Assembly: GCF_000735355.1 (NCBI RefSeq) | Contig: NZ_JMPI01000011.1 | Span: 1 to 64,000 of the forward strand | Direction: 5' to 3' | DNA length: 64,000 nucleotides | Origin: Buttiauxella agrestis ATCC 33320 | Lineage (GTDB): Bacteria; Pseudomonadota; Gammaproteobacteria; Enterobacterales; Enterobacteriaceae | Part shown: positions 1-64,000 of the stretch, in pieces | How the letters are laid out: every line of letters starts with the position of its first letter | Position numbering within the stretch: the stretch's first letter is position 1 | Translations under genes and position numbers: made by a program | The notes under the pieces: generated by a model | Databases searched by the model: none | What the model was told of the DNA's origin: nothing | Seen by the model: only the letters and a program-made list of their open reading frames with translations

Positions 1-38
1 TCCCCCTCTCCCTCAGGGAGAGGGCCGGGGTGAGGGTG
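1..38. repeat. Right part of the CCCTCACCC/GGGTGAGGG palindromic element
   Basis: This GC-rich stretch contains CTCTCCCTCAGGGAGAGG followed by GCCGGGGTGAGGG. It matches the right half of the intergenic elements at 24485, 29771, 59850 and 62996. The left half lies outside the window. It sits just past the ytfE stop codon, as its relatives also sit between genes. Confidence 0.7.
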
Positions 39-40
39 AA

Positions 41-703
41 CTATTCACCAGCTAAAGCTCGCGGAAACAGCACATTATTCTCAAGACTGATGTGATTCAT
101 CAGGTCGTCAATCAGCTCATTAATTCCGTTATACATCGCTTTCCATGTTGTGCAGGCTTCCGGCGGTGGGGTCACGTCATTGGTGGTGTGCTTAATCACT
201 TCCAGCAATTCGCCTGCGTCGTCATGCTCACTTTCCATCACGCTAATCGGGCCGTTGGCCTGAGTTCCCATTCCCTGTTTAATCATCGGGAACAGGATTT
301 GCTCTTCTTTCATCATGTGGCTGCTCAGTTCCTGATGCAGCATGGTGAGGTATTTCGCCAGCCCTTTCGGCACGTTCGGTTTATCGGCGTGAACGCGCTC
401 AACTTTGGTCGCCTGAAGAATCAACTCCGGTAACTGTTCGCGGTGGCGATCGTGATAACGCACGATAATATGGTCGATGATTTCGGCCAGCGGCGCGCTT
501 TGCCAGTCTTTTTCGACAGGTTCTTGAGCAAGCTTTGCAAGCTCGGTTTCGATGGCTTCCAGGTCCAACTCTTTGCGCGTTGCGGCACGCTCAAGCGTCT
601 GTCTCCCACCGCAGCAAAAATCGAGATCCAATTTACGGAACAACGCAGAAGCGCGTGGAATAGTTAAAGCCAGTTCACCTAATGCTTGATCGCGAAAAGC
701 CAT
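41..703 (-). CDS. ytfE: Iron-sulfur cluster repair di-iron protein YtfE (RIC)
   Basis: A 220-residue protein, the same length as E. coli YtfE and nearly identical through most of its sequence. Residues 1-55 form the RIC N-terminal domain with the conserved CCGG motif (Cys30-Cys31). The rest is a hemerythrin-like four-helix domain, with His and Glu ligands visible in segments such as [24 protein letters not shown] and [12 protein letters not shown] (here [12 protein letters not shown]). The family restores iron-sulfur clusters damaged by nitric oxide or peroxide in the cytoplasm. A perfect-armed NsrR-type palindrome lies 28 bp upstream of the start, so nitric-oxide-responsive derepression is the likely control. 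It is the last gene of three on this strand, but the 84-bp gap with its own operator points to its own promoter. Confidence 0.97.
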
Positions 704-730
704 GAGCAGTTACCTCGTTGTCGATAATAT

Positions 731-753
731 AAGATGCATATTAAATGCATCTT
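731..753. promoter_or_regulatory. NsrR-type operator upstream of ytfE
   Basis: The site has two perfect 9-bp inverted arms, AAGATGCAT and ATGCATCTT, separated by five bases. This matches the known NsrR operator pattern of enterobacteria, where ytfE is a classic NsrR target. It sits 28 bp upstream of the ytfE start codon, where bound NsrR would block the promoter. Confidence 0.88.
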
Positions 754-787
754 TAAGTCGGCGCTATGACTATTTCGAGGTAACGCG

Positions 788-1762
788 CTATTTATCCGTC
801 GTGATGACCACTTCCGCGAGCGTGTTTTTCTGCGGTTTTGTTAGCACCGCCATCACCACGCCAACCACCAGGCAAATAATCCCGAGTAACGTCAGCAGCG
901 GCGGCCAACTGTGGCGCAGCATAAAGGTGTAAGCCAGTCCCGCCAGCGTTTCAAAGACAATCAGCGGGCCGACGATCACCGTCGGTAATCGTTGGCTGGC
1001 AATGTTCCAGCACAATGCGCCAAGCCATGAACAAAACAGCGCAATCGCTAACATCAGCGTTAAAAACACTTCCGGACGTGGGCCAAAGGGCAGGGTGAAG
1101 TCGGTGTTGGTGCGAGACATCCACAGGCAAACGGCAATATAACCGAGCAGTGAAAATGGCAGAATCGCCAGGCCTTGCGCTGTCGCCCACATTAAGGGGT
1201 TTTTGTCCGGATTTTCGCGCAGCCAGCATGCGTTACGCAGCGCATACCACGCCCAGCAGGCCACCGAGATAAACGCCAGGCCAATCCCGCTCACGTAGCG
1301 CCACCAGCTGAAATCGAGTTGCCCGCTGCGTAATTCGGCGGTATTCACCATCGCCAGCCCCAACGCGATAATCACCAGCGCAGGCGCCAGCCGATGCCAC
1401 GGCAATTTACCATCACGTTTGCTGTAAAGCAGATTGGCGAACACCGGGATCACCACCGGAAGCGTGCCGATAATCATGGTCGAAATCGGCGCACCGGTGC
1501 GCTGAATAGCGCTTGCGAGGCAGACGTAATAAATGAGATTGCCCACGGTCGAGAGTTTAAGTGCTGTAAACCAGTCTTCGCGCTTGAGCTGCCGTAAACG
1601 TTGGCGTCCAAACCAGGCCAAAGGCAGGGCAATAAAACCCAGAGCCAGATAGCGGCCGGTTGACTGCATGGCGGCGGGGTAATCAGGAACAATCAGCGGG
1701 CCGACAAAAATCAGTCCCCACATCAGCCCTGCCAGCAGGGCGTACAACACACCAGTTAACAT
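788..1762 (-). CDS. ytfF: EamA/DMT-family inner-membrane transporter YtfF
   Basis: A 324-residue, strongly hydrophobic protein with about ten membrane segments arranged as two EamA repeats. The first (about residues 1-140) begins with GVLYALLAGLMWGLIFVGPL and the second covers about residues 160-310. It resembles E. coli YtfF, a member of the drug/metabolite transporter superfamily whose substrate is not established. An AraC-family regulator lies 86 bp upstream on the same strand; that pairing is often seen with exporters of this family, so the regulator may control it. The start is the ATG at 1762, preceded by a purine-rich AAAGAAG. Confidence 0.88.
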   Translation of the reverse strand: MLTGVLYALLAGLMWGLIFVGPLIVPDYPAAMQSTGRYLALGFIALPLAWFGRQRLRQLKREDWFTALKLSTVGNLIYYVCLASAIQRTGAPISTMIIGTLPVVIPVFANLLYSKRDGKLPWHRLAPALVIIALGLAMVNTAELRSGQLDFSWWRYVSGIGLAFISVACWAWYALRNACWLRENPDKNPLMWATAQGLAILPFSLLGYIAVCLWMSRTNTDFTLPFGPRPEVFLTLMLAIALFCSWLGALCWNIASQRLPTVIVGPLIVFETLAGLAYTFMLRHSWPPLLTLLGIICLVVGVVMAVLTKPQKNTLAEVVITTDK

Positions 1763-1848
1763 CTTCTTTATCCATTTATTGCTTTGGAATGAGTTTAGGT
1801 GGCGTGCGCAGGAAAATATTGTACCAGCTTGCGGTTTAGCGGCTTTAA

Positions 1849-2673
1849 CTAGCGGGCGACCTGTTTCTGGTAACGCACAGGCGTGATTCCATAGCGCTGC
1901 GAGAAGGCATGAGTCAAATGCGCCTGGTCGGTTAAACCGCAGGCTGCCGCCACGTGTACGGCGGGCATGCCGCTCGTCAGAAGCCGTTTAGCGTGCCACA
2001 GGCGAATCGCCATCAGCATCTGATGCGGAGTGACGTGATAGTGCGCTTTAAACATGCGCTGGAAATGATACGGACTCAGTGACACCACGGCCGCCAGTTC
2101 ATCAAGCATTACCGGGTGCATATAATTATCGTGTAGATAATCGCGAATATGCTCGAAACGGTGCGCCGGGTCTTGCGCTCCCCCAGACTGATGTTGCGCG
2201 TAGGGTCGGAAAGTTTCGATGAGATTGAGTAATAAACCTTGCTGCGCTAGCAAATCATTCTCGCTCCACAACTGTTTGATCAGTTGGGAAATATCACCTG
2301 CCCGTTGCGGATCGTGCTTCACGACCTCGCTAAACGACCAGTTTCGCGAGCCGGTCACTCTCTCAACAAGATCCGGTTCGAGGTAAATCATGCGGTACTG
2401 CCAGCCGTCTTCGGTTGCTGCTTCGCCGGTATGAAGCTCGTCCGGGTTCATCAACACTAACGAATCCCGCGCAGCAACATGCTGAACACCCCGATACCGA
2501 AAACGTTCAGCGCCTCGCGTCACCGTTCCAATGCCAAAGGCTTCGTGAGTGTGCGGTTCAAAGGCGTAGCGTGAAATATGGGCGTGATAAAGCTCAACGC
2601 CGGGCAGTTGCGGTAAATGCCGGAATTGGGCGTTGTCTTTTTTATCGCTGAACTGTACAGGTACGCCTTGCAC
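1849..2673 (-). CDS. AraC-family transcriptional regulator
   Basis: A 274-residue regulator with an N-terminal cupin-type sensing domain (about 20-170, with EPHTHEAFGIGTVTRG and an H-x-G pattern near LHTGEA) and two C-terminal helix-turn-helix units (about 175-270, with MHPVMLDELAAVVSLSPYHF and HVAAACGLTDQAHLTHAFSQ). The GTG start at 2673 is chosen because GGAG lies six bases upstream. The gene is absent between ytfF and qorB in E. coli K-12, so it is an accessory insertion. It precedes ytfF on the same strand and may regulate that exporter; this is inference from position only. Confidence 0.9.
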   Translation of the reverse strand: MQGVPVQFSDKKDNAQFRHLPQLPGVELYHAHISRYAFEPHTHEAFGIGTVTRGAERFRYRGVQHVAARDSLVLMNPDELHTGEAATEDGWQYRMIYLEPDLVERVTGSRNWSFSEVVKHDPQRAGDISQLIKQLWSENDLLAQQGLLLNLIETFRPYAQHQSGGAQDPAHRFEHIRDYLHDNYMHPVMLDELAAVVSLSPYHFQRMFKAHYHVTPHQMLMAIRLWHAKRLLTSGMPAVHVAAACGLTDQAHLTHAFSQRYGITPVRYQKQVAR

Positions 2674-2736
2674 ACTAATCTCCGTATGGACACCCCATCA
2701 GTATAGGGATGTCCTGGTTTAACGGAAAGTTAACAA

Positions 2737-3585
2737 TTACAGCGCGGCGCGAATGCTTTCGGCAAGCGGGGTGGTCGGGCGGCCAATCAGGGCGCTTAGA
2801 TGGTGGCTATCATCAAACAGGCCACCTTTGGACGCGCCAACGTCAGAGTTTGCCAACATTGCTGCTAGCCCTTCTGGCAAGCCAGCACCGAGCAATGCTG
2901 CTTTAAAATCATCTTCCGGCAAGTTCTGATACACCACGGTTTTGCCGCTCTGTTTGGTCAGCTCCGCAGTCAGCTCAGACAGCGTCCAGCCGTGGTCACC
3001 CGCGAGTTCGTAAACTTTGCCCGCCTGGTTATCCAGTGTCATGACTTTAGCGGCTGCTGCTGCGTAATCAGCACGAGCAGCCGCAGCGATTTTGCCTTCG
3101 CCAGTGCTACCAATAAATACGCCGTGTTGCAGAGCAGGCGGCACGCTGGCGAGGTAGTTTTCGGTATACCAGCCGTTGCGCAGCAGTACGAATGGAATGC
3201 CGGATTGTTTTAGCATTGCTTCGGTGGCGATATGTTCATCGGCAAGGCCCAGTGGCGAGGAATCAGCATGCAACAGGCTGGTGTAGGCAATCAGTTTCAC
3301 GCCTGCTTCTTTGGCTGCATCAATCACATTGCGATGCTGAATGGCACGTTGTCCTACTTCACTTGAAGAAATCAGCAGCAGTTTTTCAACCCCCGTCAGT
3401 GCCTGCACGAGTGCCGCTTTATCTTCATAGCTGGCGGCACGTACCTGAACACCACGATCAGCAAATGATTTAATTTTTGCCGGGTTACGCACGATGGCAA
3501 CCAATTGGTTAGCCGCAACGGTATTCAGTAATTCTTCAACAACGAGTTGGCCCAGTTGGCCGGAAGCTCCGGTAATCGCGATCAT
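2737..3585 (-). CDS. qorB: NAD(P)H:quinone oxidoreductase QorB
   Basis: A 282-residue NmrA-like short-chain dehydrogenase relative. The N-terminal MIAITGASGQLGQLVVEEL is a GxxGxxG dinucleotide-binding motif, and the protein aligns with E. coli QorB (YtfG), which reduces quinones with NADPH in the cytoplasm. The start is placed at 3585, where an upstream GGAGATTTACC gives a good ribosome-binding site; a longer frame to 3624 has no such site. It is divergent from the HxlR-type gene ytfH, and a short palindrome lies between the two, so ytfH probably represses it. Confidence 0.93.
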   Translation of the reverse strand: MIAITGASGQLGQLVVEELLNTVAANQLVAIVRNPAKIKSFADRGVQVRAASYEDKAALVQALTGVEKLLLISSSEVGQRAIQHRNVIDAAKEAGVKLIAYTSLLHADSSPLGLADEHIATEAMLKQSGIPFVLLRNGWYTENYLASVPPALQHGVFIGSTGEGKIAAAARADYAAAAAKVMTLDNQAGKVYELAGDHGWTLSELTAELTKQSGKTVVYQNLPEDDFKAALLGAGLPEGLAAMLANSDVGASKGGLFDDSHHLSALIGRPTTPLAESIRAAL

Positions 3586-3640
3586 GGTAAATCTCCTGTG
3601 GGTGTTCTGGTTAAGTTGTGCCACACTATCACCAGCACTA

Positions 3641-3653
3641 ACTTAAAGTAAGT
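3641..3653. promoter_or_regulatory. Candidate YtfH (HxlR) operator
   Basis: The sequence ACTTAAAGTAAGT has 5-bp inverted arms ACTTA and TAAGT around three bases. A further GTAAGTA follows at about 3664. It lies in the 91-bp divergent gap between qorB and ytfH, the expected position for an autoregulatory HxlR-family site. No binding evidence is visible in the sequence itself. Confidence 0.45.
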
Positions 3654-3676
3654 ACGCACAAAAAGGTAAGTATGAA

Positions 3677-4066
3677 ATGAGTGAGATTGAAACCCGTCCG
3701 CTGTCGTTAACCGAGCAAATGCGTGATGGCAATTTATTTGCTGAGCAGTGCCCGTCGCGTGATGTGTTAAAACACGTCACCAGCCGTTGGGGCGTACTGA
3801 TTCTGGTGGCCTTACAGGAAGGAACGCATCGCTTTAGCGATCTGCGCCGCAAAATGGGCGGGGTGAGTGAAAAAATGCTCGCGCAAACACTGCAATGGCT
3901 GGAGGCCGACGGTTTTGTTAATCGAAAATCCTACCCGGTTGTGCCACCGCATGTGGAATACAGTTTGACGCCGTTGGGCTGTGAAGTTGCTGAGAAAGTC
4001 GCGGACCTGGCTGACTGGATTGAATTGAATTTGCCGCGAGTGTTAGTGTCTCGCGAAGAAATCTAA
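3677..4066 (+). CDS. ytfH: HxlR-family transcriptional regulator YtfH (QorR)
   Basis: A 129-residue winged helix-turn-helix protein of the HxlR family. Features are a conserved early cysteine (AEQCPSRDVLKHVTSRWG), the recognition region RFSDLRRKMGGVSEKMLAQTLQWLE and the wing YPVVPPHVEYSLTPLG. Relatives of this kind sense electrophiles or quinones through the N-terminal cysteine. Its divergent arrangement with qorB matches E. coli, where the pair is linked to quinone stress. It probably represses qorB and itself from the shared gap. Confidence 0.92.
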   Translation: MSEIETRPLSLTEQMRDGNLFAEQCPSRDVLKHVTSRWGVLILVALQEGTHRFSDLRRKMGGVSEKMLAQTLQWLEADGFVNRKSYPVVPPHVEYSLTPLGCEVAEKVADLADWIELNLPRVLVSREEI

Positions 4067-4075
4067 CATTCGCCG

Positions 4076-4150
4076 GTGGATGACGCTTGCGCTTATCCAC
4101 CCTACAAAATCATGCACTTGTAGGTCGGATAAGCGCAGCGTCATCCGACA
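4076..4150. repeat. REP-like element, two inverted units
   Basis: Two units face each other: GTGGATGACGCTTGCGCTTA continuing into TCCACCCTACAA, and TGTAGGTCGGATAAGCGCAG continuing into CGTCATCCGACA. Each can fold on itself, and the two are inverted copies. The same units recur at 9685 and 15796. The element sits between the convergent ytfH and cpdB genes, the usual place for REP/BIME sequences. Confidence 0.85.
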
Positions 4151-4161
4151 CGTGGTTAAAC

Positions 4162-6093
4162 CTACTTACCTAAATCCAACTGATAAATCGCAAAGCCGAT
4201 TTCATCCGTTCCCACATTCTTCATCGGATACTGGCCTTTCTCTTTGATGAAGGCCGCCGCTTTGTCGCCTGGTGAGGTTTCAAAGCGAATATCTAATTTC
4301 TGATTGCTGTGAATCGGTGCCAGACGCCAGTTGTTATCTGCAGCCGGGTGAATTTCTTTGCTTGCCGTAATCCAGTTTGCCAGCACCGAGCGGTTTTCAT
4401 CAGGCGATGCGAAAGCAATATGGCTATCGCCAGTTCCTGCAAACTTGCCGCCGTAAGCGCGATAGTTATTGGTCGCCACCAGGAATGTCGCGTTCGGGTC
4501 AATTGGCTTGCCCTTGAACGTCAGTCCTTTAATGCGCTCGGCTTTCGGGTTCACCATCTGGCATTCGCCGTCGTAACGCGCCGGTTGCGACACGTCAATC
4601 TGGTAATCCACGCCGTCGAGAACATCAAAGTTATAGGTGCGGAAACCGTCCCAATTAATCAGTGACTGCGGTTTCGTGCTGTTCACATCAATCTGATTAA
4701 ACTGTCCGGCAGAACATTCCAGCCACTCTTTGACTTCTTTCCCGGACGCTTTCACCACAACAAGCGTGTTCGGGTAGAGATACAAATCGGCGGCGTTACG
4801 GAAGGTGAGCTGGCCTTTTTCCACTTCGACAAAACTGGCCGGATCGTTTTTACGCCCGCCGACTTTAAACGGCGCAGCAGCCGACAACACCGGCAGATTC
4901 GCCAGATCCGGGTCACCCTGAATGTATTTTTCAACGTAGGCAGTTTGCGCGTTATTCACCACCTGCACGGTAGGATCGTCCTGCACCAGCGCCAGATAGC
5001 TGTACATATTGTCGGAAGATTTGCCGATAGGTTTGCTCACGAACTCGCGCGTCGCGTCATGGTCATGCTTGAGCACATCAACCAGTTTGGCATCTTCTGC
5101 CGCCAGCGATTTCTTCGCCACGCTGTCATAAATCGGGCGTGCTTCCGCTTTACTGCTGACCACTTTCCATGCGCCGCTATCGTTGTTCAACACTAAATCA
5201 ACCACACCCAGATGGTCACCCCACATGCCCGGCATCACCGCTGGAATGCCGTTCAGCGTGCCTTTTTCGAGATCAACACCTTTAATATTGGCGAAGTCTT
5301 TGCCTGGGAAGACTGCGTGAGCGTGGCCGAACAGGATGGTATCCACGCCCGGAACTTTGCTGAGGTAATACACCGAGTTTTCAGCCATCGCATGATACGG
5401 GTCGCTGGACAGGCCAGAGTGGGCGATAACCACCACTAAATCAGCACCTTGCTTACGCATCTCAGGCACGTACTGGCGAGCGGTTTCGGTGATATCTTTC
5501 ACCGTCACTTTGCCTTCCAGATTCGTTTTATCCCACGTCATAATTTGTGGCGGTACAAAACCGATATAACCGATACGCAGCGTCTGCTCTTTGCCGTCTT
5601 TATCCTTAACGGTGGTTTCTTTAATCACATACGGCGTGAACAGCGGTTTATTGGTTTTGGCATCGATAATATTGGCATTCACATACGGGAATTTTGCCCC
5701 AGAAAGCGCCATATGCAGGTAATCGAGTCCGTAGTTAAACTCGTGATTCCCCAGGTTACCCACGGCGTAATCCAGCGTATTCAGTGCCTTATAAACCGGA
5801 TGAATATCGCCTTTCTTCAGCCCTTTTGCCGCCATGTAATCACCCAGCGGGCTGCCCTGAATCAGGTCACCGTTATCAACCAGAACGCTGTTGACTGTCT
5901 CACCACGGGCGGCATTGATTAAACTCGCCGTACGCACCAACCCGAATTTCTCCGTCGGTGTGTCTTTGTAGTAATCGAAATCCATCATGTTGCTGTGAAG
6001 ATCGCTGGTTTCCAGGATACGCAGGTCAACGGTCGCCGCGTTAACGCTGGTTGCAATCAGCGTGGCAAGGATCGTTGCGCTAAACTTGATCAT
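4162..6093 (-). CDS. cpdB: Periplasmic 2',3'-cyclic-nucleotide 2'-phosphodiesterase/3'-nucleotidase
   Basis: A 643-residue exported enzyme that cleaves 2',3'-cyclic nucleotides and 3'-nucleotides in the periplasm. Residues 1-19 ([19 protein letters not shown]) form a signal peptide ending before ATVDLRI. The metallophosphatase domain shows the metal-ligand motifs [27 protein letters not shown] and [11 protein letters not shown]. The C-terminal half is a 5'-nucleotidase substrate domain. The start at 6093 matches the E. coli N-terminus and keeps the signal peptide at the very end; the frame extends ten codons further upstream without reason. It is divergent from cysQ, as in E. coli. Confidence 0.97.
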
Positions 6094-6281
6094 GATTAAG
6101 GTCCTTTTTTCGAGGTAGTCCACACAAGGCTATGTATATAAACGTTGTTGCTTACATTTTTGTGAAGTGTGCCAGAAATAAGAATCATTAAACCGGAATC
6201 GCTTCACATATAGCGCAACCTGATGCGATGAGATATAAGTAAAACAATAGGTTATTTGCATGACACAACATGAGGTGGAGA

Positions 6282-7022
6282 ATGTTAGATAAAATTTGCC
6301 AACTGGCTCGGGAGGCTGGAGCTGCCATCATGCAGGTGTATGAAGGGCAAAAGCCGCTGGAGGCGACCCAAAAATCCGATGATTCACCTGTGACGGCAGC
6401 GGACATCGCAGCTCACACCATTATCCTGAAAGGACTGCAAACATTGACGCCGGAAATACCGGTGCTTTCAGAAGAAGATCCTCAGAGTTGGGAAACTCGC
6501 CAAAGTTGGGATCGCTACTGGCTGGTGGACCCGCTCGACGGCACCAAAGAGTTCCTGAAACGTAACGGCGAATTTACCGTCAATATCGCGCTTATCGAAA
6601 AGGGCAAAGCGGTGTTGGGCGTAGTGTATGCGCCTGTGCTGAACGTGATGTACAGCGCGGCAGAAGGTAAAGCCTGGAAAGAAGAAAACGGCACGCGCAA
6701 TCAGATTCAGGTGCGCGATGCTCGCCCGCCGTTGGTGGTCATCAGCCGTTCTCATAGTGATGACGAACTGAAAGAATATCTTCATCAATTGGGTGAACAC
6801 CAGACAACATCTATCGGTTCGTCACTTAAATTTTGCCTGGTGGCAGAAGGGCAAGCGCAGCTTTACCCACGCTTTGGGCCAACCAATATCTGGGATACCG
6901 CAGCAGGCCATGCGGTTGCTGCCGCTGCTGGCGCACATGTTCATGACTGGCAGGGTAAGCCACTCGACTACACCCCGCGTGAGTCATTCTTAAACCCAGG
7001 CTTCCGGGTTTCTATTTACTAA
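6282..7022 (+). CDS. cysQ: 3'(2'),5'-bisphosphate nucleotidase CysQ
   Basis: A 246-residue member of the FIG superfamily of metal-dependent phosphatases. It removes the 3'-phosphate from adenosine 3',5'-bisphosphate, a by-product of sulfate assimilation, and so prevents its build-up. The motif DPLDGT (Asp83 and Asp86) and the upstream EE pair (64-65) form the metal site, and WDTAAGHAV near the C-terminus is the second signature. The ATG at 6282, just after AGGTGGAG, gives the E. coli-like N-terminus. Its last 11 bases overlap the end of the convergent ytfJ gene. Confidence 0.97.
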
Positions 7023-7569
7023 GCAATCCACGCAGCAGGCTAATCACCTGCTGCACTTCTTCCTGGGTGAGCGAGCCATCTTTGGCAAACTGCACGCGAC
7101 CTTCCTTATCCAACACCACAATCGCTGAACTGCCGGTTTCGAGTTGCCAGGATTTCTGCGCAACGCCATTACTATCGACAATAAACTGCGACCATGGGTA
7201 CTGCGTTTTATTGCTCTCAAGACTGCTACGCACGAACATTCCGGTGCCCACAATCGCATCATCGGTATTGACGATAGTGGTGGTTTGATAGCGATCATGA
7301 GGGAATTTCGCGGCTTTAATCGCTTCGATTAAACCCGCATTCTTCTCTTTGGCACTGGTGCGACCGGCAATATGCTGCACCACTCGCACTTTTCCCACGA
7401 GCTGCGCACTATTCCAGTTTTTATAGCTAAACTTATCATTGTCGAGCATCAACTCGCCTTTATCCGTAATGCCAATAGGCGAGACTCGCTGATTTTTCTC
7501 AAAGTTATGTGCCGATGCCGCAAGAGGCAGTAGCAGCAGGGCAAGCGCAAGGGTTTTGCGTAGAGACAT
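7012..7569 (-). CDS. ytfJ: YtfJ family periplasmic protein
   Basis: A 185-residue protein with a clear signal peptide (residues 1-20, cleaved after LAASA). The rest matches the YtfJ family, which has a thioredoxin-like fold but lacks the paired CxxC active-site cysteines. Its function is unknown. It converges on cysQ with an 11-bp overlap of the two coding ends, so the transcripts are complementary at their 3' ends. Confidence 0.9.
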
Positions 7570-7909
7570 GAGGACTCCTTATCTTATTATTTGTGAAAAG
7601 TTTGCAGGTGCTCCGACCACTTCGTCGTGACGTTTTAAGCATATGTGCTGAATAGGTTTCTGTCCCGCAACAACGATGCCAGTTTGCGGGTGACCGCACA
7701 TATCCCTGTTTTTTGAAGGCTTAAACTAAGTTTTGTTTACAATTGAAAAGAATATTCTGAGAAATTGTAATCATACGGTAAATAAGATTGTGCAAACTAG
7801 GTGTCGGTTTGTATATGGACTATAGTTTCCAGGCACCAAATTTTTCGCTTCGTTTTGTCGGACCAAATGTGGAACCGCAGGAGCGTTAACACTGCAGGAG
7901 AGAAGAAGA
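7570..7909. other. Divergent intergenic region ytfJ/ytfK
   Basis: This 340-bp gap carries the outward promoters of ytfJ and ytfK and no credible gene. The part next to ytfK is AT-rich (about 7730-7830), and an AGGAGAG ribosome-binding site precedes ytfK. I see no convincing operator palindrome and no structured RNA. Confidence 0.5.
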
Positions 7910-8116
7910 ATGAAAATTTTCCAACGGTACAACCCGCTTCAGGTGGCGAAGTACGTGAAAATCCTGTTCCGTGGACGGTTGTACATCAAGGACGTTGGCG
8001 CTTTTGAATTTGATAAGGGCAAGATTCTTATCCCAAAAGTGAAAGATAAGCAGCATCTATCTGTTATGTCTGAAGTAAACCGCCAGGTTATACGCATGCA
8101 GGCGGAAATGGCATAA
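7910..8116 (+). CDS. ytfK: YtfK (DUF1107), stringent-response modulator
   Basis: A 68-residue basic protein nearly identical to E. coli YtfK. In E. coli it binds SpoT and shifts it toward (p)ppGpp synthesis during phosphate and fatty-acid starvation. The start is the ATG following GCAGGAGAGAAGAAG. The gene stands alone, with a divergent neighbour before it and the convergent paeA after it, separated by a hairpin terminator. Confidence 0.93.
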
Positions 8117-8130
8117 AGCCATAAGTCATA

Positions 8131-8160
8131 CCAAAAACGGCACCCGAGGGTGCCGTTAGT
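8131..8160. terminator. Intrinsic terminator between ytfK and paeA
   Basis: The perfect stem ACGGCACC/GGTGCCGT (8137-8156) is flanked on its left by AAAAA. Read on the minus strand this is a hairpin followed by five T residues, a good terminator for paeA. On the plus strand TAGTGTTTCT follows, so it can also end ytfK less strongly. Confidence 0.85.
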
Positions 8161-8178
8161 GTTTCTAAGTATTGATAA

Positions 8179-9516
8179 TTACGCCGCGTTCTGCTCTTCG
8201 CCATCTGGCAGTTTTGGCGTCAACGGCGTCGGCTTATTGTCGATACGCGTTACCAGCAGCTGGTCAATTCGATAGTTATCAATATCCACTACTTCGAATT
8301 TATACCCGGAGAACTTCACCGAATCGGTGCGTTTCGGGATTTTTCGCAGCATAAACATCATAAAGCCGCCGATGGTTTCGTAGTTCCCGGATTGCGGGAA
8401 CTCGTCGATATCCAGCACGCGCATGACGTCGTCAATCGGCGTACCGCCCTCAACCAGCCACGAGTTTTCATCGCGAGCCACGATTTGCTCTTCCATGCCC
8501 TGGCCGACCAGGTCACCCATCAGCGTGGTCATCACATCATTAAGCGTGATGATTCCCACCACCAATGCGTATTCGTTCATGATAACCGCGAAGTCTTCAC
8601 CGGCGGTTTTGAAGCTTTCCAGCGCTTCGGAAAGCGTCAGGGTATCCGGTACAATCAGCGTATTACGCAGATGCACACCGCTGTTGAGCGCCATGCTCTG
8701 GTTGCCCAGCACGCGGTTAAGCAGCTCTTTGGAATCCACATAACCAACGATATGGTCGATATCGCCATTACACACCAGGAACTTCGAGTGTGGATGTTCG
8801 GCGATTTTGTTCTTCAGGCTTTGCTCGTCTTCATGCAAATCAAACCAGATGACGTTTTCGCGCGACGTCATCGACGACGGCACGGTACGCGATTCCAGTT
8901 CAAACACGTTTTCAATCAGCTCATGTTCTTGCTTACGCAACACGCCAGCCAACGCGCCAGCTTCAAACACGGCGTAAACATCATCAGAAGTGATGTCGTC
9001 ATTACGCACCATCGGCAGTTTGAAAATGCGGAAAATGACGTTCGCCAGGCCGTTAAAGAACCACACCAGCGGGCGGAAGATAAACAGACAGAAGCGCATC
9101 GGGTTGATGATTCGCAAAGCAACTGATTCAGGCGAAATCATACCGATGCGTTTCGGAGTGAGGTCTGCAAACAGAATGAACAGGCTAGTGACGAGCGTAA
9201 AGGAGATGATAAAGCTCAGTTGGTCAGCCATTTCTGGGGAGAAGAAACGCTCCAGAAGCACTTTAAAGGCCGGAGAAAACGCTGCATCGCCGACGATACC
9301 ACCGAGAATCGCGACCGCGTTCAGGCCAATCTGCACCACGGTAAAGAACATGCCAGGGCTTTCCTGCATTTTCAGCACACGCTGTGCGTTCAGGTTGCCC
9401 TCATCAGCCAGCAGCTTGAGTTTTATCTTGCGGGAAGCAGCCAGCGAGATCTCGGAAATTGAGAAAAACGCACTGACGGAAATAAGAAGAAGTATTAATA
9501 AAATACTGTTTAACAT
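8179..9516 (-). CDS. paeA: Polyamine export protein PaeA (YtfL)
   Basis: A 445-residue inner-membrane protein of the CNNM/CorC family. The N-terminal DUF21 region (about 1-190) carries four membrane segments. A pair of CBS domains (about 205-335) and a C-terminal CorC/HlyC domain (about 350-430) follow. In Salmonella and E. coli this protein exports cadaverine and putrescine and protects cells in stationary phase. The length fits the family. In K-12 the next gene is msrA; here a four-gene metal-ATPase/SPFH operon is inserted instead. Confidence 0.93.
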   Translation of the reverse strand: MLNSILLILLLISVSAFFSISEISLAASRKIKLKLLADEGNLNAQRVLKMQESPGMFFTVVQIGLNAVAILGGIVGDAAFSPAFKVLLERFFSPEMADQLSFIISFTLVTSLFILFADLTPKRIGMISPESVALRIINPMRFCLFIFRPLVWFFNGLANVIFRIFKLPMVRNDDITSDDVYAVFEAGALAGVLRKQEHELIENVFELESRTVPSSMTSRENVIWFDLHEDEQSLKNKIAEHPHSKFLVCNGDIDHIVGYVDSKELLNRVLGNQSMALNSGVHLRNTLIVPDTLTLSEALESFKTAGEDFAVIMNEYALVVGIITLNDVMTTLMGDLVGQGMEEQIVARDENSWLVEGGTPIDDVMRVLDIDEFPQSGNYETIGGFMMFMLRKIPKRTDSVKFSGYKFEVVDIDNYRIDQLLVTRIDNKPTPLTPKLPDGEEQNAA

Positions 9517-9684
9517 AGTTTATCCGGCTTAGAGCCAGAGCCTCGGAAGGAAAGTTGAAAATCTAAGGGTTAATACGTTTTGACTGCCAGTCCGTGGAGG
9601 TTGGGCCAGCAATTTCAACGGGTAGTATAGCGTAAGGGTGTATAGGGCTGCCAGAGGGCATAATTTGGCCGCAGACGGCCTTTC

Positions 9685-9760
9685 GTAGGGCGGGTAAGCG
9701 CAGCGCCCCCGCCAGCATGGGTGAAAACGGCGGATGACGCTTCGCTTATCCGCCCTACAA
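9685..9760. repeat. REP-like element, two inverted units
   Basis: The first unit begins GTAGGGCGGGTAAGCGCAGC and the second reads GGCGGATGACGCTTCGCTTA followed by TCCGCCCTACAA, in opposite orientation. They belong to the same family as the element at 4076. The pair lies in the 256-bp gap between the inserted ATPase gene and paeA, close to the left edge of the insertion. Confidence 0.83.
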
Positions 9761-9772
9761 CTGCTATTTCCA

Positions 9773-11671
9773 TCACCCGCTCAACTTTTCTTCAAATCGC
9801 AATATTCGCCCGGCATTGCCCAGCACCAGCAGCGTGCTCAGGTTATGCAAAATGGCGGCAATCACCGCGCCAGATGCGCCGAGCCAGCCGAAAGCCGCAG
9901 CGGCGACAATCACCAGCGTCCAGCCCAGGCCGATCATCACGTTGACTTGCAGCGTGCGGCGGCAGCGGCGGCTCAAGCGCACGCAGGTGCCGAGGCGGCG
10001 TAAATCCCCGCCAATCAACACGATATCGGCGGATGCCATAGCGATATCCGAACCGCCTGCACCCATCGCGACACCGACCACGCCTGCTTTGATCGCTAAC
10101 GAATCGTTGATGCCATCGCCGACCACCATCGGTCGAAAGCCGTTGTCGATTTGCACGCTGACCTGGTGCAGTTTATCGGCGGGCAGTGCGCCTGCGATAA
10201 CGTTGTTTATGCCGACTTTTTTGGCGATGCGTTGCGCTACTGCTTCACGGTCGCCAGTCAGTAACAATTGCTGATTCAGGCCGAGATCGCGCAGTTCGGT
10301 CATTGCCTCTGCCGCTTCGTCGCGCAGGCTGTCGGCCAGTAAAATCCAGCCACGGAAACGACCCGCTAGCACCAGGCCGACAATTGGCCCGTCGTGTGGC
10401 GGTTCTTCTGGTAAATCGGCAACCTGAGTTTTTAACAATTCATGTCGGCCAAGATACGCCTCGCCCCCCGCTGTGGTGGCAGAAATACCCAAACCTTGAT
10501 GTTCATGCACATTTTCAAGCTCTGGCCATGCACTTTGCGGGGCGATATTGACCAGCGCCCGGCTGACCGGGTGGTTACTGGTCGCGCCGAGACTTGCCGC
10601 CAGAGCGGACAGCGCCTGCGGTGATTCGCCGGGTTCAGGTAGCAATTCATGCAATTGCAGTTTGCCGTGCGTGAGCGTACCGGTTTTGTCGATAATCACC
10701 GCATTGAGCTCGGCAAGTTCTTCGAGGAAAGCCGCACCGCGAATCAAAATCCCATGACGCGCGGCGACGGTTAGCCCGGCAATTGACGTTGCAGGTGCGG
10801 AAAGTACCAGCGCACACGGGCAGGCGGCAACCAGCACGGCCAGCATCGCCTGGTTATTCTGCGTCAAAAACCACGTGCTGGCGGCAATCAGTAAAACCAG
10901 CAGCAAGTAGCGTGCAGCGTGGCGTTCCAGCAAGCGGGTAATTGGCGGGCTGGCCTGTTCGGCACTTTGCATCAGCGCGATAACGCGACCAAGCGTTGAG
11001 GTTTCGCCCGTGCGCGTGACTTCAATACGCAGCCGTCCGTCGAGATTAATCGCGCCACCATAAACGTTCATGCCAGGTTTCACTTCCAGCGGAACGGACT
11101 CTCCGGTAATTGGCGCGGTGTCGAGGCTCGCCTGGCCCTCCAGCACGCGTCCGTCAGCGGGTAAACGGTCACCCGCCCGCACTTCCACGATGTCGCCCGC
11201 CACCAGTTCGTGGTTGTCGATATCGTGCAGATTGCCGTCTGCATCAAAACGTCGCGCCCGGCTGCGGGTGAGCTTGCCGAGGGCTTCAATCGCCTCTTGC
11301 GAGCCAATCACGCTGCGCTCTTCAAGAATGTGGCCAACGGTCATGATCAATGGAAGCAAGGCGGCGGTGAGCAAATCGCCCGTCGCCCAGGAGCCAATCA
11401 GCGCCAGCGCCACCAGTTGATCGGTAATGCCGTGCAGGCTTGGGTAGCGCAGGCTATAAAAGGCGTGGCGCAGCACCGGAATGCCGACCATCAGCGAGGC
11501 CGTACCCAGCAGAATATCCGCAACGGCAACTTGTTCCGGTGCCAGGCCGCGCCACAGCAGACCGAGAATTAACGTGCCGCTGGCGACCAGCGCCAGAATC
11601 AGTTGGCGAGTGATCTGGCGCTGTTCCTGATGGCTTAATGCGCCGCCAGGATTGATAGAATCGGTACTCAT
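9773..11671 (-). CDS. P1B-type metal-translocating ATPase without HMA domain
   Basis: A 632-residue inner-membrane cation pump. It shows TGES (189-192), the membrane metal motif CPC (284-286), the phosphorylated aspartate in DKTGT (Asp328), the P1B-specific HP dipeptide (367-368) and GDGIND (518-523). The last membrane helix carries HNLSTLLV (His609-Asn610) where zinc pumps have an Asp-x-Gly and copper pumps other residues. It most resembles the class of the mycobacterial CtpC type, so the metal cannot be named. No N-terminal heavy-metal-associated domain is present; the protein begins straight into membrane helices. It overlaps the upstream SPFH gene by four bases and is last in the operon. 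Confidence 0.92.
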   Translation of the reverse strand: MSTDSINPGGALSHQEQRQITRQLILALVASGTLILGLLWRGLAPEQVAVADILLGTASLMVGIPVLRHAFYSLRYPSLHGITDQLVALALIGSWATGDLLTAALLPLIMTVGHILEERSVIGSQEAIEALGKLTRSRARRFDADGNLHDIDNHELVAGDIVEVRAGDRLPADGRVLEGQASLDTAPITGESVPLEVKPGMNVYGGAINLDGRLRIEVTRTGETSTLGRVIALMQSAEQASPPITRLLERHAARYLLLVLLIAASTWFLTQNNQAMLAVLVAACPCALVLSAPATSIAGLTVAARHGILIRGAAFLEELAELNAVIIDKTGTLTHGKLQLHELLPEPGESPQALSALAASLGATSNHPVSRALVNIAPQSAWPELENVHEHQGLGISATTAGGEAYLGRHELLKTQVADLPEEPPHDGPIVGLVLAGRFRGWILLADSLRDEAAEAMTELRDLGLNQQLLLTGDREAVAQRIAKKVGINNVIAGALPADKLHQVSVQIDNGFRPMVVGDGINDSLAIKAGVVGVAMGAGGSDIAMASADIVLIGGDLRRLGTCVRLSRRCRRTLQVNVMIGLGWTLVIVAAAAFGWLGASGAVIAAILHNLSTLLVLGNAGRILRFEEKLSG

Positions 11672-12720
11672 TTTTGAGAAGGTTCCTTTTGCCCGGCGGC
11701 TTGCAGAATCAAATTCGCATCATCCTGCGGTGAAACGGTAATCACCGATTCGGCCTGCGCCAGAATCGCCGCAATGCGTTCGCGGTAAACGCGTGGCAGC
11801 AGGTCTGGATCGTGTGGAGTGTTGGCTAATCGAGCGACCATCGCGGTATCGGACTGCGCCTTTGCGACTTTTTCTTGGGCTTGTGCCTGGGCTGTCTGGC
11901 GCGTCTGGTCGGCAAGCTGGGTCGATTTTTGCCGGATTAAAGAAGCATCGGTATTCGCGGTGGCGATGGCCTGTGAAGCCTTCTGGCTGGCGGTGAGAAC
12001 GGCGTTAAAAGCGGTGACGGTCGAGGCCGGCAGAGTCGACTGGACGGTGACACGCTCAAGGGTAATGCCCAGCGAGCTGCCCGATTGCGCCAGGCGTTGC
12101 AGATTCTGCTCGACGTTATGCTGCACATCCGCACGCAGACGTTCTCGCAGCCTCGCGACGTTCATATCATTGCCGATCATTTCCGGGCGGGCGACAAGAA
12201 TCGTGTCGAGATCGCGTGCGGCACACACCGCAACGGCGGCACGTTCAACCAGGCGATCGAGCGCGGGAATAACGTGTTCACCTTGCAACACATAATCCAT
12301 CGGGCTGTTGACGCGATAAAACACGCTGATATCCAGCTGCACCACACCCGCATCACCGGTCAGCAAGTAGCCGGATCCCGCCAGTGCGTCGCTGCTGTTA
12401 TCGTCGCGCATGTCCGCATTCAGCGCGTTGGGCGAGCGTAAAAGTGCGCTAACGCGATGTTCGATAACGCGGTCAGGTGCAGGCACCATCACCACGTCAT
12501 CAATCGGCTTTGGCCAGCTCAGTAATAAACCGGGTTCAGCAATGCGTTGCTGGGCGCCAAAATGAAGCACCACGGCGCGGCTGTCAGCAGGAACCTGGCG
12601 GATGTTTGAGAACAGCCAGCTTGCGGCGGCCAGCAGCGTCAGCCCGAGCAGCGCGTAAAAGGCGAGGCGTATGGATTGCGTCCACGGGCCTGCGGATGAT
12701 TTCGGCTGATGCTCACTCAT
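11668..12720 (-). CDS. SPFH-domain (HflK-like) membrane protein
   Basis: A 350-residue protein with one N-terminal membrane segment (about residues 18-40, LAFYALLGLTLLAAASWLF). A Band 7/SPFH domain covers about 45-240 (QVPADSRAVVLHFGAQQRIAEPG at its start). A long Ala/Gln-rich helical stretch follows, predicted to form a coiled coil (about 240-300). SPFH proteins of the HflK/HflC type assemble large membrane cages that enclose partner proteins. It overlaps the previous HflC-like gene by eight bases and the ATPase gene by four, so co-translation is likely. The genuine hflK/hflC lie elsewhere in enterobacterial genomes; this is a paralogue. Confidence 0.88.
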   Translation of the reverse strand: MSEHQPKSSAGPWTQSIRLAFYALLGLTLLAAASWLFSNIRQVPADSRAVVLHFGAQQRIAEPGLLLSWPKPIDDVVMVPAPDRVIEHRVSALLRSPNALNADMRDDNSSDALAGSGYLLTGDAGVVQLDISVFYRVNSPMDYVLQGEHVIPALDRLVERAAVAVCAARDLDTILVARPEMIGNDMNVARLRERLRADVQHNVEQNLQRLAQSGSSLGITLERVTVQSTLPASTVTAFNAVLTASQKASQAIATANTDASLIRQKSTQLADQTRQTAQAQAQEKVAKAQSDTAMVARLANTPHDPDLLPRVYRERIAAILAQAESVITVSPQDDANLILQAAGQKEPSQK

Positions 12721-13696
12721 GGGTTTTATCCAGCTTCGGGCCTTCTACCAACAGGCGGAATGGTGCGGCATCGGTGCGCAACACCAGGCGAGTGCTGGAA
12801 TTCACCACGCCGCTAAGTGCATCAAGCTGGCGTAACAGGCTATAAAGCTCTGGCGAACTGGCGTAAGCCTTGCCATAAATTTCAGCCGCCTGCACCTGAG
12901 ATTGCGCTTCGATATCAGCGGCCTGAACCTGCGCCTGCGCTTCGACAATACGTGCGTCGCGCTCAGCCGCGGAGCGGATTTCTGCGGCAGCACGTTTGCC
13001 TTCGGCGGTGCGTTCTGTGGCAATGGTTTCACGTTCGGCACGCATCCTGTCGACAGTGGCGTTGAGCGTGACCGCAGGGAGCGTCAGACGTTCGGTTCCC
13101 ACCTGCACCAGACGAATGCCGTAACTTTCCAACAGCGGTTGGCTGATTTGCGCCTGTAAATGCGATTCAAACTGACCGAGCTGTACCTGTTTGCTGTCGG
13201 TATTCACCAGCTACGAGAGGGTAAAACCACTGGTGGTGGTTTCCAGCGCCGAACCCAAATAAGCCCGGATCTGCCGTGCGGCTTCGTCAGGCTGATTTTG
13301 TACCGCACGCATAAAACGCTGCACATGTTCCGGCGTGTTATCGACCTGCCACACCGCATAAGACTGGACGATGATGCGCAGCCCATCACGCGTGCCGACA
13401 TCCTCTAAACCGCTTGATGTGGTGCGCATCCGCAAATCCACGGTGGTAGCCGTTTCAAAAGGCGCTGGTAGCCGCCACGCAAGCCCTGGATTGAGCAGCA
13501 CGCGCACCGGGTTGCCAAAACGGGTAATGATCAGCGATTCGCCGGAGCGAACCTGAACCAGACTGGCGGCAGCGACGAGGATCAGCACGAGTAAACCGGC
13601 GCCTGCAATACGCTTCCAGGCTCCGGATTTAGGCGCTTCAGAGTGATGGTTGTGGTGGCAACCGTGACTGCAACCATGCTGATGTGAATGGCTCAA
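12713..13696 (-). pseudogene. HflC-like SPFH protein interrupted by an in-frame amber codon
   Basis: Read through, this frame gives about 326 residues, close to HflC length. A His/Cys-rich N-terminal tail (MSHSHQHGCSHGCHHNHH) is followed by a membrane segment (about 29-47) and an SPFH domain starting VRSGESLIITRFGNPV. An in-frame TAG at codon 162 (13211-13213) splits the SPFH region. The same frame continues without shift as CTG GTG AAT, ending with a typical Ala/Glu-rich helical domain. A GTG two codons after the stop could restart translation through coupling, but no strong ribosome-binding site is visible. So it may be a fresh nonsense mutant, a two-part product, an amber readthrough, or a sequencing error. 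Confidence 0.8.
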
Positions 13697-15660
13697 CGGG
13701 AAGACTCCTGTGTCGGTTTGGAAGGCGCGTCACGCCGTGCTGCTTCGTTCAAAGAGGGAAATTCACGCAGGTCGATGGTGGGTGGCGAACCTGCGCCAAT
13801 ACGACTGTCGATAATCATCAATGGGCTATGGCCTAAGGTTTGATGCAATTGGCTGAACCACAACTCATCAACAAAAACCTGGCCGGATTGCTCGACCGCC
13901 TGTTTTTGCGCGGCAAAACGCACGGCAGTTGCCTGTGCTTTGCTGGTGACATCGGTGGCGTTCATTTGTGCCTGGTTCTGGCGGGTTGTCGCAGTGGTTT
14001 GCGCGCTGGCGGCGAGTTGCGCCGCGTGCCCACGCTCGCGCGATACCAGTGCCTGAGCTGAAATTTGCGCGGCCTGCACGCCATGAAATGCATCGGCGGC
14101 CCCGGCTGGTGGGTGAATGGCTTCGACCACCGTTGAAAGCAACTCCACGCCGCTGTGTAACTCGTCGAGCCTTTGTTGCACTGCCCGGTTAATCTGGCTG
14201 GCTAAGGCATTACGTTGATCGCCGAGTAACTGTTCAAGCGTGAGCGAGGAAAACTGATGCACCAGCACTTGATTGGCGGTGCTGCGGATAAGCTCTGGCA
14301 GATTATTGCTGCGGTAAGTCGCCGCCAGCGCGGCGTTATCGGTTAAGCCAATGCGCCACATAAATCGCACATCGCTGTTAATAATTTGCAGGCTTTGCTG
14401 GTCGCCACTTTGGCTGGCGATAATCTGTGCTTTATCAAAGCTATGAACGGCATCCCACAGGCGATCCGCACTTTGCGGCGCATTACCTTCCGCACTTGCC
14501 AGCGGTTCGGATGCGGCATCCGGCTCTTCTCCGGCAGCCAGTTCATGCACCTGGCCGTTCTCAGTCAGCATCACCTGACCAAAAGGCCACGGCAGCCCGT
14601 AATGCAGGCCGGCAGGTAAGACCGCAACAGGTTTACCAAAACGTTCGTAAATGCCGCGCTGGGTGGTAGAAACTTGCTGGATACCCGTCAGCAACCAGCC
14701 GCAAAACATCATCACCGCAACAACCGGCACAAAAGCACGCTTCAGGACGGTGAACGCCCAAAGTTGGCGCAAATCAATGCCAAAGTGCTGATGGATTTCG
14801 TGCTGGAGAAACAGTAGCGGGCGCGGCGGCCAGACGAGCTGTGCCGCCAGTTGGCTTTTCGCCAGATATTCCGGTTCTGCGTCTTCCGCTTTAGGCGGCA
14901 TAAACAGCGAAAAAAGACCGCGCAGCAGGAACTCAATCGCCACCAGTAACACCGGAATCGCGGGCAGGTTAATCAGCAGTGAGAGCGTGACAGACGGGAA
15001 AACCAACGGCGGTAAAGAGAGGAATTGCACCGCAAGCGTTAAGCGCAATATCGGCGCAATGAATTTCGCTTCCGGCCAGGCTTCGCTGGCAGTCGCCGCC
15101 AGATGACGTTCGGCGACCAGAGTGGCAAACATCGCCGCCGCAATTATGCCGACTGCCGCCCAGCGTAATGTGCCTTCATCCAGCCCGACGTAATTAGCGC
15201 CCCAGCCCGAAAGCGTGACAAACAACACGAGTGCCGCCATCAAGGCAAGGCTAATCCCATCGCTTTTGAGCGCCGCGTTGATGCGTTTGACGTTAACAGG
15301 AATGAGCGCGCCAAGCCGCTGATAAATGGTCGGCGAGGCTTCAGCTTCCGTCAGAGCTTCTTCACTTTTCAACGGTGGAGCGAAGATATCAGCTCGCCAC
15401 TGGCATATTCGTTGCGCGTTATAAAACGCGACGGCTAACAACATCAGCACGGCGGCATTGCTGGTTAACAGCGCTGCCCAGCGGGAAGATGACTCGAAAG
15501 TATGAGTTATCAGCGCCACAACAAGCATAAGGAAAATCGTCGCACCTAGCCCGAAAACGACTCTTGCGGCCAGCATGGCCTGCGAAGATGCCAAAGAGTA
15601 TCGAGCCTGAGCGACTAACGGCGAATGTTCCGTCGGTTCAGATAATGGGGAGTGCTGCAT
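13693..15660 (-). CDS. Multi-spanning SPFH-domain (HflK-like) membrane protein
   Basis: A 655-residue protein and the first gene of the operon. The N-terminal half carries about six hydrophobic segments (near residues 30-55, 62-80, 130-155, 165-185, 205-240 and 310-330). These are followed by an SPFH domain (about 330-540, starting QQVSTTQRGIYERFGKPVAVLP). A long Ala/Gln-rich helix comes next (about 540-610, with TTATTRQNQAQMNATDVTSK), then a short tail. Such a membrane platform in front of an SPFH domain is unusual compared with single-pass HflK. The stop overlaps the next start by four bases. No strong ribosome-binding site is seen before its ATG. Confidence 0.87.
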   Translation of the reverse strand: MQHSPLSEPTEHSPLVAQARYSLASSQAMLAARVVFGLGATIFLMLVVALITHTFESSSRWAALLTSNAAVLMLLAVAFYNAQRICQWRADIFAPPLKSEEALTEAEASPTIYQRLGALIPVNVKRINAALKSDGISLALMAALVLFVTLSGWGANYVGLDEGTLRWAAVGIIAAAMFATLVAERHLAATASEAWPEAKFIAPILRLTLAVQFLSLPPLVFPSVTLSLLINLPAIPVLLVAIEFLLRGLFSLFMPPKAEDAEPEYLAKSQLAAQLVWPPRPLLFLQHEIHQHFGIDLRQLWAFTVLKRAFVPVVAVMMFCGWLLTGIQQVSTTQRGIYERFGKPVAVLPAGLHYGLPWPFGQVMLTENGQVHELAAGEEPDAASEPLASAEGNAPQSADRLWDAVHSFDKAQIIASQSGDQQSLQIINSDVRFMWRIGLTDNAALAATYRSNNLPELIRSTANQVLVHQFSSLTLEQLLGDQRNALASQINRAVQQRLDELHSGVELLSTVVEAIHPPAGAADAFHGVQAAQISAQALVSRERGHAAQLAASAQTTATTRQNQAQMNATDVTSKAQATAVRFAAQKQAVEQSGQVFVDELWFSQLHQTLGHSPLMIIDSRIGAGSPPTIDLREFPSLNEAARRDAPSKPTQESSR

Positions 15661-15795
15661 GGAATGATTATTTTCAGGCGCAAGGTGTCTGCGACATTGA
15701 GGTTAATTGTTATCATATAACATATCACGGAGATGAATTATCCGTAAATGAAGTGCGGGTAACGGTTTGTACAAACGGGGTGTGGGACGTAGTTT

Positions 15796-15869
15796 TGTAG
15801 GGTGGATAAGCGCAAGCGTCATCCACCGTTTATGCGAATTTTGTCGGATGTCGCTATCGCTAATCCGAC
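15796..15869. repeat. REP-like element, two units
   Basis: The first unit starts TGTAGGGTGGATAAGCGCAA and ends CATCCACC. A second, more diverged unit reads GTCGGATGTCGCTATCGCTA and ends ATCCGAC. The element belongs to the family at 4076 and 9685. It marks the right flank of the inserted SPFH/ATPase operon, next to the msrA stop, so REP-like elements bound the insertion on both sides. Confidence 0.83.
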
Positions 15870-15876
15870 CTGTGAT

Positions 15877-16515
15877 TTAGTCTTGTGGCGGCAAACAAAC
15901 ACCAATGCCACCGATGCCGCAGTAACCATACGGGTTTTTATGCAGATACTGCTGGTGGTCATCTTCGGCGTAATAGAACGGCCCGGCGTTAGCGATTTCG
16001 GTGGTGATTTTTCGGTCATCCCCGGAAAGTGCCATTGCGTCCTGGAAGCGCTCAAAACTGGCGCGGGCCGCCGCATCTTGTTCTGGCGTGAGTGGGTAGA
16101 TTGCGGAGCGATACTGCGTGCCTGTATCGCCGCCCTGGCGCATGCCCTGAGCGGGATCGTGGTTTTCCCAGAATACGTGCAGCAGTTGCTCGTAACTCAC
16201 CACGTTGGGATCGTAAACCACGCGCACGGCTTCGGTGTGCCCGGTCATACCGCTACAAACTTCATGGTAAGTGGGATTCGGGGTAAAACCTCCGGCATAC
16301 CCAGCGGCGGTACTGTAAACCCCCGGCAATCTCCAGAATAAACGCTCAACGCCCCAGAAACAGCCCATCGCAAAATAAGCGATTTCCATGCCATCTGGTA
16401 CATTTGTCATGGAATGCTCGTTAACCGCATGCAAAGTGGCGATAGGCATCGGGGTATTGCGACCAGGCAGCGCTTCCGACTGGGTGACGCGATGGGTTTT
16501 CTCAAATAATTTCAT
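15877..16515 (-). CDS. msrA: Peptide-methionine (S)-S-oxide reductase MsrA
   Basis: A 212-residue cytoplasmic repair enzyme that reduces methionine-S-sulfoxide in oxidised proteins. The catalytic Cys52 sits in GCFWGVE, and the two resolving cysteines are in the C-terminal [15 protein letters not shown]. The length equals that of E. coli MsrA. The start at 16515 is preceded by GGGAGATCACGACTG; a longer frame to 16593 has no support. It is divergent from tamA. Confidence 0.97.
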
Positions 16516-16741
16516 CAGTCGTGATCTCCCGATATTGACTAAATTTAACAACAACCTGCGTGCGGTTGTAACGAAGTGCGTAATTGCGGACAATAACCAC
16601 GCTTTATGAGACTACAGTACATATAAGAATTATTTGGGTTATTGTGCGATTTTCAACCCCAATTGTTGGGGTTTTGTTAAGCCAAAGACGGGCGATGACG
16701 TTTCCTTCCAGGGGTGGGAACAAGGATATTCAGGAGAAAAC

Positions 16742-18475
16742 GTGCCAAAGATCCATATTATTTGCTCGGCCTGTTTGTGCCTGGTAAGCACGTGGGCCGG
16801 AGCTGCTAACGTGCGTTTGCAGGTTGATGGGTTAAGCGGCGAACTACAAAAAAACGTTCGCGCACAGCTTTCTACCATCCAGAGTGATGAAGTGACGCCG
16901 GACCGGCGTTTCCGTGCCCGTGTGGACGATGCTATTCGTAATGGCCTGAAAGCGCTCGGCTATTACGAACCGACTATTGATTTCGACCTGCGCCCACCAC
17001 CAACCAAAGGGCGCCAGGTTTTGATTGCCAAAGTCGATCCCGGCCCGCCGGTATTAATTGGCGGCACCGATGTGATTCTGCGTGGTGGCGCGCGCGACGA
17101 TAAAGATTATATTGCGCTGCTGGGCGAACGCCCAAAGATTGGCACCGTTCTGAATCATCATGATTACGACAGTTTCAAAAAAGATCTCTCGAATATTGCG
17201 GTGCGCAAAGGTTATTTCGACAGCGAGTTCACCAAAAGCCAGCTCGGTGTGTCGCTCGAGCGCCGTCAGGCGTTCTGGGATATCGATTACAACAGCGGCG
17301 AGCGTTACCGTTTTGGTGCCGTCACCTTTGAAGGTTCCCAGATTCGTGAAGAATATCTGCAAAACCTGGTGCCGTTTAAGCAGGGCGATTATTACCAGTC
17401 GAAAGATCTGGCTGAACTGAACCGCCGGTTGTCTGCCACGGGTTGGTTTAATTCCGTGGTGGTTGCACCAGAATTCGACGAAGCGCGCAAAACCAAAGTA
17501 TTGCCGCTGCACGGTGTGGTTTCGCCGCGTACCGAAAACACCATCGAGACCGGTGTGGGTTATTCCACCGACGTGGGGCCGCGCGTTAAAGCGTCGTGGA
17601 AAAAACCGTGGATGAACTCCTACGGGCACAGCCTGACCAGCAGTATCAGCCTGTCAGCGCCGGAGCAGATTTTCGATTTCAGCTACAAAATGCCGCTGCT
17701 GAAAAACCCGCTCGAGCAATATTATCTGGTGCAGGGCGGCTTTAAAGCCACCGACCTGAACGATACCAAGTCAGATTCCACCACGCTTGCCGTCTCGCGA
17801 TACTGGGATTTATCCAGCGGCTGGCAACATGCCATCAACCTGCGCTGGAGTCTCGACCACTTTACACAGGCAGATGTCACCAATACCACGATGCTGCTTT
17901 ATCCGGGCGTGAGCCTTAACCGCACCCGTTCTCGCGGCGGTTTAATGCCGACCTGGGGCGACTCACAACGCTATTCGATAGACGTTTCCGACACCATGTG
18001 GGGTTCCGATGTGGACTTCGCCGTCGCGCAGGCGCAACAGGTCTGGATCCGTACTTTGCAGGAAAAGCACCGCTTTGTGGTGCGCGGCAATGTGGGCTGG
18101 ATTGAAACCAATAACTTCGACAAAGTGCCGCCAGACTTGCGTTTCTTTGCCGGTGGCGACCGCAGTATTCGCGGCTATTCCTACAAATCTATCTCACCTG
18201 AAAACGAGAAGGGCGAACTGACCGGGGCATCCAAACTCCTCACCGGCTCGCTGGAATATCAATACAACGTGACCGGGAAATGGTGGGGCGCGGTGTTCGT
18301 CGATTCAGGCGAAGCGGTGAACGATATTAAACAGAGCAACTTTAAAACTGGCGCAGGTGTTGGCGTGCGCTGGCAGTCACCCGTTGGGCCAATCAAGCTC
18401 GATTTCGCCGTTCCGGTGGCGGATAAAGATGAGCATGGCGTACAGTTTTACATCGGTCTGGGGCCTGAACTATGA
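16742..18475 (+). CDS. tamA: Translocation and assembly module outer-membrane protein TamA
   Basis: A 577-residue Omp85-family outer-membrane protein, exactly the E. coli length. A signal peptide is followed by three POTRA domains (about 22-260) and a 16-strand barrel, with the [11 protein letters not shown] motif of strand region L6 and the C-terminal phenylalanine-containing end strand. With TamB it assists insertion of autotransporters and other barrels and takes part in lipid traffic. The start is the GTG at 16742, six bases after GGAGA, which puts the signal peptide at the N-terminus; the longer frame from 16634 would bury it. It overlaps tamB by four bases (ATGA). Confidence 0.96.
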
Positions 18476-21400
18476 GTCGCTGGAAGAAGATAAGCCTCGC
18501 GGTGTTGGTTTTTGTGGTGCTGCTGATTGGCGCCGTGGGTTTCCTGGTGGGGACAACCACCGGGCTACACGTATTATTTAATGCCGCTAACCGCTGGGTA
18601 CCGGGTTTAGATATCGCCAGTGTTACAGGTGGCTGGCGTAATCTGACCATCAAAGGGCTGCGCTACGAACAACCGGGCGTGGACGTTCGGGCGGGTGAGG
18701 TTAACCTCGCGGTTAAACTCGGCTGTCTGCGTGACAGCAGCCTGTGCGTGAATAATCTCTCGCTCAAAGATATCGACGTGGTTATCGACAGCAAAAAAAT
18801 GCCGCCGTCGGCCCCGGTTCAGGAAGAAGACTCCGGCCCGCTCAATCTCACCACACCGTATCCCATCACGTTAAGCCGCGTGGCGCTCAATAACGTCAAT
18901 ATCAAAATTGATAACACTACCGTTTCGGTGATGGAATTTACCTCGGGCCTTAACTGGCAGGAGCGTAATCTGACGGTCACGCCGACCAACCTCGAAGGCT
19001 TATTGATTGCCTTGCCAAAGGTCGCCAAAGTCGCTCAGGAACAGGTGGTCGAACCGAAAATTCAGAACCCGCAGCCGGAAGAGTTGCCGCTGGGCGAAAC
19101 GCTCAAGCAACTGTTTGAAAAGCCTGTTTTGCCAGAAATGACCGATGTGCATTTGCCGTTGAACCTGAATATTCAGGAGTTCCGTGGCTCGCAACTGCGC
19201 CTGACGGGTGACACCGATTTGCTGGTCAGCAGCCTGTTGCTGAAAGTCAGCAGCATCGACGGTTCCCTGAAGCTTGATGCGCTGGATGTCGACTCCTCAC
19301 AAGGTATCGTCAATGCCACCGGGAGCGCGGAACTGCGCGACAAATGGCCAGTCGATTTGACGCTCAATACCACGCTGAATATCGACCCGATAAAAGGCGA
19401 AAAGGTGAAGATGAAAATTGGCGGGGAATTGCGGGATGTGCTGAAAGTCGGCATGAATCTCTCAGGCCCGGTCGATATGGAACTCACCGCGCATACGCAA
19501 CTTGCCGAAGCCGGTTTGCCGCTTAATCTCGAAGTGCTGAGCAAGCAGCTTTACTGGCCGTTTACCGGCAAAAAGGAGTATCAGGCCGATAACCTTAAGC
19601 TGAAATTCAGCGGAAAAATGACTGACTACACGCTGTCATTGCGCACCGATGTGAAAGGCGAGCAAATCCCGCCAGCCACCATCACGCTTGACGCTAAAGG
19701 CAATGAGCAACAGCTCAATCTCGACAAACTGCGCGTGGCGGCTTTGCAGGGCAACACCGACCTGAAAGCAGTGCTCGACTGGAGCAAAGCCATTAGCTGG
19801 CGCGGCGAGCTGAAACTCGACGGCATCAACACGGCGAAGCAATTCCCTGACTGGCCTGCCAAACTCGATGGCCTGGTGAAAACCAGCGGCAGTTTGTACG
19901 GCGGGAGTTGGCAGGTGGATGTGTCTGACCTGAAACTCGCCGGTAACGTCAAAAATAACAAAGTGAATGTCGCCGGGAAGCTCAACGGCAACAGCTACAT
20001 GCAGTGGAAGATCCCTGGCCTGCACATTGAACTGGGGCGCAATAGCGCGGATGTCAAAGGTGAACTGGGCCAGAAAGATTTGGCACTGGATGCCACCATT
20101 GACGCGCCTAATCTCGACAACGCACTGCCAGGTCTGGGCGGCACGGCGAAAGGCACGATTAAAGTGCGCGGCGATGTGAAAGCACCGCAGTTGCTGGCGG
20201 ATGTCACGGCGAATAATTTGCGCTGGCAGGAGCTTTCGATTGCACGTGTTCTGCTGAAAGGGGACGTGAAGTCCACCGATCAAATTGCGGGCACTCTGGA
20301 TTTACGCGTTGAGCGAATTTCCCAGCCGGGCGTTGATCTTAGCCTTGTGACGCTGGCCGCAAAAGGTTCTGAAAAACAGCATCAGCTGCAAGTGCGAATT
20401 CAGGGGGAGCCGGTTTCCGGGCAGTTAGATTTGAGTGGCAGCTTCTCTCGCGAAGAAGAACGCTGGCGCGGCAATCTCAGCAACACGCGCTTTGAAACGC
20501 CGGTTGGCCCGTGGTCTTTGAACCGTTCTCTGGCGCTCGATTACCGCAACAAAGAGCAGAAAATCAATATTGGCGCGCATTGCTGGACGAACCCGAATGC
20601 TGAACTTTGCGTGCCGCAGCCGATTGACGCTGGTGCGAAAGGGCGGGCGTTGGTCAATCTGAACCGCTTTGATTTGGCGATGCTCAAACCGTTTATGCCA
20701 GCCGATACGCAGGCGGTAGGCACGTTCAGTGGCCGGGCGGATGTCAGCTGGGATGCGGAATCTGAAGGCTTGCCGCAGGGTTCTGTGACGCTCGCGGGCA
20801 ACGGCGTTAAAGTCACGCAGATGGTGAACGATAGCCCGCTGCTGGTGGCATTCGACACGCTTAATTTGAATGCGGAACTCAAAAACAACCAGGCGAAGTT
20901 GGGCTGGTTGATTCGTGTTGCTCAAAACGGTCAGTTCGACGGCCAGGTTCAAATTAGCGATCCGCAGAACCGCCGCAATCTCGCCGGTAATGTGAATATG
21001 CGCAACTTTGATTTGGCTATCGCCAACGCGGTGTTCGCCCGGGGGGAAAAAGCCGCTGGCAAACTTAACGCCAATTTACGCCTCGCGGGCAATGCCGAGC
21101 GACCACAAATCTTCGGCCAATTGCAGCTTAATGGCGTGGATGTTGACGGCAACTTTATGCCGTTCGATATGCAGCCAAGCCAGCTTGCCATGAACTTTAA
21201 TGGTATGAACTCGACGCTTGCGGGAACGGTGCGCACCAAACAGGGCGATATTGCCCTGAGCGGCGATGCGGACTGGACGCAAATCGACAACTGGCGAGCG
21301 CGGGTGGCGGCGAAAGGCAATAAGGTGCGCATTACGGTGCCGCCAATGGTACGACTCGATGTGTCGCCGGATGTTGAGTTTGTCGCCACGCCAAGTCTGT

Positions 21401-22248
21401 TTACGCTTGATGGCAGCGTCGATATTCCATGGGCGCGAATTGTGGTGCATGACGTTCCGGAAAGCTCGGTGGGGGTATCCAGCGATGAAGTGATGCTGGA
21501 TAAAGATCTGAAACCCGTTAAACCGCAAACGGCGGGGATCCCGATCAACAGCAATCTGGTGATCCACGTCGGCAACAATGTGCGTCTGGATGCATTTGGC
21601 CTGAAAGCGCGCTTAAGCGGCGATTTGAAAATGGTGCAGGATCGCCAGGGCTTAGGCTTGAACGGGCAGATCAATATTCCAGAAGGGCGCTTCCATGCTT
21701 ACGGGCAGGATCTGATTGTGCGCAAAGGCGAGCTGTTATTCTCAGGCCCGCCGGATCAACCTTTGCTGAATATCGAAGCGATTCGTAACCCGGAATCCAC
21801 AGAAAACGACGTTATTGCTGGTGTTCGTGTCACAGGATCGGCTGATGAGCCAAAAGCTGAAATATTTTCTGATCCTGCCATGTCACAGCAAGAAGCCTTG
21901 TCCTACCTGCTTCGCGGGCAAGGTTTAGACAGTTCTGGCGACGATGGCAACGCCATGACGTCAATGCTTGTGGGTCTGGGGGTTGCACAAAGTGGGCAGG
22001 TTGTGGGTAAAATCGGCGAGACGTTTGGCGTAAGCAATCTGGCGCTTGATACCGCAGGGGTGGGGGATTCCTCACAAGTGGTGGTCAGTGGCTATGTACT
22101 GCCAGGTCTCCAGGTGAAATATGGAGTGGGTATTTTTGACTCATTGGCGACACTAACACTGCGTTATCGCCTGATGCCTAAGCTGTATCTGGAAGCGGTG
22201 TCTGGTATCGATCAGGCACTTGATCTGCTTTATCAGTTTGAGTTTTAG
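18472..22248 (+). CDS. tamB: Translocation and assembly module inner-membrane protein TamB
   Basis: A 1258-residue AsmA-like protein, close to the 1259 residues of E. coli TamB. One N-terminal signal anchor (about 6-28) holds it in the inner membrane. A very long repetitive beta-rich periplasmic region follows, and the C-terminal DUF490 domain (about 900-1258) carries the TamA-binding end. It spans the periplasm as a lipid-binding groove. The start codon overlaps the tamA stop, giving translational coupling. Confidence 0.96.
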
Positions 22249-22250
22249 TA

Positions 22251-22595
22251 ATGCGAATATTTGTTTACGGCAGTTTAAGACGCAAGCAAGGTAACAGCCA
22301 CTGGATGACAAACGCCCAGTGGCTTGGGGAGCATCATGTCGAAAACTACGCTTTATACAGCCTCGGCCACTATCCGGGCGTCGTCCCGGGTGAAGGTTCC
22401 GTGATGGGTGAAGTGTATCGAATTGATGCGTCCACACTCTCTGAGCTGGATGCTCTTCGCACCAAAGGCGGGGAGTACAAACGCCAGCTCATTCAGACCC
22501 CATACGGCAGCGCATGGATGTACGTTTACCAAAGGCCGGTGGATGGCCTTACCCTCATCGAAAGCGGTGACTGGCTGGATAAAGATCAGTATTAG
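22251..22595 (+). CDS. ytfP: Gamma-glutamylcyclotransferase-like protein YtfP
   Basis: A 114-residue cytoplasmic protein of the gamma-glutamylcyclotransferase-like fold. The N-terminal FVYGSLRR motif is the nucleotide- or glutamyl-binding loop typical of the family (YGSL), and GEVYRIDASTLSELDALR matches the core. The precise reaction of YtfP is not established. It starts two bases after the tamB stop, so it is part of the tam transcript as in E. coli. Confidence 0.92.
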   Translation: MRIFVYGSLRRKQGNSHWMTNAQWLGEHHVENYALYSLGHYPGVVPGEGSVMGEVYRIDASTLSELDALRTKGGEYKRQLIQTPYGSAWMYVYQRPVDGLTLIESGDWLDKDQY

Positions 22596-22604
22596 TGACT
22601 TCTC

Positions 22605-22635
22605 AGGTCGGATTAGCGAAAGCGACATTCGACAT
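22605..22635. repeat. Degenerate REP-like unit
   Basis: The segment AGGTCGGATTAGCGAAAGCG followed by ACATTCGAC resembles the single units at 4119 and 15843 with several changes. It lies between ytfP and the following terminator. Confidence 0.55.
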
Positions 22636-22643
22636 AAGCTGCA

Positions 22644-22674
22644 TAAAAAAACACCGCCATTTGGCGGTGTTTTC
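22644..22674. terminator. Bidirectional terminator between ytfP and ppa
   Basis: The stem ACACCGCC/GGCGGTGT has seven A residues on its left and TTTT within its right end. The hairpin therefore has a T run on each strand and can end both the tam transcript and the convergent ppa transcript. Confidence 0.88.
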
Positions 22675-22697
22675 ACAAGCATTCAGCGAGGCGAGAA

Positions 22698-23225
22698 TTA
22701 CTTCTTAGCGCGCTCGAAGGAAGCAACGATTTCAGCTTTAGCCGCTTCAGCATTGTCCCAACCTTCAACTTTAACCCATTTGCCTTTTTCGAGCGCTTTG
22801 TACTGCTCGAAGAAGTGGGAGATCTGCGCTTTTAGCAGTTCTGGCAGGTCGTTCACATCTTTAATGTGATCGTATTCTTTGCTCAGTTTGGTGTGCGGAA
22901 CGGCAACCAGCTTGGCATCTTCGCCCGCTTCGTCAGTCATTTTCAGCACGCCAACTGGACGGCAACGAATCACAGAACCTGGTTGCAGTGGGTATGGCGT
23001 TGGAACCAGAACGTCAACCGGGTCACCGTCTAAAGACAGGGTATGGTTGATGTAGCCGTAGTTGCACGGATAGAACATCGCGGTGGACATGAAACGGTCA
23101 ACAAACAGCGCGCCGGTGTCTTTATCAATTTCATATTTGATAGGATCAGCGTTCGCTGGGATTTCGATAACAACGTAGATGTCTTCCGGCATATCTTTGC
23201 CCGCAGGGACGTTGAGTAAGCTCAT
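22698..23225 (-). CDS. ppa: Inorganic pyrophosphatase
   Basis: A 175-residue cytoplasmic enzyme that hydrolyses pyrophosphate and drives biosynthetic reactions. The signature DGDPVDVLV supplies the metal-binding aspartates, and the rest is almost identical to E. coli Ppa, one residue shorter at the C-terminus (ends RAKK). The start is placed at 23225 ([20 protein letters not shown]), preceded by AAAGGAAAAAGAC; the frame runs on upstream to 23453 without family similarity. It is divergent from ytfQ. Confidence 0.97.
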
Positions 23226-23387
23226 GTCTTTTTCCTTTAAACTGATGTCATTCAAGTGCCGCGTATTATAGCTAACTCGATTTAAATGTCTTCGCCTCTT
23301 TTTGCCTTCACTTCTTAGCCGCAACCGTTTCCAGAACCTTCCGACAACGGGAAAATCCATAAACATAGCCATATTCTTTATAAAATT

Positions 23388-23403
23388 GTGTAAGCGGTTA
23401 CAG
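23388..23403. promoter_or_regulatory. GalR/GalS-type operator upstream of ytfQ
   Basis: GTGTAAGCGGTTACAG fits the LacI-family gal operator pattern GTGnAAnCGnTTnCAC except at the last base. It is centred about 120 bp upstream of the ytfQ start in the ppa/ytfQ divergent gap. GalR control of ytfQ has been reported in E. coli, which supports the reading. The remaining part of the 293-bp gap shows no other clear element. Confidence 0.7.
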
Positions 23404-23518
23404 CCATGCGCATGACTTGTTTGAAGTGTGATGTAACTCATTCTGTTAGCCACTATGTCGTCTATAGTTTTCTCGAAGGTCAGGTATTAACCAACAATAA
23501 CCCTACGAGGATGTACCT

Positions 23519-24475
23519 ATGTGGAAGCGCTTACTTTTGGTCTCTGCTGTCTCCGCAGCTATGTCGTCTATGGCGATAGCTGCTCCGTTAACGGTCGGAT
23601 TTTCGCAGGTAGGATCTGAATCCGGTTGGCGTGCGGCAGAAACGTCGGTTGCAAAGAGCGAAGCTCAGAAACGTGGCATCACGCTGAAAATCGCTGATGG
23701 ACAACAAAAACAAGAAAACCAGATTAAAGCAGTGCGTTCATTCATTGCCCAGGGCGTTGACGCTATCTTCATCGCACCAATCGTCGCCACGGGCTGGGAG
23801 CCAGTACTACAAGAAGCAAAAGAGGCAAAAATCCCGGTATTCCTGCTCGACCGTAATATCGATGTAAAAGACAAATCGCTGTACATGACGGTAGTGACCG
23901 CCAACAACGTGCTGGAAGGCCAGTTGATCGGCGAGTGGCTGCTCAAAGAGCTTAACGGTAAACAATGTAACGTGGTTGAGCTGCAAGGCACCGTGGGCGC
24001 AAGCGTGGCAATCGACCGTAAGAAAGGTTTTGCCGACGCCATTTCTAAAGCGTCTAACGTGAAAATCATTCGTTCCCAGTCTGGCGACTTTACCCGCAGC
24101 AAAGGTAAAGAAGTCATGGAAAGCTTCATCAAAGCCGAGAACAACGGCAAAAACATCTGCATGGTTTACGCGCATAACGATGACATGGTGATCGGTGCTA
24201 TCCAGGCCATTAAAGAAGCGGGCCTGAAACCAGGCAAAGACATTCTGACCGGTTCAATCGATGGCGTGCCGGATATCTACAAAGCGATGATCGATGGCGA
24301 AGCTAACGCCAGCGTAGAGCTGACGCCAAACATGGCCGGCCCGGCGTTTGACGCGCTCGAGAAGTTCAAAAAAGACGGCACCATGCCGGAAAAAGTGACC
24401 ATCACCAAGTCTACTTTGTATCTCCCGGATACCGCGAAAGAAGAGCTTGAGAAGAAAAAATCGATGGGCTACTAA
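23519..24475 (+). CDS. ytfQ: Galactofuranose ABC transporter, periplasmic binding protein
   Basis: A 318-residue periplasmic sugar-binding protein. Residues 1-21 are the signal peptide (cleavage after SMAIA or AIAA). The mature part is a two-lobe ribose/galactose-binding fold with the typical stretches VGFSQVGSESGWRAAE, DAIFIAPIVATGW and TGSIDGVPDIYKAM. The E. coli protein binds galactofuranose and, less well, galactopyranose. It is separated from its ATPase gene ytfR by a large palindromic element, which may allow more binding protein than membrane components to be made. Confidence 0.96.
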   Translation: MWKRLLLVSAVSAAMSSMAIAAPLTVGFSQVGSESGWRAAETSVAKSEAQKRGITLKIADGQQKQENQIKAVRSFIAQGVDAIFIAPIVATGWEPVLQEAKEAKIPVFLLDRNIDVKDKSLYMTVVTANNVLEGQLIGEWLLKELNGKQCNVVELQGTVGASVAIDRKKGFADAISKASNVKIIRSQSGDFTRSKGKEVMESFIKAENNGKNICMVYAHNDDMVIGAIQAIKEAGLKPGKDILTGSIDGVPDIYKAMIDGEANASVELTPNMAGPAFDALEKFKKDGTMPEKVTITKSTLYLPDTAKEELEKKKSMGY

Positions 24476-24484
24476 GCTGCTTTA

Positions 24485-24565
24485 CCCCTCACCCTAACCC
24501 TCTCCCCAAGGAGAGGGGACCGATCGGTTTTCTCCCTCTCTTTGGGGAGAGGGCCGGGGTGAGGG
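24485..24565. repeat. CCCTCACCC/GGGTGAGGG palindromic element in the ytfQ-ytfR gap
   Basis: The left arm is CCCCTCACCCTAACCCTCTC and the right arm GGGAGAGGGCCGGGGTGAGG, in inverted orientation. Each arm carries a small inner hairpin (CTCTCC...GGAGAG). The whole 81 bp can fold into one long stem. Copies occur at 29771, 59850 and 62996, and a partial one at 1. Confidence 0.88.
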
Positions 24566-24596
24566 CGTCCGGACTTGTAGCGTGCAGAGGACAATA

Positions 24597-26099
24597 ATGA
24601 ACACCAACAACAATCAGGAAATTCTGCGCACGGAAGGCTTATCGAAACATTTCCCAGGGGTTAAGGCACTAGACAAAGTGGACTTCAGCCTCAATCGCGG
24701 CGAAATCATGGCGCTACTGGGCGAAAACGGAGCAGGGAAATCAACGCTAATCAAAGCGTTAACCGGTGTTTATCAGCGCGATAGCGGCAATATTTACCTC
24801 GAAGGTGAGCTTATCTCACCAAAGAATACAGCCCATGCCCAACAGCTTGGCATCGGCACGGTGTATCAGGAAGTGAACCTGCTGCCGAATATGTCGGTGG
24901 CGGATAACCTGTTTATTGGCCGCGAGCCGCGTCGCTTTGGGTTTATACAACGCAAAGAGATGGAAAAGCGCGCCACCCGGCTGATGGAATCCTACGGGTT
25001 TTCGCTGGATGTCGCTGAGCCACTGAACCGCTATTCCGTGGCGATGCAGCAAATCGTCGCGATTTGCCGGGCCATCGATCTGTCGGCCAAAGTGCTGATC
25101 CTCGATGAACCTACCGCCAGCCTCGACACCAAAGAAGTCGAAATGCTGTTCACCCTGATGCGTCAGCTGCGCGATCAGGGCGTCAGCCTGATCTTCGTCA
25201 CCCACTTCCTCGATCAAGTTTATGAAGTCACCGATCGCATCACCGTGCTGCGTAACGGATCATTTGTTGGCACGCGTAATACCCGGGATCTGCCGCAGAT
25301 CGAACTGGTGAAAATGATGCTGGGGCGTGAACTGGAAACTAACGCCCTGAACCGTGCGGGCCGCACTTTACTGAGCGACAAACCGGTCGCCGCGTTTAAA
25401 GATTTCGGCAAGAAAGGGGTGATCAACCCATTCGATCTGGAAGTCCGTCCAGGGGAGATCGTCGGGCTGGCGGGATTATTAGGATCCGGTCGCACCGAAA
25501 CCGCCGAAGTGATATTTGGGATCAAGCCCGCAGACAGCGGTAACGCGTGGATCAAAGGCAAGCAACAATCGCTGCGATCGCCGCATAAAGCCTCGTCGCT
25601 CGGCATTGGTTTTTGCCCGGAAGACAGGAAAACCGACGGTATTATTGCCGCCGCCTCGGTACGTGAAAACATCATTCTGGCATTGCAGGCCCAGCGCGGC
25701 TGGCTGCGGCCGATTCCGAAGCGTGAACAGTATCAGATAGCAGAACGGTTTATCCGCCAGCTGGGAATCCGCACGCCTGGCCCGGATCAACCGATCGAAT
25801 TTCTCTCTGGCGGCAATCAACAAAAAGTTCTGCTGTCGCGGTGGCTGCTAACTAAACCGCAATTCCTGATCCTCGATGAACCGACGCGTGGGATAGACGT
25901 TGGCGCACATGCCGAAATTATCCGCCTGATCGAAACCTTATGTGCCGATGGTCTGGCGCTGCTGGTTATTTCTTCCGAACTCGAAGAGCTGGTGGGTTAC
26001 GCGGATCGCGTGATCATCATGCGTGACAGGCAACAAGTGGCAGAGATCCCGCTCGCAGAGCTTTCCGTATCGGCAATTATGAATGCCATTGCGGCATAA
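24597..26099 (+). CDS. ytfR: Galactofuranose ABC transporter, double ATPase subunit
   Basis: A 500-residue protein with two ABC ATPase halves, as usual for monosaccharide importers of the RbsA/MglA type. The first half has a normal Walker A (GENGAGKST, 42-50) and Walker B (LILDEPTAS) but a degenerate signature (YSVAMQQIVAI). The second half has a degenerate Walker A region (GLLGSGRTE), an intact signature (LSGGNQQKV) and a Walker B (LILDEPTRGID). This asymmetry is normal for the family. The start is the ATG at 24597 after AGAGGACA. Confidence 0.96.
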   Translation: MNTNNNQEILRTEGLSKHFPGVKALDKVDFSLNRGEIMALLGENGAGKSTLIKALTGVYQRDSGNIYLEGELISPKNTAHAQQLGIGTVYQEVNLLPNMSVADNLFIGREPRRFGFIQRKEMEKRATRLMESYGFSLDVAEPLNRYSVAMQQIVAICRAIDLSAKVLILDEPTASLDTKEVEMLFTLMRQLRDQGVSLIFVTHFLDQVYEVTDRITVLRNGSFVGTRNTRDLPQIELVKMMLGRELETNALNRAGRTLLSDKPVAAFKDFGKKGVINPFDLEVRPGEIVGLAGLLGSGRTETAEVIFGIKPADSGNAWIKGKQQSLRSPHKASSLGIGFCPEDRKTDGIIAAASVRENIILALQAQRGWLRPIPKREQYQIAERFIRQLGIRTPGPDQPIEFLSGGNQQKVLLSRWLLTKPQFLILDEPTRGIDVGAHAEIIRLIETLCADGLALLVISSELEELVGYADRVIIMRDRQQVAEIPLAELSVSAIMNAIAA

Positions 26100-26109
26100 G
26101 GAGTAACAC

Positions 26110-27141
26110 GTGATGCCTCGTTCATTGCCGCAAACGGATGCTGAAAAGCCAAAGCGAAATTTCCGCTGGCCGCCGGGTATTCCGCAGTTAGTCGCCCTGG
26201 TGCTGGTGCTATTGGTTGATAGCCTGGTCGCTAACCATTTCTTTGATATCGTGGTGCAAAACGGACGCCTGTTCGGCAGCCCGATAGACATTCTTAACCG
26301 TGCGGCACCGGTCGCATTATTGGCGATTGGCATGACGCTGGTGATCGCCACCGGCGGTATTGATCTTTCCGTTGGTGCGGTGATGGCGATTGCCGGTGCG
26401 ACTGCCGCGACGTTAACCGTCGACGGACACAGCCTGGCAGTGGTGATCCTGGCGTCACTGGGCGTCGGCATTCTGGCCGGATTGTGGAACGGTATTCTGG
26501 TCGCCATCCTCAAGATCCAGCCGTTTGTCGCCACCCTGATTCTGATGGTCGCCGGGCGCGGTGTGGCGCAACTTATCACCGCCGGGCAAATCGTTACGTT
26601 CAACTCGCCCAACCTTTCATACCTTGGCAGCGGTGCGCTGTTCTTCTTCCCGACGCCGGTGATTATCGTGCTGGCAACGCTGCTGCTCTTCTGGCTGTTT
26701 ACCCGTAAAACGGCACTGGGCCTGTTTATTGAATCGGTCGGAATTAACATTCGTGCGGCGAAGAACGCCGGGGTGAATACGCGCCTCGTCGTGATGCTCA
26801 CTTACGTGCTGAGTGGCCTGTGCGCCGCTATCGCCGGGATTATCGTGACCGCCGATATTCGCGGTGCCGATGCCAATAACGCCGGATTGTGGCTGGAACT
26901 GGACGCCATTCTGGCGGTGGTTATCGGTGGCGGTTCGCTGATGGGCGGACGCTTTAACATCGCGCTTTCGGTGATTGGGGCGCTGATTATTCAGGGGATG
27001 AACACCGGCATTCTGCTCTCTGGTTTTCCGCCTGAGCTTAATCAGGTGGTGAAAGCGGTGGTCGTGATGTGCGTGCTGATTGTTCAGTCACCGCGTTTTA
27101 TTGCTTTGCTCAAAGGACTCCGTCGCCATGATCAAACGTAA
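26110..27141 (+). CDS. ytfT: Galactofuranose ABC transporter permease YtfT
   Basis: A 343-residue RbsC-type permease with about eight to ten membrane segments and the conserved loop GMTLVIATGGIDLSVGAVM. The first codon is GTG at 26110, directly followed by ATG, as the family N-terminus MMPxSLP suggests; GGAG lies nearby upstream. It pairs with YjfF to form the transmembrane channel. It overlaps yjfF by 14 bases. Confidence 0.95.
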   Translation: MMPRSLPQTDAEKPKRNFRWPPGIPQLVALVLVLLVDSLVANHFFDIVVQNGRLFGSPIDILNRAAPVALLAIGMTLVIATGGIDLSVGAVMAIAGATAATLTVDGHSLAVVILASLGVGILAGLWNGILVAILKIQPFVATLILMVAGRGVAQLITAGQIVTFNSPNLSYLGSGALFFFPTPVIIVLATLLLFWLFTRKTALGLFIESVGINIRAAKNAGVNTRLVVMLTYVLSGLCAAIAGIIVTADIRGADANNAGLWLELDAILAVVIGGGSLMGGRFNIALSVIGALIIQGMNTGILLSGFPPELNQVVKAVVVMCVLIVQSPRFIALLKGLRRHDQT

Positions 27142-28129
27142 CTTGCCGTTGATGATTACCCTGGCGGTGTTTGTGCTGGGGTATCTGTACTGCCTGACGC
27201 AATTCCCCGGTTTTGCCTCAACGCGGGTAATTTGCAACATTCTGACTGATAACGCATTTCTGGGGATTATTGCTGTTGGCATGACGTTTGTGATCCTCTC
27301 CGGCGGCATCGATCTGTCCGTCGGTTCAGTGATCGCCTTTACCGGCGTATTCCTCGCCAAAGCGATTGGCTTCTGGGGATTATCGCCGCTGGTGGCTTTC
27401 CCGCTGGTGCTGCTGATGGGCTGCGCATTCGGCGCGTTTATGGGGTTGTTGATTGATGCGCTGAAAATCCCGGCGTTTATTATTACGCTTGCCGGGATGT
27501 TCTTCCTGCGCGGGGTCAGTTACCTGGTGTCCGAAGAGTCGATTCCGATTGATCACCCGATTTACGACACGCTGTCTAACCTTGCCTGGCGCATTCCCGG
27601 CGGGGGGCGATTAAGTGCCATGGGCCTGCTGATGCTGGCCGTGGTAGTGATTGGTATTTTCCTTGCTCACCGCACTCGTTTTGGCAATCAGGTGTACGCG
27701 ATTGGCGGCAACGCCACGTCGGCCAACCTGATGGGGATTTCCACGCGCAGCACAACGATTCGCATTTATATGCTTTCAACCGGGCTTGCCACGCTCGCTG
27801 GAATTGTGTTTTCACTCTATACCTCAGCGGGTTATGCGCTGGCGGGAATGGGCGTGGAGCTGGACGCGATTGCCTCGGTGGTTATCGGAGGCACGTTGTT
27901 AAGCGGCGGCGTGGGAACTGTGCTCGGCACTTTATTTGGCGTGGCGATTCAGGGGCTGATTCAGACCTATATTAACTTCGATGGCACGCTCAGCTCCTGG
28001 TGGACGAAAATCGCCATCGGCATTTTGCTGTTTATTTTCATTGCCCTACAGCGCGGCCTGACGGTGCTGTGGGAAAACCGCCAAAGCTCGCCAGTGAAGC
28101 GCATTAACGTGACGCCTGGTCAAAGTTAA
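27128..28129 (+). CDS. yjfF: Galactofuranose ABC transporter permease YjfF
   Basis: A 333-residue RbsC-type permease, the partner of YtfT. The family loop GMTFVILSGGIDLSVGSVI and the region GVELDAIASVVIGGTLLSGG are both present. The ATG at 27128 gives the E. coli-like start MIKRNLPLMITLAVFVLGYL; this overlaps the ytfT end by 14 bases, so the two subunits are probably translated in coupled fashion and equal amounts. Confidence 0.95.
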   Translation: MIKRNLPLMITLAVFVLGYLYCLTQFPGFASTRVICNILTDNAFLGIIAVGMTFVILSGGIDLSVGSVIAFTGVFLAKAIGFWGLSPLVAFPLVLLMGCAFGAFMGLLIDALKIPAFIITLAGMFFLRGVSYLVSEESIPIDHPIYDTLSNLAWRIPGGGRLSAMGLLMLAVVVIGIFLAHRTRFGNQVYAIGGNATSANLMGISTRSTTIRIYMLSTGLATLAGIVFSLYTSAGYALAGMGVELDAIASVVIGGTLLSGGVGTVLGTLFGVAIQGLIQTYINFDGTLSSWWTKIAIGILLFIFIALQRGLTVLWENRQSSPVKRINVTPGQS

Positions 28130-28140
28130 ATCGCTTTGCC

Positions 28141-28167
28141 TAAGGTTTCCCCGGTGATGGTCGATAA
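28141..28167 (+). promoter_or_regulatory. Sigma-28 (FliA) type promoter for the chemoreceptor gene
   Basis: TAAGGTTT and GTCGATAA are separated by exactly eleven bases. The enterobacterial FliA consensus is TAAAGTTT-N11-GCCGATAA, so each box has a single mismatch. It ends 41 bp before the chemoreceptor ATG. This ties the gene to the flagellar late class. Confidence 0.85.
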
Positions 28168-28208
28168 CACTTCAATCGTTTCTATCGTTCTGTCACCGGG
28201 AAAAGAGC

Positions 28209-29762
28209 ATGTTGAAAAATTTGTCTATTCGCACGGGGCTGCTGACGCTGTTGGCAGTTATGACCTTCCTGTTGTTATTTGTCAGCGGCATGGGCATTTA
28301 CGCTCTGCAACAAAGCTCAACTTCACTCCAGAAAATCAACAGCCTACAGGGCGAGCAGATGGTGCGCTTGTCTGATGGTTATGTCTCTTTGCTGCGCGCG
28401 CGTAATGGTGCCGGGCAGGCGGTTCGACAGATGGAAATTGGCTTGCTGGATGATGCAACAAAATCTACCGATTACGTCGCAAGTGACGTCACTGCGGCGC
28501 AGCAGAAGCTGAAAGAGTTTATCGATAGCGGCGTGGGTGACGAAGAGGGCAACCGCCTGATTCAAAACTTATCGCAAAGTTATGCGGACTATCTCGCAAA
28601 AGGCATTAATCCGATGCTGGCTGCACTCACCAAACAAAACCCCGATGATTACTACGATTTGCTTGAGCACACGCTGATCCCGCTATCGCAGAAGTTTGAT
28701 ACCGATGTGGAGATTTTCCAGCAGTGGGGCGAACAGCGCGGCAATAGCGAAGTTGAAGCGGTGCAATTGCATAAGAAAATCGTCCTTACGCTAATTATTA
28801 TCGCCGCATTGCTCACCGCCGGAATTATCGTGCTGGTGTGGCTGGCGCTGCGTCATTTGCTGCTCAAACCGCTGAATCAGTCAATTGAGCAACTGGAGTT
28901 TGTCGCCAAAGGTGATTTAACTCAGCAACTGCCCACGGCGGGGAATAATGAATTTGGTCGGCTGGCAGCCGCGATTACGGTAATGCGTGATTCGCTGATG
29001 GAATCGGTCAGCCGCGTGCGTGATGCCAGCTCGCAAATTGACACCGGCAGCCGCGAACTGGCGGCGGGTAACCAGAATCTGGCTCAACGGACTGAATCCA
29101 CTGCCACGTCACTTGAGCAAACCGCCGCCAGCATGGAGCAGATCACCGCGACTGTGAAACAGAACGCCGATAACGCGGAGCAGGCACACAAGCTGGCGAA
29201 AGATGTCTCTGATACCGCCGATCGTGGCAGTGAAATGGTGTGCTATGTGATTGAGAAAATGCGTGATATCTCCAGCAGTTCTGACCGTATTGCAGACATC
29301 CTGAGTGTTATCGACGGCATCGCCTTCCAGACCAATATCCTGGCGCTGAACGCCTCTGTAGAAGCGGCGCGTGCTGGTGAACAAGGGCGCGGGTTTGCGG
29401 TAGTGGCGGGCGAAGTTCGTACTCTGGCAAGCCGCAGTGCTGATGCAGCAAAAGAGATCCGCACCTTGATTTCTGACTCGCAAAACCACGTTGGCGAAGG
29501 CCGTGAACTGGCGCAACAAGCCGGGGAAACCATGGATGAAATCGCCGAAGAAGTGATGCGTATGACCCGGCTGGTCAGTGAAATCGCCAATGCATCGAAC
29601 GAACAAAGTTATGGTATCGAGCAGGTGAATATCGCGGTCAGCCAGATGGATGAAGCAGCGCAGCAAAATGCGGCGCTGGTTCAGGAATCAACAGCGGCTA
29701 CGCGTTCGCTTGAAGAGCAGTCACAGCATTTGGTGGCGGCAATGGCGACGTTTAGGTGTTGA
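28209..29762 (+). CDS. Methyl-accepting chemotaxis protein (Tar/Tsr type)
   Basis: A 517-residue chemoreceptor. TM1 lies at about 9-31, followed by a periplasmic TarH-type ligand domain (about 32-192), TM2 (about 193-216) and a HAMP domain (about 217-268). The cytoplasmic signalling hairpin has the invariant tip [20 protein letters not shown]. Methylation-type Glu/Gln pairs flank it (for example in [19 protein letters not shown]). The C-terminus ends AMATFRC, without the NWETF-like CheR/CheB tether found on the abundant receptors, so it would be a low-abundance type. Its neighbour upstream is the galactofuranose importer and a FliA promoter lies before it. The ligand cannot be read from sequence. 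Confidence 0.93.
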
Positions 29763-29770
29763 TTCACGCG

Positions 29771-29853
29771 CCCTCACCCTAACCCTCTCCCCCGGGAGAG
29801 GGGATTGCTCGGTATTCTCCCTCTCCTGGGGGGAGAGGGCCGGGGTGAGGGGG
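29771..29853. repeat. CCCTCACCC/GGGTGAGGG palindromic element
   Basis: This 83-bp copy begins CCCTCACCCTAACCCTCTCC and ends GGCCGGGGTGAGGGGG. It fills the gap between the convergent chemoreceptor and fbp genes, where it may also serve as a transcript end. Confidence 0.88.
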
Positions 29854-29867
29854 TAAATTAAAACGAA

Positions 29868-30866
29868 TTAAGCGTCCGGGTACTCACGAATAAAACGTTC
29901 TACATCATCAACCATGTGTTCGTTGCCCACGAAGAACGGGCGGCGCTGATGTAGGGTTTCCGGGATGATATCCAGAATACGTTCTTTACCGTCGCTGGCT
30001 TTGCCGCCGGCTTGTTCCGCAAGGAACGCCATTGGGTTGCCTTCATACAGCAAACGCAGTTTCCCTTGCGGGTGGCTGGCGGTGCTTGGGTAGAGATAAA
30101 TACCGCCTTTCAGCAGGTTACGGTGGAAATCTGCCACCAGCGAACCGATGTAGCGTGAGGTGTACGGGCGCTGAGTATTTGAATCTTCTTCCTGGCAGAA
30201 CTTAATGTACTTTTTCACACCCTGTGGGAAACGGATGTAGTTCCCTTCGTTGATGGAATAGGTGCTGCCAATTTCCGGGAAGCGCATGCGCTCCTGGCAC
30301 AGGCAGAAAACGCCAAGGGAAGGGTCGTAGGTGAAGGCGTGAACGCCACAACCGGTGGTGTAAACCAGCATGGTTGAGGAACCGTAAACCACATAACCGG
30401 CGGCGACCTGGCGGTTGCCTGGCTGAAGGAAGTCAGCTTCAGTGACAGGAGTACCGACTGGCGTAATACGGCGATAGATAGAGAAAATTGTTCCTACTGA
30501 CACGTTCACATCGATGTTTGATGAGCCGTCGAGCGGGTCCATCAATACAACATACTTGGCATGTTCCGCGCCTTCGAAAACAACGATGTCATCTTCTTCT
30601 TCGGAAGCCACACCTGCCACAATCCCTCGGGCTTTCAATGCGGCTTTCAGTTTTTCGTTCGCGAACAGGTCGAGTTTTTGCTGCACTTCGCCCTGAACGT
30701 TTTCAGCTCCGCTGGCACCCAGAATATCAACCAGACCCGCTTTGTTGATGTCGCGGTGGATGATCTTTGCGCCGAGCTTTATCGCCGACAGCAAGGCAGT
30801 CAGTTCACCGGTTGCGTGGGAGAACTCGTGCTGCTTTTCGACAATAAATTCACCTAACGTTTTCAT
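29868..30866 (-). CDS. fbp: Fructose-1,6-bisphosphatase class I
   Basis: A 332-residue gluconeogenic enzyme, the same length as in E. coli. The metal-binding motif [12 protein letters not shown] and the upstream EEED (acidic pair in [11 protein letters not shown]) are present, as is the C-terminal [11 protein letters not shown]. It converts fructose 1,6-bisphosphate to fructose 6-phosphate in the cytoplasm. The gene is divergent from mpl, and its ATG follows CAGGGAAAGTG. Confidence 0.97.
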
Positions 30867-31041
30867 AACACTTTCCCTGCATCAGTCAGTTAAATAAAAC
30901 GATTGCAACAATCCTAACAAAGATTCAAATAGTAGCGTACAGGTGAATCGCGCCAGCAAAATACGGAATTAACTTAAATGCGATTTGCCACCACCTCACA
31001 TACGGTTAGAATGTGCGCCAAATAATGAAAGGATGGTTTTT

Positions 31042-32412
31042 ATGCGCATTCATATTTTGGGTATTTGCGGCACGTTTATGGGCGGCCTGGCTATGCTGGC
31101 ACGTTCACTCGGCCATGAGGTGACTGGCTCGGACGCCAACGTCTACCCACCAATGAGCACTTTGCTTGAAGTGCAAGGTATTGAATTAATTCAGGGCTAT
31201 GATCCGAGCCAGCTCGAACCACAACCGGACCTGGTTATTATCGGTAACGCGATGACGCGTGGAAATCCATGTGTTGAAACCGTTCTCGAGAAAAGCATTC
31301 CTTATATGTCTGGCCCGCAATGGCTACATGATTTCGTACTGCGTGACCGTTGGGTGATTGCCGTTGCTGGAACGCACGGTAAAACTACTACTGCGGGTAT
31401 GGCGACATGGATTCTGGAAGCCTGTGGCTACAAACCTGGCTTTGTGATTGGCGGCGTACCGGGGAACTTCGATGTTTCTGCACGTCTGGGCGATAGCCCG
31501 TTCTTCGTGATTGAAGCCGATGAATACGATTGTGCGTTCTTCGACAAGCGTTCCAAATTCGTGCATTACTGCCCGCGCACATTGATCCTCAATAACCTTG
31601 AGTTCGACCATGCGGACATTTTTGACGACCTGAAAGCGATTCAGAAACAGTTCCACCATCTGGTGCGTATCGTGCCGGGTCAGGGGAAAATCATCTGGCC
31701 TGAAAGCGATACCAACATTAAGCAAACGCTGGCGATGGGTTGCTGGAGTGAGCAAGAGCTGGTGGGCGAACAAGGTCACTGGCAGGCGAAGAAACTGAAT
31801 CCGGACGCGTCCAACTGGGAAGTGTATCTGGATGGCGAACGTGTCGGCGAAGTGCACTGGCAGTTGGTGGGCGAACATAACATGCATAATGGTTTGATGG
31901 CGATTGCCGCCGCGCGCCATGTGGGTGTGACGCCAGCAGACGCGGCTAAAGCGTTGGATAGTTTTGTGAATGCGCGTCGTCGCCTTGAATTGCGTGGCGA
32001 AGAAAATGGCGTGACGGTGTATGACGATTTTGCGCATCACCCGACGGCGATTCTGGCAACTCTTGCGGCATTACGCGGCAAAGTGGGCGGCACGGCGCGT
32101 ATTCTGGCGGTGCTTGAGCCTCGTTCCAACACCATGAAAATGGGCCTGAGCAAAGATGACCTCGCGCCATCGTTAGGCCGTGCAGACGAAGTGTTCTTAC
32201 TCCAGCCGCCACATATTCCGTGGCAAGTGGTGGAAGTCGCAGAAGCCTGTATTCAGCCTGCGCACTGGAGTGCAGATGTCGATACGCTGGTGGATATGGT
32301 GGTGAAAACTGCCCAGCCAGGCGACCACATTCTGGTGATGAGCAACGGTGGTTTCGGCGGGATTCATCAGAAATTGCTGGATGCGCTGGCGAAGAAAGCT
32401 GAAAAACAGTAA
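31042..32412 (+). CDS. mpl: UDP-N-acetylmuramate:L-alanyl-gamma-D-glutamyl-meso-diaminopimelate ligase
   Basis: A 456-residue Mur-ligase relative that recycles murein tripeptide by joining it to UDP-N-acetylmuramate with ATP. The ATP-binding loop GTHGKTTT lies at 110-117. The central domain shows EADEYDCAFFDKRSKF, and the C-terminal domain YDDFAHHPTA and RSNTMKMG. The start at 31042 (MRIHILGICGTFMGG) follows AAAGGA with good spacing; the longer frame from 30985 lacks support. The gene ends in a strong terminator. Confidence 0.97.
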   Translation: MRIHILGICGTFMGGLAMLARSLGHEVTGSDANVYPPMSTLLEVQGIELIQGYDPSQLEPQPDLVIIGNAMTRGNPCVETVLEKSIPYMSGPQWLHDFVLRDRWVIAVAGTHGKTTTAGMATWILEACGYKPGFVIGGVPGNFDVSARLGDSPFFVIEADEYDCAFFDKRSKFVHYCPRTLILNNLEFDHADIFDDLKAIQKQFHHLVRIVPGQGKIIWPESDTNIKQTLAMGCWSEQELVGEQGHWQAKKLNPDASNWEVYLDGERVGEVHWQLVGEHNMHNGLMAIAAARHVGVTPADAAKALDSFVNARRRLELRGEENGVTVYDDFAHHPTAILATLAALRGKVGGTARILAVLEPRSNTMKMGLSKDDLAPSLGRADEVFLLQPPHIPWQVVEVAEACIQPAHWSADVDTLVDMVVKTAQPGDHILVMSNGGFGGIHQKLLDALAKKAEKQ

Positions 32413-32413
32413 T

Positions 32414-32445
32414 AAAAAAACCCGCAAATGCGGGTTTTTTTTATG
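32414..32445 (+). terminator. Intrinsic terminator after mpl
   Basis: The stem CCCGCA/TGCGGG has a two-base loop and is followed by eight T residues; A residues precede it. It can act on both strands, for mpl and for the convergent darP. Confidence 0.92.
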
Positions 32446-32477
32446 GGTGGCAAAATTCATTCAGCCACTTTAGTTTC

Positions 32478-33029
32478 TTAGCCCTGGCTTTCGGCCAGTT
32501 CGCGCAGATAAGAGAAAATCTGGCGGTAAGATTTTGGCGGCTTATTGGCTGCCTTTTCTTTTTGAGCGTTACGGATCAGTACGCGCAGTTGCTGACGGTC
32601 AGCTTCAGGGTAAAGTCTTAACACTTCGGTCATCGCATCATCACCTTCTTCAACCAGGCGGTCACGCAATGCTTCCAGTTTATGGAACAGCGCAACTTGC
32701 TGGTTGTGACGGTTTTTCAGCTTGTCCAGCGCCACACGGATCGGGTCCATATCGCGCGAACGCATCATTTTGCCAATCAACTGAACCTGGCGGCGACGGC
32801 CTTCTTTTTTGATTTTCTGAGCAAGATCAATCGCGGCACGCAAATCTTCATCCAGAGGGATTTTGTCGAGCGCGTTCTTGCCCAACTCCATCAGCTCCAT
32901 ACCGAGGCGTTTTAATTCCTCGGCATCACGCTTAATTTCGCTTTTACTGACCCAGATAATCTCATCATCTTCGTCTTCATTTTCGTCATCTGGGACGTCG
33001 TCGAGCCAGTCATCGGGCTGCTTAGTCAT
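32478..33029 (-). CDS. darP: Dual-action ribosomal maturation protein DarP (YjgA)
   Basis: A 183-residue, helix-rich, highly charged cytoplasmic protein matching E. coli YjgA (DUF615). The N-terminus is very acidic ([18 protein letters not shown]). The rest has the family core [20 protein letters not shown]. In E. coli it acts late in assembly of the 50S ribosomal subunit. It is divergent from pmbA, as in E. coli. Confidence 0.94.
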
Positions 33030-33128
33030 ATTAGGCTCCTTAAAAAAAGTGGCTAATTCTACCAGTAAAGCCTGTTCACTGCGAAATTGTTCTGTTCTGG
33101 GTTAGACTTAATTCACTCACCTTACATT

Positions 33129-34481
33129 ATGGCAGTAGCGATGAAAGTAAACACGCAAGTAGCACAACAACGTCAGGTTCTGGAACAAGCGGTATCTCAG
33201 GCGCTGGAATTGGCTTCCGCTCAGTCCGACGGCGCAGAAGTCGCCGTCAGTAAAACCACTGGTATCAGCGTAAGCACCCGATACGGTGAGGTGGAAAACG
33301 TCGAATTCAACAGTGATGGTGCGCTTGGCATCACCGTTTATCATCAAAACCGTAAAGGCAGCGCGTCCACAACCGATCTTAGCCCGGATGCCGTAGCGCG
33401 TACCGTGCAGGCAGCACTGGATATCGCCCGTTATACTTCCCCGGACGAATTCGCCGGTGTGGCAGAAAAAGAGTTACTGGCTTTCGAAGCGCCAGATCTG
33501 GACTTGTTCCACCCGACCGAAATGGACGCCGACCGCGCTATTGAACTGGCAGCGCGTGCGGAAAACGCCTCGCTGAACGTCGATAAGCGCATCAACAACA
33601 CCGAAGGCGGCAGCTTTAACAGCCACTACGGCATCAAAGTTTTCGGCAATAGCCACGGCATGCTGCAAAGCTATTGCTCCACGCGCCATTCGCTTTCTAG
33701 CTGTGTTATCGCAGAAGTTAACGGTGAGATGGAGCGTGATTACGCCTATACCATTGGTCGTGCGATGGAAGACCTCGACAGCCCGGAATCTGTTGGTGCT
33801 GAGTGCGCACGCCGCACGTTGGCGCGCCTTTCTCCGCGTAAGCTTTCCACCATGAAAGCACCAGTTATCTTTGCCGCCGAAGCCGCAACTGGCCTGTTCG
33901 GGCATTTAGTGGGCGCGATTGCGGGTGGCTCGGTTTACCGTAAATCGACCTTCCTGCTGGATTATTTAGGCAAACAAGTTTTGCCGGAATGGCTGACCAT
34001 TGAAGAGCATCCGCATTTGCTTAAAGGGCTGGCTTCCACGCCGTTCGATAGCGAAGGTGTACGCACAGAACGCCGGGATATCATCAAAGACGGCATCCTG
34101 CAACAGTGGCTGCTGACCAACTATTCTGCACGCAAACTGGGACTGAAAAGCACCGGCCATGCGGGCGGCATCCATAACTGGCGCATTGAAGGGCGCGGCC
34201 TGGATTTCGACGGTATGCTGAAAGAAATGGGCACCGGGCTGGTCGTGACTGAGCTGATGGGCCAGGGCGTGAGTGGCATTACCGGCGACTATTCTCGTGG
34301 TGCGTCTGGTTTCTGGGTCGAGAACGGCGAGATTCAATATCCGGTGAGCGAAATCACTATTGCCGGAAATCTTAAAGATATGTGGCGAGAAATTGTTACA
34401 GTAGGTAGCGATATTGAGAAGCGCAGTAATATTCAATGTGGTTCAGTGCTGTTGCCGGAGATGAAAATCGCCGGCCAATAG
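33129..34481 (+). CDS. pmbA: Metalloprotease PmbA (TldE)
   Basis: A 450-residue protein, the same length as E. coli PmbA. With TldD it forms a metalloprotease complex that matures microcin B17 and degrades the CcdA antitoxin; TldE itself is the non-catalytic partner. Conserved stretches include [12 protein letters not shown] (here [10 protein letters not shown]), [21 protein letters not shown] and [23 protein letters not shown]. The start at 33129 gives MAVAMKV, close to E. coli MALAMKV. A GGCGCG/CGCGCC hairpin with TTTCT follows the stop. Confidence 0.96.
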
Positions 34482-34491
34482 AAACCGTAAG

Positions 34492-34515
34492 AGGCGCGTC
34501 CTGCCGCGCCTTTCT
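34492..34515 (+). terminator. Weak intrinsic terminator between pmbA and cybC
   Basis: The stem AGGCGCG/CGCGCCT (loop TCCTGC) is followed by TTCTAATAA. The T run is short, so some readthrough into cybC is likely. Confidence 0.6.
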
Positions 34516-34533
34516 AATAAAAAAGGTGAGTCA

Positions 34534-34920
34534 ATGCGTAAGCAATTAATTGCAATGTTGGCAGTATCGTCCGTGTTATTTACTGGCGCTGTAATGGCGA
34601 AAGATGTTGGCGATGATATGGATACCATCGCTGAAAACTACAAAACCGTGTTGAAAACCGATAACGCGGCGGAGTTAAAAACCTCGCTTAACAATATGCG
34701 CGCGGCAGCATTAGACGCGCAAAAAGGCACCCCACCTAAACTTGAAAACAAAGCCTCAGACAGCGCGGAGATGAAAGATTATCGCCACGGCCTGGATCTG
34801 CTGGTCGGCCAAATTGACGGCGCGCTGAAACTGGCAAACGAAGGCAAAGTTAAGGAAGCGCAGGCGGCTGCCGAAGAATTTAAAACCACTCGCAATGCCT
34901 ACCATAAGAAATACCGCTAA
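34534..34920 (+). CDS. cybC: Periplasmic cytochrome b562
   Basis: A 128-residue four-helix-bundle cytochrome. The signal peptide covers residues 1-22 (ending AVMA). The axial haem ligands are the methionine in VGDDMDT near the start of the mature chain and the histidine in NAYHKKYR at the end; the family binds haem non-covalently here. The gene appears intact, whereas in some E. coli K-12 strains its start is damaged. A GGCCCTG/CAGGGCC hairpin at 34929-34948 separates it from the next gene. Confidence 0.95.
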
Positions 34921-34983
34921 GCTCATACTGGCCCTGCCCACAGGGCCAAAAATATTCGCTTATCTTATAAGGACATCTGATTT

Positions 34984-35568
34984 ATGAAACCGATTCAAAC
35001 CTTTATCAAAGGTGCTGCTACTGTTTCGCTGCTGGCTTTCAGTGTTTTTTCCGCTAATGCTACAGTCCTGCCGGTTGCGGGCGATTTCCAGGCCGACCAT
35101 TTCTCCGCGAAAATTGTATCAGTCGATCAAAAAAATCATGTTGTGGTGCTTGAGGGTGAGCAAGGGAACAAAGTTTCCCTTAATGTTCCTGAAGAAGCCG
35201 GTACGTTGGCCAATTTGAAAGCGGGCGACACCGTTGATACCACCGTGACGCGTTCCGTTGCTATCGCTTTTGATACCAACGTTGATAAAGCCGCACCTAC
35301 GGCTTCAACCACCAAAGGTATGGAAAAAGCGACCAGTGGTTCACCTGAGCACGAAGCCTTCCGCCAGGTTAACGTTCAGCTGAAAATTAAACACATCGAT
35401 CTGAAAAAGAATGAAATCACCTTCGTAGGACCAAAAGGTCAGGAAAAAACGGTAACCGTTGAAGACCCTAAAGTTCAGGCGAAATTGAAAGATCTGAAAG
35501 TGAACCAAAGCGTGCGCGTGACTTATACCGATTCAATTAAAATCACCGCTCGCCCAGCTAAATCCTAA
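34984..35568 (+). CDS. Secreted protein with two related beta-rich repeats, function unknown
   Basis: A 194-residue protein with a signal peptide (residues 1-26, ending SANA), so probably periplasmic. The mature part contains two similar units. The first (about 41-95) has AKIVSVDQKNHVVVLEGEQG and LKAGDTVDTTVTRSVAI. The second (about 132-190) has LKIKHIDLKKNEITFVGPKG and LKVNQSVRVTYTDSIKI. Both look like small barrel domains of the kind seen in short copper- or metal-resistance accessory proteins, but I do not recognise the family with confidence. The linker between them is Thr/Ala/Lys-rich. It follows cybC on the same strand and has AAGGACATC as a ribosome-binding site. Confidence 0.8.
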   Translation: MKPIQTFIKGAATVSLLAFSVFSANATVLPVAGDFQADHFSAKIVSVDQKNHVVVLEGEQGNKVSLNVPEEAGTLANLKAGDTVDTTVTRSVAIAFDTNVDKAAPTASTTKGMEKATSGSPEHEAFRQVNVQLKIKHIDLKKNEITFVGPKGQEKTVTVEDPKVQAKLKDLKVNQSVRVTYTDSIKITARPAKS

Positions 35569-35626
35569 TAGCTGTGTGCTAAACCCCTCTTTCTGTTTGT
35601 GGGAAGGGGGGAACAATAATAACCAT

Positions 35627-35944
35627 TCATTCAAACAGCTCGGCATGAGTGCCTAAATCTGAAAAGACAATAGTTCTTGTAGTTTCATCTACGTAATACA
35701 CCAGTAAATAATCCCCCCCAATATGTAGTTCTCTGTACCCGCCATATTCCCCCGTTAACGCGTGGTCGAGGTAATAAGCCGGTAAAGGATTACGTGAGGC
35801 GATAAGCCACATTGCGACGGAAACCGTGTTCATGTCATGGCGACCAGCTTTGTTGTAACGCTCCCAGGCTTTACTAAATGATTTTGTGTGTTTTGTCTGA
35901 AACGGCAGCTTTGCTCGATTGTTGTTCGCCATTATTGAGGACAT
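35627..35944 (-). CDS. YafQ-type (RelE superfamily) toxin
   Basis: A 105-residue mRNA interferase relative. Residues known to be important in YafQ can be matched: the histidine in YLDHALTG, the histidine and aspartate in ELHIGGDY, and the histidine and phenylalanine in GTHAELFE; the YafQ tryptophan after the aspartate is a tyrosine here. Such toxins cleave mRNA on the ribosome in the cytoplasm and are held inactive by the antitoxin. The first ATG (35944) overlaps the upstream antitoxin gene by 71 bases; a second ATG at 35932 would shorten this to 59. Several residues precede the usual YafQ start. Confidence 0.85.
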   Translation of the reverse strand: MSSIMANNNRAKLPFQTKHTKSFSKAWERYNKAGRHDMNTVSVAMWLIASRNPLPAYYLDHALTGEYGGYRELHIGGDYLLVYYVDETTRTIVFSDLGTHAELFE

Positions 35945-36191
35945 CCATTTGCTCGTTTATATCGGAAAATCCACTTTTTCCGCTTTGAAGGATCTCTTGC
36001 GTTTCACGCATTGCCTGGATCAAACGAGGGCTGGGTTTGCGATTAATATCGAATGGTAGACCTTCATTAATCACCACTTGCTCGACAAAAAGCCTCAGCG
36101 CGGTGCTCATTGTCAGTCCACAGCTTTCGAGGATTTCAGTCGCTTTTTGTTTTGTCTGGCTGTCGATACGAGTACGAATTACAGAGTCCAT
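35874..36191 (-). CDS. RelB/DinJ-type antitoxin
   Basis: A 105-residue protein with an N-terminal ribbon-helix-helix region (MDSVIRTRIDSQTKQKATEILESCGLTMSTALRLFVEQVVIN) typical of DinJ/RelB. The C-terminal part should wrap the toxin. The family binds DNA as a dimer and represses its own operon. It is about 20 residues longer than E. coli DinJ; the extra tail (about 83-105) is entirely encoded within the overlap with the toxin gene. A palindrome TGTAGCTACA lies 30 bp upstream of its start. Confidence 0.87.
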   Translation of the reverse strand: MDSVIRTRIDSQTKQKATEILESCGLTMSTALRLFVEQVVINEGLPFDINRKPSPRLIQAMRETQEILQSGKSGFSDINEQMDVLNNGEQQSSKAAVSDKTHKII

Positions 36192-36220
36192 AGTTTACCC
36201 CTTTGTCTGTGAGGCTCCAT

Positions 36221-36252
36221 TGTAGCTACAGTTGTGTTTTTTTCAACCACAA
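36221..36252. promoter_or_regulatory. Candidate antitoxin operator
   Basis: The perfect palindrome TGTAGCTACA (36221-36230) is followed by a second inverted pair, GTTGTG and CACAAC, around a T-rich centre. Both lie immediately upstream of the antitoxin start on the minus strand, the expected place for autorepression by the ribbon-helix-helix protein. Confidence 0.5.
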
Positions 36253-36549
36253 CAAAGCTAGCGCGACAGACAACACATCTCGTCCCTCTCACGGATTCTA
36301 CGAGTTTCTGGCCGCTTACAAAGCGGCAAAGTAGTGAATTGCGGCATGTCTCGTAATTATGATTTTTGTTGGTCAGCTAGCCCACATTCCCTTTCCCCGC
36401 CTTCCACCTTCGTCACAAAACAGAATATCCATTATTACTCTAAGGCTAATGATTGACCCCTGAGCTTAATTGATGGTCGAACCAGTGAGGCGCACAATTT
36501 AACCAGACTAAAGCAAATCAAAATGATTGGCTGAATCAGGAGGTTAAAT
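36253..36549. other. Upstream region of the malonate decarboxylase operon
   Basis: The roughly 300-bp gap holds no credible gene. It contains a small hairpin (GCCGCTT/AAGCGGC near 36312-36329). Nearest mdcA it has an AT-rich stretch with AATCAAAATGATT, which shares AATCAAAAT with the mdcR/dctP gap, and an AGGAGGT ribosome-binding site at 36538. The mdc promoter and a LysR-type (MdcR) site are expected here but I cannot place them exactly. Confidence 0.45.
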
Positions 36550-38205
36550 ATGTTGTCCGGGCAAACCCCAGCACGAGTCTGGAACACACGCCGCACTGAG
36601 AAGCAGCGTCGTATGGCTACCACCAACGTGCAGGGCAAGGTGCTTCCAACCGAAGGCCTTGTCGATATGCTGGAAAAACTGATCGCTCCAGGCGATCGTG
36701 TGGTGCTTGAAGGGAACAACCAAAAACAGGCGGATTTCCTTTCCCGCATGTTGGCCGAAGTAAACCCATCAAAAGTTCACAACCTGCATATGATTATGCC
36801 GAGCGTCGGGCGCAGCGAACACCTTGATATTTTTGAAAAAGGTATTGCTCGCAAGCTCGATTTCTCCTTCTCTGGCACCCAGAGCCTGCGTATTTCGCAG
36901 CTGCTTGAAGACGGTCAGTTAGAGATTGGCGCCATTCATACTTATATCGAACTCTATTCCCGCTTATATGTCGATCTTGCGCCGAACGTCGCGCTGATTG
37001 CTGGCTTTAAAGCTGACCGCAAAGGCAACTTGTATACCGGTGCCAGCACCGAAGACACGCCAGCGCTGGTCGAAGCGGCAGCCTTCCACGATGGCATTGT
37101 TATCGCCCAGGTTAACGAACTGGTGGACGACGAATGCGATCTGCCGCGTGTGGATATTCCGGGTTCGTGGATTGACTACGTAGTAGTGGCGGACAAACCG
37201 TTCTTTATCGAACCGCTGTTTACCCGCGACCCGCGCCTGATTAAGCAAGAGCACATCCTGATGGCGATGATGGCGATTAAAGGCATCTACGCCGAGCACA
37301 ACGTGCAATCGCTTAACCACGGCATCGGCTTTAACACCGCCGCCATCGAACTGCTGCTGCCAACTTACGGCGAGCAACTCGGCCTGAAAGGCAAAATCTG
37401 TAAACACTGGACGCTGAACCCGCACCCAACATTGATTCCTGCTATTGAAAGCGGCTGGGTTGAAACTGTGCACTGCTTCGGCGGTGAGTTGGGAATGGAA
37501 GAGTACGTTCGCGCTCGCCCGGATGTGTTCTTTACCGGTGCCGACGGTTCCATGCGCTCCAACCGCGCTTTCTGCCAGTTAGCAGGCCAGTACGCGGTAG
37601 ATATGTTCATCGGCTCCACGTTGCAGGTTGATGGCTATGCCAACTCCTCAACGGTGACGCGCGGTCGCTTGTCCGGTTTCGGTGGTGCGCCAAACATGGG
37701 GCATGACCCACACGGTCGTCGCCATGCAACTGACGCCTGGCTTGCGATGCAGGCCCAGCCAGATCTGATGCAGCGTGGCCGTAAGCTCGTCGTGCAGATG
37801 GTTGAAACCTTCCAGGCCGGCGTTAAGCCGACCTTCGTGGAAAAACTCGATGCGGTTGAAGTCGCAAAATCCTCCGGTATGCCACTGGCTCCGGTCATGA
37901 TTTATGGCGACGACGTCACTCACGTTTTGACCGAAGAAGGTATCGCGTATCTGTATCGCGCTGAAAGCCTTGAAGAACGCCGTGCGATGGTCGCCTCCGT
38001 TGCGGGTATCACCGACATCGGCCTGGGCGTTGACGCTAAACGCGTTGCCGCACTGCGCCAGAGTGGCAAAGTGGTCTTCCCGGAAGACATGGGCATTCGT
38101 CGCACCGACGCGACCCGTTCCCTGCTGGCAGCCAGCAGCGTGGCGGATTTGGTCGAGTGGTCTGGCGGCCTGTATAACCCACCTGCGAAATTCCGGAGCT
38201 GGTAA
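36550..38205 (+). CDS. mdcA: Malonate decarboxylase alpha subunit (acetyl-S-ACP:malonate ACP transferase)
   Basis: A 551-residue cytoplasmic subunit of biotin-independent malonate decarboxylase. It exchanges acetyl for malonyl on the acyl-carrier protein MdcC, so malonate is activated as a thioester at no ATP cost. The sequence matches the family throughout, for example GDRVVLEGNNQKQADFLSRM and GFGGAPNMGHDPHGRRHATDAW. The start has a near-perfect AGGAGGT ribosome-binding site. The stop and the mdcB start share one base (TAATG), which points to coupled translation. Confidence 0.96.
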   Translation: MLSGQTPARVWNTRRTEKQRRMATTNVQGKVLPTEGLVDMLEKLIAPGDRVVLEGNNQKQADFLSRMLAEVNPSKVHNLHMIMPSVGRSEHLDIFEKGIARKLDFSFSGTQSLRISQLLEDGQLEIGAIHTYIELYSRLYVDLAPNVALIAGFKADRKGNLYTGASTEDTPALVEAAAFHDGIVIAQVNELVDDECDLPRVDIPGSWIDYVVVADKPFFIEPLFTRDPRLIKQEHILMAMMAIKGIYAEHNVQSLNHGIGFNTAAIELLLPTYGEQLGLKGKICKHWTLNPHPTLIPAIESGWVETVHCFGGELGMEEYVRARPDVFFTGADGSMRSNRAFCQLAGQYAVDMFIGSTLQVDGYANSSTVTRGRLSGFGGAPNMGHDPHGRRHATDAWLAMQAQPDLMQRGRKLVVQMVETFQAGVKPTFVEKLDAVEVAKSSGMPLAPVMIYGDDVTHVLTEEGIAYLYRAESLEERRAMVASVAGITDIGLGVDAKRVAALRQSGKVVFPEDMGIRRTDATRSLLAASSVADLVEWSGGLYNPPAKFRSW

Positions 38206-39089
38206 TGAAACTACAGCCACAAATCGGGGCAGAAGGCAGCGCGCAATGGCTTGCACGGGTTGCCACCCAAAGCCTGATTGAAGAAGCACGTTTAAGCCCG
38301 AAACCCGGTCTTGTGGACAGCCGGGGAAGCGGCGCACATCACGATCTGAATCTGGATTTGATGGAGCGCTCGGCGCACAGCCTTTCTCCGACGTTTCATG
38401 CTCTGGCATTACAAAGCTGGCAGCGCCCGGCAGATATCGCTCTGCGCCAACTCGTTGGCCGTTTAGGTCGTGAAGGCGAGGCGCAGATGATGGCGGCTAC
38501 AGGCGGAGTGAATACTCACCGGGGCGCTATCTGGGCACTCGGTTTGCTGGTCGCCGCGGCAGCAATGCATGGCTGCGAAGGCAGCAGTTCGCAGATTGCG
38601 GCAAGTGCCGCAAAACTTGCCAGCCTGCCGGACAGCTACGCACCCAAAGTTTTCAGTAAGGGGTTACTCGCCACGCGTCGTTATCGCGTTCCCGGTGCTC
38701 GCGAAGAAGCACAACTTGGCTTCCCGCACATCATGCGTCTGGCATTGCCGCAACTGCGCCGCAGCCGTTCGAACGGTGCAACGGAGCAGCAGGCTCGCCT
38801 TGATGCGCTGATGGCCATCATGACGACGCTTAGCGATACCTGCGTGCTGTCTCGCGCCGGGCTTGAAGGGCTTGAAGCCATGCAAAACGGTGCGCGTAGC
38901 GTGCTGGTGGCAGGTGGGACGGCGACGGTTGAGGGCCGAACTGCTCTGGCCTGGCTTGATAAAGAGATGCTCACACTGAATGCGTCTCCGGGCGGAGCCG
39001 CAGATTTGCTGGCCGCGACCTTGCTGATTGACCGCATCGCCTGCGATGACGCGACGATTACCCCATTACCGCAACATTCACACTTTTAA
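38205..39089 (+). CDS. mdcB: Triphosphoribosyl-dephospho-CoA synthase MdcB
   Basis: A 294-residue CitG-family enzyme. It joins ATP and dephospho-CoA to make 2'-(5''-triphosphoribosyl)-3'-dephospho-CoA, the precursor of the prosthetic group of MdcC. The family motifs RLSPKPGLVD (as ARLSPKPGLVDSRGSGAHHD), ATGGVNTHRGAIW and LSDTCVLSRAG are present. MdcG then attaches the group to the carrier protein. Confidence 0.95.
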   Translation: MKLQPQIGAEGSAQWLARVATQSLIEEARLSPKPGLVDSRGSGAHHDLNLDLMERSAHSLSPTFHALALQSWQRPADIALRQLVGRLGREGEAQMMAATGGVNTHRGAIWALGLLVAAAAMHGCEGSSSQIAASAAKLASLPDSYAPKVFSKGLLATRRYRVPGAREEAQLGFPHIMRLALPQLRRSRSNGATEQQARLDALMAIMTTLSDTCVLSRAGLEGLEAMQNGARSVLVAGGTATVEGRTALAWLDKEMLTLNASPGGAADLLAATLLIDRIACDDATITPLPQHSHF

Positions 39090-39098
39090 GAGGGTGTT

Positions 39099-39398
39099 AT
39101 GGAACACATTACGTTGTCATTTCCGGCAACTCGCACCGTTAGCGGCAAAGCGCTGGCGGGTGTAGTTGGCTCCGGTGATATGGAAGTTCTGTTTACCGCG
39201 ACTCAGGGCGACACCCTGACAATCGCCATCACCACGTCTGTTGATAACAGCGAGCAGCGCTGGCAGGCACTGTTTGAGCGCCTCGGCGCATTGACCAGCA
39301 TTCCTGCCGGGCAGATGCAAATCCACGATTTTGGCGCAACGCCAGGCGTGGCGCGCATTCGTATCGAACAAGTTTTTGAAGAGGTGAGCCATGCGTAA
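39099..39398 (+). CDS. mdcC: Malonate decarboxylase acyl-carrier protein (delta subunit)
   Basis: A 99-residue carrier protein. Serine 25, in GVVGSGDMEVLF, is the residue that carries the phosphoribosyl-dephospho-CoA arm in the Klebsiella protein and is conserved here. Malonyl bound to this arm is decarboxylated by MdcD/MdcE. The 3' end overlaps mdcD by eight bases. Confidence 0.95.
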   Translation: MEHITLSFPATRTVSGKALAGVVGSGDMEVLFTATQGDTLTIAITTSVDNSEQRWQALFERLGALTSIPAGQMQIHDFGATPGVARIRIEQVFEEVSHA

Positions 39399-40224
39399 CG
39401 ACAGCAGCTTTATCGAACTCAAAGCGCGTGAACGTGCTCGCCTGCTGCTGGATGACGGCAGCTTCCGCGAATTACTCGACCCGTTCGAAGGCATTGTTTC
39501 ACCTTGGCTGGAAGCGCAGGGCATCGTGGTGCAGTCTGACGACGGCATGGTCGTTGCCAAAGGCACCATTAATGGCGGCCCGGCAGTAGTGATTGCGATT
39601 GAAGGCGCTTTCCAGGGCGGCAGCATGGGCGAAGTATCCGGCGCGAAAATGGCCGCAGCCCTTGAACTGGCGGCGGAAGATAACCGTAACGGCATCCCAA
39701 CTCAGGCGGTTTTATGCCTCGAAACCGGCGGCGTGCGCTTACAGGAAGCAAACCTCGGCCTGGCGGCGATTGCTGATATTCACGCCGCCATCGTGGATCT
39801 GCGCCGTTATACGCCCGTCATCGGCGTGGTGGCAGGCACCGTGGGTTGTTTCGGTGGGATGTCTATCGCGGCAGCATTATGCAGCCACTTAATTGTGACT
39901 CGCGAAGCGCGTCTTGGCCTGAACGGCCCGCAGGTTATCGAGCAGGAAGCGGGGATCGACGAATACGACTCCCGTAACCGTCCGTTCATCTGGAGCATGA
40001 CCGGCGGCGAAGTTCGCTATGAGAGCGGCCTGGTAGAAACGCTGGTGGGCGATGGCGTTAACGCGGTTAAGCAAGCGGTGAACGACGCTCTCGCAAAAGG
40101 GGTTCCGGCACAACATCGCACTGATAATTATGCGTGGTATCTCGAACGCCTGAGCAATTTCGACACCACGAAACAGGCTGATTCCGAACAGATTAAACAG
40201 CTTTTTGGGGAGAAACGCTCATGA
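39391..40224 (+). CDS. mdcD: Malonate decarboxylase beta subunit
   Basis: A 277-residue crotonase-fold subunit that, with MdcE, decarboxylates malonyl-S-ACP to acetyl-S-ACP and CO2. Family stretches include GAFQGGSMGEVSGAKMAAAL, VVAGTVGCFGGMSIAAALC and GPQVIEQEAGIDEYDSRN. It overlaps mdcC (eight bases) and mdcE (four bases, ATGA), typical for subunits of one complex. Confidence 0.95.
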   Translation: MRNDSSFIELKARERARLLLDDGSFRELLDPFEGIVSPWLEAQGIVVQSDDGMVVAKGTINGGPAVVIAIEGAFQGGSMGEVSGAKMAAALELAAEDNRNGIPTQAVLCLETGGVRLQEANLGLAAIADIHAAIVDLRRYTPVIGVVAGTVGCFGGMSIAAALCSHLIVTREARLGLNGPQVIEQEAGIDEYDSRNRPFIWSMTGGEVRYESGLVETLVGDGVNAVKQAVNDALAKGVPAQHRTDNYAWYLERLSNFDTTKQADSEQIKQLFGEKRS

Positions 40225-41021
40225 GCCAGAAACTGAATCGCGCCGCCATTTGGTTGGACAAACTTACCGCTAACGCACCGCATATGGCTGGCCTGTGTGC
40301 ATCAGTACAAGTGGCTGACGGCACCGTTGATGGCAAAGCCGCCCGTTTTATCGCGGTTGTGCCGGACGAAAATAACCATTACCCGCGTGCTAAAGGCGGC
40401 GAAGTGGGCCTGCTCGAAGGCTGGACGCTGGCAAAAGTGGTTAGCGAAACTATCGCTGAAGATGCAGATAGTGCAGAAAAACGCGCCATTGTGGCGGTTA
40501 TCGACGTACCGAGTCAGGCTTATGGCCGTCGCGAAGAAGCGTTTGGTATCCACCAGGCACTGGCTGGCGCAGCAGCAGCTTATGCGAATGCGCGTCTGGC
40601 CGGGCACCCGGTTGTTGGCCTGATTGTGGGCAAAGCGATGTCCGGTGCGTTTTTGGCACATGGCTACCAGGCGAACCGCCTGATCGCGTTCAATGACTCC
40701 GGCGTGATGATCCACGCGATGGGTAAAGAGTCCGCAGCACGTATCACGCTGCGTACCGTGGAAGCGCTGGAAAAACTGGCGGCATCCATTCCGCCAATGG
40801 CTTATGACATCAGCAACTACGAAACTCTCGGCCTGTTATCTGCGCTGTTAGATATTGCGAGTCCAGAAGCGCCAGAAAGTGCCGATATGGACAAAGTGAA
40901 TGCCGCGCTGGTCACGGCTGTTCGTGAAGCTCGCACCGATAACACGCTGAAAAACAGACTGAATGCGAAGAATCGCCATAGCTCGGCGTTGGTTCGTGAG
41001 CGTATGCGCGCAGTCTGGTAG
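40221..41021 (+). CDS. mdcE: Malonate decarboxylase gamma subunit
   Basis: A 266-residue crotonase-fold partner of MdcD. It carries GIHQALAGAAAAYANARLAG and LIVGKAMSGAFLAHGYQANR, both typical of the gamma subunit. It is translationally coupled to mdcD by a four-base overlap. A 139-bp gap with a large hairpin separates it from the transporter gene mdcF. Confidence 0.95.
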   Translation: MSQKLNRAAIWLDKLTANAPHMAGLCASVQVADGTVDGKAARFIAVVPDENNHYPRAKGGEVGLLEGWTLAKVVSETIAEDADSAEKRAIVAVIDVPSQAYGRREEAFGIHQALAGAAAAYANARLAGHPVVGLIVGKAMSGAFLAHGYQANRLIAFNDSGVMIHAMGKESAARITLRTVEALEKLAASIPPMAYDISNYETLGLLSALLDIASPEAPESADMDKVNAALVTAVREARTDNTLKNRLNAKNRHSSALVRERMRAVW

Positions 41022-41051
41022 TCGCGACAGAGTTTAAAAAGACAGACCTGC

Positions 41052-41103
41052 CAGACGGTAATAATGGGCACCGTTAGAGTGCCCGATAACCATTAACCGT
41101 CTG
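41052..41103. other. Large nested hairpin in the mdcE-mdcF gap
   Basis: The outer arms CAGACGGT and ACCGTCTG, the middle arms TAATGG and CCATTA and the inner arms GGGCAC and GTGCCC are nested in order. They give a long imperfect stem of about 52 bases. No T run follows on the plus strand, so it is not a standard terminator. It may be an mRNA processing or stability site, or an intergenic repeat. Confidence 0.7.
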
Positions 41104-41160
41104 AAAAATAATAATCATCGCACCGGTGCTGGAATTCTTTTTTTAACTACAGGTGAAGTT

Positions 41161-42120
41161 ATGACTTACGTAATTGTTCATGCGCTTGCGCCCATTTTTG
41201 TCATCATGCTGCTCGGCTTTTTCGCTGGCAAAGCAAAGATGGTCGATAACAAAAATGTTTCCCTGCTCAATATCTTTGTAATGGATTTCGCCCTGCCAGC
41301 CGCGCTGTTTAGCGCAACGGTTCAAACTCCGTGGGCAGGTATCGTCAAGCAGTCACCAATGAGTGTGGTGTTGGTTCTGGCGATGTGGATTACCTACGCT
41401 GCGATTTATTTCCTGGCGACCAAAGTATTCAAAAAATCTCCGCAGGATGCGGCTGTACTGACATTGACTGTTGCGTTACCAAACTATGCGGCACTTGGCC
41501 TGCCAATTCTGGGCAGCGTTCTGGGCGAAGGTTCTGCGACTTCACTTTCCGTTGCGGTATCTATCGCCTGTGGTTCTGTGTTGATGACACCGTTCTGCCT
41601 GATGATTCTGGAACGTGAAAAAGCGCGTGCGGCTGGCGAGTCTGTCGGTTCTACCCTCGCAATGTTGCCTGTTCTGATGTGGCGTTCGCTGAAAAAACCT
41701 ATCGTCTGGGGCCCGCTACTGGGTGTGATTTTGTCAGCGATCGGCATTCGTATGCCAGACCTGCTGCTGTCGTCAATCAAGCCGCTGGGCATGTCTGCGA
41801 CCGCTGCGGCACTGTTCCTGACTGGCGTTATCCTGTCTGCCCGTAAGCTGAAAATTAACACCGTAGTGTGCGTGGCGACTGTGACCAAACTGCTGATTCA
41901 GCCATTCATCGCCTGGGGTATCGTGCTGGTGCTGGGTCTGACTGGGCCGGTTGCGATTACTGCGATCCTGATGATTGCGCTGTCTGCGGGCTTCTTTGGC
42001 GTGGTGTTCGGTAACCGTTTCGGCGTACAGTCGCCGGATGCAGAAGCCGTCTTGCTGCTTAGCTCCGTGCTCTCTATCCTGTCGTTACCGCTGTTTATCT
42101 CTCTGACTTCAGGAATGTAA
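41161..42120 (+). CDS. mdcF: Malonate transporter MdcF, AEC family
   Basis: A 319-residue inner-membrane protein of the auxin efflux carrier family with about ten membrane segments. Features are the N-terminal VHALAPIFVIMLLGFFAGK and the central loop VALPNYAALGLPILGSVLG. In Klebsiella-type clusters this family member is the predicted malonate carrier. It has its own gap with a ribosome-binding site (ACAGGTGAAG), and mdcG follows three bases later. Confidence 0.93.
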   Translation: MTYVIVHALAPIFVIMLLGFFAGKAKMVDNKNVSLLNIFVMDFALPAALFSATVQTPWAGIVKQSPMSVVLVLAMWITYAAIYFLATKVFKKSPQDAAVLTLTVALPNYAALGLPILGSVLGEGSATSLSVAVSIACGSVLMTPFCLMILEREKARAAGESVGSTLAMLPVLMWRSLKKPIVWGPLLGVILSAIGIRMPDLLLSSIKPLGMSATAAALFLTGVILSARKLKINTVVCVATVTKLLIQPFIAWGIVLVLGLTGPVAITAILMIALSAGFFGVVFGNRFGVQSPDAEAVLLLSSVLSILSLPLFISLTSGM

Positions 42121-42123
42121 ATC

Positions 42124-42738
42124 ATGAACACACCACGCCCACACGACCTACTCTGGCTAACCGATAGCGACGCGCTTGAAGATGTGAGTGAAGAGTGGGT
42201 AGCAAGCCAATGGCAGCCCCGGCTTCCAGTGGTGGTGCGGCGTGATGTGAGTCATGATGCGCGCATTCCGGTAGGTGTTCGTGGAATGCGCCGCGACCAG
42301 CGGGCGGCCGGCTGGGTAAATGCGGCAAAAGTTAAACGCATCATTTCCCCGGAAGAACTGGCCTCCCGCGATTTATTAGTAAAATCCCCGTTTGTTTCAA
42401 TGCCGCCTGTTCAGGGCGCAATTCAACTCGCCCTGCGTGAATGGCCATGGAGCTGGGGTATTACCGGAAGCTGCGGCTACGCGCTGGCGACAGAAGTCCC
42501 GGTGCTACATGCTGACAGCGATCTCGATTTGCTGATTCGCTGCCCGCAGCGTGTTGAGCGCGAATCTCTGCTCGAATGGCAGGCGGTTATCGGCCAGTTG
42601 TTATGCCGAGCCGATACGCAAATTGAAACGCCGCAGGGGGCTTTTGCCCTTGCAGAATGGTTACGTGACGGGCGTGTGTTGCTGAAAACCAACAGCGGGC
42701 CAGAAATCGTCACTGACCCGTGGGCATTAAAGGGATAA
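42124..42738 (+). CDS. mdcG: Phosphoribosyl-dephospho-CoA transferase MdcG
   Basis: A 204-residue nucleotidyltransferase that transfers the phosphoribosyl-dephospho-CoA group from the MdcB product to Ser25 of apo-MdcC. The metal-binding motif HADSDLDLLIRC contains the paired aspartates needed for this chemistry. It lies between the transporter and mdcH with very short gaps. Confidence 0.94.
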   Translation: MNTPRPHDLLWLTDSDALEDVSEEWVASQWQPRLPVVVRRDVSHDARIPVGVRGMRRDQRAAGWVNAAKVKRIISPEELASRDLLVKSPFVSMPPVQGAIQLALREWPWSWGITGSCGYALATEVPVLHADSDLDLLIRCPQRVERESLLEWQAVIGQLLCRADTQIETPQGAFALAEWLRDGRVLLKTNSGPEIVTDPWALKG

Positions 42739-42740
42739 GT

Positions 42741-43649
42741 ATGAAAATTCTCTTCACTTTTCCCGGACAGGGAACGCAACGTGTCGGTATGTTGCAGGAA
42801 TTACCGCAAGATAGCGACATTATGGCGCGTGTTCGTGCAGTTTTAGGTGATGAAGCCGAGGCGCTCGATACGATTGATGCGCTGAAACATACCCGTGCTG
42901 TTCAACTTTGCCTGTTAATTGCAGGCGTGGCCTGTGCGCAGGAACTTGAGCTCAATGGTGTGGTGCCCGATATGGTGTGTGGTTTGTCCATCGGCGCGTT
43001 TCCGGCGGCCGTGGTGGCGGGCGCGTTAAGCTTTGAAGATGCGTTACGTTTAGTGGCTCTGCGCGGTGATTTAATGGAGCAGGCGTATCCGCAAGGTTAT
43101 GGTTTGACGGCGATTACCGGCTTGCAACTCAGTCAGGTCGAAACACTGGTGGAAGGCAGCGGAACGTATATCGCTAATATCAACGCCGAGCAGCAAATTG
43201 TGATTGCCGGGCGTGACGAAGACATGGCGAAAGTGGCCCAGCGTGCGCTGAAATTTGGGGCGCAGAAAGCTAAACAACTGGCGGTTAGCGTGCCATCGCA
43301 CTGTGAATTACTGGCTGAACCCGCGCTAAAACTACAACAGGCGTTTGCCGATGTGACGCTAACCCGTCCACGCTGTACCTATCTCAGCGGCAGTACCGCT
43401 CGCGTGGCCTGGCAGCCGGAGAAAATTGCCGAAGATTTAGCGCTGAATATGTCGCGCACCGTGCGCTGGCGTGATGCGATGATTGCCGCCAACGAACGTG
43501 ATGTGCGCCTGGCCATCGAAATGCCGCCAGGTAGCGTGCTGACCGGACTCACGCGCCAGGCGTTCCGTGAAGGTGAAATGGTTTGCGCAGAACAAAACAG
43601 CGTCGCGCTGATAAAACGCCTCGCCGAGCGCGTTAAAGAGGCGCGTTAG
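42741..43649 (+). CDS. mdcH: Malonyl-CoA:ACP transacylase MdcH
   Basis: A 302-residue FabD-like enzyme that loads the first malonyl group onto MdcC to start the decarboxylase cycle. The motif FPGQGTQ is at the N-terminus and the nucleophile Ser83 sits in GLSIG. The histidine partner is in VSVPSHCELL. The start at 42741 is the first ATG after AAAGGGATAAGT; a longer frame from 42720 would overlap mdcG. Its 3' end overlaps the convergent mdcR by 17 bases. Confidence 0.94.
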   Translation: MKILFTFPGQGTQRVGMLQELPQDSDIMARVRAVLGDEAEALDTIDALKHTRAVQLCLLIAGVACAQELELNGVVPDMVCGLSIGAFPAAVVAGALSFEDALRLVALRGDLMEQAYPQGYGLTAITGLQLSQVETLVEGSGTYIANINAEQQIVIAGRDEDMAKVAQRALKFGAQKAKQLAVSVPSHCELLAEPALKLQQAFADVTLTRPRCTYLSGSTARVAWQPEKIAEDLALNMSRTVRWRDAMIAANERDVRLAIEMPPGSVLTGLTRQAFREGEMVCAEQNSVALIKRLAERVKEAR

Positions 43650-44571
43650 GTGTATCAATAAACGAACGGGCGTACATGCGCCCTTCGGCAGCAAGTGCCA
43701 GGAGATTAGGATCGTGTTCGCGGTTGCGGGCAAAGACAATCGCGATAGATTGCTGCATCTGATAAGGGTCGGCAAGTTTCAGCAGTTGTACTGAATTTTC
43801 ATACACTTTCTTCATGCGCCCCGGCATTAACGCCAGCCCCACACCCGCCTGCACCAGGCTTATCATCGAGAAAATATCGTTCACACGCGTGACAATTTCT
43901 GGTTCAAACCCCGCGATATGAAACGCTTCCTGGAAACCGTTGTAGGTCGCAAAGCCTTCGGCTAACGAAACAAACTTCTCGTTATGGTACTCACGAAGAT
44001 CGGCTAACTTGCTGGTATCAAGCGGAAACGTGCTGGATGCGGCGAGGAAAATGTCATCCTGGAACAAAGGCAACACTTCGAGTCTATTTCTGTCGATTTC
44101 GCTTTCAGAAATCGAAATCAGGATCGCATCCAGGACGCCGTCTTCGAGCATGTTGAGCAGCATCTGGTTGGAACCCATGGTGAGGTCCATTTCCAATTCC
44201 GGGCGGCGTAATTTCATGCCCATAATCAGGCGTGGCACGGTTTCGAGCGTGAGAGAATACAGCGTGCCGATGCGTAAACGTCCTTGCCCGACACCTGCGG
44301 TCTGGCGAGTTTCTGCTATACCACGCACCATCAGTGCCACCGCTTCTTTACTGTGTTCAAGCAGCGTATTTGCCGCAGGCAACGGCACCAGATTGCGGCC
44401 TTTATGAATAAACAGCGGGCAGCGAACGCCTTCTTCAAGGGTGTGCAGGGCGCGATGAACGCTCACGCCACTGATGCCCAGAGCCTCTGCAGTTCGGGCA
44501 ATATTCCCCTTTTCCATAAACACCATGAATATTTCGAGTTTTCGGAAAGTGATTTCTGCGTCTATTTTCAT
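43633..44571 (-). CDS. mdcR: LysR-family regulator MdcR
   Basis: A 312-residue LysR-type regulator. The N-terminal winged helix (FRKLEIFMVFMEKGNIARTAEALGISGVSVHRALHTLEE, about 9-47) is followed by the usual effector-binding domain. It is the MdcR expected with malonate decarboxylase genes, where it activates them when malonate is present. It is convergent with mdcH and divergent from a TRAP transporter, so it may control both flanking units. Confidence 0.92.
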   Translation of the reverse strand: MKIDAEITFRKLEIFMVFMEKGNIARTAEALGISGVSVHRALHTLEEGVRCPLFIHKGRNLVPLPAANTLLEHSKEAVALMVRGIAETRQTAGVGQGRLRIGTLYSLTLETVPRLIMGMKLRRPELEMDLTMGSNQMLLNMLEDGVLDAILISISESEIDRNRLEVLPLFQDDIFLAASSTFPLDTSKLADLREYHNEKFVSLAEGFATYNGFQEAFHIAGFEPEIVTRVNDIFSMISLVQAGVGLALMPGRMKKVYENSVQLLKLADPYQMQQSIAIVFARNREHDPNLLALAAEGRMYARSFIDTPNAPL

Positions 44572-44703
44572 GGATGTCCTAAATGTTTCATCCCTGCAAG
44601 ATTGCCATAAAGTACCTTAAATCCCTGCCTTCATCACTGACTCCACGCTTGTTTACTGTTTTTGCATGCACTGATTGTGTTTTTTATGAGCAGCTGTTTT
44701 CGG

Positions 44704-44768
44704 CATTTTGAGATCTGAATAGCAAAATGAATCAAAATTTCTTTTTGAGTGAAATAACGTTTCATTTT
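44704..44768. promoter_or_regulatory. Inverted repeats in the mdcR/dctP divergent gap
   Basis: CATTTTG (44704) and CAAAATG (44723) form one inverted pair. AAAATGAA (44724) and TTCATTTT (44761) form another. They lie in the AT-rich 271-bp gap between divergent genes, where a LysR-type protein usually binds. The assignment to MdcR is inference. Confidence 0.4.
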
Positions 44769-44842
44769 TAATCCATTCAATGCGTAAATGCTTTCGAAAC
44801 GGAATAGTTCCACACAGAAATCATGGATAAGGGAATCTCAGG

Positions 44843-45856
44843 ATGCTGCATTTGAAACATGTTTTGCCAAAAATTTCGCTGGTTGCTACCGCTGTTGCGG
44901 CAACGATTTTGCTGAGCGGATGTGGCGATGACGCTGCTCCAACAGGCACCGTTACCCTAAAAACCGCGTTTAACCAATCTGAAAATAACCCACAATACAA
45001 AGCGTTAGTTTCCTTCAGCGATAAGCTGGAAGCGGCGACCAATGGTCGTTACAAATTAGAAATCCACCCCAATGAACTGTTGGGCGACCAGCGTGCTTCA
45101 CTTGAACTGGTTCAGTCTGGCGCGATTCAGATGGCGGTTGTGGCTAACCCGCTGGTGGAAAACTTCAATAAAAACTTCTCGGTTCTGGCTATGCCGTACG
45201 TGTACGACAACCCGGAACATCAGCGCAAAGTGTTTACGTCTGGCGTGCTAGACAGCCTGTTTGCTTCCACCAAAGGAACCGGTTTTGAAGTTATTACCGC
45301 GTATACAGCAGGCGCTCGCAGTGTTTACACCAAAGGTGCCGCAGTCACCACCCCGGCTGATATGCAGGGTAAAAAGATCCGCGTAATGCAGTCCGATACC
45401 ATGATCAAAATGTTGTCTTGCATGGGCGGAACCGGCGTACCAATGGGCCAGGGTGAAGTGTATTCAGCGATTCAGCAGGGCGTGCTGGATGGTGCTGAAA
45501 ACAATGAAATCACTTATGCCGACCTGAAACAGTACGAAGTGGCCCCTTATTTCTCAGCAACGCGCCACGTGATGGTGGCCGACCTGCTCGTCGCTAACGA
45601 AAGTTTCCTCGCCAAAATGGATGAAGGCGATCGCGAGCTGTTCCGCAAATTAGCCAAAGAGAGCACCCAGACTCAGTTTGAACTGTGGGATAAAGCGCTC
45701 GATGGCGCACGTCAAACCGCGAAAGACAACGGCGCGACCTTCACTGAAGTGGATATCAAGCCATTCCAGGAACGTTGCAAACCGCTGCAATCTGCCATGT
45801 TGACTACGCCGGAACAAAAAGCGTTGTACGAAAAAATTCGTGAGTTGGCCGAGTAA
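44843..45856 (+). CDS. TRAP transporter solute-binding protein (DctP family), predicted lipoprotein
   Basis: A 337-residue extracytoplasmic binding protein. The N-terminus carries a lipobox (LLSGC, Cys at about 29), so it is probably lipid-anchored rather than free in the periplasm. DctP family marks are GKKIRVMQS and GEVYSAIQQGVLDGAENNE. These proteins deliver carboxylates to a Na+-driven QM permease. It is divergent from mdcR, and the most likely substrate is malonate or another dicarboxylate, by analogy with rhizobial malonate TRAP systems; sequence alone does not prove this. Confidence 0.9.
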   Translation: MLHLKHVLPKISLVATAVAATILLSGCGDDAAPTGTVTLKTAFNQSENNPQYKALVSFSDKLEAATNGRYKLEIHPNELLGDQRASLELVQSGAIQMAVVANPLVENFNKNFSVLAMPYVYDNPEHQRKVFTSGVLDSLFASTKGTGFEVITAYTAGARSVYTKGAAVTTPADMQGKKIRVMQSDTMIKMLSCMGGTGVPMGQGEVYSAIQQGVLDGAENNEITYADLKQYEVAPYFSATRHVMVADLLVANESFLAKMDEGDRELFRKLAKESTQTQFELWDKALDGARQTAKDNGATFTEVDIKPFQERCKPLQSAMLTTPEQKALYEKIRELAE

Positions 45857-45904
45857 CACGGCTTAGTAACCAGGGGGGCTTTCTGGCCCCCAGTGGAGAA
45901 TATG

Positions 45905-46447
45905 ATGAAAATGACGCAAACCGCCCCCTCCGCCGCCGTATCCAAATCTGATTTTTATTCGCATATCACCCGAGTGAAACAGGCCATTGATAAAGTGGCG
46001 TCGTATCTATGTATTTTAATTGTGGGATTAATGACGCTGCTGGTTACCTGGCAGGTTGCATCCCGTTATTTATTGAATAGTCCAAGTGCGGTCAGCGAAG
46101 TGCTGGCGCGTTATTTGTTTATCTGGCTGGTGCTGATTGGCGGGGCCTATGTTTTCGGTCTGCGCGAGCATATGGCTATCACTTTTATGCGCGATAAAAT
46201 GCCGCGTAAATTACGCCTTTCGCTGGAAATCATTGGCGAACTTGCCACCTCTGTATTTGCATTATTGGTGCTGACTATCGGGGGCTATATCGGGATGAGC
46301 CGCCAGATGGCGCAACTCGATTCCGCATTACAAATTCCAATCGGCATTATCTACATTGCAATTCCTCTCAGTGGTGCAATGACGCTGTTCTATTGCCTGT
46401 ATAACCAATATGGGCTGTTCAGAAAGTTCTCTTCGAAACAAGATTGA
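45905..46447 (+). CDS. TRAP transporter small membrane subunit (DctQ)
   Basis: A 180-residue protein with four membrane segments (about 38-60, 72-92, 115-135 and 150-172) matching the DctQ family, including RYLFIWLVLIGGAYVFGLREHMAITF. It supports the large subunit. Several start codons lie together (GTG 45893, ATG 45902, 45905 and 45911); 45905 is chosen because it is six bases after GGAG. The next gene begins 12 bases after the stop. Confidence 0.88.
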   Translation: MKMTQTAPSAAVSKSDFYSHITRVKQAIDKVASYLCILIVGLMTLLVTWQVASRYLLNSPSAVSEVLARYLFIWLVLIGGAYVFGLREHMAITFMRDKMPRKLRLSLEIIGELATSVFALLVLTIGGYIGMSRQMAQLDSALQIPIGIIYIAIPLSGAMTLFYCLYNQYGLFRKFSSKQD

Positions 46448-46459
46448 TTGGGTGTTGAT

Positions 46460-47767
46460 ATGGATATTGCAATTATTGTTGCTCTTGTAATGTTTAGCGG
46501 TGTGTTTATTTTACTGCTGGCGGGCACGCCAATTAGTATCAGCATCGGGATTTCTTCTTTTGCCGCAATGTTACTTATCTTACCTTTCGATGGTGCGATA
46601 TTAACGTCGGCACAGCGCGTTTTTGTTGGCCTCGACTCCTTTGCCTTATTAGCGATTCCCTTCTTTATACTGGCGGGGAATTTAATGAATAATGGTGGGA
46701 TCGCCATTCGTTTAATTAACTGCGCCAAAATGGTCAGTAATTTCTTGCCCGGTCCACTGGCGCAAACCAACGTTGTCGCCAATATGCTGTTTGGATCGAT
46801 CAGCGGTTCTGGTGTGGCGTCGGCCGCCGCGGTCGGTGGCATCATGTCGCCGATTCAGAAAAAAGAGCAGTACGATCCAGCGTTCAGTGCCGCAGTGAAC
46901 ATTGCTTCTGCACCAACGGGTATGCTGATTCCGCCAAGCAACTCTTTGATTGTTTACGCAACGGTGGCGGGTAGCGTGTCTATTTCCGCGCTGTTTATGG
47001 CCGGTTATGTACCGGGTATTCTGTGGGGTTTAGGTGTGATGCTGGTTGCGGGTTTCATTGCGAAACGCCGTGGCTATGTGGCCGACCGTTCGGCAAATAA
47101 AGGCCAGACGCTGCGTATTTTGTTTGATGCTATTCCAAGCCTGATGATGATTGTCGTGGTTATCGGCGGTATTCTGGGCGGCGTATTTACGGCGACGGAA
47201 GCATCGGCGATTGCGGTCGTTTATTCGTTAGTTCTCGGCATAATCTATCGCAATATTAAAATTGACGATTTGCCGAAGATATTCCTCGCCACGGCGAAAA
47301 TGACCGCGATTGTTATCTTCATGCTGGCGGCATCTTCGATTATGTCGTGGGTCATGGCCTTCACCAAAATACCGGCACTGATTGCCTCCGGTTTACTTTC
47401 TGCTACAGATAGCTTCATTGTTATTTTGCTGATTATGAATCTGGTATTGCTGGTGGTCGGCACCTTTATGGACCCAACGCCTGCGGTATTAATCTTCACC
47501 CCAATCTTCCTGCCAATTTGTATGCAGTTTGGAATGGACCCGGTGCATTTCGGTATCATGATGGTGTTTAACTTATCCCTCGGCACGATTACGCCACCGG
47601 TAGGGCCAATCTTATTTACCGGCTGTAAAGTGGGAGATATTAAGATTGAGCGCGTGATTAAGCCGTTGCTGCCATTCTTTGCGGTGATTGCGATTGTTCT
47701 GATGATGGTGACGTATTTACCGGCTATCACCATGGCACTGCCTCAGAGTATGGGGCTGGTGAAGTAA
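46460..47767 (+). CDS. TRAP transporter large permease (DctM)
   Basis: A 435-residue inner-membrane protein with about eleven to twelve segments, the ion-coupled permease of a TRAP system. Family stretches include AIPFFILAGNLMNNGGIA, FGSISGSGVASAAAVGGIM, PPSNSLIVYA and LGTITPPVGPILFTG. The ATG at 46460 is preferred over an in-frame TTG at 46448 that directly follows the dctQ stop. A hairpin with a T-rich tail follows the gene. Confidence 0.92.
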   Translation: MDIAIIVALVMFSGVFILLLAGTPISISIGISSFAAMLLILPFDGAILTSAQRVFVGLDSFALLAIPFFILAGNLMNNGGIAIRLINCAKMVSNFLPGPLAQTNVVANMLFGSISGSGVASAAAVGGIMSPIQKKEQYDPAFSAAVNIASAPTGMLIPPSNSLIVYATVAGSVSISALFMAGYVPGILWGLGVMLVAGFIAKRRGYVADRSANKGQTLRILFDAIPSLMMIVVVIGGILGGVFTATEASAIAVVYSLVLGIIYRNIKIDDLPKIFLATAKMTAIVIFMLAASSIMSWVMAFTKIPALIASGLLSATDSFIVILLIMNLVLLVVGTFMDPTPAVLIFTPIFLPICMQFGMDPVHFGIMMVFNLSLGTITPPVGPILFTGCKVGDIKIERVIKPLLPFFAVIAIVLMMVTYLPAITMALPQSMGLVK

Positions 47768-47786
47768 AAGTAGACTTTACACCTTC

Positions 47787-47825
47787 TGGCGGGGGTTCCT
47801 CCGCCACTTTACTCTTCCTCTTCCT
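47787..47825 (+). terminator. Probable terminator after the TRAP operon
   Basis: TGGCGGGGG pairs with CCTCCGCCA through one G-U pair and a very short loop. CTTTACTCTTCCTCTTCC follows and is T-rich but interrupted. The position 20 bp after the dctM stop fits. Confidence 0.65.
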
Positions 47826-48557
47826 CTTCATAATCCATTGCCGCTATAACTTAAATTACTCCATAAGCCTATGACCAGGGAATTATTTTAATTCGTGGTT
47901 ATATAAGTGGCTTTCACCATCAGTAATGTATTTTCAATAAAATAAAAAGTGCATCTCCAGGCAGTGAGCAATGCCCTCTTTACGCACACCTTGCAGTTAT
48001 CGACATCCAACTCGTTTGAGATAGTTCGCAATCAGTTAATTGAACCCATGAATGAGCCTAAGCTTTTGCGCGATAGTTTACATGCTGAAAAGCATATACG
48101 TAGCAAAACTGGAAAGTCACGTAGCGGAACTATGCGCATTCTCTCTGAAAGGAAAATGAGAGGATTTATCACTATGGAAAATGAGATGCTTAAATCTATT
48201 AATTGTACTTATGACATTAAATGAGAATTTATTTTAATTAGGCTCTGGCATTATTTTTTTCCCCTTCTTGACTAAGTCTCTGGGCCTTGTTGTTGGGAAG
48301 TACTTTGTTAACTATAACGAAAATAATTTACTAGTCGCTGCCTGTCCAAATTCGGATCATTTCACGAGTGTAAAATATTAGCTTGTGTTGTAGAGTAATT
48401 ACGAAAAGAAAATCACGAAGCGCAATAGTCATACGCCCCTTGGTTAATACCTCTAAGCTATATAAAGTTTCATTAAAATGGATAGGTAAATCTCAAACTC
48501 TATTAGCATGATGCTGATAAGGTTTGATATTTATTTTATAAAAAAAAGGGACATGAA
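47826..48557. other. AT-rich gap upstream of the fimbrial operon
   Basis: About 730 bp without a supported gene. One open frame (47949-48224, 91 codons from GTG) has no ribosome-binding site and no recognisable family. The region is much richer in A and T than the mdc and TRAP genes before it. I searched by eye for an invertible promoter with paired inverted repeats and for a recombinase gene and saw neither. AAAAAAAAGGGAC precedes the first fimbrial gene and acts as its ribosome-binding site. Confidence 0.5.
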
Positions 48558-49097
48558 ATGAATCATACATTTTTCAAAAAAGTGACGCTTGCATCTTTAG
48601 TTGCAGCAAGCGCTCTTGTTGGCTCTATGGCACATGCAGAAGATGACGCGAACATCCTGAACCTGGCAGTTTCAGGCTCTATTAGTGCTCCTCCTTGTAA
48701 AGTAGCTCTGAACAAGAATGCACTGGAACTGGGTTCACCTTTGATGGCTGACCTGAAAACTTCAGATCAAGAACCAACTCAGACTTCCGTACGTACTTTG
48801 CAAGTTGCTATCACTGACTGTGAAAGTATTAACGCGGAAGTCTCTGTTCTTGGTACCGCTGATGCCACAGACAGCACAATTCTTGCCAATGGCGCTGCTA
48901 CAAATGCAGCGACTAATGTGGGTATTGCTATGTGGAATCACGATGACTCCACTCAATACAAACTCGGCGGCGATCCAATTAAAACAACCGTCGCAATGGT
49001 TGGCCTGGATTTCGGATTAGTAAAATCTGACGCAACTAGCACCGTTACTGCGGGCGACGTATCTACTTCAGCTCAAATTAAAGTGACTTTCCTCTAA
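48558..49097 (+). CDS. Fimbrial subunit (probable major pilin)
   Basis: A 179-residue exported pilin. A signal peptide covers residues 1-27 (ending MAHA). The mature domain has the two pilin cysteines (APPCKVAL and TDCESINA) and ends IKVTFL, a beta strand that fits donor-strand exchange. It is the first gene of a chaperone-usher operon and probably the most expressed. Its sequence shares SVLGTAD with the next pilin, so the two are paralogues. Confidence 0.85.
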   Translation: MNHTFFKKVTLASLVAASALVGSMAHAEDDANILNLAVSGSISAPPCKVALNKNALELGSPLMADLKTSDQEPTQTSVRTLQVAITDCESINAEVSVLGTADATDSTILANGAATNAATNVGIAMWNHDDSTQYKLGGDPIKTTVAMVGLDFGLVKSDATSTVTAGDVSTSAQIKVTFL

Positions 49098-49136
49098 TTG
49101 CTATTTGCTAATCGGTTTAAAAATAAGGGATTTATT

Positions 49137-49703
49137 ATGAACAAGAAGATTTTAGTTCTTTCTTTGGCTATGGCATTTTCTAGCCTGGCAGGTGTAAGCC
49201 ACGCAGCGCAGGAAGCAAGTGTTAGCGACATTACGCTGACTGGCCATGTTATCGATTACGCTGCTTGTGAAATTGATGCTCCTAGCTCAGTAACCTTTGA
49301 TGACATCAGCATTTACGATATCGGTACCGTAGAATCAGGCAAGCCTTATAAAAATAACCCAGGTGCGGTATACGATATTACCCTGACCAAATGCCCTGCA
49401 GGACAAACTGTTTCTGTCAGCATTCTGGGTACCGCAGATGGCGAAAACAGCAGCCTGATCGCACTGGATGATGTACCTGGTAGCGCGCAGCACGTAGCGG
49501 TTAGCTTCTGGGACGAGGTTCTGCTTACACAGGAACATGTATTGATTAAAGCCAATAGCGGTAGCTCACTGGTTCATACTACCGAATCCTCCGGTAGTTC
49601 ACATATCCCTCTGTATGTTGCGCCAACTCAAACAGTATCTACCCAATCAGTCATTTCTGGCACCATCAGCGCTACGACTAACGTTAAAGTTAACTTCCTT
49701 TAA
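49137..49703 (+). CDS. Second fimbrial subunit
   Basis: A 188-residue pilin with a signal peptide (residues 1-23, ending SHAA). The mature part has two cysteines (DYAACEID and LTKCPAG), the shared SILGTAD stretch and a VKVNFL C-terminal strand. It follows the first pilin by 39 bp. It could be a minor shaft component or a terminator, but its order alone does not decide. The start at 49137 has AAGGGA upstream; the longer frame would begin at the previous stop. Confidence 0.83.
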   Translation: MNKKILVLSLAMAFSSLAGVSHAAQEASVSDITLTGHVIDYAACEIDAPSSVTFDDISIYDIGTVESGKPYKNNPGAVYDITLTKCPAGQTVSVSILGTADGENSSLIALDDVPGSAQHVAVSFWDEVLLTQEHVLIKANSGSSLVHTTESSGSSHIPLYVAPTQTVSTQSVISGTISATTNVKVNFL

Positions 49704-49765
49704 TTAGCTATTAGTCATCTCATGGCTGGCATTTTTGCCAGCCATTTTTATCTATGGAATACATC

Positions 49766-50485
49766 ATGAAATTACGTCCATTCGTCGCAGCAGCAATTTT
49801 TGCGCTGACAAGCCTGAGTTTCTCCTCCTCTGCAACTGTTCAGCTTTCGGCAAACCGTGTTTATTATCATGCCAAAGATCCTGATATCAATATCTCGGTT
49901 AAAAATTCAGAAGACCGTGAATATTTAGTCCAGTCGTGGATTGATGCGCAGGGAAATCCTGGGCTTGAAAAGAATGCCAAACTACCTTTCTTTGTTTCGC
50001 CACCTTTATTCCATATGGCAAATAAAAGTGAAGCGATTGTTCAGATAATGTATTCCGGTGAGGGTTTACCAACCGATCGTGAAAGCCTGGTTTGGTTAGA
50101 TGTTAAAGCTATTCCGGCAATGACAGATGGCGAGAAGTTGGTTAAAACCAAAGTCATGGTTGCGGTACTGACACGTATTAAAGTTTTCTATCGCCCTGAA
50201 AATCTCCCCGGTAACCTGGAAGACGCAATCGCGGCTCTTTCGTGGAAAAGGATGAGTAATGATACGGTTACCGTGACAAATAACTCACCTTATTATGTTG
50301 TTATGAATAAAGTTTTGATTAATAACGAAGCGTTAAAAATCTCCATTGAAGATAACAACACAGTAGTCGCCCCTCATGGTGAACAGACCTATAAAGTGAA
50401 GTCTGCACCTGCTGGGGCAAAAGTTGTCTGGACCGCAATGAATGAATTTTCTGTCACTTCGCCTGAGAAAACAGCGACGCTCTAA
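49766..50485 (+). CDS. Periplasmic fimbrial chaperone (PapD family)
   Basis: A 239-residue two-domain immunoglobulin-like chaperone. The signal peptide covers about residues 1-23. The family marks are RVYYHAKDPDINISVKNSEDREYLVQSWID at the N-domain edge and the VLTRIKVFYRP segment. It holds pilins in the periplasm by donor-strand complementation and delivers them to the usher. The ATG at 49766 lies closest to the signal peptide; an in-frame ATG four codons earlier lacks a ribosome-binding site. Confidence 0.93.
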   Translation: MKLRPFVAAAIFALTSLSFSSSATVQLSANRVYYHAKDPDINISVKNSEDREYLVQSWIDAQGNPGLEKNAKLPFFVSPPLFHMANKSEAIVQIMYSGEGLPTDRESLVWLDVKAIPAMTDGEKLVKTKVMVAVLTRIKVFYRPENLPGNLEDAIAALSWKRMSNDTVTVTNNSPYYVVMNKVLINNEALKISIEDNNTVVAPHGEQTYKVKSAPAGAKVVWTAMNEFSVTSPEKTATL

Positions 50486-50509
50486 TTCTAGATAAAATTG
50501 AAGTTTGCC

Positions 50510-53020
50510 ATGTCACTAATCATTGCTCGTGCCCTCGTGAAACTTGTTTTCATTCGCAGTTCATTGTTTTTATCTATTTTGGCGTCTATATCTATGGCGC
50601 AAGGTCAGGCTTATTTTGACCCCGGCATGATGCAGTCTGTGGGCGGTGCCCCCGCTATTACCGATCTCAATTCGGTATTAGCAAACCAGGTTAAAGAGGG
50701 GACTTATCACGTTTATATTGAAGTTAATGGCAAAAAATTCGCGACGGAAGATATTCAATTCTCAATGCAGAAAGAAGCACTTATCCCGTGTATTCCGGTT
50801 GAGATGTACGCAAAAATCGGCGTTGATTCATCTTCACACGATGTGAATATCAATCTGGACAAAGAAGATCGTAGCTGTGTATTACTGAACGAAGCTGTGC
50901 CGGTTGCCACGTCTTCGTTTGATTATCTTACTAAAAAACTGTCGCTCTCTTTCCCGCAAACTACGCTACGTACCTTGCTTAAAGATGAAATTCCCCCAGA
51001 GCTTTGGGATGACGGCATTCCCGCGTTGCTCATCGGTTACCAGGCGTCTGGTTCACAAACCATTGAAAATAAGCAAGATAGTTCTGCAGGTGCTGAAAAC
51101 TATGTCAATTTTAAAAATGGGCTGAATCTTGGCCCATGGCGTTTACGCAATTTATCGACTCTCTCGCAAAGTAGCGGGTCTGGTACGGAAGTGGAAAGCC
51201 TCAGCACTTACGTTGAGCGCGCAATTCCTTCGTTAAAAAGTGAACTGGTGATGGGCGACGCCTACACTAGTGGCGATCTGTTCGACAGTATTCGCATTAA
51301 AGGTCTGCAACTGACTTCTGATACCGAGATGATCCCGGATAGCATTAATGGTTTTTCTCCGGTTATCCGTGGTGTTGCGAATAGCAATGCAAAAGTCATT
51401 GTTCGGCAAAACAATAATATAATTTATCAAACCAATGTTGCACCCGGCCCGTTTGCTATTTCTGATATGGCTCCCGTTTCGTCCGGGGGAATATTAGATA
51501 TCACCATTCAAGAGGCTGATGGCAGCGAAAAACATCTTAGCCAGTCATTTTCTTCAATGTCTATTTTGCAGCGCCAGGGCTCGTTGAAATATGGGCTATC
51601 CGCCGGGAAATATTCAGAGGCAACAATAAAGTCTGAGGAGCCTGATGTATTCCAGGCTACAGCGGCTTACGGTTTACCCTATGATGTGACTTTATTAAGC
51701 GGTATACAGAATACCAACGATTACCGAAGCTACGACCTTGGTGTGGGGCTAGACTTAGGGTTTCTCGGCGCATTCTCCGTTGATGTGGCAAAAGAAAACT
51801 CCACGCTTGCGGAAAGTCATGAGAACCGCAGTGGAACTGCGATGCATCTTGCTTACTCTAACCATATGGAAACAACCCGCAGCGATATTAATTTTAATTA
51901 CACGCAATATAGTGACCGCTATGTTTCATTTGCCGATAACTATGGTACGGCAGACGAAAGTAAAGCGCGCGAAAAACAGTTCACGCTATCAATTAACCAG
52001 GCGGTGACTGACACTCAAACTATATTTGTTTCTATGAACCAAACTGATTATAGAGACAGCACCAGCTCAAAAATGTACCAGCTTGGATTTAACTCCCCGA
52101 TCGGGCCAGTAAGTACGTCACTCACCCTGAGCCTTAACCAGGATTTTGATGAAGAAGGGACCGTCACTAATGACAAACAGGTGATGGTCAACTTCACACT
52201 GCCTTTATCCGTATTCGACAAAGAAGCAAAAAATTCGGCTTCGTTAATGATGACCAATGACACCGAAGGGAATAGTAATCAAACGTTGGGCTTGCATGGC
52301 AATATCATGGATTCCGAAGTGTTCACCTATAACACGCAATTGGGTTACAACGTCAATAAGGGTGAAGAAGATGGCAGAAATGCCAGTATAACTACCGACT
52401 ATAAAGGGAGTTATGGTGAGATTCAGATGGGTTATAACCAGGATGAAAACCAAAAGCAGTTTACCTATGGGCTAAACGGGCAACTTATTATCCATCGCCA
52501 TGGAGCGACAATTGGTCAATATTCCGATGGCGCGTTAGCGTTGGTGAGTGCACCGGGTGCGAGCCATGTTGGTGTGAAAAATAACCTCGGCGTTTATACC
52601 GACTGGCGCGGTTATACCATCGTGCCTGAATTATCTGCATACGATAATAACTCGATTCAAATTGATGCTGACAGCGTGGGCGCTAATATTTCCTTTGAAA
52701 ATATCTCAACCAACGTTATTCCCACTAAAGATGCGGTCGTCCTTGCTAATTTCCCGGCGAATATTGGCCGTAAAGTGCTCTTTACTGTGAGCCAGAGAGG
52801 AAAAGTCATTCCCTTTGGTTCGCAAGCAAGCCTGATAGATAGCGACAGAATGTTCTTTGTAGGCGACGGTGGGCAACTCTTTATTACCGGTGCGCCGGAT
52901 GAAGGGGATCTCAGTATTAGTATGGACGATAAGCAGGCTTGCAAAGCACATTATAAATTGCCGGTCGCGAGCGGGAAATTACCGATAACAATGATGAAAC
53001 TAACCTGTGGGAATAGCTAA
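50510..53020 (+). CDS. Outer-membrane fimbrial usher
   Basis: An 836-residue usher with signal peptide (about 1-32), N-terminal periplasmic domain (FDPGMMQSVGGAPAITDLNSV), a 24-strand barrel, a plug region and two C-terminal domains ending in the cysteine pair (CKAHYK and LTCGNS). It forms the secretion pore for chaperone-pilin complexes. The start is the ATG at 50510; a TTG at 50498 is in frame. No strong ribosome-binding site is visible, so coupling with the upstream chaperone gene is possible. Confidence 0.92.
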   Translation: MSLIIARALVKLVFIRSSLFLSILASISMAQGQAYFDPGMMQSVGGAPAITDLNSVLANQVKEGTYHVYIEVNGKKFATEDIQFSMQKEALIPCIPVEMYAKIGVDSSSHDVNINLDKEDRSCVLLNEAVPVATSSFDYLTKKLSLSFPQTTLRTLLKDEIPPELWDDGIPALLIGYQASGSQTIENKQDSSAGAENYVNFKNGLNLGPWRLRNLSTLSQSSGSGTEVESLSTYVERAIPSLKSELVMGDAYTSGDLFDSIRIKGLQLTSDTEMIPDSINGFSPVIRGVANSNAKVIVRQNNNIIYQTNVAPGPFAISDMAPVSSGGILDITIQEADGSEKHLSQSFSSMSILQRQGSLKYGLSAGKYSEATIKSEEPDVFQATAAYGLPYDVTLLSGIQNTNDYRSYDLGVGLDLGFLGAFSVDVAKENSTLAESHENRSGTAMHLAYSNHMETTRSDINFNYTQYSDRYVSFADNYGTADESKAREKQFTLSINQAVTDTQTIFVSMNQTDYRDSTSSKMYQLGFNSPIGPVSTSLTLSLNQDFDEEGTVTNDKQVMVNFTLPLSVFDKEAKNSASLMMTNDTEGNSNQTLGLHGNIMDSEVFTYNTQLGYNVNKGEEDGRNASITTDYKGSYGEIQMGYNQDENQKQFTYGLNGQLIIHRHGATIGQYSDGALALVSAPGASHVGVKNNLGVYTDWRGYTIVPELSAYDNNSIQIDADSVGANISFENISTNVIPTKDAVVLANFPANIGRKVLFTVSQRGKVIPFGSQASLIDSDRMFFVGDGGQLFITGAPDEGDLSISMDDKQACKAHYKLPVASGKLPITMMKLTCGNS

Positions 53021-53021
53021 G

Positions 53022-54002
53022 ATGCGTGGTTCCTTAATAATATTACTGCTGTCAGGGTTGATTGCGCTATTCCCCACGCTCGCTTCAGCCTGCAATGTGC
53101 AAAGCCAATCCCGGCTTTCAATTGTGCTTAACGGATCGCTACAAAAAGATCCTCTGCAAGCCAGTGTGGGCGACACGCTGTATGTGAAACGCGCTTCGCT
53201 TTCTAGCCTTGCACATCAACGCAAGGATATTAGCTGCGCCTCATCGCAGTCGCAGGATCAGTTATCAATCACCGGGATCATGAACGGAAGCATGACGGGT
53301 GATAATGTTTATCCGACTTCGGTCGCAGGTATTGGCATTCGCCTTTCTTTGATTATTCGTCAGAAAGGAAACCACACGCCGCTTAGCACGCTGCCGGTTA
53401 ACGAACAGTTTGCGCTGGATGATAAAAGCGATTTAACCAGTGACGATGTTTTTATTAAAACCGAACTGGTCAAGACCGGCTCAATTGAGTCATTAGAGCA
53501 CATCAGCTATCAAAGTCCTTCCATATTGACTCTGACTCGTTCGGCACTACAGCAGTCAGTCAGCGTGGATTATTCTTTTAGTGCCACGCCACCTGCGGGG
53601 TATTGCCACTTCTTAGCGGCGAATGCGGCATTCAGCCTGGTTCCTGTTGATGTTGCGACACTACAAGCGCAGAAGACTGCCGCATCCACTCAGCTTGATA
53701 TCACTTATGTGTGTACCGGTTCCCCGGAACACATCGAAATGACGTTGTATGGTGTGGCAGCAGACCCGGAAAAGGGGATTTTGAAAAATACTCTGACTGC
53801 GGATAACGCGACGGGTGTGGGTGTGCAACTCCTCTATCGCAATCTGCCTTTGGCTTTTGGCTCGCCCGTGTCGCTCGATGATCTACCGATGGTGCATAAC
53901 CAGAGTTCGATACCGCTGGCGGCACGTTATATCGCAATCTCGCCAGAAGTGAAGGCCGGGAAAATTGATACCATTGCGACCATCAAACTTAACTTCCTAT
54001 AA
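53022..54002 (+). CDS. Putative two-domain tip adhesin
   Basis: A 326-residue exported protein, almost twice the size of the shaft pilins. A signal peptide (about 1-23) is followed by an N-terminal domain (about 24-185) and a C-terminal pilin-like domain (about 190-326, with cysteines in GYCHFLA and TYVCTGS). It ends IKLNFL, like the shaft subunits. This layout is the usual one for tip adhesins, in which the front domain binds the receptor. The receptor cannot be predicted. It begins one base after the usher stop. Confidence 0.82.
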   Translation: MRGSLIILLLSGLIALFPTLASACNVQSQSRLSIVLNGSLQKDPLQASVGDTLYVKRASLSSLAHQRKDISCASSQSQDQLSITGIMNGSMTGDNVYPTSVAGIGIRLSLIIRQKGNHTPLSTLPVNEQFALDDKSDLTSDDVFIKTELVKTGSIESLEHISYQSPSILTLTRSALQQSVSVDYSFSATPPAGYCHFLAANAAFSLVPVDVATLQAQKTAASTQLDITYVCTGSPEHIEMTLYGVAADPEKGILKNTLTADNATGVGVQLLYRNLPLAFGSPVSLDDLPMVHNQSSIPLAARYIAISPEVKAGKIDTIATIKLNFL

Positions 54003-54354
54003 TTTAAAGCAATCCCCACTACTTAAAAATACGGTTGGGTAAAACTCAACCGTTCTGGCACCGCAGGAAGTTTTCTTTACCGGAAAATGTGCCATAAGCC
54101 TTTCCAATATCTCCCCCAAAATCCCCCCTGGCTCACAAGTTTGCTCAAAAACTATCACTGAGAACTCTCACTTAAGCATTGCTAATGCGTGACTGTAATC
54201 ACACTAAACCAGCCAATCATCACGATTCAGCCCTTTTTTGTGGCGCAAATCACTATTGAAGCCGCGATTTCCACTTCGAAGTGGAAAACAACTCGCTACA
54301 AACCTTTAACCCTGGTCGATACCTTAAAAGCCTGACAGCGAAGAGGTACGTAGT
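54003..54354. other. Promoter region of the SFCGS/DUF4310-4312 operon
   Basis: A 352-bp gap without a gene. A hairpin ACGGTTGGGT/ACTCAACCGT (54032-54054) may end the fimbrial transcript. The perfect 20-bp palindrome at 54268 is a strong operator candidate. A GAGGT at 54342 serves the following GTG start. I found no acceptable sigma-54 promoter. Confidence 0.55.
54268..54287. promoter_or_regulatory. Perfect 20-bp palindrome, candidate operator
   Basis: TTTCCACTTC is followed directly by its exact reverse complement GAAGTGGAAA. It is centred 77 bp upstream of the PRD gene start, in the position of an activator or repressor site. The operon's own regulator (61076-62986) has DNA-binding domains and is the natural candidate to bind it. 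I noticed no second copy in the window. Confidence 0.65.
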
Positions 54355-54690
54355 GTGAATGACGGAGCGGTAATGGTTAATGAAGCCGGGTGTACCGAGG
54401 AAACGCTTCTCACCGAACGAGTGTTGGCGTTTATCAATACGCTGCTTATGAACAGAAACATCACGCCGAACGCGGTGCAGGAACAGATGCTGACATCCCA
54501 CGTTCGTGCCATGGCTCATCGGTCATTGACCGGCGAACCGCTGCCAGAAGTTGAAGAGAGTTTGTTTGAGGAAATCTCTGATGACTCGCTGGTGATGGCG
54601 AAAGAAGTGGTGGAACAGTTTGGCAATCTCCCTGTTGAAGAGGCGTGGTTGTTGTCGGTGCATTTTGAAGTCGCGAAAGACAATCTTTGA
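54355..54690 (+). CDS. Free-standing PRD-domain protein
   Basis: A 111-residue protein consisting of one PTS regulation domain. The two conserved histidines are His49 (MLTSHVRAMAHR) and His103 (AWLLSVHFEV), the residues that PTS proteins phosphorylate in larger regulators. It has no DNA-binding or RNA-binding domain. E. coli YhfY, in the unrelated yhf operon, is a comparable lone PRD. The GTG start at 54355 has GAGGT eight bases before it. It leads the operon and could sense PTS phosphorylation or act on the main regulator. Confidence 0.85.
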   Translation: MNDGAVMVNEAGCTEETLLTERVLAFINTLLMNRNITPNAVQEQMLTSHVRAMAHRSLTGEPLPEVEESLFEEISDDSLVMAKEVVEQFGNLPVEEAWLLSVHFEVAKDNL

Positions 54691-54707
54691 ATAATCAGGA
54701 GAAACAC

Positions 54708-55070
54708 ATGGAACAAATTACCGTAGTGATTGGCGATCGTCTGGGAAAAGGGCAGAAAGTGGCGGCAGGGATTGAGAAAGCGGGCGGTCGTGCCGTGGTG
54801 ATTCCTGGTGTTGCCGCTGATATGAAACTGGGCGATGTAATGAAAGCAGAAAATGCCACGTTTGGTATCTCTTTCTGCGGTAGCGGCGGCGCAGGTGCTA
54901 TCACCGCGCAAACCAAACACGGTTACAAAGCCAAGTACGGCATGCGTTCAGTGGATGAAGGCGTGACCGCAATTAACGAAGGCAATAACGTTCTGGGCTT
55001 TGGTTTTATGGATAAAGAAGAACTGGGCGAGCGTCTGGTACAGGCCTGGGCCAAGAAGTACGGTCAGTGA
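54708..55070 (+). CDS. SFCGS-family glycine-rich protein
   Basis: A 120-residue soluble protein with the family motif SFCGSGGAGA at 55-64 (Cys57). The N-terminal VVIGDRLGKGQKVAAGIEKAGG looks like a nucleotide or phosphate-binding fold. The cysteine-glycine loop resembles, loosely, the phosphorylated cysteine loop of PTS EIIB proteins, but its place in the middle of the chain differs. No function has been proven. It stands directly before DUF4312, DUF4311 and DUF4310, and I infer it forms a complex with them. The start at 54708 follows AGGAGAAAC. Confidence 0.88.
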   Translation: MEQITVVIGDRLGKGQKVAAGIEKAGGRAVVIPGVAADMKLGDVMKAENATFGISFCGSGGAGAITAQTKHGYKAKYGMRSVDEGVTAINEGNNVLGFGFMDKEELGERLVQAWAKKYGQ

Positions 55071-55072
55071 GC

Positions 55073-55369
55073 ATGAAAGAACACTTCTCAGAAACGGTGA
55101 GAGTGAAAGGGCGCGGCGATACCAAAGCCAAAGCCTTTGCTGACGCCCTGAATCATGTTCAGGGCTCGGTGATGAAATCTTCTCCCCACATTTTACTGCG
55201 CATTGAGCCACAGGATGTGCAAGTTATTCAGGCGCGAGTCCAGGTTAAGAAGGAAGCGTTTTTGTTCTTCTTCCTGAAGCGTGAAAAACAAATGTTCAGC
55301 GTCGAGCTGGATGTTTCAGTCAATGTTACTGCAATCAACATGGACAAAGTCGATTTCATTCCCCAATAA
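55073..55369 (+). CDS. DUF4312 family protein
   Basis: A 98-residue protein without signal peptide or clear membrane segment, predicted as alternating strands and helices. It has the stretch VKGRGDTKAKAFADALNHVQ and the strands ILLRIEPQDVQVIQARVQV and FSVELDVSVNVTAINMDKVD. It is always found, as far as I recall, with the SFCGS protein and DUF4311/DUF4310. The ATG at 55073 lies two bases after the SFCGS stop; an overlapping GTG at 55067 is possible. Confidence 0.85.
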   Translation: MKEHFSETVRVKGRGDTKAKAFADALNHVQGSVMKSSPHILLRIEPQDVQVIQARVQVKKEAFLFFFLKREKQMFSVELDVSVNVTAINMDKVDFIPQ

Positions 55370-55392
55370 AATCACACAGAAAGGACAGACAG

Positions 55393-56169
55393 ATGTTCTT
55401 AATTATATTAATAAAATCGCTAATCATCGGCGGTCTGGTGGGTGTTGGAGTTGGCGCCGGGGCTGCACGTATGTTTCACGCGCCTACCACTCAAGGGATG
55501 GGCGCTTTTCGTACTCTCGGTGAGCTAAATTCCTGCGAAGGCGATCCGGCATCACACTTCTCATTTGGTCTGGGCTTCTTCTTTAACGCATGGGCGTCCT
55601 CGGTTGCAGCTGGAGCGTTCACACAAGATGTTGACCACCGCATTATCCCAAACTGGGGTGCTGCCGCGTTGATGGTGAAAAACCGTAACGTCGCCGAAAC
55701 CCTGCACGACCCGAGAAAGATGGCTATCGCCTGCGGCATCATCGGCATGATTGTGGTCGCCTTCCTTAACACCACGGCTTCGGCGGTTCCGGCTGCATTG
55801 CAGGTCACGGCGGTAAAAGTTCTGGTGCCTGCCGCTAACCTGCTGGTTAACATCATAATGCCAGTGATTTTCTGGCTGGCGGCGATTGACGCCGGTAAGA
55901 AATCGGGCTTCTGGGCGACGATTTTCGGCGGCTGCGCACAGCTGATTATGGGTAACGCCGTACCGGGTCTGGTACTGGGCATCCTGATTGGTAAAGGTGT
56001 GGAAGAGAGCGGTTGGAACCACGTCACCAAAGTGATGATGGTCGCGATTATCGCGCTGTTTGTCCTGAGTGGTTTCTTCCGCGGTTTCGACATGAAGATG
56101 ATCGAATCCTTCCATCTGACCGTGCCGAACTGGCTGGATCTGATTCATAACTCGCTGAGCGGAAAATAA
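55393..56169 (+). CDS. DUF4311 family membrane protein
   Basis: A 258-residue inner-membrane protein with about five to six hydrophobic segments (near 3-26, 105-127, 137-165, 172-202 and 213-234). Between the first two lies a long conserved hydrophilic loop with NSCEGDPASHFSFGLGFFF. It is rich in glycine and alanine within the membrane parts, as transport proteins are. Its family has no known function. It and DUF4310 look like the two membrane parts of a transporter. AAAGGAC serves as the ribosome-binding site. Confidence 0.87.
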   Translation: MFLIILIKSLIIGGLVGVGVGAGAARMFHAPTTQGMGAFRTLGELNSCEGDPASHFSFGLGFFFNAWASSVAAGAFTQDVDHRIIPNWGAAALMVKNRNVAETLHDPRKMAIACGIIGMIVVAFLNTTASAVPAALQVTAVKVLVPAANLLVNIIMPVIFWLAAIDAGKKSGFWATIFGGCAQLIMGNAVPGLVLGILIGKGVEESGWNHVTKVMMVAIIALFVLSGFFRGFDMKMIESFHLTVPNWLDLIHNSLSGK

Positions 56170-56177
56170 GGGAGCCA

Positions 56178-56822
56178 ATGATGGAAGAGAATAAAGGTTT
56201 TTGGTACGCCGACTGGTCTTTCCCGATTTTTGTTGGCCTGCTTTCATCCGGCGTGTTCGCCGGGACACACATGTACTACCTCTACGGAATCGGCGCATTT
56301 AACGAAGTAGCGTTTGTTTCCATGCTGCGTGCCGGAATCGACACCGGCGTGTATGGCGCAGTCGCAGCATTTGGTGCCAGCTTCCTGTTTGCCCGCATCA
56401 TTGAAGGTTCGCTGGTCGGGATTCTGGACATCGGCGGGGCGATTCAAACCGGTGTCGGGCTTGGCGTTCCTGCCCTGTTGCTGGGGGCCGGGATTGTCTT
56501 CCCAGTCGCTAACTTCGCCGCTTCTTTAGCCACCGGTTTGGTGATTGGACTGGCGATTGGTTATCTGATCATTCTTGCGCGTAAATTCACCATCAACCAA
56601 AGCAACTCTACTTACGGTGCTGACGTGATGATGGGCGCGGGTAACGCATCCGGCCGCTTCCTTGGCCCGTTAATTATCCTCAGCGCGATGGCCGCCTCGA
56701 TTCCCATTGGTATCGGATCCTTGATTGGTTCGCTGCTGTTTTACCTGTGGAACAAACCGATTACCGGCGGCGCAATTCTTGGCGCGATGCTTTTTGGCGC
56801 TTTCTTCCCGATTGCTTTGTAG
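56178..56822 (+). CDS. DUF4310 family membrane protein
   Basis: A 214-residue inner-membrane protein with about six hydrophobic segments. The N-terminus MMEENKGFWYADWSFPIFVG is conserved-looking, and the membrane parts are glycine-rich (GVGLGVPALLLGAG, GSLIGSLLF). No function is known for the family. It follows DUF4311 by eight bases and precedes a hairpin that separates the membrane genes from the enzyme genes. Confidence 0.87.
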   Translation: MMEENKGFWYADWSFPIFVGLLSSGVFAGTHMYYLYGIGAFNEVAFVSMLRAGIDTGVYGAVAAFGASFLFARIIEGSLVGILDIGGAIQTGVGLGVPALLLGAGIVFPVANFAASLATGLVIGLAIGYLIILARKFTINQSNSTYGADVMMGAGNASGRFLGPLIILSAMAASIPIGIGSLIGSLLFYLWNKPITGGAILGAMLFGAFFPIAL

Positions 56823-56829
56823 AACTTTT

Positions 56830-56857
56830 TTGGCGGATGGCGCGTCCCATCCGCCAA
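56830..56857. other. Perfect 11-bp stem hairpin between DUF4310 and the amidohydrolase gene
   Basis: TTGGCGGATGG pairs exactly with CCATCCGCCAA around the loop CGCGTC. AATAAGGAAAAAATC and the next start follow, without a T run, so it is not a terminator. It may be a REP-derived mRNA stability element that lets the upstream genes be expressed at a different level. Confidence 0.75.
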
Positions 56858-56870
56858 TAAGGAAAAAATC

Positions 56871-58004
56871 ATGTACGACTTAATCCTGCGCAACGCCCGC
56901 CTGGTGGACGATACGGTTATCGACATCGCGATTAAAGATGGAAAAATTGCGGCACTGGGCGATGTCACGGGCGAAACACGCGAAGAACGCCAGCTTAACG
57001 GCGAGTTTTACGTTAGCGCCGGCTGGATTGATTCCCACGTTCACTGCTATCAAAAATCCCCGATTTATCACGATGACCCCGACAGTATCGGTATTCATAC
57101 AGGCGTGACGACGGTGGTGGATGCCGGAAGCACCGGTGCAGATGACATCGACGAGTTTTACGAGCTGACTCGCAGTGCGCGCACCGACGTTTACGCTCTG
57201 CTGAATATCTCGAAGGTTGGGCTGATTGCGCAAAACGAACTCTCTGATATGGCGAATATCGACAAAGTGGCGGTGTGCGATGCCGTCACGCGCCACCCGG
57301 GTTTTATCATCGGTATCAAAGCCCGCATGAGCAGTAGCGTGGTCGGTGCGAACGGCATTAAACCTCTTGAAATCGCCAAAGAAATCCAGCGTGAAAACGG
57401 TGATTTACCGCTGATGGTACACATTGGCAATAATCCGCCGGACCTCGATGAAATCACCGATTTATTAACCAGCGGCGACATCATCACCCACTGCTACAAC
57501 GGCAAACCGAACCGCATTCTGACGTCTGCGGGTGAATTACGTGCCTCGGTTTCCAGCGCGATACAGCGTGGCGTGCGCCTTGATGTCGGCCATGGCACGG
57601 CCAGTTTCAGCTTTGAAGTGGCGAAAATCGCCATTAGCAAAGGGATTTTTCCGCACACCATCAGCTCCGATATTTACTGCCGCAACCGCATTAACGGCCC
57701 GGTGCATAGCCTCGGCGTGGTGATGTCAAAATTCCTCTCCATCGGCATGTCGCTGCCACAAGTCATTGATTGTGTGACGTCACATGCAGCCGACGGTCTG
57801 CGCCTGGTGAATAAAGGCCGTTTGTCGATTGGCCTTGATGGCGACCTGACTATTTTTGCCAAACGCCGCCAGCCGACGGTATTTACCGACTCAGAAAATC
57901 AGACACTCCAGGGTGAACAACTACTGGTGGCACTTGCCGCAGTTCGCGCTGGAAAATGGTTTACGACCGAACAAGGGAAGCAAGAACATGTCTTCGATTT
58001 ATGA
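56871..58004 (+). CDS. Amidohydrolase/deacetylase-family metallohydrolase
   Basis: A 377-residue amidohydrolase-superfamily enzyme. Metal ligands can be placed: His56 and His58 (DSHVH), the probable carbamylated Lys150 (GIKARM), His184 (MVHIGN), His207 (ITHCYNG) and Asp267 (SSDIY). Enzymes of this branch remove acyl groups from N-acyl or O-acyl amino and hydroxy acids. In this operon it would free the amino group that the DgaE-like enzyme then eliminates. Its end overlaps the dgaE-like gene by 17 bases. Confidence 0.9.
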   Translation: MYDLILRNARLVDDTVIDIAIKDGKIAALGDVTGETREERQLNGEFYVSAGWIDSHVHCYQKSPIYHDDPDSIGIHTGVTTVVDAGSTGADDIDEFYELTRSARTDVYALLNISKVGLIAQNELSDMANIDKVAVCDAVTRHPGFIIGIKARMSSSVVGANGIKPLEIAKEIQRENGDLPLMVHIGNNPPDLDEITDLLTSGDIITHCYNGKPNRILTSAGELRASVSSAIQRGVRLDVGHGTASFSFEVAKIAISKGIFPHTISSDIYCRNRINGPVHSLGVVMSKFLSIGMSLPQVIDCVTSHAADGLRLVNKGRLSIGLDGDLTIFAKRRQPTVFTDSENQTLQGEQLLVALAAVRAGKWFTTEQGKQEHVFDL

Positions 58005-59106
58005 AAAATACAATTTAAAACAAGTTATTAATGCATCCGGCCGCATGACGGCACTCGGTGTTTCTACTCCGCGCCCGGAAGTGGTGGACGCCGTGACGAA
58101 AGGCATGAATCACTACTTTGAAATGAAAGACCTGGTGAACAAAACTGGGGAATACATCGCAAAACTGCTGGATGTGGAAGCGGCGACGGTAGTGTCCTGT
58201 GCTTCCGCCGGTATCGCGCAATCGGTGGCGGCGGTGCTGGTGAAAGACAACGCGTGGCTGATTGAAAACCTGCATGGCACCCCGCTTGAGAACAACGAAA
58301 TAGTGTTACCAAAAGGCCACAACGTGAACTTCGGCGCACCGGTAGGCACCATGGTTTATCTCGGTGGCGGCAAAGTGGTTGAAGCCGGTTACGCCAACGA
58401 ATGTTCGGCTGATCAACTGGCTGCGGCGATTTCCCCGCGCACGGCGGCCATTCTGTATATCAAATCTCACCACTCGGTGCAGAAAAGCATGCTTAGTGTT
58501 GAGCAGGCGGCGGTCGTGGCCCGCAAGCATAACCTGCCATTAATTGTTGATGCTGCAGCGGAAGAAGATTTGCAGTGTTACTACCGCGCCGGTGCTGATC
58601 TGGTGATTTACAGCGGCGCAAAAGCGATTGAAGGGCCAACCAGCGGTCTGGTGATCGGCAAAGCGCAGTACATCGAGTGGGTGAAACTCCAAACTGGCGG
58701 CATTGGACGCGCCATGAAAGTCGGTAAAGAAGGCATTCTTGGCCTGACCTGCGCTATCGAACATTATCTGAGTGCGGAAAAAGAGAGCGGTGCGCAGATG
58801 GTGGAAAAAATGACGCCGTTTATCGCTAATCTCAATACGATTGAGGGGATCAGCGCCCGCGTCGTGTGGGATGCCGCCGGTCGTGATATCGCGCGTACTG
58901 AAATTAAATTCGATGAAGCGGTGATTGGCACCAGTACCGTAGAGTTAGTCAGCGCGCTGAAACAAGGCGAATATGCGATTTTCTTCCGTGGCTACAAAGC
59001 TAACGAAGGGATTATCGAAGCCGACGTACGCAGCGTAAACCCACAGCAGCTAGAGATTATTTATCACAGCATTAAGGCTTTGGTCAGCAAGGAGAAACAA
59101 GCATGA
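57988..59106 (+). CDS. DgaE-family PLP-dependent ammonia-lyase
   Basis: A 372-residue SelA-like PLP enzyme. Asp188 (LIVDAAAEED) would hold the pyridine nitrogen and Lys212 (YSGAKAIEGP) form the internal aldimine. The closest known function is D-glucosaminate-6-phosphate ammonia-lyase (DgaE of Salmonella), which gives 2-keto-3-deoxygluconate 6-phosphate and ammonia. The ATG at 57988 gives MSSIYEKYNLKQVINASGRM, the usual beginning. It overlaps both neighbours, 17 bases before and four after. Confidence 0.9.
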   Translation: MSSIYEKYNLKQVINASGRMTALGVSTPRPEVVDAVTKGMNHYFEMKDLVNKTGEYIAKLLDVEAATVVSCASAGIAQSVAAVLVKDNAWLIENLHGTPLENNEIVLPKGHNVNFGAPVGTMVYLGGGKVVEAGYANECSADQLAAAISPRTAAILYIKSHHSVQKSMLSVEQAAVVARKHNLPLIVDAAAEEDLQCYYRAGADLVIYSGAKAIEGPTSGLVIGKAQYIEWVKLQTGGIGRAMKVGKEGILGLTCAIEHYLSAEKESGAQMVEKMTPFIANLNTIEGISARVVWDAAGRDIARTEIKFDEAVIGTSTVELVSALKQGEYAIFFRGYKANEGIIEADVRSVNPQQLEIIYHSIKALVSKEKQA

Positions 59107-59843
59107 AATTGACCCCGAACTTTTACCGCGATCGTGTTTGCCTGAACGTGCTGGCTGGCTCCAAAGAGAATGCTAAAGCTATTTATGACGCTGCCGAAGG
59201 GCATGTGCTGGTGGGCGTGCTTTCCAAAAATTACCCGGATGTCGCCAGTGCTGTTGCAGATATGCGCGAATATGCGGCGTTGATCGAAAATGCGCTCTCG
59301 GTTGGCCTTGGTGCAGGCGACCCGAATCAATCGGCAATGGTGAGTGAGATCTCCCGCCAGGTGCAGCCGCAGCATGTAAACCAGGTATTTACCGGCGTGG
59401 GAACCAGCCGTGCGCTGCTTGGGCAAAATGAAAGTGTGGTTAACGGCCTGGTTTCTCCAACCGGCACCGTCGGTATGGTGAAAATTTCCACCGGCCCGTT
59501 GAGTTCTGGCGCGCCAGACGGCATCGTACCTGTCGAAACAGCAATTAAGCTACTCAAAGACATGGGCGGAAGCTCAGTCAAATATTTCCCAATGGGCGGC
59601 CTGCAATGCCGTGATGAATATGAAGCGGTAGCGAAAGCTTGCGCAAAATATGATTTCTGGCTGGAGCCCACCGGTGGTATTGACCTTGAGAACTACGAAG
59701 AAATTCTGAAAATCGCACTAGATGCGGGCGTAAGCAAAGTGATTCCGCATATTTACAGTTCAATTATTGATAAAGCGAGCGGCAATACGCGTCCGCAAGA
59801 TGTGCGCACTTTGCTGGAAATGACCAAGAAGTTGGTCGGCTAA
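59103..59843 (+). CDS. DgaF-type 2-dehydro-3-deoxy-phosphogluconate aldolase
   Basis: A 246-residue class I aldolase matching the KDGP aldolase (DgaF) family. Probable Schiff-base region is SSVKYFPMGGL (Lys160); the closing phosphate-binding part is LEPTGGIDLENY. It splits 2-keto-3-deoxygluconate 6-phosphate into pyruvate and glyceraldehyde 3-phosphate. Four-base coupling to the DgaE-like gene fits two consecutive steps. Confidence 0.9.
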   Translation: MKLTPNFYRDRVCLNVLAGSKENAKAIYDAAEGHVLVGVLSKNYPDVASAVADMREYAALIENALSVGLGAGDPNQSAMVSEISRQVQPQHVNQVFTGVGTSRALLGQNESVVNGLVSPTGTVGMVKISTGPLSSGAPDGIVPVETAIKLLKDMGGSSVKYFPMGGLQCRDEYEAVAKACAKYDFWLEPTGGIDLENYEEILKIALDAGVSKVIPHIYSSIIDKASGNTRPQDVRTLLEMTKKLVG

Positions 59844-59849
59844 AACCAT

Positions 59850-59922
59850 CCTCACCCCGGCCCTCTCCCTGAGGGAGAGGGGGAAACTGGGCAGTTCCCT
59901 CTCCTGGGGGAGAGGGTGAGGG
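59850..59922. repeat. CCCTCACCC/GGGTGAGGG palindromic element
   Basis: A shorter 73-bp copy, beginning CCTCACCCCGGCCCTCTCCC and ending GGAGAGGGTGAGGG. It lies inside the operon, between the aldolase and lactonase genes, and so could divide expression of the two parts. Confidence 0.85.
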
Positions 59923-59953
59923 CGACCAATCTCATACACAACAAGGATCTCTG

Positions 59954-61060
59954 ATGCCTGCAACACAGCCGCAGTATGCCTGGATTGGCACTTACCATCC
60001 CAATGGAGAAGGTGTGTACCGCTTCCTGGTAGATGCCGAAACCGGTGCGTTGACCCACAAAACGTTAGTTTGCGAATTGCCCCATGCGGCACAGCTAACC
60101 GCCGCTAAAAATGGCAAAACGTTGTATGTGGCAAGCGAAGCAGAACAAGGCACTGTTGCAGCGTTGCGCGTGGGGGATGACGGTAATCTTACCGAGCTGA
60201 ATCAGGTTTCATCGGGCGGTGCGGGGGCGGTTTTTCTCGCACTCACGCCGGATGGGCGCTATCTGTTGGTGGCTAATTACGGCAGCGGTTCCGTTGCCGT
60301 ATTGCCCGTGAGAGCCGACGGCAGCCTCGGTGAGGCCACTGACGTCCAACAAGATTCAGGGCCTGCGGGAGCTAAAAAGCCGGTAGCCGCCGTAGAAGGC
60401 AGTTTTGCTGCCAGCGGTCACAGCAGTGCGCACGCTCATATGATCGCCGCCGATCCCACGGGCAAATACGTGTTTACTACCGATCTGGGTCTGGATCGAA
60501 TCTATCAATATCGTTTCGACAAAACCCACGGCAAGCTCGTGCCTAACGATCCTCCTTATATTGATGCTTCTTCAAAAGGTGCCGGGCCTCGCCACTTTGT
60601 GTTTACGCCTGGCGGTGAGGGTTTGTGGCTGATCAACGAAGAGGCTTCCACGCTGACGTATTACCAGGTTGATGAAAACCTGGGAACACTGACCGAAGGC
60701 GAAAGTCTGTCTTCGCTGCCCGAAGGTTTCAAAGGCACCAGTTATGCTTCGGGTTTACTGCTGAGTAAAGACGGAAAACAGCTTTACATCGCTAACCGTT
60801 TGCACAACAGCATCGGTCATTTTACCGTCACCGCGAACGGCAAACTGGTGCTTCAGGAACATGTCTGGACGCGGGGAGATTACCCACGCACGCTCACCCT
60901 CGACCATAATGAAAAGTATCTGTACGTCATGAATCAGCGCAGTGACAACATCACTCGTTTTAGTGTGGCGCACGGCAATGGAAAACTGACTTTTGTTGAG
61001 GATTACATTGCGGTGGGAAGCCCATCACAGATGGTGATGACAGGCATCACGCCCGATTAA
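59954..61060 (+). CDS. Lactonase, 6-phosphogluconolactonase-like seven-bladed propeller
   Basis: A 368-residue protein of the lactonase family that includes E. coli Pgl (YbhE). Seven repeating blades are visible, with recurring units such as NGKTLYVASE, DGRYLLVANYGSGSV and TGKYVFTTDLGLDRIYQYRF. The likely catalytic region GHSSAHAHMIAADP fits the family. No signal peptide is present, so it acts in the cytoplasm. In this operon it may open an aldonolactone, perhaps phosphorylated, before deacylation and ammonia loss. AAGGATCTCTG precedes the ATG. Confidence 0.88.
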   Translation: MPATQPQYAWIGTYHPNGEGVYRFLVDAETGALTHKTLVCELPHAAQLTAAKNGKTLYVASEAEQGTVAALRVGDDGNLTELNQVSSGGAGAVFLALTPDGRYLLVANYGSGSVAVLPVRADGSLGEATDVQQDSGPAGAKKPVAAVEGSFAASGHSSAHAHMIAADPTGKYVFTTDLGLDRIYQYRFDKTHGKLVPNDPPYIDASSKGAGPRHFVFTPGGEGLWLINEEASTLTYYQVDENLGTLTEGESLSSLPEGFKGTSYASGLLLSKDGKQLYIANRLHNSIGHFTVTANGKLVLQEHVWTRGDYPRTLTLDHNEKYLYVMNQRSDNITRFSVAHGNGKLTFVEDYIAVGSPSQMVMTGITPD

Positions 61061-61075
61061 AGAAAGGAAACGGCA

Positions 61076-62986
61076 GTGAGATTCCCAAACCAACGTCTGG
61101 CCCAGTTGTTTGAAATGCTGCAAAACGAAACGCTGCCCCAGGATGAACTGGCGCGGCGCTTATCTGTTTCTACCCGCACGGTGCGCGCGGATATTACTGC
61201 TCTAAACGCATTGATGGCCGGGCATGGTGCGCAGTTCGTGCTCAGTCGCGGTGCGGGGTATCAGCTCAATATTGCCGACAGCTCGCTCTATCAGGAGCTG
61301 GTGCAGCAGCCTTCGCGCCAGTTGCGGATCCCACGTAATTCTCCGGAACGCGTCCATTATTTAGTGGTACGTTTTCTGACATCTGCCTTCTCATTAAAAC
61401 TCGAAGATCTGGCGGAAGAGTGGTTTGTCAGCCGCGCTACCTTGCAAAGCGATATGGCAGAAGTGCGTGAATGGCTGGCGCGTTACAACCTGACGATTGA
61501 AACCCGCCCGCGTCACGGCATGAAATTGTTTGGCAGCGAAATGTCGGTGCGTGCCTGCCTGACGGAGCTACTTTGGCAACTGACTCAGGAAGATAGCGAT
61601 AACCCGCTGCTGACTGAAGAAGCGCTGAACGCTGGCGTGCCAGAGCAACTGGCGGCGGAATTACATAACTGTTTTACGCGCTGCCGAATTCGTCTGACGG
61701 ACGAGGGCGAGCAGTTTATCCGTTTGTATTGCGCCGTGGCTGTGCGCCGTATCAGCGAAGGTTATCCGCTGCCGGAATTTAGTGCCGACAATGTGGACGA
61801 AGCCGTACGGGAAGCCGCCCGTGAAATTACGGTGTTGATTCAGAAACTGGCCGATAAGCCACTTTCGGAAGCGGAAGAACAATGGCTACAAGTGCATATC
61901 GCCTCGCGCCAGATTCAGGATGTGGCCCCGAGCGCCATCAGTGCCGACGACGACGAAGCGCTGGTAAATTACATTCTGAGCTTTATCAACAGCAACTATA
62001 ACTACAACTTATTGACAGATAAGCAATTGCACGCTGATTTGCTTACCCATATCAAAACCATGATCACCCGGGTGCGGTATCAGATAAACATTCCGAATCC
62101 GCTGCTCGACAACATTAAACAGCACTATCCGATGGCCTATGACATGACGCTGGCGGCGGTGTCGAGCTGGGGGAAGTACACTCCTTATGTCATCAGCGAA
62201 AACGAAATTGGTTTTCTGGTGCTGCATATTGGCGTCGGGCTGGAGCGGCATTACAACATTGGTTATCAGCGCCATCCGCGTGTGCTACTGGTTTGTGACA
62301 CCGGCAATTCCACGGTGCGTATGATTCAGGCGATGCTGTTGCGTAAATACCCGCAAATTGAAGTGACGCGGATTATCTCGTTGCGCGATTACGAACAGCT
62401 CGCCTGCGTTGAAGAAGATTTTGTGATTTCCACGGCGCGCGTAACGGATAAACAAAAACCGACGGTGGTCGTCGCCCCGTTCCCAACGGAGTATCAGCTC
62501 GAACAGCTTGGCAAGCTGGTGTTGGTGGATAGAACCCGCCCGTACATGCTGGAAAAATTCTTTGATGCCAGTCACTTCCGAGTGATTGATGAGCCTGTCA
62601 CACAGCAGGAGTTGTTCAGTTCGTTGTGCCAGCAACTTGAGCAGGAAGGGTTTGTCGGTGCGGACTTTTATCCGTCAGTCGTTGAGCGCGAGGCAATAGT
62701 CAGTACGGTGTTGGGCGAGGGGATTGCGCTTCCGCACTCATTGGGACTCATGGCCAACAAAACCGTGGTTTATACCGTTCTTGCCCCGCAGGGAATTGGC
62801 TGGGGTGACGAAACGGCGCACGTCATCTTCCTGCTCGCTATCAGCAAAAGTGAGTACGAAGAGGCGATGGCAATTTACGATTTGTTTGTGACTTTTCTGC
62901 GTGAACGGGCGATGCCGCGCTTGCGGGACAGCAGGAGTTTTGACGAGTTTAAAGCGGTGGCAATGGATTGTTTGAGTCGGTTTTAA
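61076..62986 (+). CDS. PRD/EIIB/EIIA-containing transcriptional regulator (BglG/LicR type)
   Basis: A 636-residue regulator. Two N-terminal helix-turn-helix units (about 5-60 and 90-150) are followed by PRD1 (about 185-285, His274), PRD2 (about 290-395, His325 and His384), an EIIB-like domain with Cys408 (VCDTGNSTVRM) and an EIIA-like domain with His554 (ALPHSLG). It lacks the RNA-binding CAT domain of antiterminators, so it should act on DNA like LicR or MtlR. PTS phosphorylation would set its activity. The GTG start at 61076 has AAAGGAAAC upstream. It closes the operon and probably binds the palindrome at 54268. Confidence 0.92.
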   Translation: MRFPNQRLAQLFEMLQNETLPQDELARRLSVSTRTVRADITALNALMAGHGAQFVLSRGAGYQLNIADSSLYQELVQQPSRQLRIPRNSPERVHYLVVRFLTSAFSLKLEDLAEEWFVSRATLQSDMAEVREWLARYNLTIETRPRHGMKLFGSEMSVRACLTELLWQLTQEDSDNPLLTEEALNAGVPEQLAAELHNCFTRCRIRLTDEGEQFIRLYCAVAVRRISEGYPLPEFSADNVDEAVREAAREITVLIQKLADKPLSEAEEQWLQVHIASRQIQDVAPSAISADDDEALVNYILSFINSNYNYNLLTDKQLHADLLTHIKTMITRVRYQINIPNPLLDNIKQHYPMAYDMTLAAVSSWGKYTPYVISENEIGFLVLHIGVGLERHYNIGYQRHPRVLLVCDTGNSTVRMIQAMLLRKYPQIEVTRIISLRDYEQLACVEEDFVISTARVTDKQKPTVVVAPFPTEYQLEQLGKLVLVDRTRPYMLEKFFDASHFRVIDEPVTQQELFSSLCQQLEQEGFVGADFYPSVVEREAIVSTVLGEGIALPHSLGLMANKTVVYTVLAPQGIGWGDETAHVIFLLAISKSEYEEAMAIYDLFVTFLRERAMPRLRDSRSFDEFKAVAMDCLSRF

Positions 62987-62995
62987 GGGGAAGCC

Positions 62996-63078
62996 ACCCT
63001 TATCCCAACCTTCTCCCTGAGGGAGAAGGGGAACACCGTATAATTCCCTCTCCCTTAGGGAGAGGGTTAGGGTGAGGG
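62996..63078. repeat. CCCTCACCC/GGGTGAGGG palindromic element
   Basis: An 83-bp copy, with diverged left arm CACCCTTATCCCAACCTTCT and a right arm GGGAGAGGGTTAGGGTGAGG. It lies between the convergent regulator and dolP genes, near the synteny junction. Confidence 0.85.
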
Positions 63079-63084
63079 GAAAAG

Positions 63085-63660
63085 TTACTTCAGAATCGTA
63101 AACGCAGTGGTTACATGCTTCACGCCACTGACCCGACTGGCAATATCTGCCGCGGCTTTGGCTTCTCTGTCAGTCAGCAAACCTAACAGGAACACTTCGC
63201 CATTTTCGGTCGTGACTTTCACATTCGTCGATTTCACCTGATCGCTTGTCAGCAACTGCGAACGCACTTTGGTCGTTATCCAGGTGTCATTTGACGCTGT
63301 ACCCAGGCCAATTGGTGCCATGTTACGGATTTCGTTATACACCTCGGTGGTGCCATCAACGCCCAACGCAATTTGTTTGGCACGCGATGAGAGTTCTGAG
63401 TTCGGCGACTGCCCAACTAGCAACACTTTGCCCTGGTATGCACTGACGTTGATACGTGTTTCTTTCTTGATTTGTTCGTCTTTAGCCAATGCGCTGTTTA
63501 CGCGCAATTCCAGCGTACCATCGTCAACCTGAGTACCGACTGAGCGCGGATCTGTCGCCGTTTTAGTGGCAACTGCGGCGGTACCCACTACTGCGGCAGC
63601 AACACAACCTTGTAGCAGTAACGCAGTAATAAGGACTGCAAGTGGCTTATATGCCTTCAT
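63085..63660 (-). CDS. dolP: Outer-membrane lipoprotein DolP (YraP)
   Basis: A 191-residue lipoprotein, the same length as E. coli DolP and almost identical. The lipobox LLLQGC ends the signal peptide. Two BON domains follow (about 47-115 and 125-190). In E. coli it supports outer-membrane integrity and the BAM complex at division sites. In K-12 it lies next to diaA, as here, but far from the ytf region. Confidence 0.97.
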   Translation of the reverse strand: MKAYKPLAVLITALLLQGCVAAAVVGTAAVATKTATDPRSVGTQVDDGTLELRVNSALAKDEQIKKETRINVSAYQGKVLLVGQSPNSELSSRAKQIALGVDGTTEVYNEIRNMAPIGLGTASNDTWITTKVRSQLLTSDQVKSTNVKVTTENGEVFLLGLLTDREAKAAADIASRVSGVKHVTTAFTILK

Positions 63661-63669
63661 CTGTACTCC

Positions 63670-64000
63670 TTAATCGTCCTGGTGAGGGAATAACGTATTA
63701 TCAATCAGATCGCATAAGCAGTTTACCGTCAGCATATGCATTTCCTGAATGCGTGCGCTGCGGTGAGAAGGGATGCGAATTTCCACATCCTGCGGACCTA
63801 ACAGTCCTGCCAGTTCCCCGCCATCGTAGCCTGTGAGCGCAACGATAGTCATGTCACGTGTCACAGCGGCTTCTACCGCTTTGACAATATCACGACTGTT
63901 GCCGCGGGTCGAAATGGCGAGCAAAACATCACCGGCATGACCTAGCGCACGTACTTGTTTGGCATACACTTCTTCGTGTAAACGATCGTTTGCGATCGCG
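63670..64000 (-). CDS. diaA: DnaA initiator-associating protein DiaA (partial)
   Basis: The C-terminal 110 residues of a SIS-domain protein nearly identical to E. coli DiaA; the N-terminal part lies beyond the window. The visible [20 protein letters not shown] and [19 protein letters not shown] are typical. DiaA tetramers bind DnaA and promote timely initiation at oriC. The end [15 protein letters not shown] lacks one residue relative to the E. coli end I recall (LCDNLID). It precedes dolP by nine bases in the same operon. Confidence 0.95.

Follow-up and report, generated by a model that had tools for sequence, protein, structure and literature searches.

The window, a stretch of 64,000 nucleotides, carries four conserved proteins for which no function was found on record (SFCGS, DUF4312, DUF4311 and DUF4310) directly before enzymes of amino-sugar-acid type, which raises the question of whether these four bring the substrate into the cell, and in which form. 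The open reading frames of the window bear out the ten consecutive plus-strand genes, separated by short gaps or overlapping (54355-62986), that an earlier note on this DNA had claimed. The start given there, 54268, does not begin a gene but a perfect 20-bp palindrome. The features are as follows:

54268..54287, no strand: operator-like perfect palindrome TTTCC-N10-GGAAA, starting 87 bp before the first gene
54355..54690, plus strand: lone PRD protein (EF_0829 family; TIGR03582, 129.5 bits, cut-off 69.35)
54708..55070, plus strand: SFCGS protein, predicted RpiB/LacAB fold, invariant Cys57 (PF14272/TIGR03577)
55067..55369, plus strand: DUF4312, small soluble protein (PF14189, 112.2 bits; TIGR03578)
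55393..56169, plus strand: DUF4311, polytopic membrane protein (PF14188/TIGR03580)
56178..56822, plus strand: DUF4310, membrane protein (PF14187, 351.2 bits; TIGR03579)
56871..58004, plus strand: amidohydrolase/deacetylase (EF_0837 family; TIGR03583, 558.8 bits)
57988..59106, plus strand: DgaE-family PLP ammonia lyase (TIGR01437, 602.6 bits, cut-off 385.3)
59103..59843, plus strand: DgaF-family KDGP aldolase (PF07071, 368.7 bits; TIGR03581; NF047796, 396.7 bits, cut-off 300)
59954..61060, plus strand: 7-bladed beta-propeller lactonase, optional member (PF10282, 328.7 bits)
61076..62986, plus strand: regulator HTH-Mga-PRD-(EIIB-like)-EIIA (HTH_11, Mga, PRD and PTS_EIIA_2 above cut-off)

Nine of the ten genes are present in all 20 loci that were examined in the window's family and the operon core was also found across phyla, so that a chance origin of the gene set can be rejected. 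Roughly half (96/198) of the sampled genomes of this family, taken as Enterobacteriaceae, have a DUF4311 match, and many Lactobacillales carry the operon too. A wider set of 85 loci, built on the best 80 of 498 confirmed matches, is skewed to enterococci. The lactonase is found in 9/20 family loci and in two of the 85, one of them this window. For the core of the cluster TIGRFAMs already has a name, EF_0829-EF_0839/AHA_3910-3917, an uncharacterised set of hypothetical equivalogs: seven genes (PRD, SFCGS, DUF4312, DUF4311, DUF4310, amidohydrolase and aldolase) score over the cut-offs of its models and an eighth passes the DgaE-family model TIGR01437.

The nearest solved chains of the amidohydrolase are 8wzy (labelled dihydroorotase) and 2ics (labelled adenine deaminase). 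The DgaE-like character ascribed to the lyase stands at family level, and its solved relative 7lc0 (E 4.2e-84) has D-glucosaminate-6-phosphate ammonia lyase among its labels, but with 374.4 bits it stays below the cut-off of 600 of the equivalog for that activity (NF047797), which counts against the pathway proposed below. This cut-off may be narrow, since the DgaE of locus L183, which adjoins a Man-type PTS, likewise scores below it (363 bits). The aldolase passes the KDGP aldolase equivalog NF047796 and has the solved relative 3m0z; the window's own genome encodes a single DgaE over cut-off and a single DgaF, and both lie in this operon. The enzymes fit the breakdown of acids that would be of the N-acetyl-glucosaminate type, and the view that the operon serves the catabolism of an amino-sugar acid is supported.

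The predicted fold of SFCGS (AlphaFold, pLDDT 92.6) is of the RpiB/LacAB isomerase type, an assignment that is new here; Foldseek with this model returned an RpiB/LacAB label on 43 of the first 45 rows, and the profile match to PF02502 lies below the gathering cut-off (15.8 bits against 24.7, E 0.014). Cys57, correctly numbered earlier from the ATG at 54708, aligns in the C-G-T-G loop with Cys66 of RpiB, which is catalytic according to the available part of PMC4783025. The Cys66 and Asp9 sites hold Cys and Asp in all 54 SFCGS and all 26 RpiB-type sequences. Site 99 is N, E, Q, R or A, and thus not His, in 52 of the 54 SFCGS sequences, and the protein ends before the C-terminal arginines of RpiB (gaps at the Arg133 and Arg137 sites in 52 and 54 of 54, respectively). 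Among the RpiB-type sequences His99 occurs in 16, Arg133 in 15 and Arg137 in 15, so that these residues mark RpiB enzymes rather than the whole superfamily. As modelled, SFCGS is a member of the superfamily by fold and, by its residues, not an RpiB enzyme. The proposal that it acts as a phosphocysteine EIIB has lost support, although Cys57 is invariant: its best fold matches are RpiB/LacAB, EIIB is absent among the fold matches listed, and no profile similarity was found to one EIIA-man and one EIIB-sorbose sequence or to the EIIB-like stretch of the regulator.

The genes for SFCGS, DUF4312, DUF4311 and DUF4310 follow one another in a single order in all 83 loci in which all four were detected (85 examined). 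A PRD stretch lies just upstream in 82 of these 83; at L036 this stretch forms a fusion with the regulator. The earlier note had named the four genes without any catabolic genes as a finding that would speak against its view, and 4/85 loci indeed lack adjacent enzymes. At three of them (L035, L036 and L038) the regulator, PRD stretch and four genes stand together and the enzymes lie elsewhere in the genome; at the fourth, L059, the contig ends just behind DUF4310. From the three detached sets we read SFCGS as a subunit of the membrane unit, a transporter in our reading, and not as one of the enzymes. DUF4312 has only two polar residues conserved in at least 95% of its sequences, Glu63 and Arg72 (72/72 each), and a conserved His or Cys is absent from this alignment (n=72). 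For the predicted fold of DUF4311 there was no match among solved folds; none of the four proteins matched an EII family of the PTS at E values of 0.1 or less, and no Man-family EIIABCD is encoded in the operon. The lack of hhalign similarity of DUF4311 and DUF4310 to YhfT, and to one EII-Sor and one EIID sequence, counts against the proposed pathway. Of the suggestion that the four are a transporter there remains that they behave as a single unit and offer the best candidate for uptake, and that part which made them a phosphotransferase through an EIIB-like SFCGS is not supported; they may form an uptake system of a kind not described before.

A normal PTS permease serving the same enzymes, likewise named beforehand as a contrary case, was found in part: of the 74 loci having all three enzymes, 18 have EIIC and/or a MupG hydrolase in the operon, and in 56 neither was found. 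A KDG-kinase-like PfkB accompanies 15 of these 18 loci versus 1 of the 56, counts that come from the skewed set (best 80 of 498 matches), ignore shared ancestry and rest on identity thresholds by which two weaker matches were dropped. The best NCBIfam matches of four PfkB proteins tested are KDG-kinase models, all under cut-off, and the contig of L061, one of three EIIC loci without the kinase, breaks off near DgaF. No PfkB, EIIC or MupG was found in the 20 loci of the window's family. The rarity of the kinase where EIIC and MupG are absent hints at delivery of the acid in phosphorylated form by the four-gene module.

As to control, His49 is conserved in 40/40 and His103 in 39/40 lone PRD proteins, a set which includes E. 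coli YhfY. In the regulator, aligned over 77 rows that count the window's protein twice, His325 is found in 77, His384 in 75, Cys407 in 67 and the EIIA-like His554 in 22; its EIIB-like stretch is presumably such, judged by a motif. On a Bartonella plasmid an HPr-EI fusion lies directly behind the regulator. Neither EI nor HPr was detected in the available contigs of the genome carrying L091 (whose own contig ends inside the regulator), which counts against the proposed pathway. The palindrome TTTCCN10GGAAA precedes the lone PRD gene in 42/42 proteobacterial rows, that is in 41/41 distinct loci, one row (L001) being part of the window itself; the palindrome is unique in the 4.7-Mb genome with up to 3 mismatches allowed, and shuffles of the window gave 0.01 matches on average (18-bp core). 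The regulator probably acts at this site.

Tentatively, and with a little less than even confidence, we propose that the operon serves the uptake and breakdown of an N-acyl 2-amino-2-deoxy-aldonate, e.g. N-acetyl-D-glucosaminate (GlcNAc1A). DUF4311 and DUF4310 would form the membrane path, with SFCGS, in which the RpiB active site is only partly retained, and DUF4312 as its putative cytoplasmic subunits, and the lone PRD protein and PRD/EIIA regulator would couple uptake and transcription to PTS phosphorylation. The acid would enter in, or be passed to, the 6-phosphate form; the amidohydrolase would remove the acyl group, the DgaE-like enzyme would release ammonia to give KDG-6-phosphate, and DgaF would cleave this to pyruvate and glyceraldehyde 3-phosphate, the lactonase, where present, opening lactone forms.

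Alternatively, and this is possible though rather unlikely, the four genes might encode a non-phosphorylating (e.g. ion-coupled) transporter of GlcNAc1A type, with a housekeeping KDG kinase acting after the lyase and the PRD proteins regulating only. A kinase of this kind in the genomes may make phosphorylating uptake unnecessary; a non-phosphorylating SSS transporter is combined with KdgK in the ong pathway (PMC9537276, available part), and the best fold matches of SFCGS are not EIIB, but the kinase distribution and the HPr-EI that the Bartonella copy brings along argue against it. A new PTS-type permease, in which phosphate would pass from HPr via His49/His103 of the lone PRD protein to Cys57 of SFCGS and on to the sugar acid in DUF4311/DUF4310, seems unlikely: the conservation of these residues, the kinase found in only one of 56 loci, the suggestive Bartonella neighbourhood and the placement of two soluble and two membrane genes like the Man-type EIIA, EIIB, EIIC and EIID of L183 favour it, but SFCGS has the predicted RpiB fold with Cys57 at the position of the RpiB catalytic base, and the L091 genome lacks detected EI/HPr. 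Also, no lone PRD is known to donate phosphate to a transporter, which counts against it. Similarly doubtful is its extension to a new phosphorylating permease superfamily with an RpiB-fold subunit and a membrane pair unrelated to EIIC/EIID, YhfY-YhfU-YhfT being a second branch.

It is very unlikely that the pathway employs SFCGS as an active aldose-ketose isomerase, in the manner of LacA/LacB or RpiB, with the two membrane proteins transporting alone. The fold and catalytic Cys loop are kept, LacAB substrates are sugar phosphates and the missing His99 is compatible with activity, as 10/26 RpiB-type sequences lack it too; still, no His is among the five residues commonest at site 99, the Arg133/Arg137 segment is missing and SFCGS keeps with the membrane genes when the enzymes lie elsewhere. 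A membrane sensor or enzyme complex, with which the lack of a match of DUF4311 to a solved transporter would agree, is hardly to be expected where 56/74 three-enzyme loci have no detected EIIC or MupG and the gene order parallels EIIABCD in L183.

With SFCGS placed in the RpiB/LacAB superfamily, and YhfU more weakly so, there is for the first time a structural starting point for two orphan operons, of which one is the yhf operon of E. coli K-12. Should the proposed uptake of oxidised amino sugars be correct, bacteria other than the marine ones in which such a transporter is known would have a means of importing a product of oxidative chitin degradation, and if the module phosphorylates, the PTS gains a new branch. 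Both claims are directly testable thanks to the operator, which is single and conserved, the modules that stand detached from the enzymes, and the Bartonella copy with its HPr-EI.

Compared with known systems, SFCGS shares with the RpiB/LacA/LacB isomerases the predicted fold and the Cys-Gly-[Thr/Ser]-Gly loop; it differs in having Arg for His10, other residues for His99 and no Arg133/Arg137 segment, and in accompanying membrane genes. The TIGRFAMs models of the cluster carry no function, and the SFCGS fold, the operator and the detached modules are additions made here. The Dga system for D-glucosaminate, a pathway with PTS uptake and no kinase, has the DgaE and DgaF families in common with the window's operon, and in L183, as here, the genes just before them encode two small soluble and two membrane proteins. 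There, these are EIIA-man, PTSIIB_sorb, EII-Sor and EIID-AGA, whereas here they are SFCGS, DUF4312, DUF4311 and DUF4310; the amidohydrolase is extra and an Mga/PRD protein replaces the sigma-54 regulator.

The ong pathway for GlcNAc1A from oxidised chitin, according to the available part of its description (PMC9537276), comprises a deacetylase, a deaminase and a KDG kinase, with uptake by the SSS symporter OngIT and KdgK acting after the deaminase; OngB is a subtype V D-aminoacylase-like enzyme (PMC12017989, in part). Compared by reaction order only, deacetylation, PLP-type deamination, KDG(-6-P) and aldol cleavage are common to both; that part of the description names no SFCGS set and puts the kinase step behind the deaminase (PMC9537276). 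The agreement of the enzyme order with the dga and ong acid pathways, as far as the latter is covered there, speaks for the proposed pathway. The comparison with E. coli yhf (yhfSTU-php-yhfWXYZ) made in the earlier note holds: yhf has one 434-aa membrane protein instead of two and other enzymes, and shares a lone PRD protein, PLP and metallo-hydrolase enzymes and, in YhfU, a small protein with an RpiB-like profile that adjoins the membrane protein YhfT, the YhfU-YhfT pair being adjacent in 8/8 loci inspected and a lone PRD detected in six of these.

The operon comprises ten plus-strand genes; profile searches find HTH, Mga, PRD and EIIA domains in the product of the last, a regulator. In the window it stands as follows, listed after two other features:

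9575-9632, minus strand: Rfam match (37.7 bits) to the sRNA STnc450
50498-54002, plus strand: usher-like and adhesin-like genes of a fimbrial operon, immediately upstream (names from reading the translations)
54355-62986, plus strand: lone PRD, SFCGS, DUF4312, DUF4311, DUF4310, amidohydrolase, DgaE-family lyase, DgaF-family aldolase, lactonase and regulator, in this order by profile searches

Seven of these genes pass the hypothetical-equivalog models EF_0829 to EF_0839 / AHA_3910 to AHA_3917, so the set was already known to the TIGRFAMs curators as conserved proteins without function, and the operon is known but unexplained. No paper on the DUF4310, DUF4311, DUF4312 and SFCGS proteins, or under the TIGR names used, was found in the literature searched, where the EF locus tags matched only in Tn-seq, IVET and a biofilm proteomics listing. 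There is reportedly also cog3964 esterase work on EF0837/Atu3266. An E. faecalis Tn-seq study lists EF0838 as potentially critical and states that EF0839 and EF2975 may contribute to fitness in nutrient medium (PMC7701990), a urine IVET screen recovered a putative promoter of ef_0839 or ef_2975 (PMC2912369), and dgaEF are among the duplicated genes of E. faecalis (PMC7396535).

We compared 85 loci, namely the best 80 of at least 498 confirmed relatives from a species-genome scan, four plasmid records and the window; enterococci lead the best 80 since an E. faecalis sequence stood first in the query. The four genes from SFCGS to DUF4310 were all detected in 83 of these 85 loci (SFCGS was missed by detection in L052 and L083), in identical order within 2.4 kb in every one of the 83, and a PRD stretch lies immediately upstream in 82. 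At L036:7030-9237 a single open frame encodes the regulator with the lone PRD fused behind it. The amidohydrolase, DgaE and DgaF are all present in 74 of the 85 loci, DgaF alone is missing in five (L029, L032, L083, L090, L096), the amidohydrolase is the only one of the three in L042, and none of them is adjacent in L035, L036, L038 and L059. In L024 (Aeromonas caviae pKAM479_3) only DgaF was found, the amidohydrolase and DgaE being undetected, and its match starts about 0.1 kb past the start of the DUF4310 match (L024:9926-11400), so this operon looks internally deleted or misassembled. Within the window's family the nine core genes occur in 20 of 20 loci and the lactonase in nine; one of these loci, L203, has several frame breaks.

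The earlier note had proposed that the four proteins may form the transporter of this catabolic system. Four-gene sets without catabolic genes beside them do exist, at four of the 85 loci (best 80 of at least 498 relatives plus five); one of these contigs (L059) stops 43 bases after the DUF4310 match, and the other three genomes encode the enzymes elsewhere, in a cluster that also contains PTS EIIC, MupG-family hydrolase and PfkB kinase genes. In these three (L035, L036, L038) SFCGS, DUF4312 and the PRD remain beside the membrane genes and apart from the enzymes, which is our main reason for reading SFCGS as part of a membrane unit. The idea that the candidate four-gene set serves uptake is strengthened.

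The predicted RpiB fold of SFCGS is the most useful new fact here. The further suggestion of the earlier note, an EIIB-like phosphocysteine at Cys57 of SFCGS, is weakened by it and by hhalign, which gave E-values of at least 0.028 to EIIA and EIIB sequences (0.4 for EIIA-man, 0.028 for EIIB-sorbose and 0.42 for the regulator's EIIB-like stretch) against 1.9e-4 to RpiB, with EIIA-man and EIIB-sorbose entered as one sequence each, a weak control for a profile. The best value among 62 other families of the same loci was 0.0085. A sequence search of the PDB with SFCGS returned nothing and the fold search alone gave matches; EIIB folds are absent among the VIA-align matches listed. YhfU (DUF2620) of the yhf operon, known from E. 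coli, is also RpiB-like by profile (L107:7349-7702, and G000:C65 at L185), and a yhf operon is present in the window's own genome in addition to the operon described here. Direct kinship of SFCGS and YhfU (E 0.26 and 0.016) is too weak to claim. We likewise rejected DUF4311 and DUF4310 as halves of YhfT, where a profile signal was absent although the N-terminal motifs are similar by eye, and as EIIC/EIID, again with the profile signal absent. DUF4312, DUF4311 and DUF4310 had no trusted match among PDB sequences, the lowest E-values of DUF4312 (1.5e-6) being due to numerous short hits on RecA fusions.

A link to the PTS is suggested by the regulatory proteins. In the lone PRD, His49 is conserved in 40 and His103 in 39 of 40 rows, YhfY included, and the regulator (77 rows, the window's counted twice) has His325 in 77, His384 in 75, Cys407 in 67 and the EIIA-like His554 in only 22. 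On a plasmid of Bartonella sp. HY406 a 671-aa HPr-EI fusion directly follows the operon regulator (L023:8047-10062), possibly a dedicated phosphorelay. Against the link, EI and HPr were both undetected in the contigs searched of the L091 genome, where the position equivalent to the Bartonella fusion is not visible because the contig ends inside the regulator. The regulator frame there is broken at L091:15300-15350 near an AATCAT/AATCCT tandem repeat, which could reflect slippage or decay. Two further EI matches were excluded as dedicated relays: at L203 the match covers the HPr-like portion of a 374-aa opposite-strand frame, taken as a FruB-like neighbour, and the EI beside the L039 copy, being the sole one over the cut-off in its genome, probably represents the housekeeping gene.

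Ahead of the first gene a perfect palindrome, TTTCCACTTCGAAGTGGAAA, starts at a distance of 87 bp; position 54268, previously given as the operon start, is its first base and not a gene start. No second site, even allowing up to three mismatches, turned up in the 4.7-Mb genome. All 42 proteobacterial rows, which stand for 41 distinct loci as L001 is part of the window, carry the motif TTTCC-N10-GGAAA ahead of the lone PRD. Among 4200 segments of 400 bp drawn at random from these loci 224 contain it, a number inflated by the sites themselves. The motif is absent ahead of the regulator in 57 Firmicute loci, 34 of which (raw count) have the inverted repeat TGCACT-N6-AGTGCA upstream of the regulator gene, a possible second operator type.

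DUF4311 matches occur in 96 of 198 genomes sampled from the window's family, including one genome whose sole match is weak (G381) and one whose sole match is broken (G301). A weak match in G000 was taken as chance, as it sits inside a protein that looks DjlA-like. SFCGS was found in one of 274 genomes sampled from the window's class, the window's own. Copies lie on six plasmid records, at least two of them chromosome-sized, and window 54268-56900 had no near match in the E. coli genomes searched.

The lack of a PTS permease beside these enzymes, noted earlier for the window, recurs at 56 of the 74 three-enzyme loci (best 80 of at least 498 relatives plus five), where neither EIIC nor MupG was found; the other 18 carry EIIC and/or MupG. 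The latter fit a disaccharide such as chitobionate, because the EIIC of E. faecalis passes a model of the lactose/cellobiose family and genetic evidence implicates ChbE, a MupG relative, as a phospho-N-acetylglucosaminidase (PMC12791066). In E. faecalis 13-SD-W-01 a GH123 glycoside hydrolase and a GntR regulator precede an EIIC-MupG-amidohydrolase-DgaE-DgaF-PfkB cluster (L181:205-1917). Splitting of the disaccharide would leave an unphosphorylated acid. PfkB is present in 15 of these 18 loci versus one of the 56 (Fisher p 7e-12, shared ancestry ignored), counts that leave out an EIIC-like match in L051 and a PfkB-like match in L086, both below 30% identity. Four PfkB proteins tested had KDG-kinase models among their best matches, all under the cut-off.

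In the dga (D-glucosaminate) system, uptake by a Man-type PTS is reportedly linked to phosphorylation, making a kinase unnecessary. Given this distribution of PfkB, the loci with the four-gene set as sole transporter candidate look like dga, and a housekeeping kinase could serve instead. The enzyme order of deacetylase, PLP ammonia lyase and KDGP aldolase is common to the window operon and the ong pathway, in which N-acetylglucosaminate derives from oxidised chitin and a KDG kinase is required (PMC9537276), and the dga system, from its anatomy at L183, has the same order minus the deacetylase.
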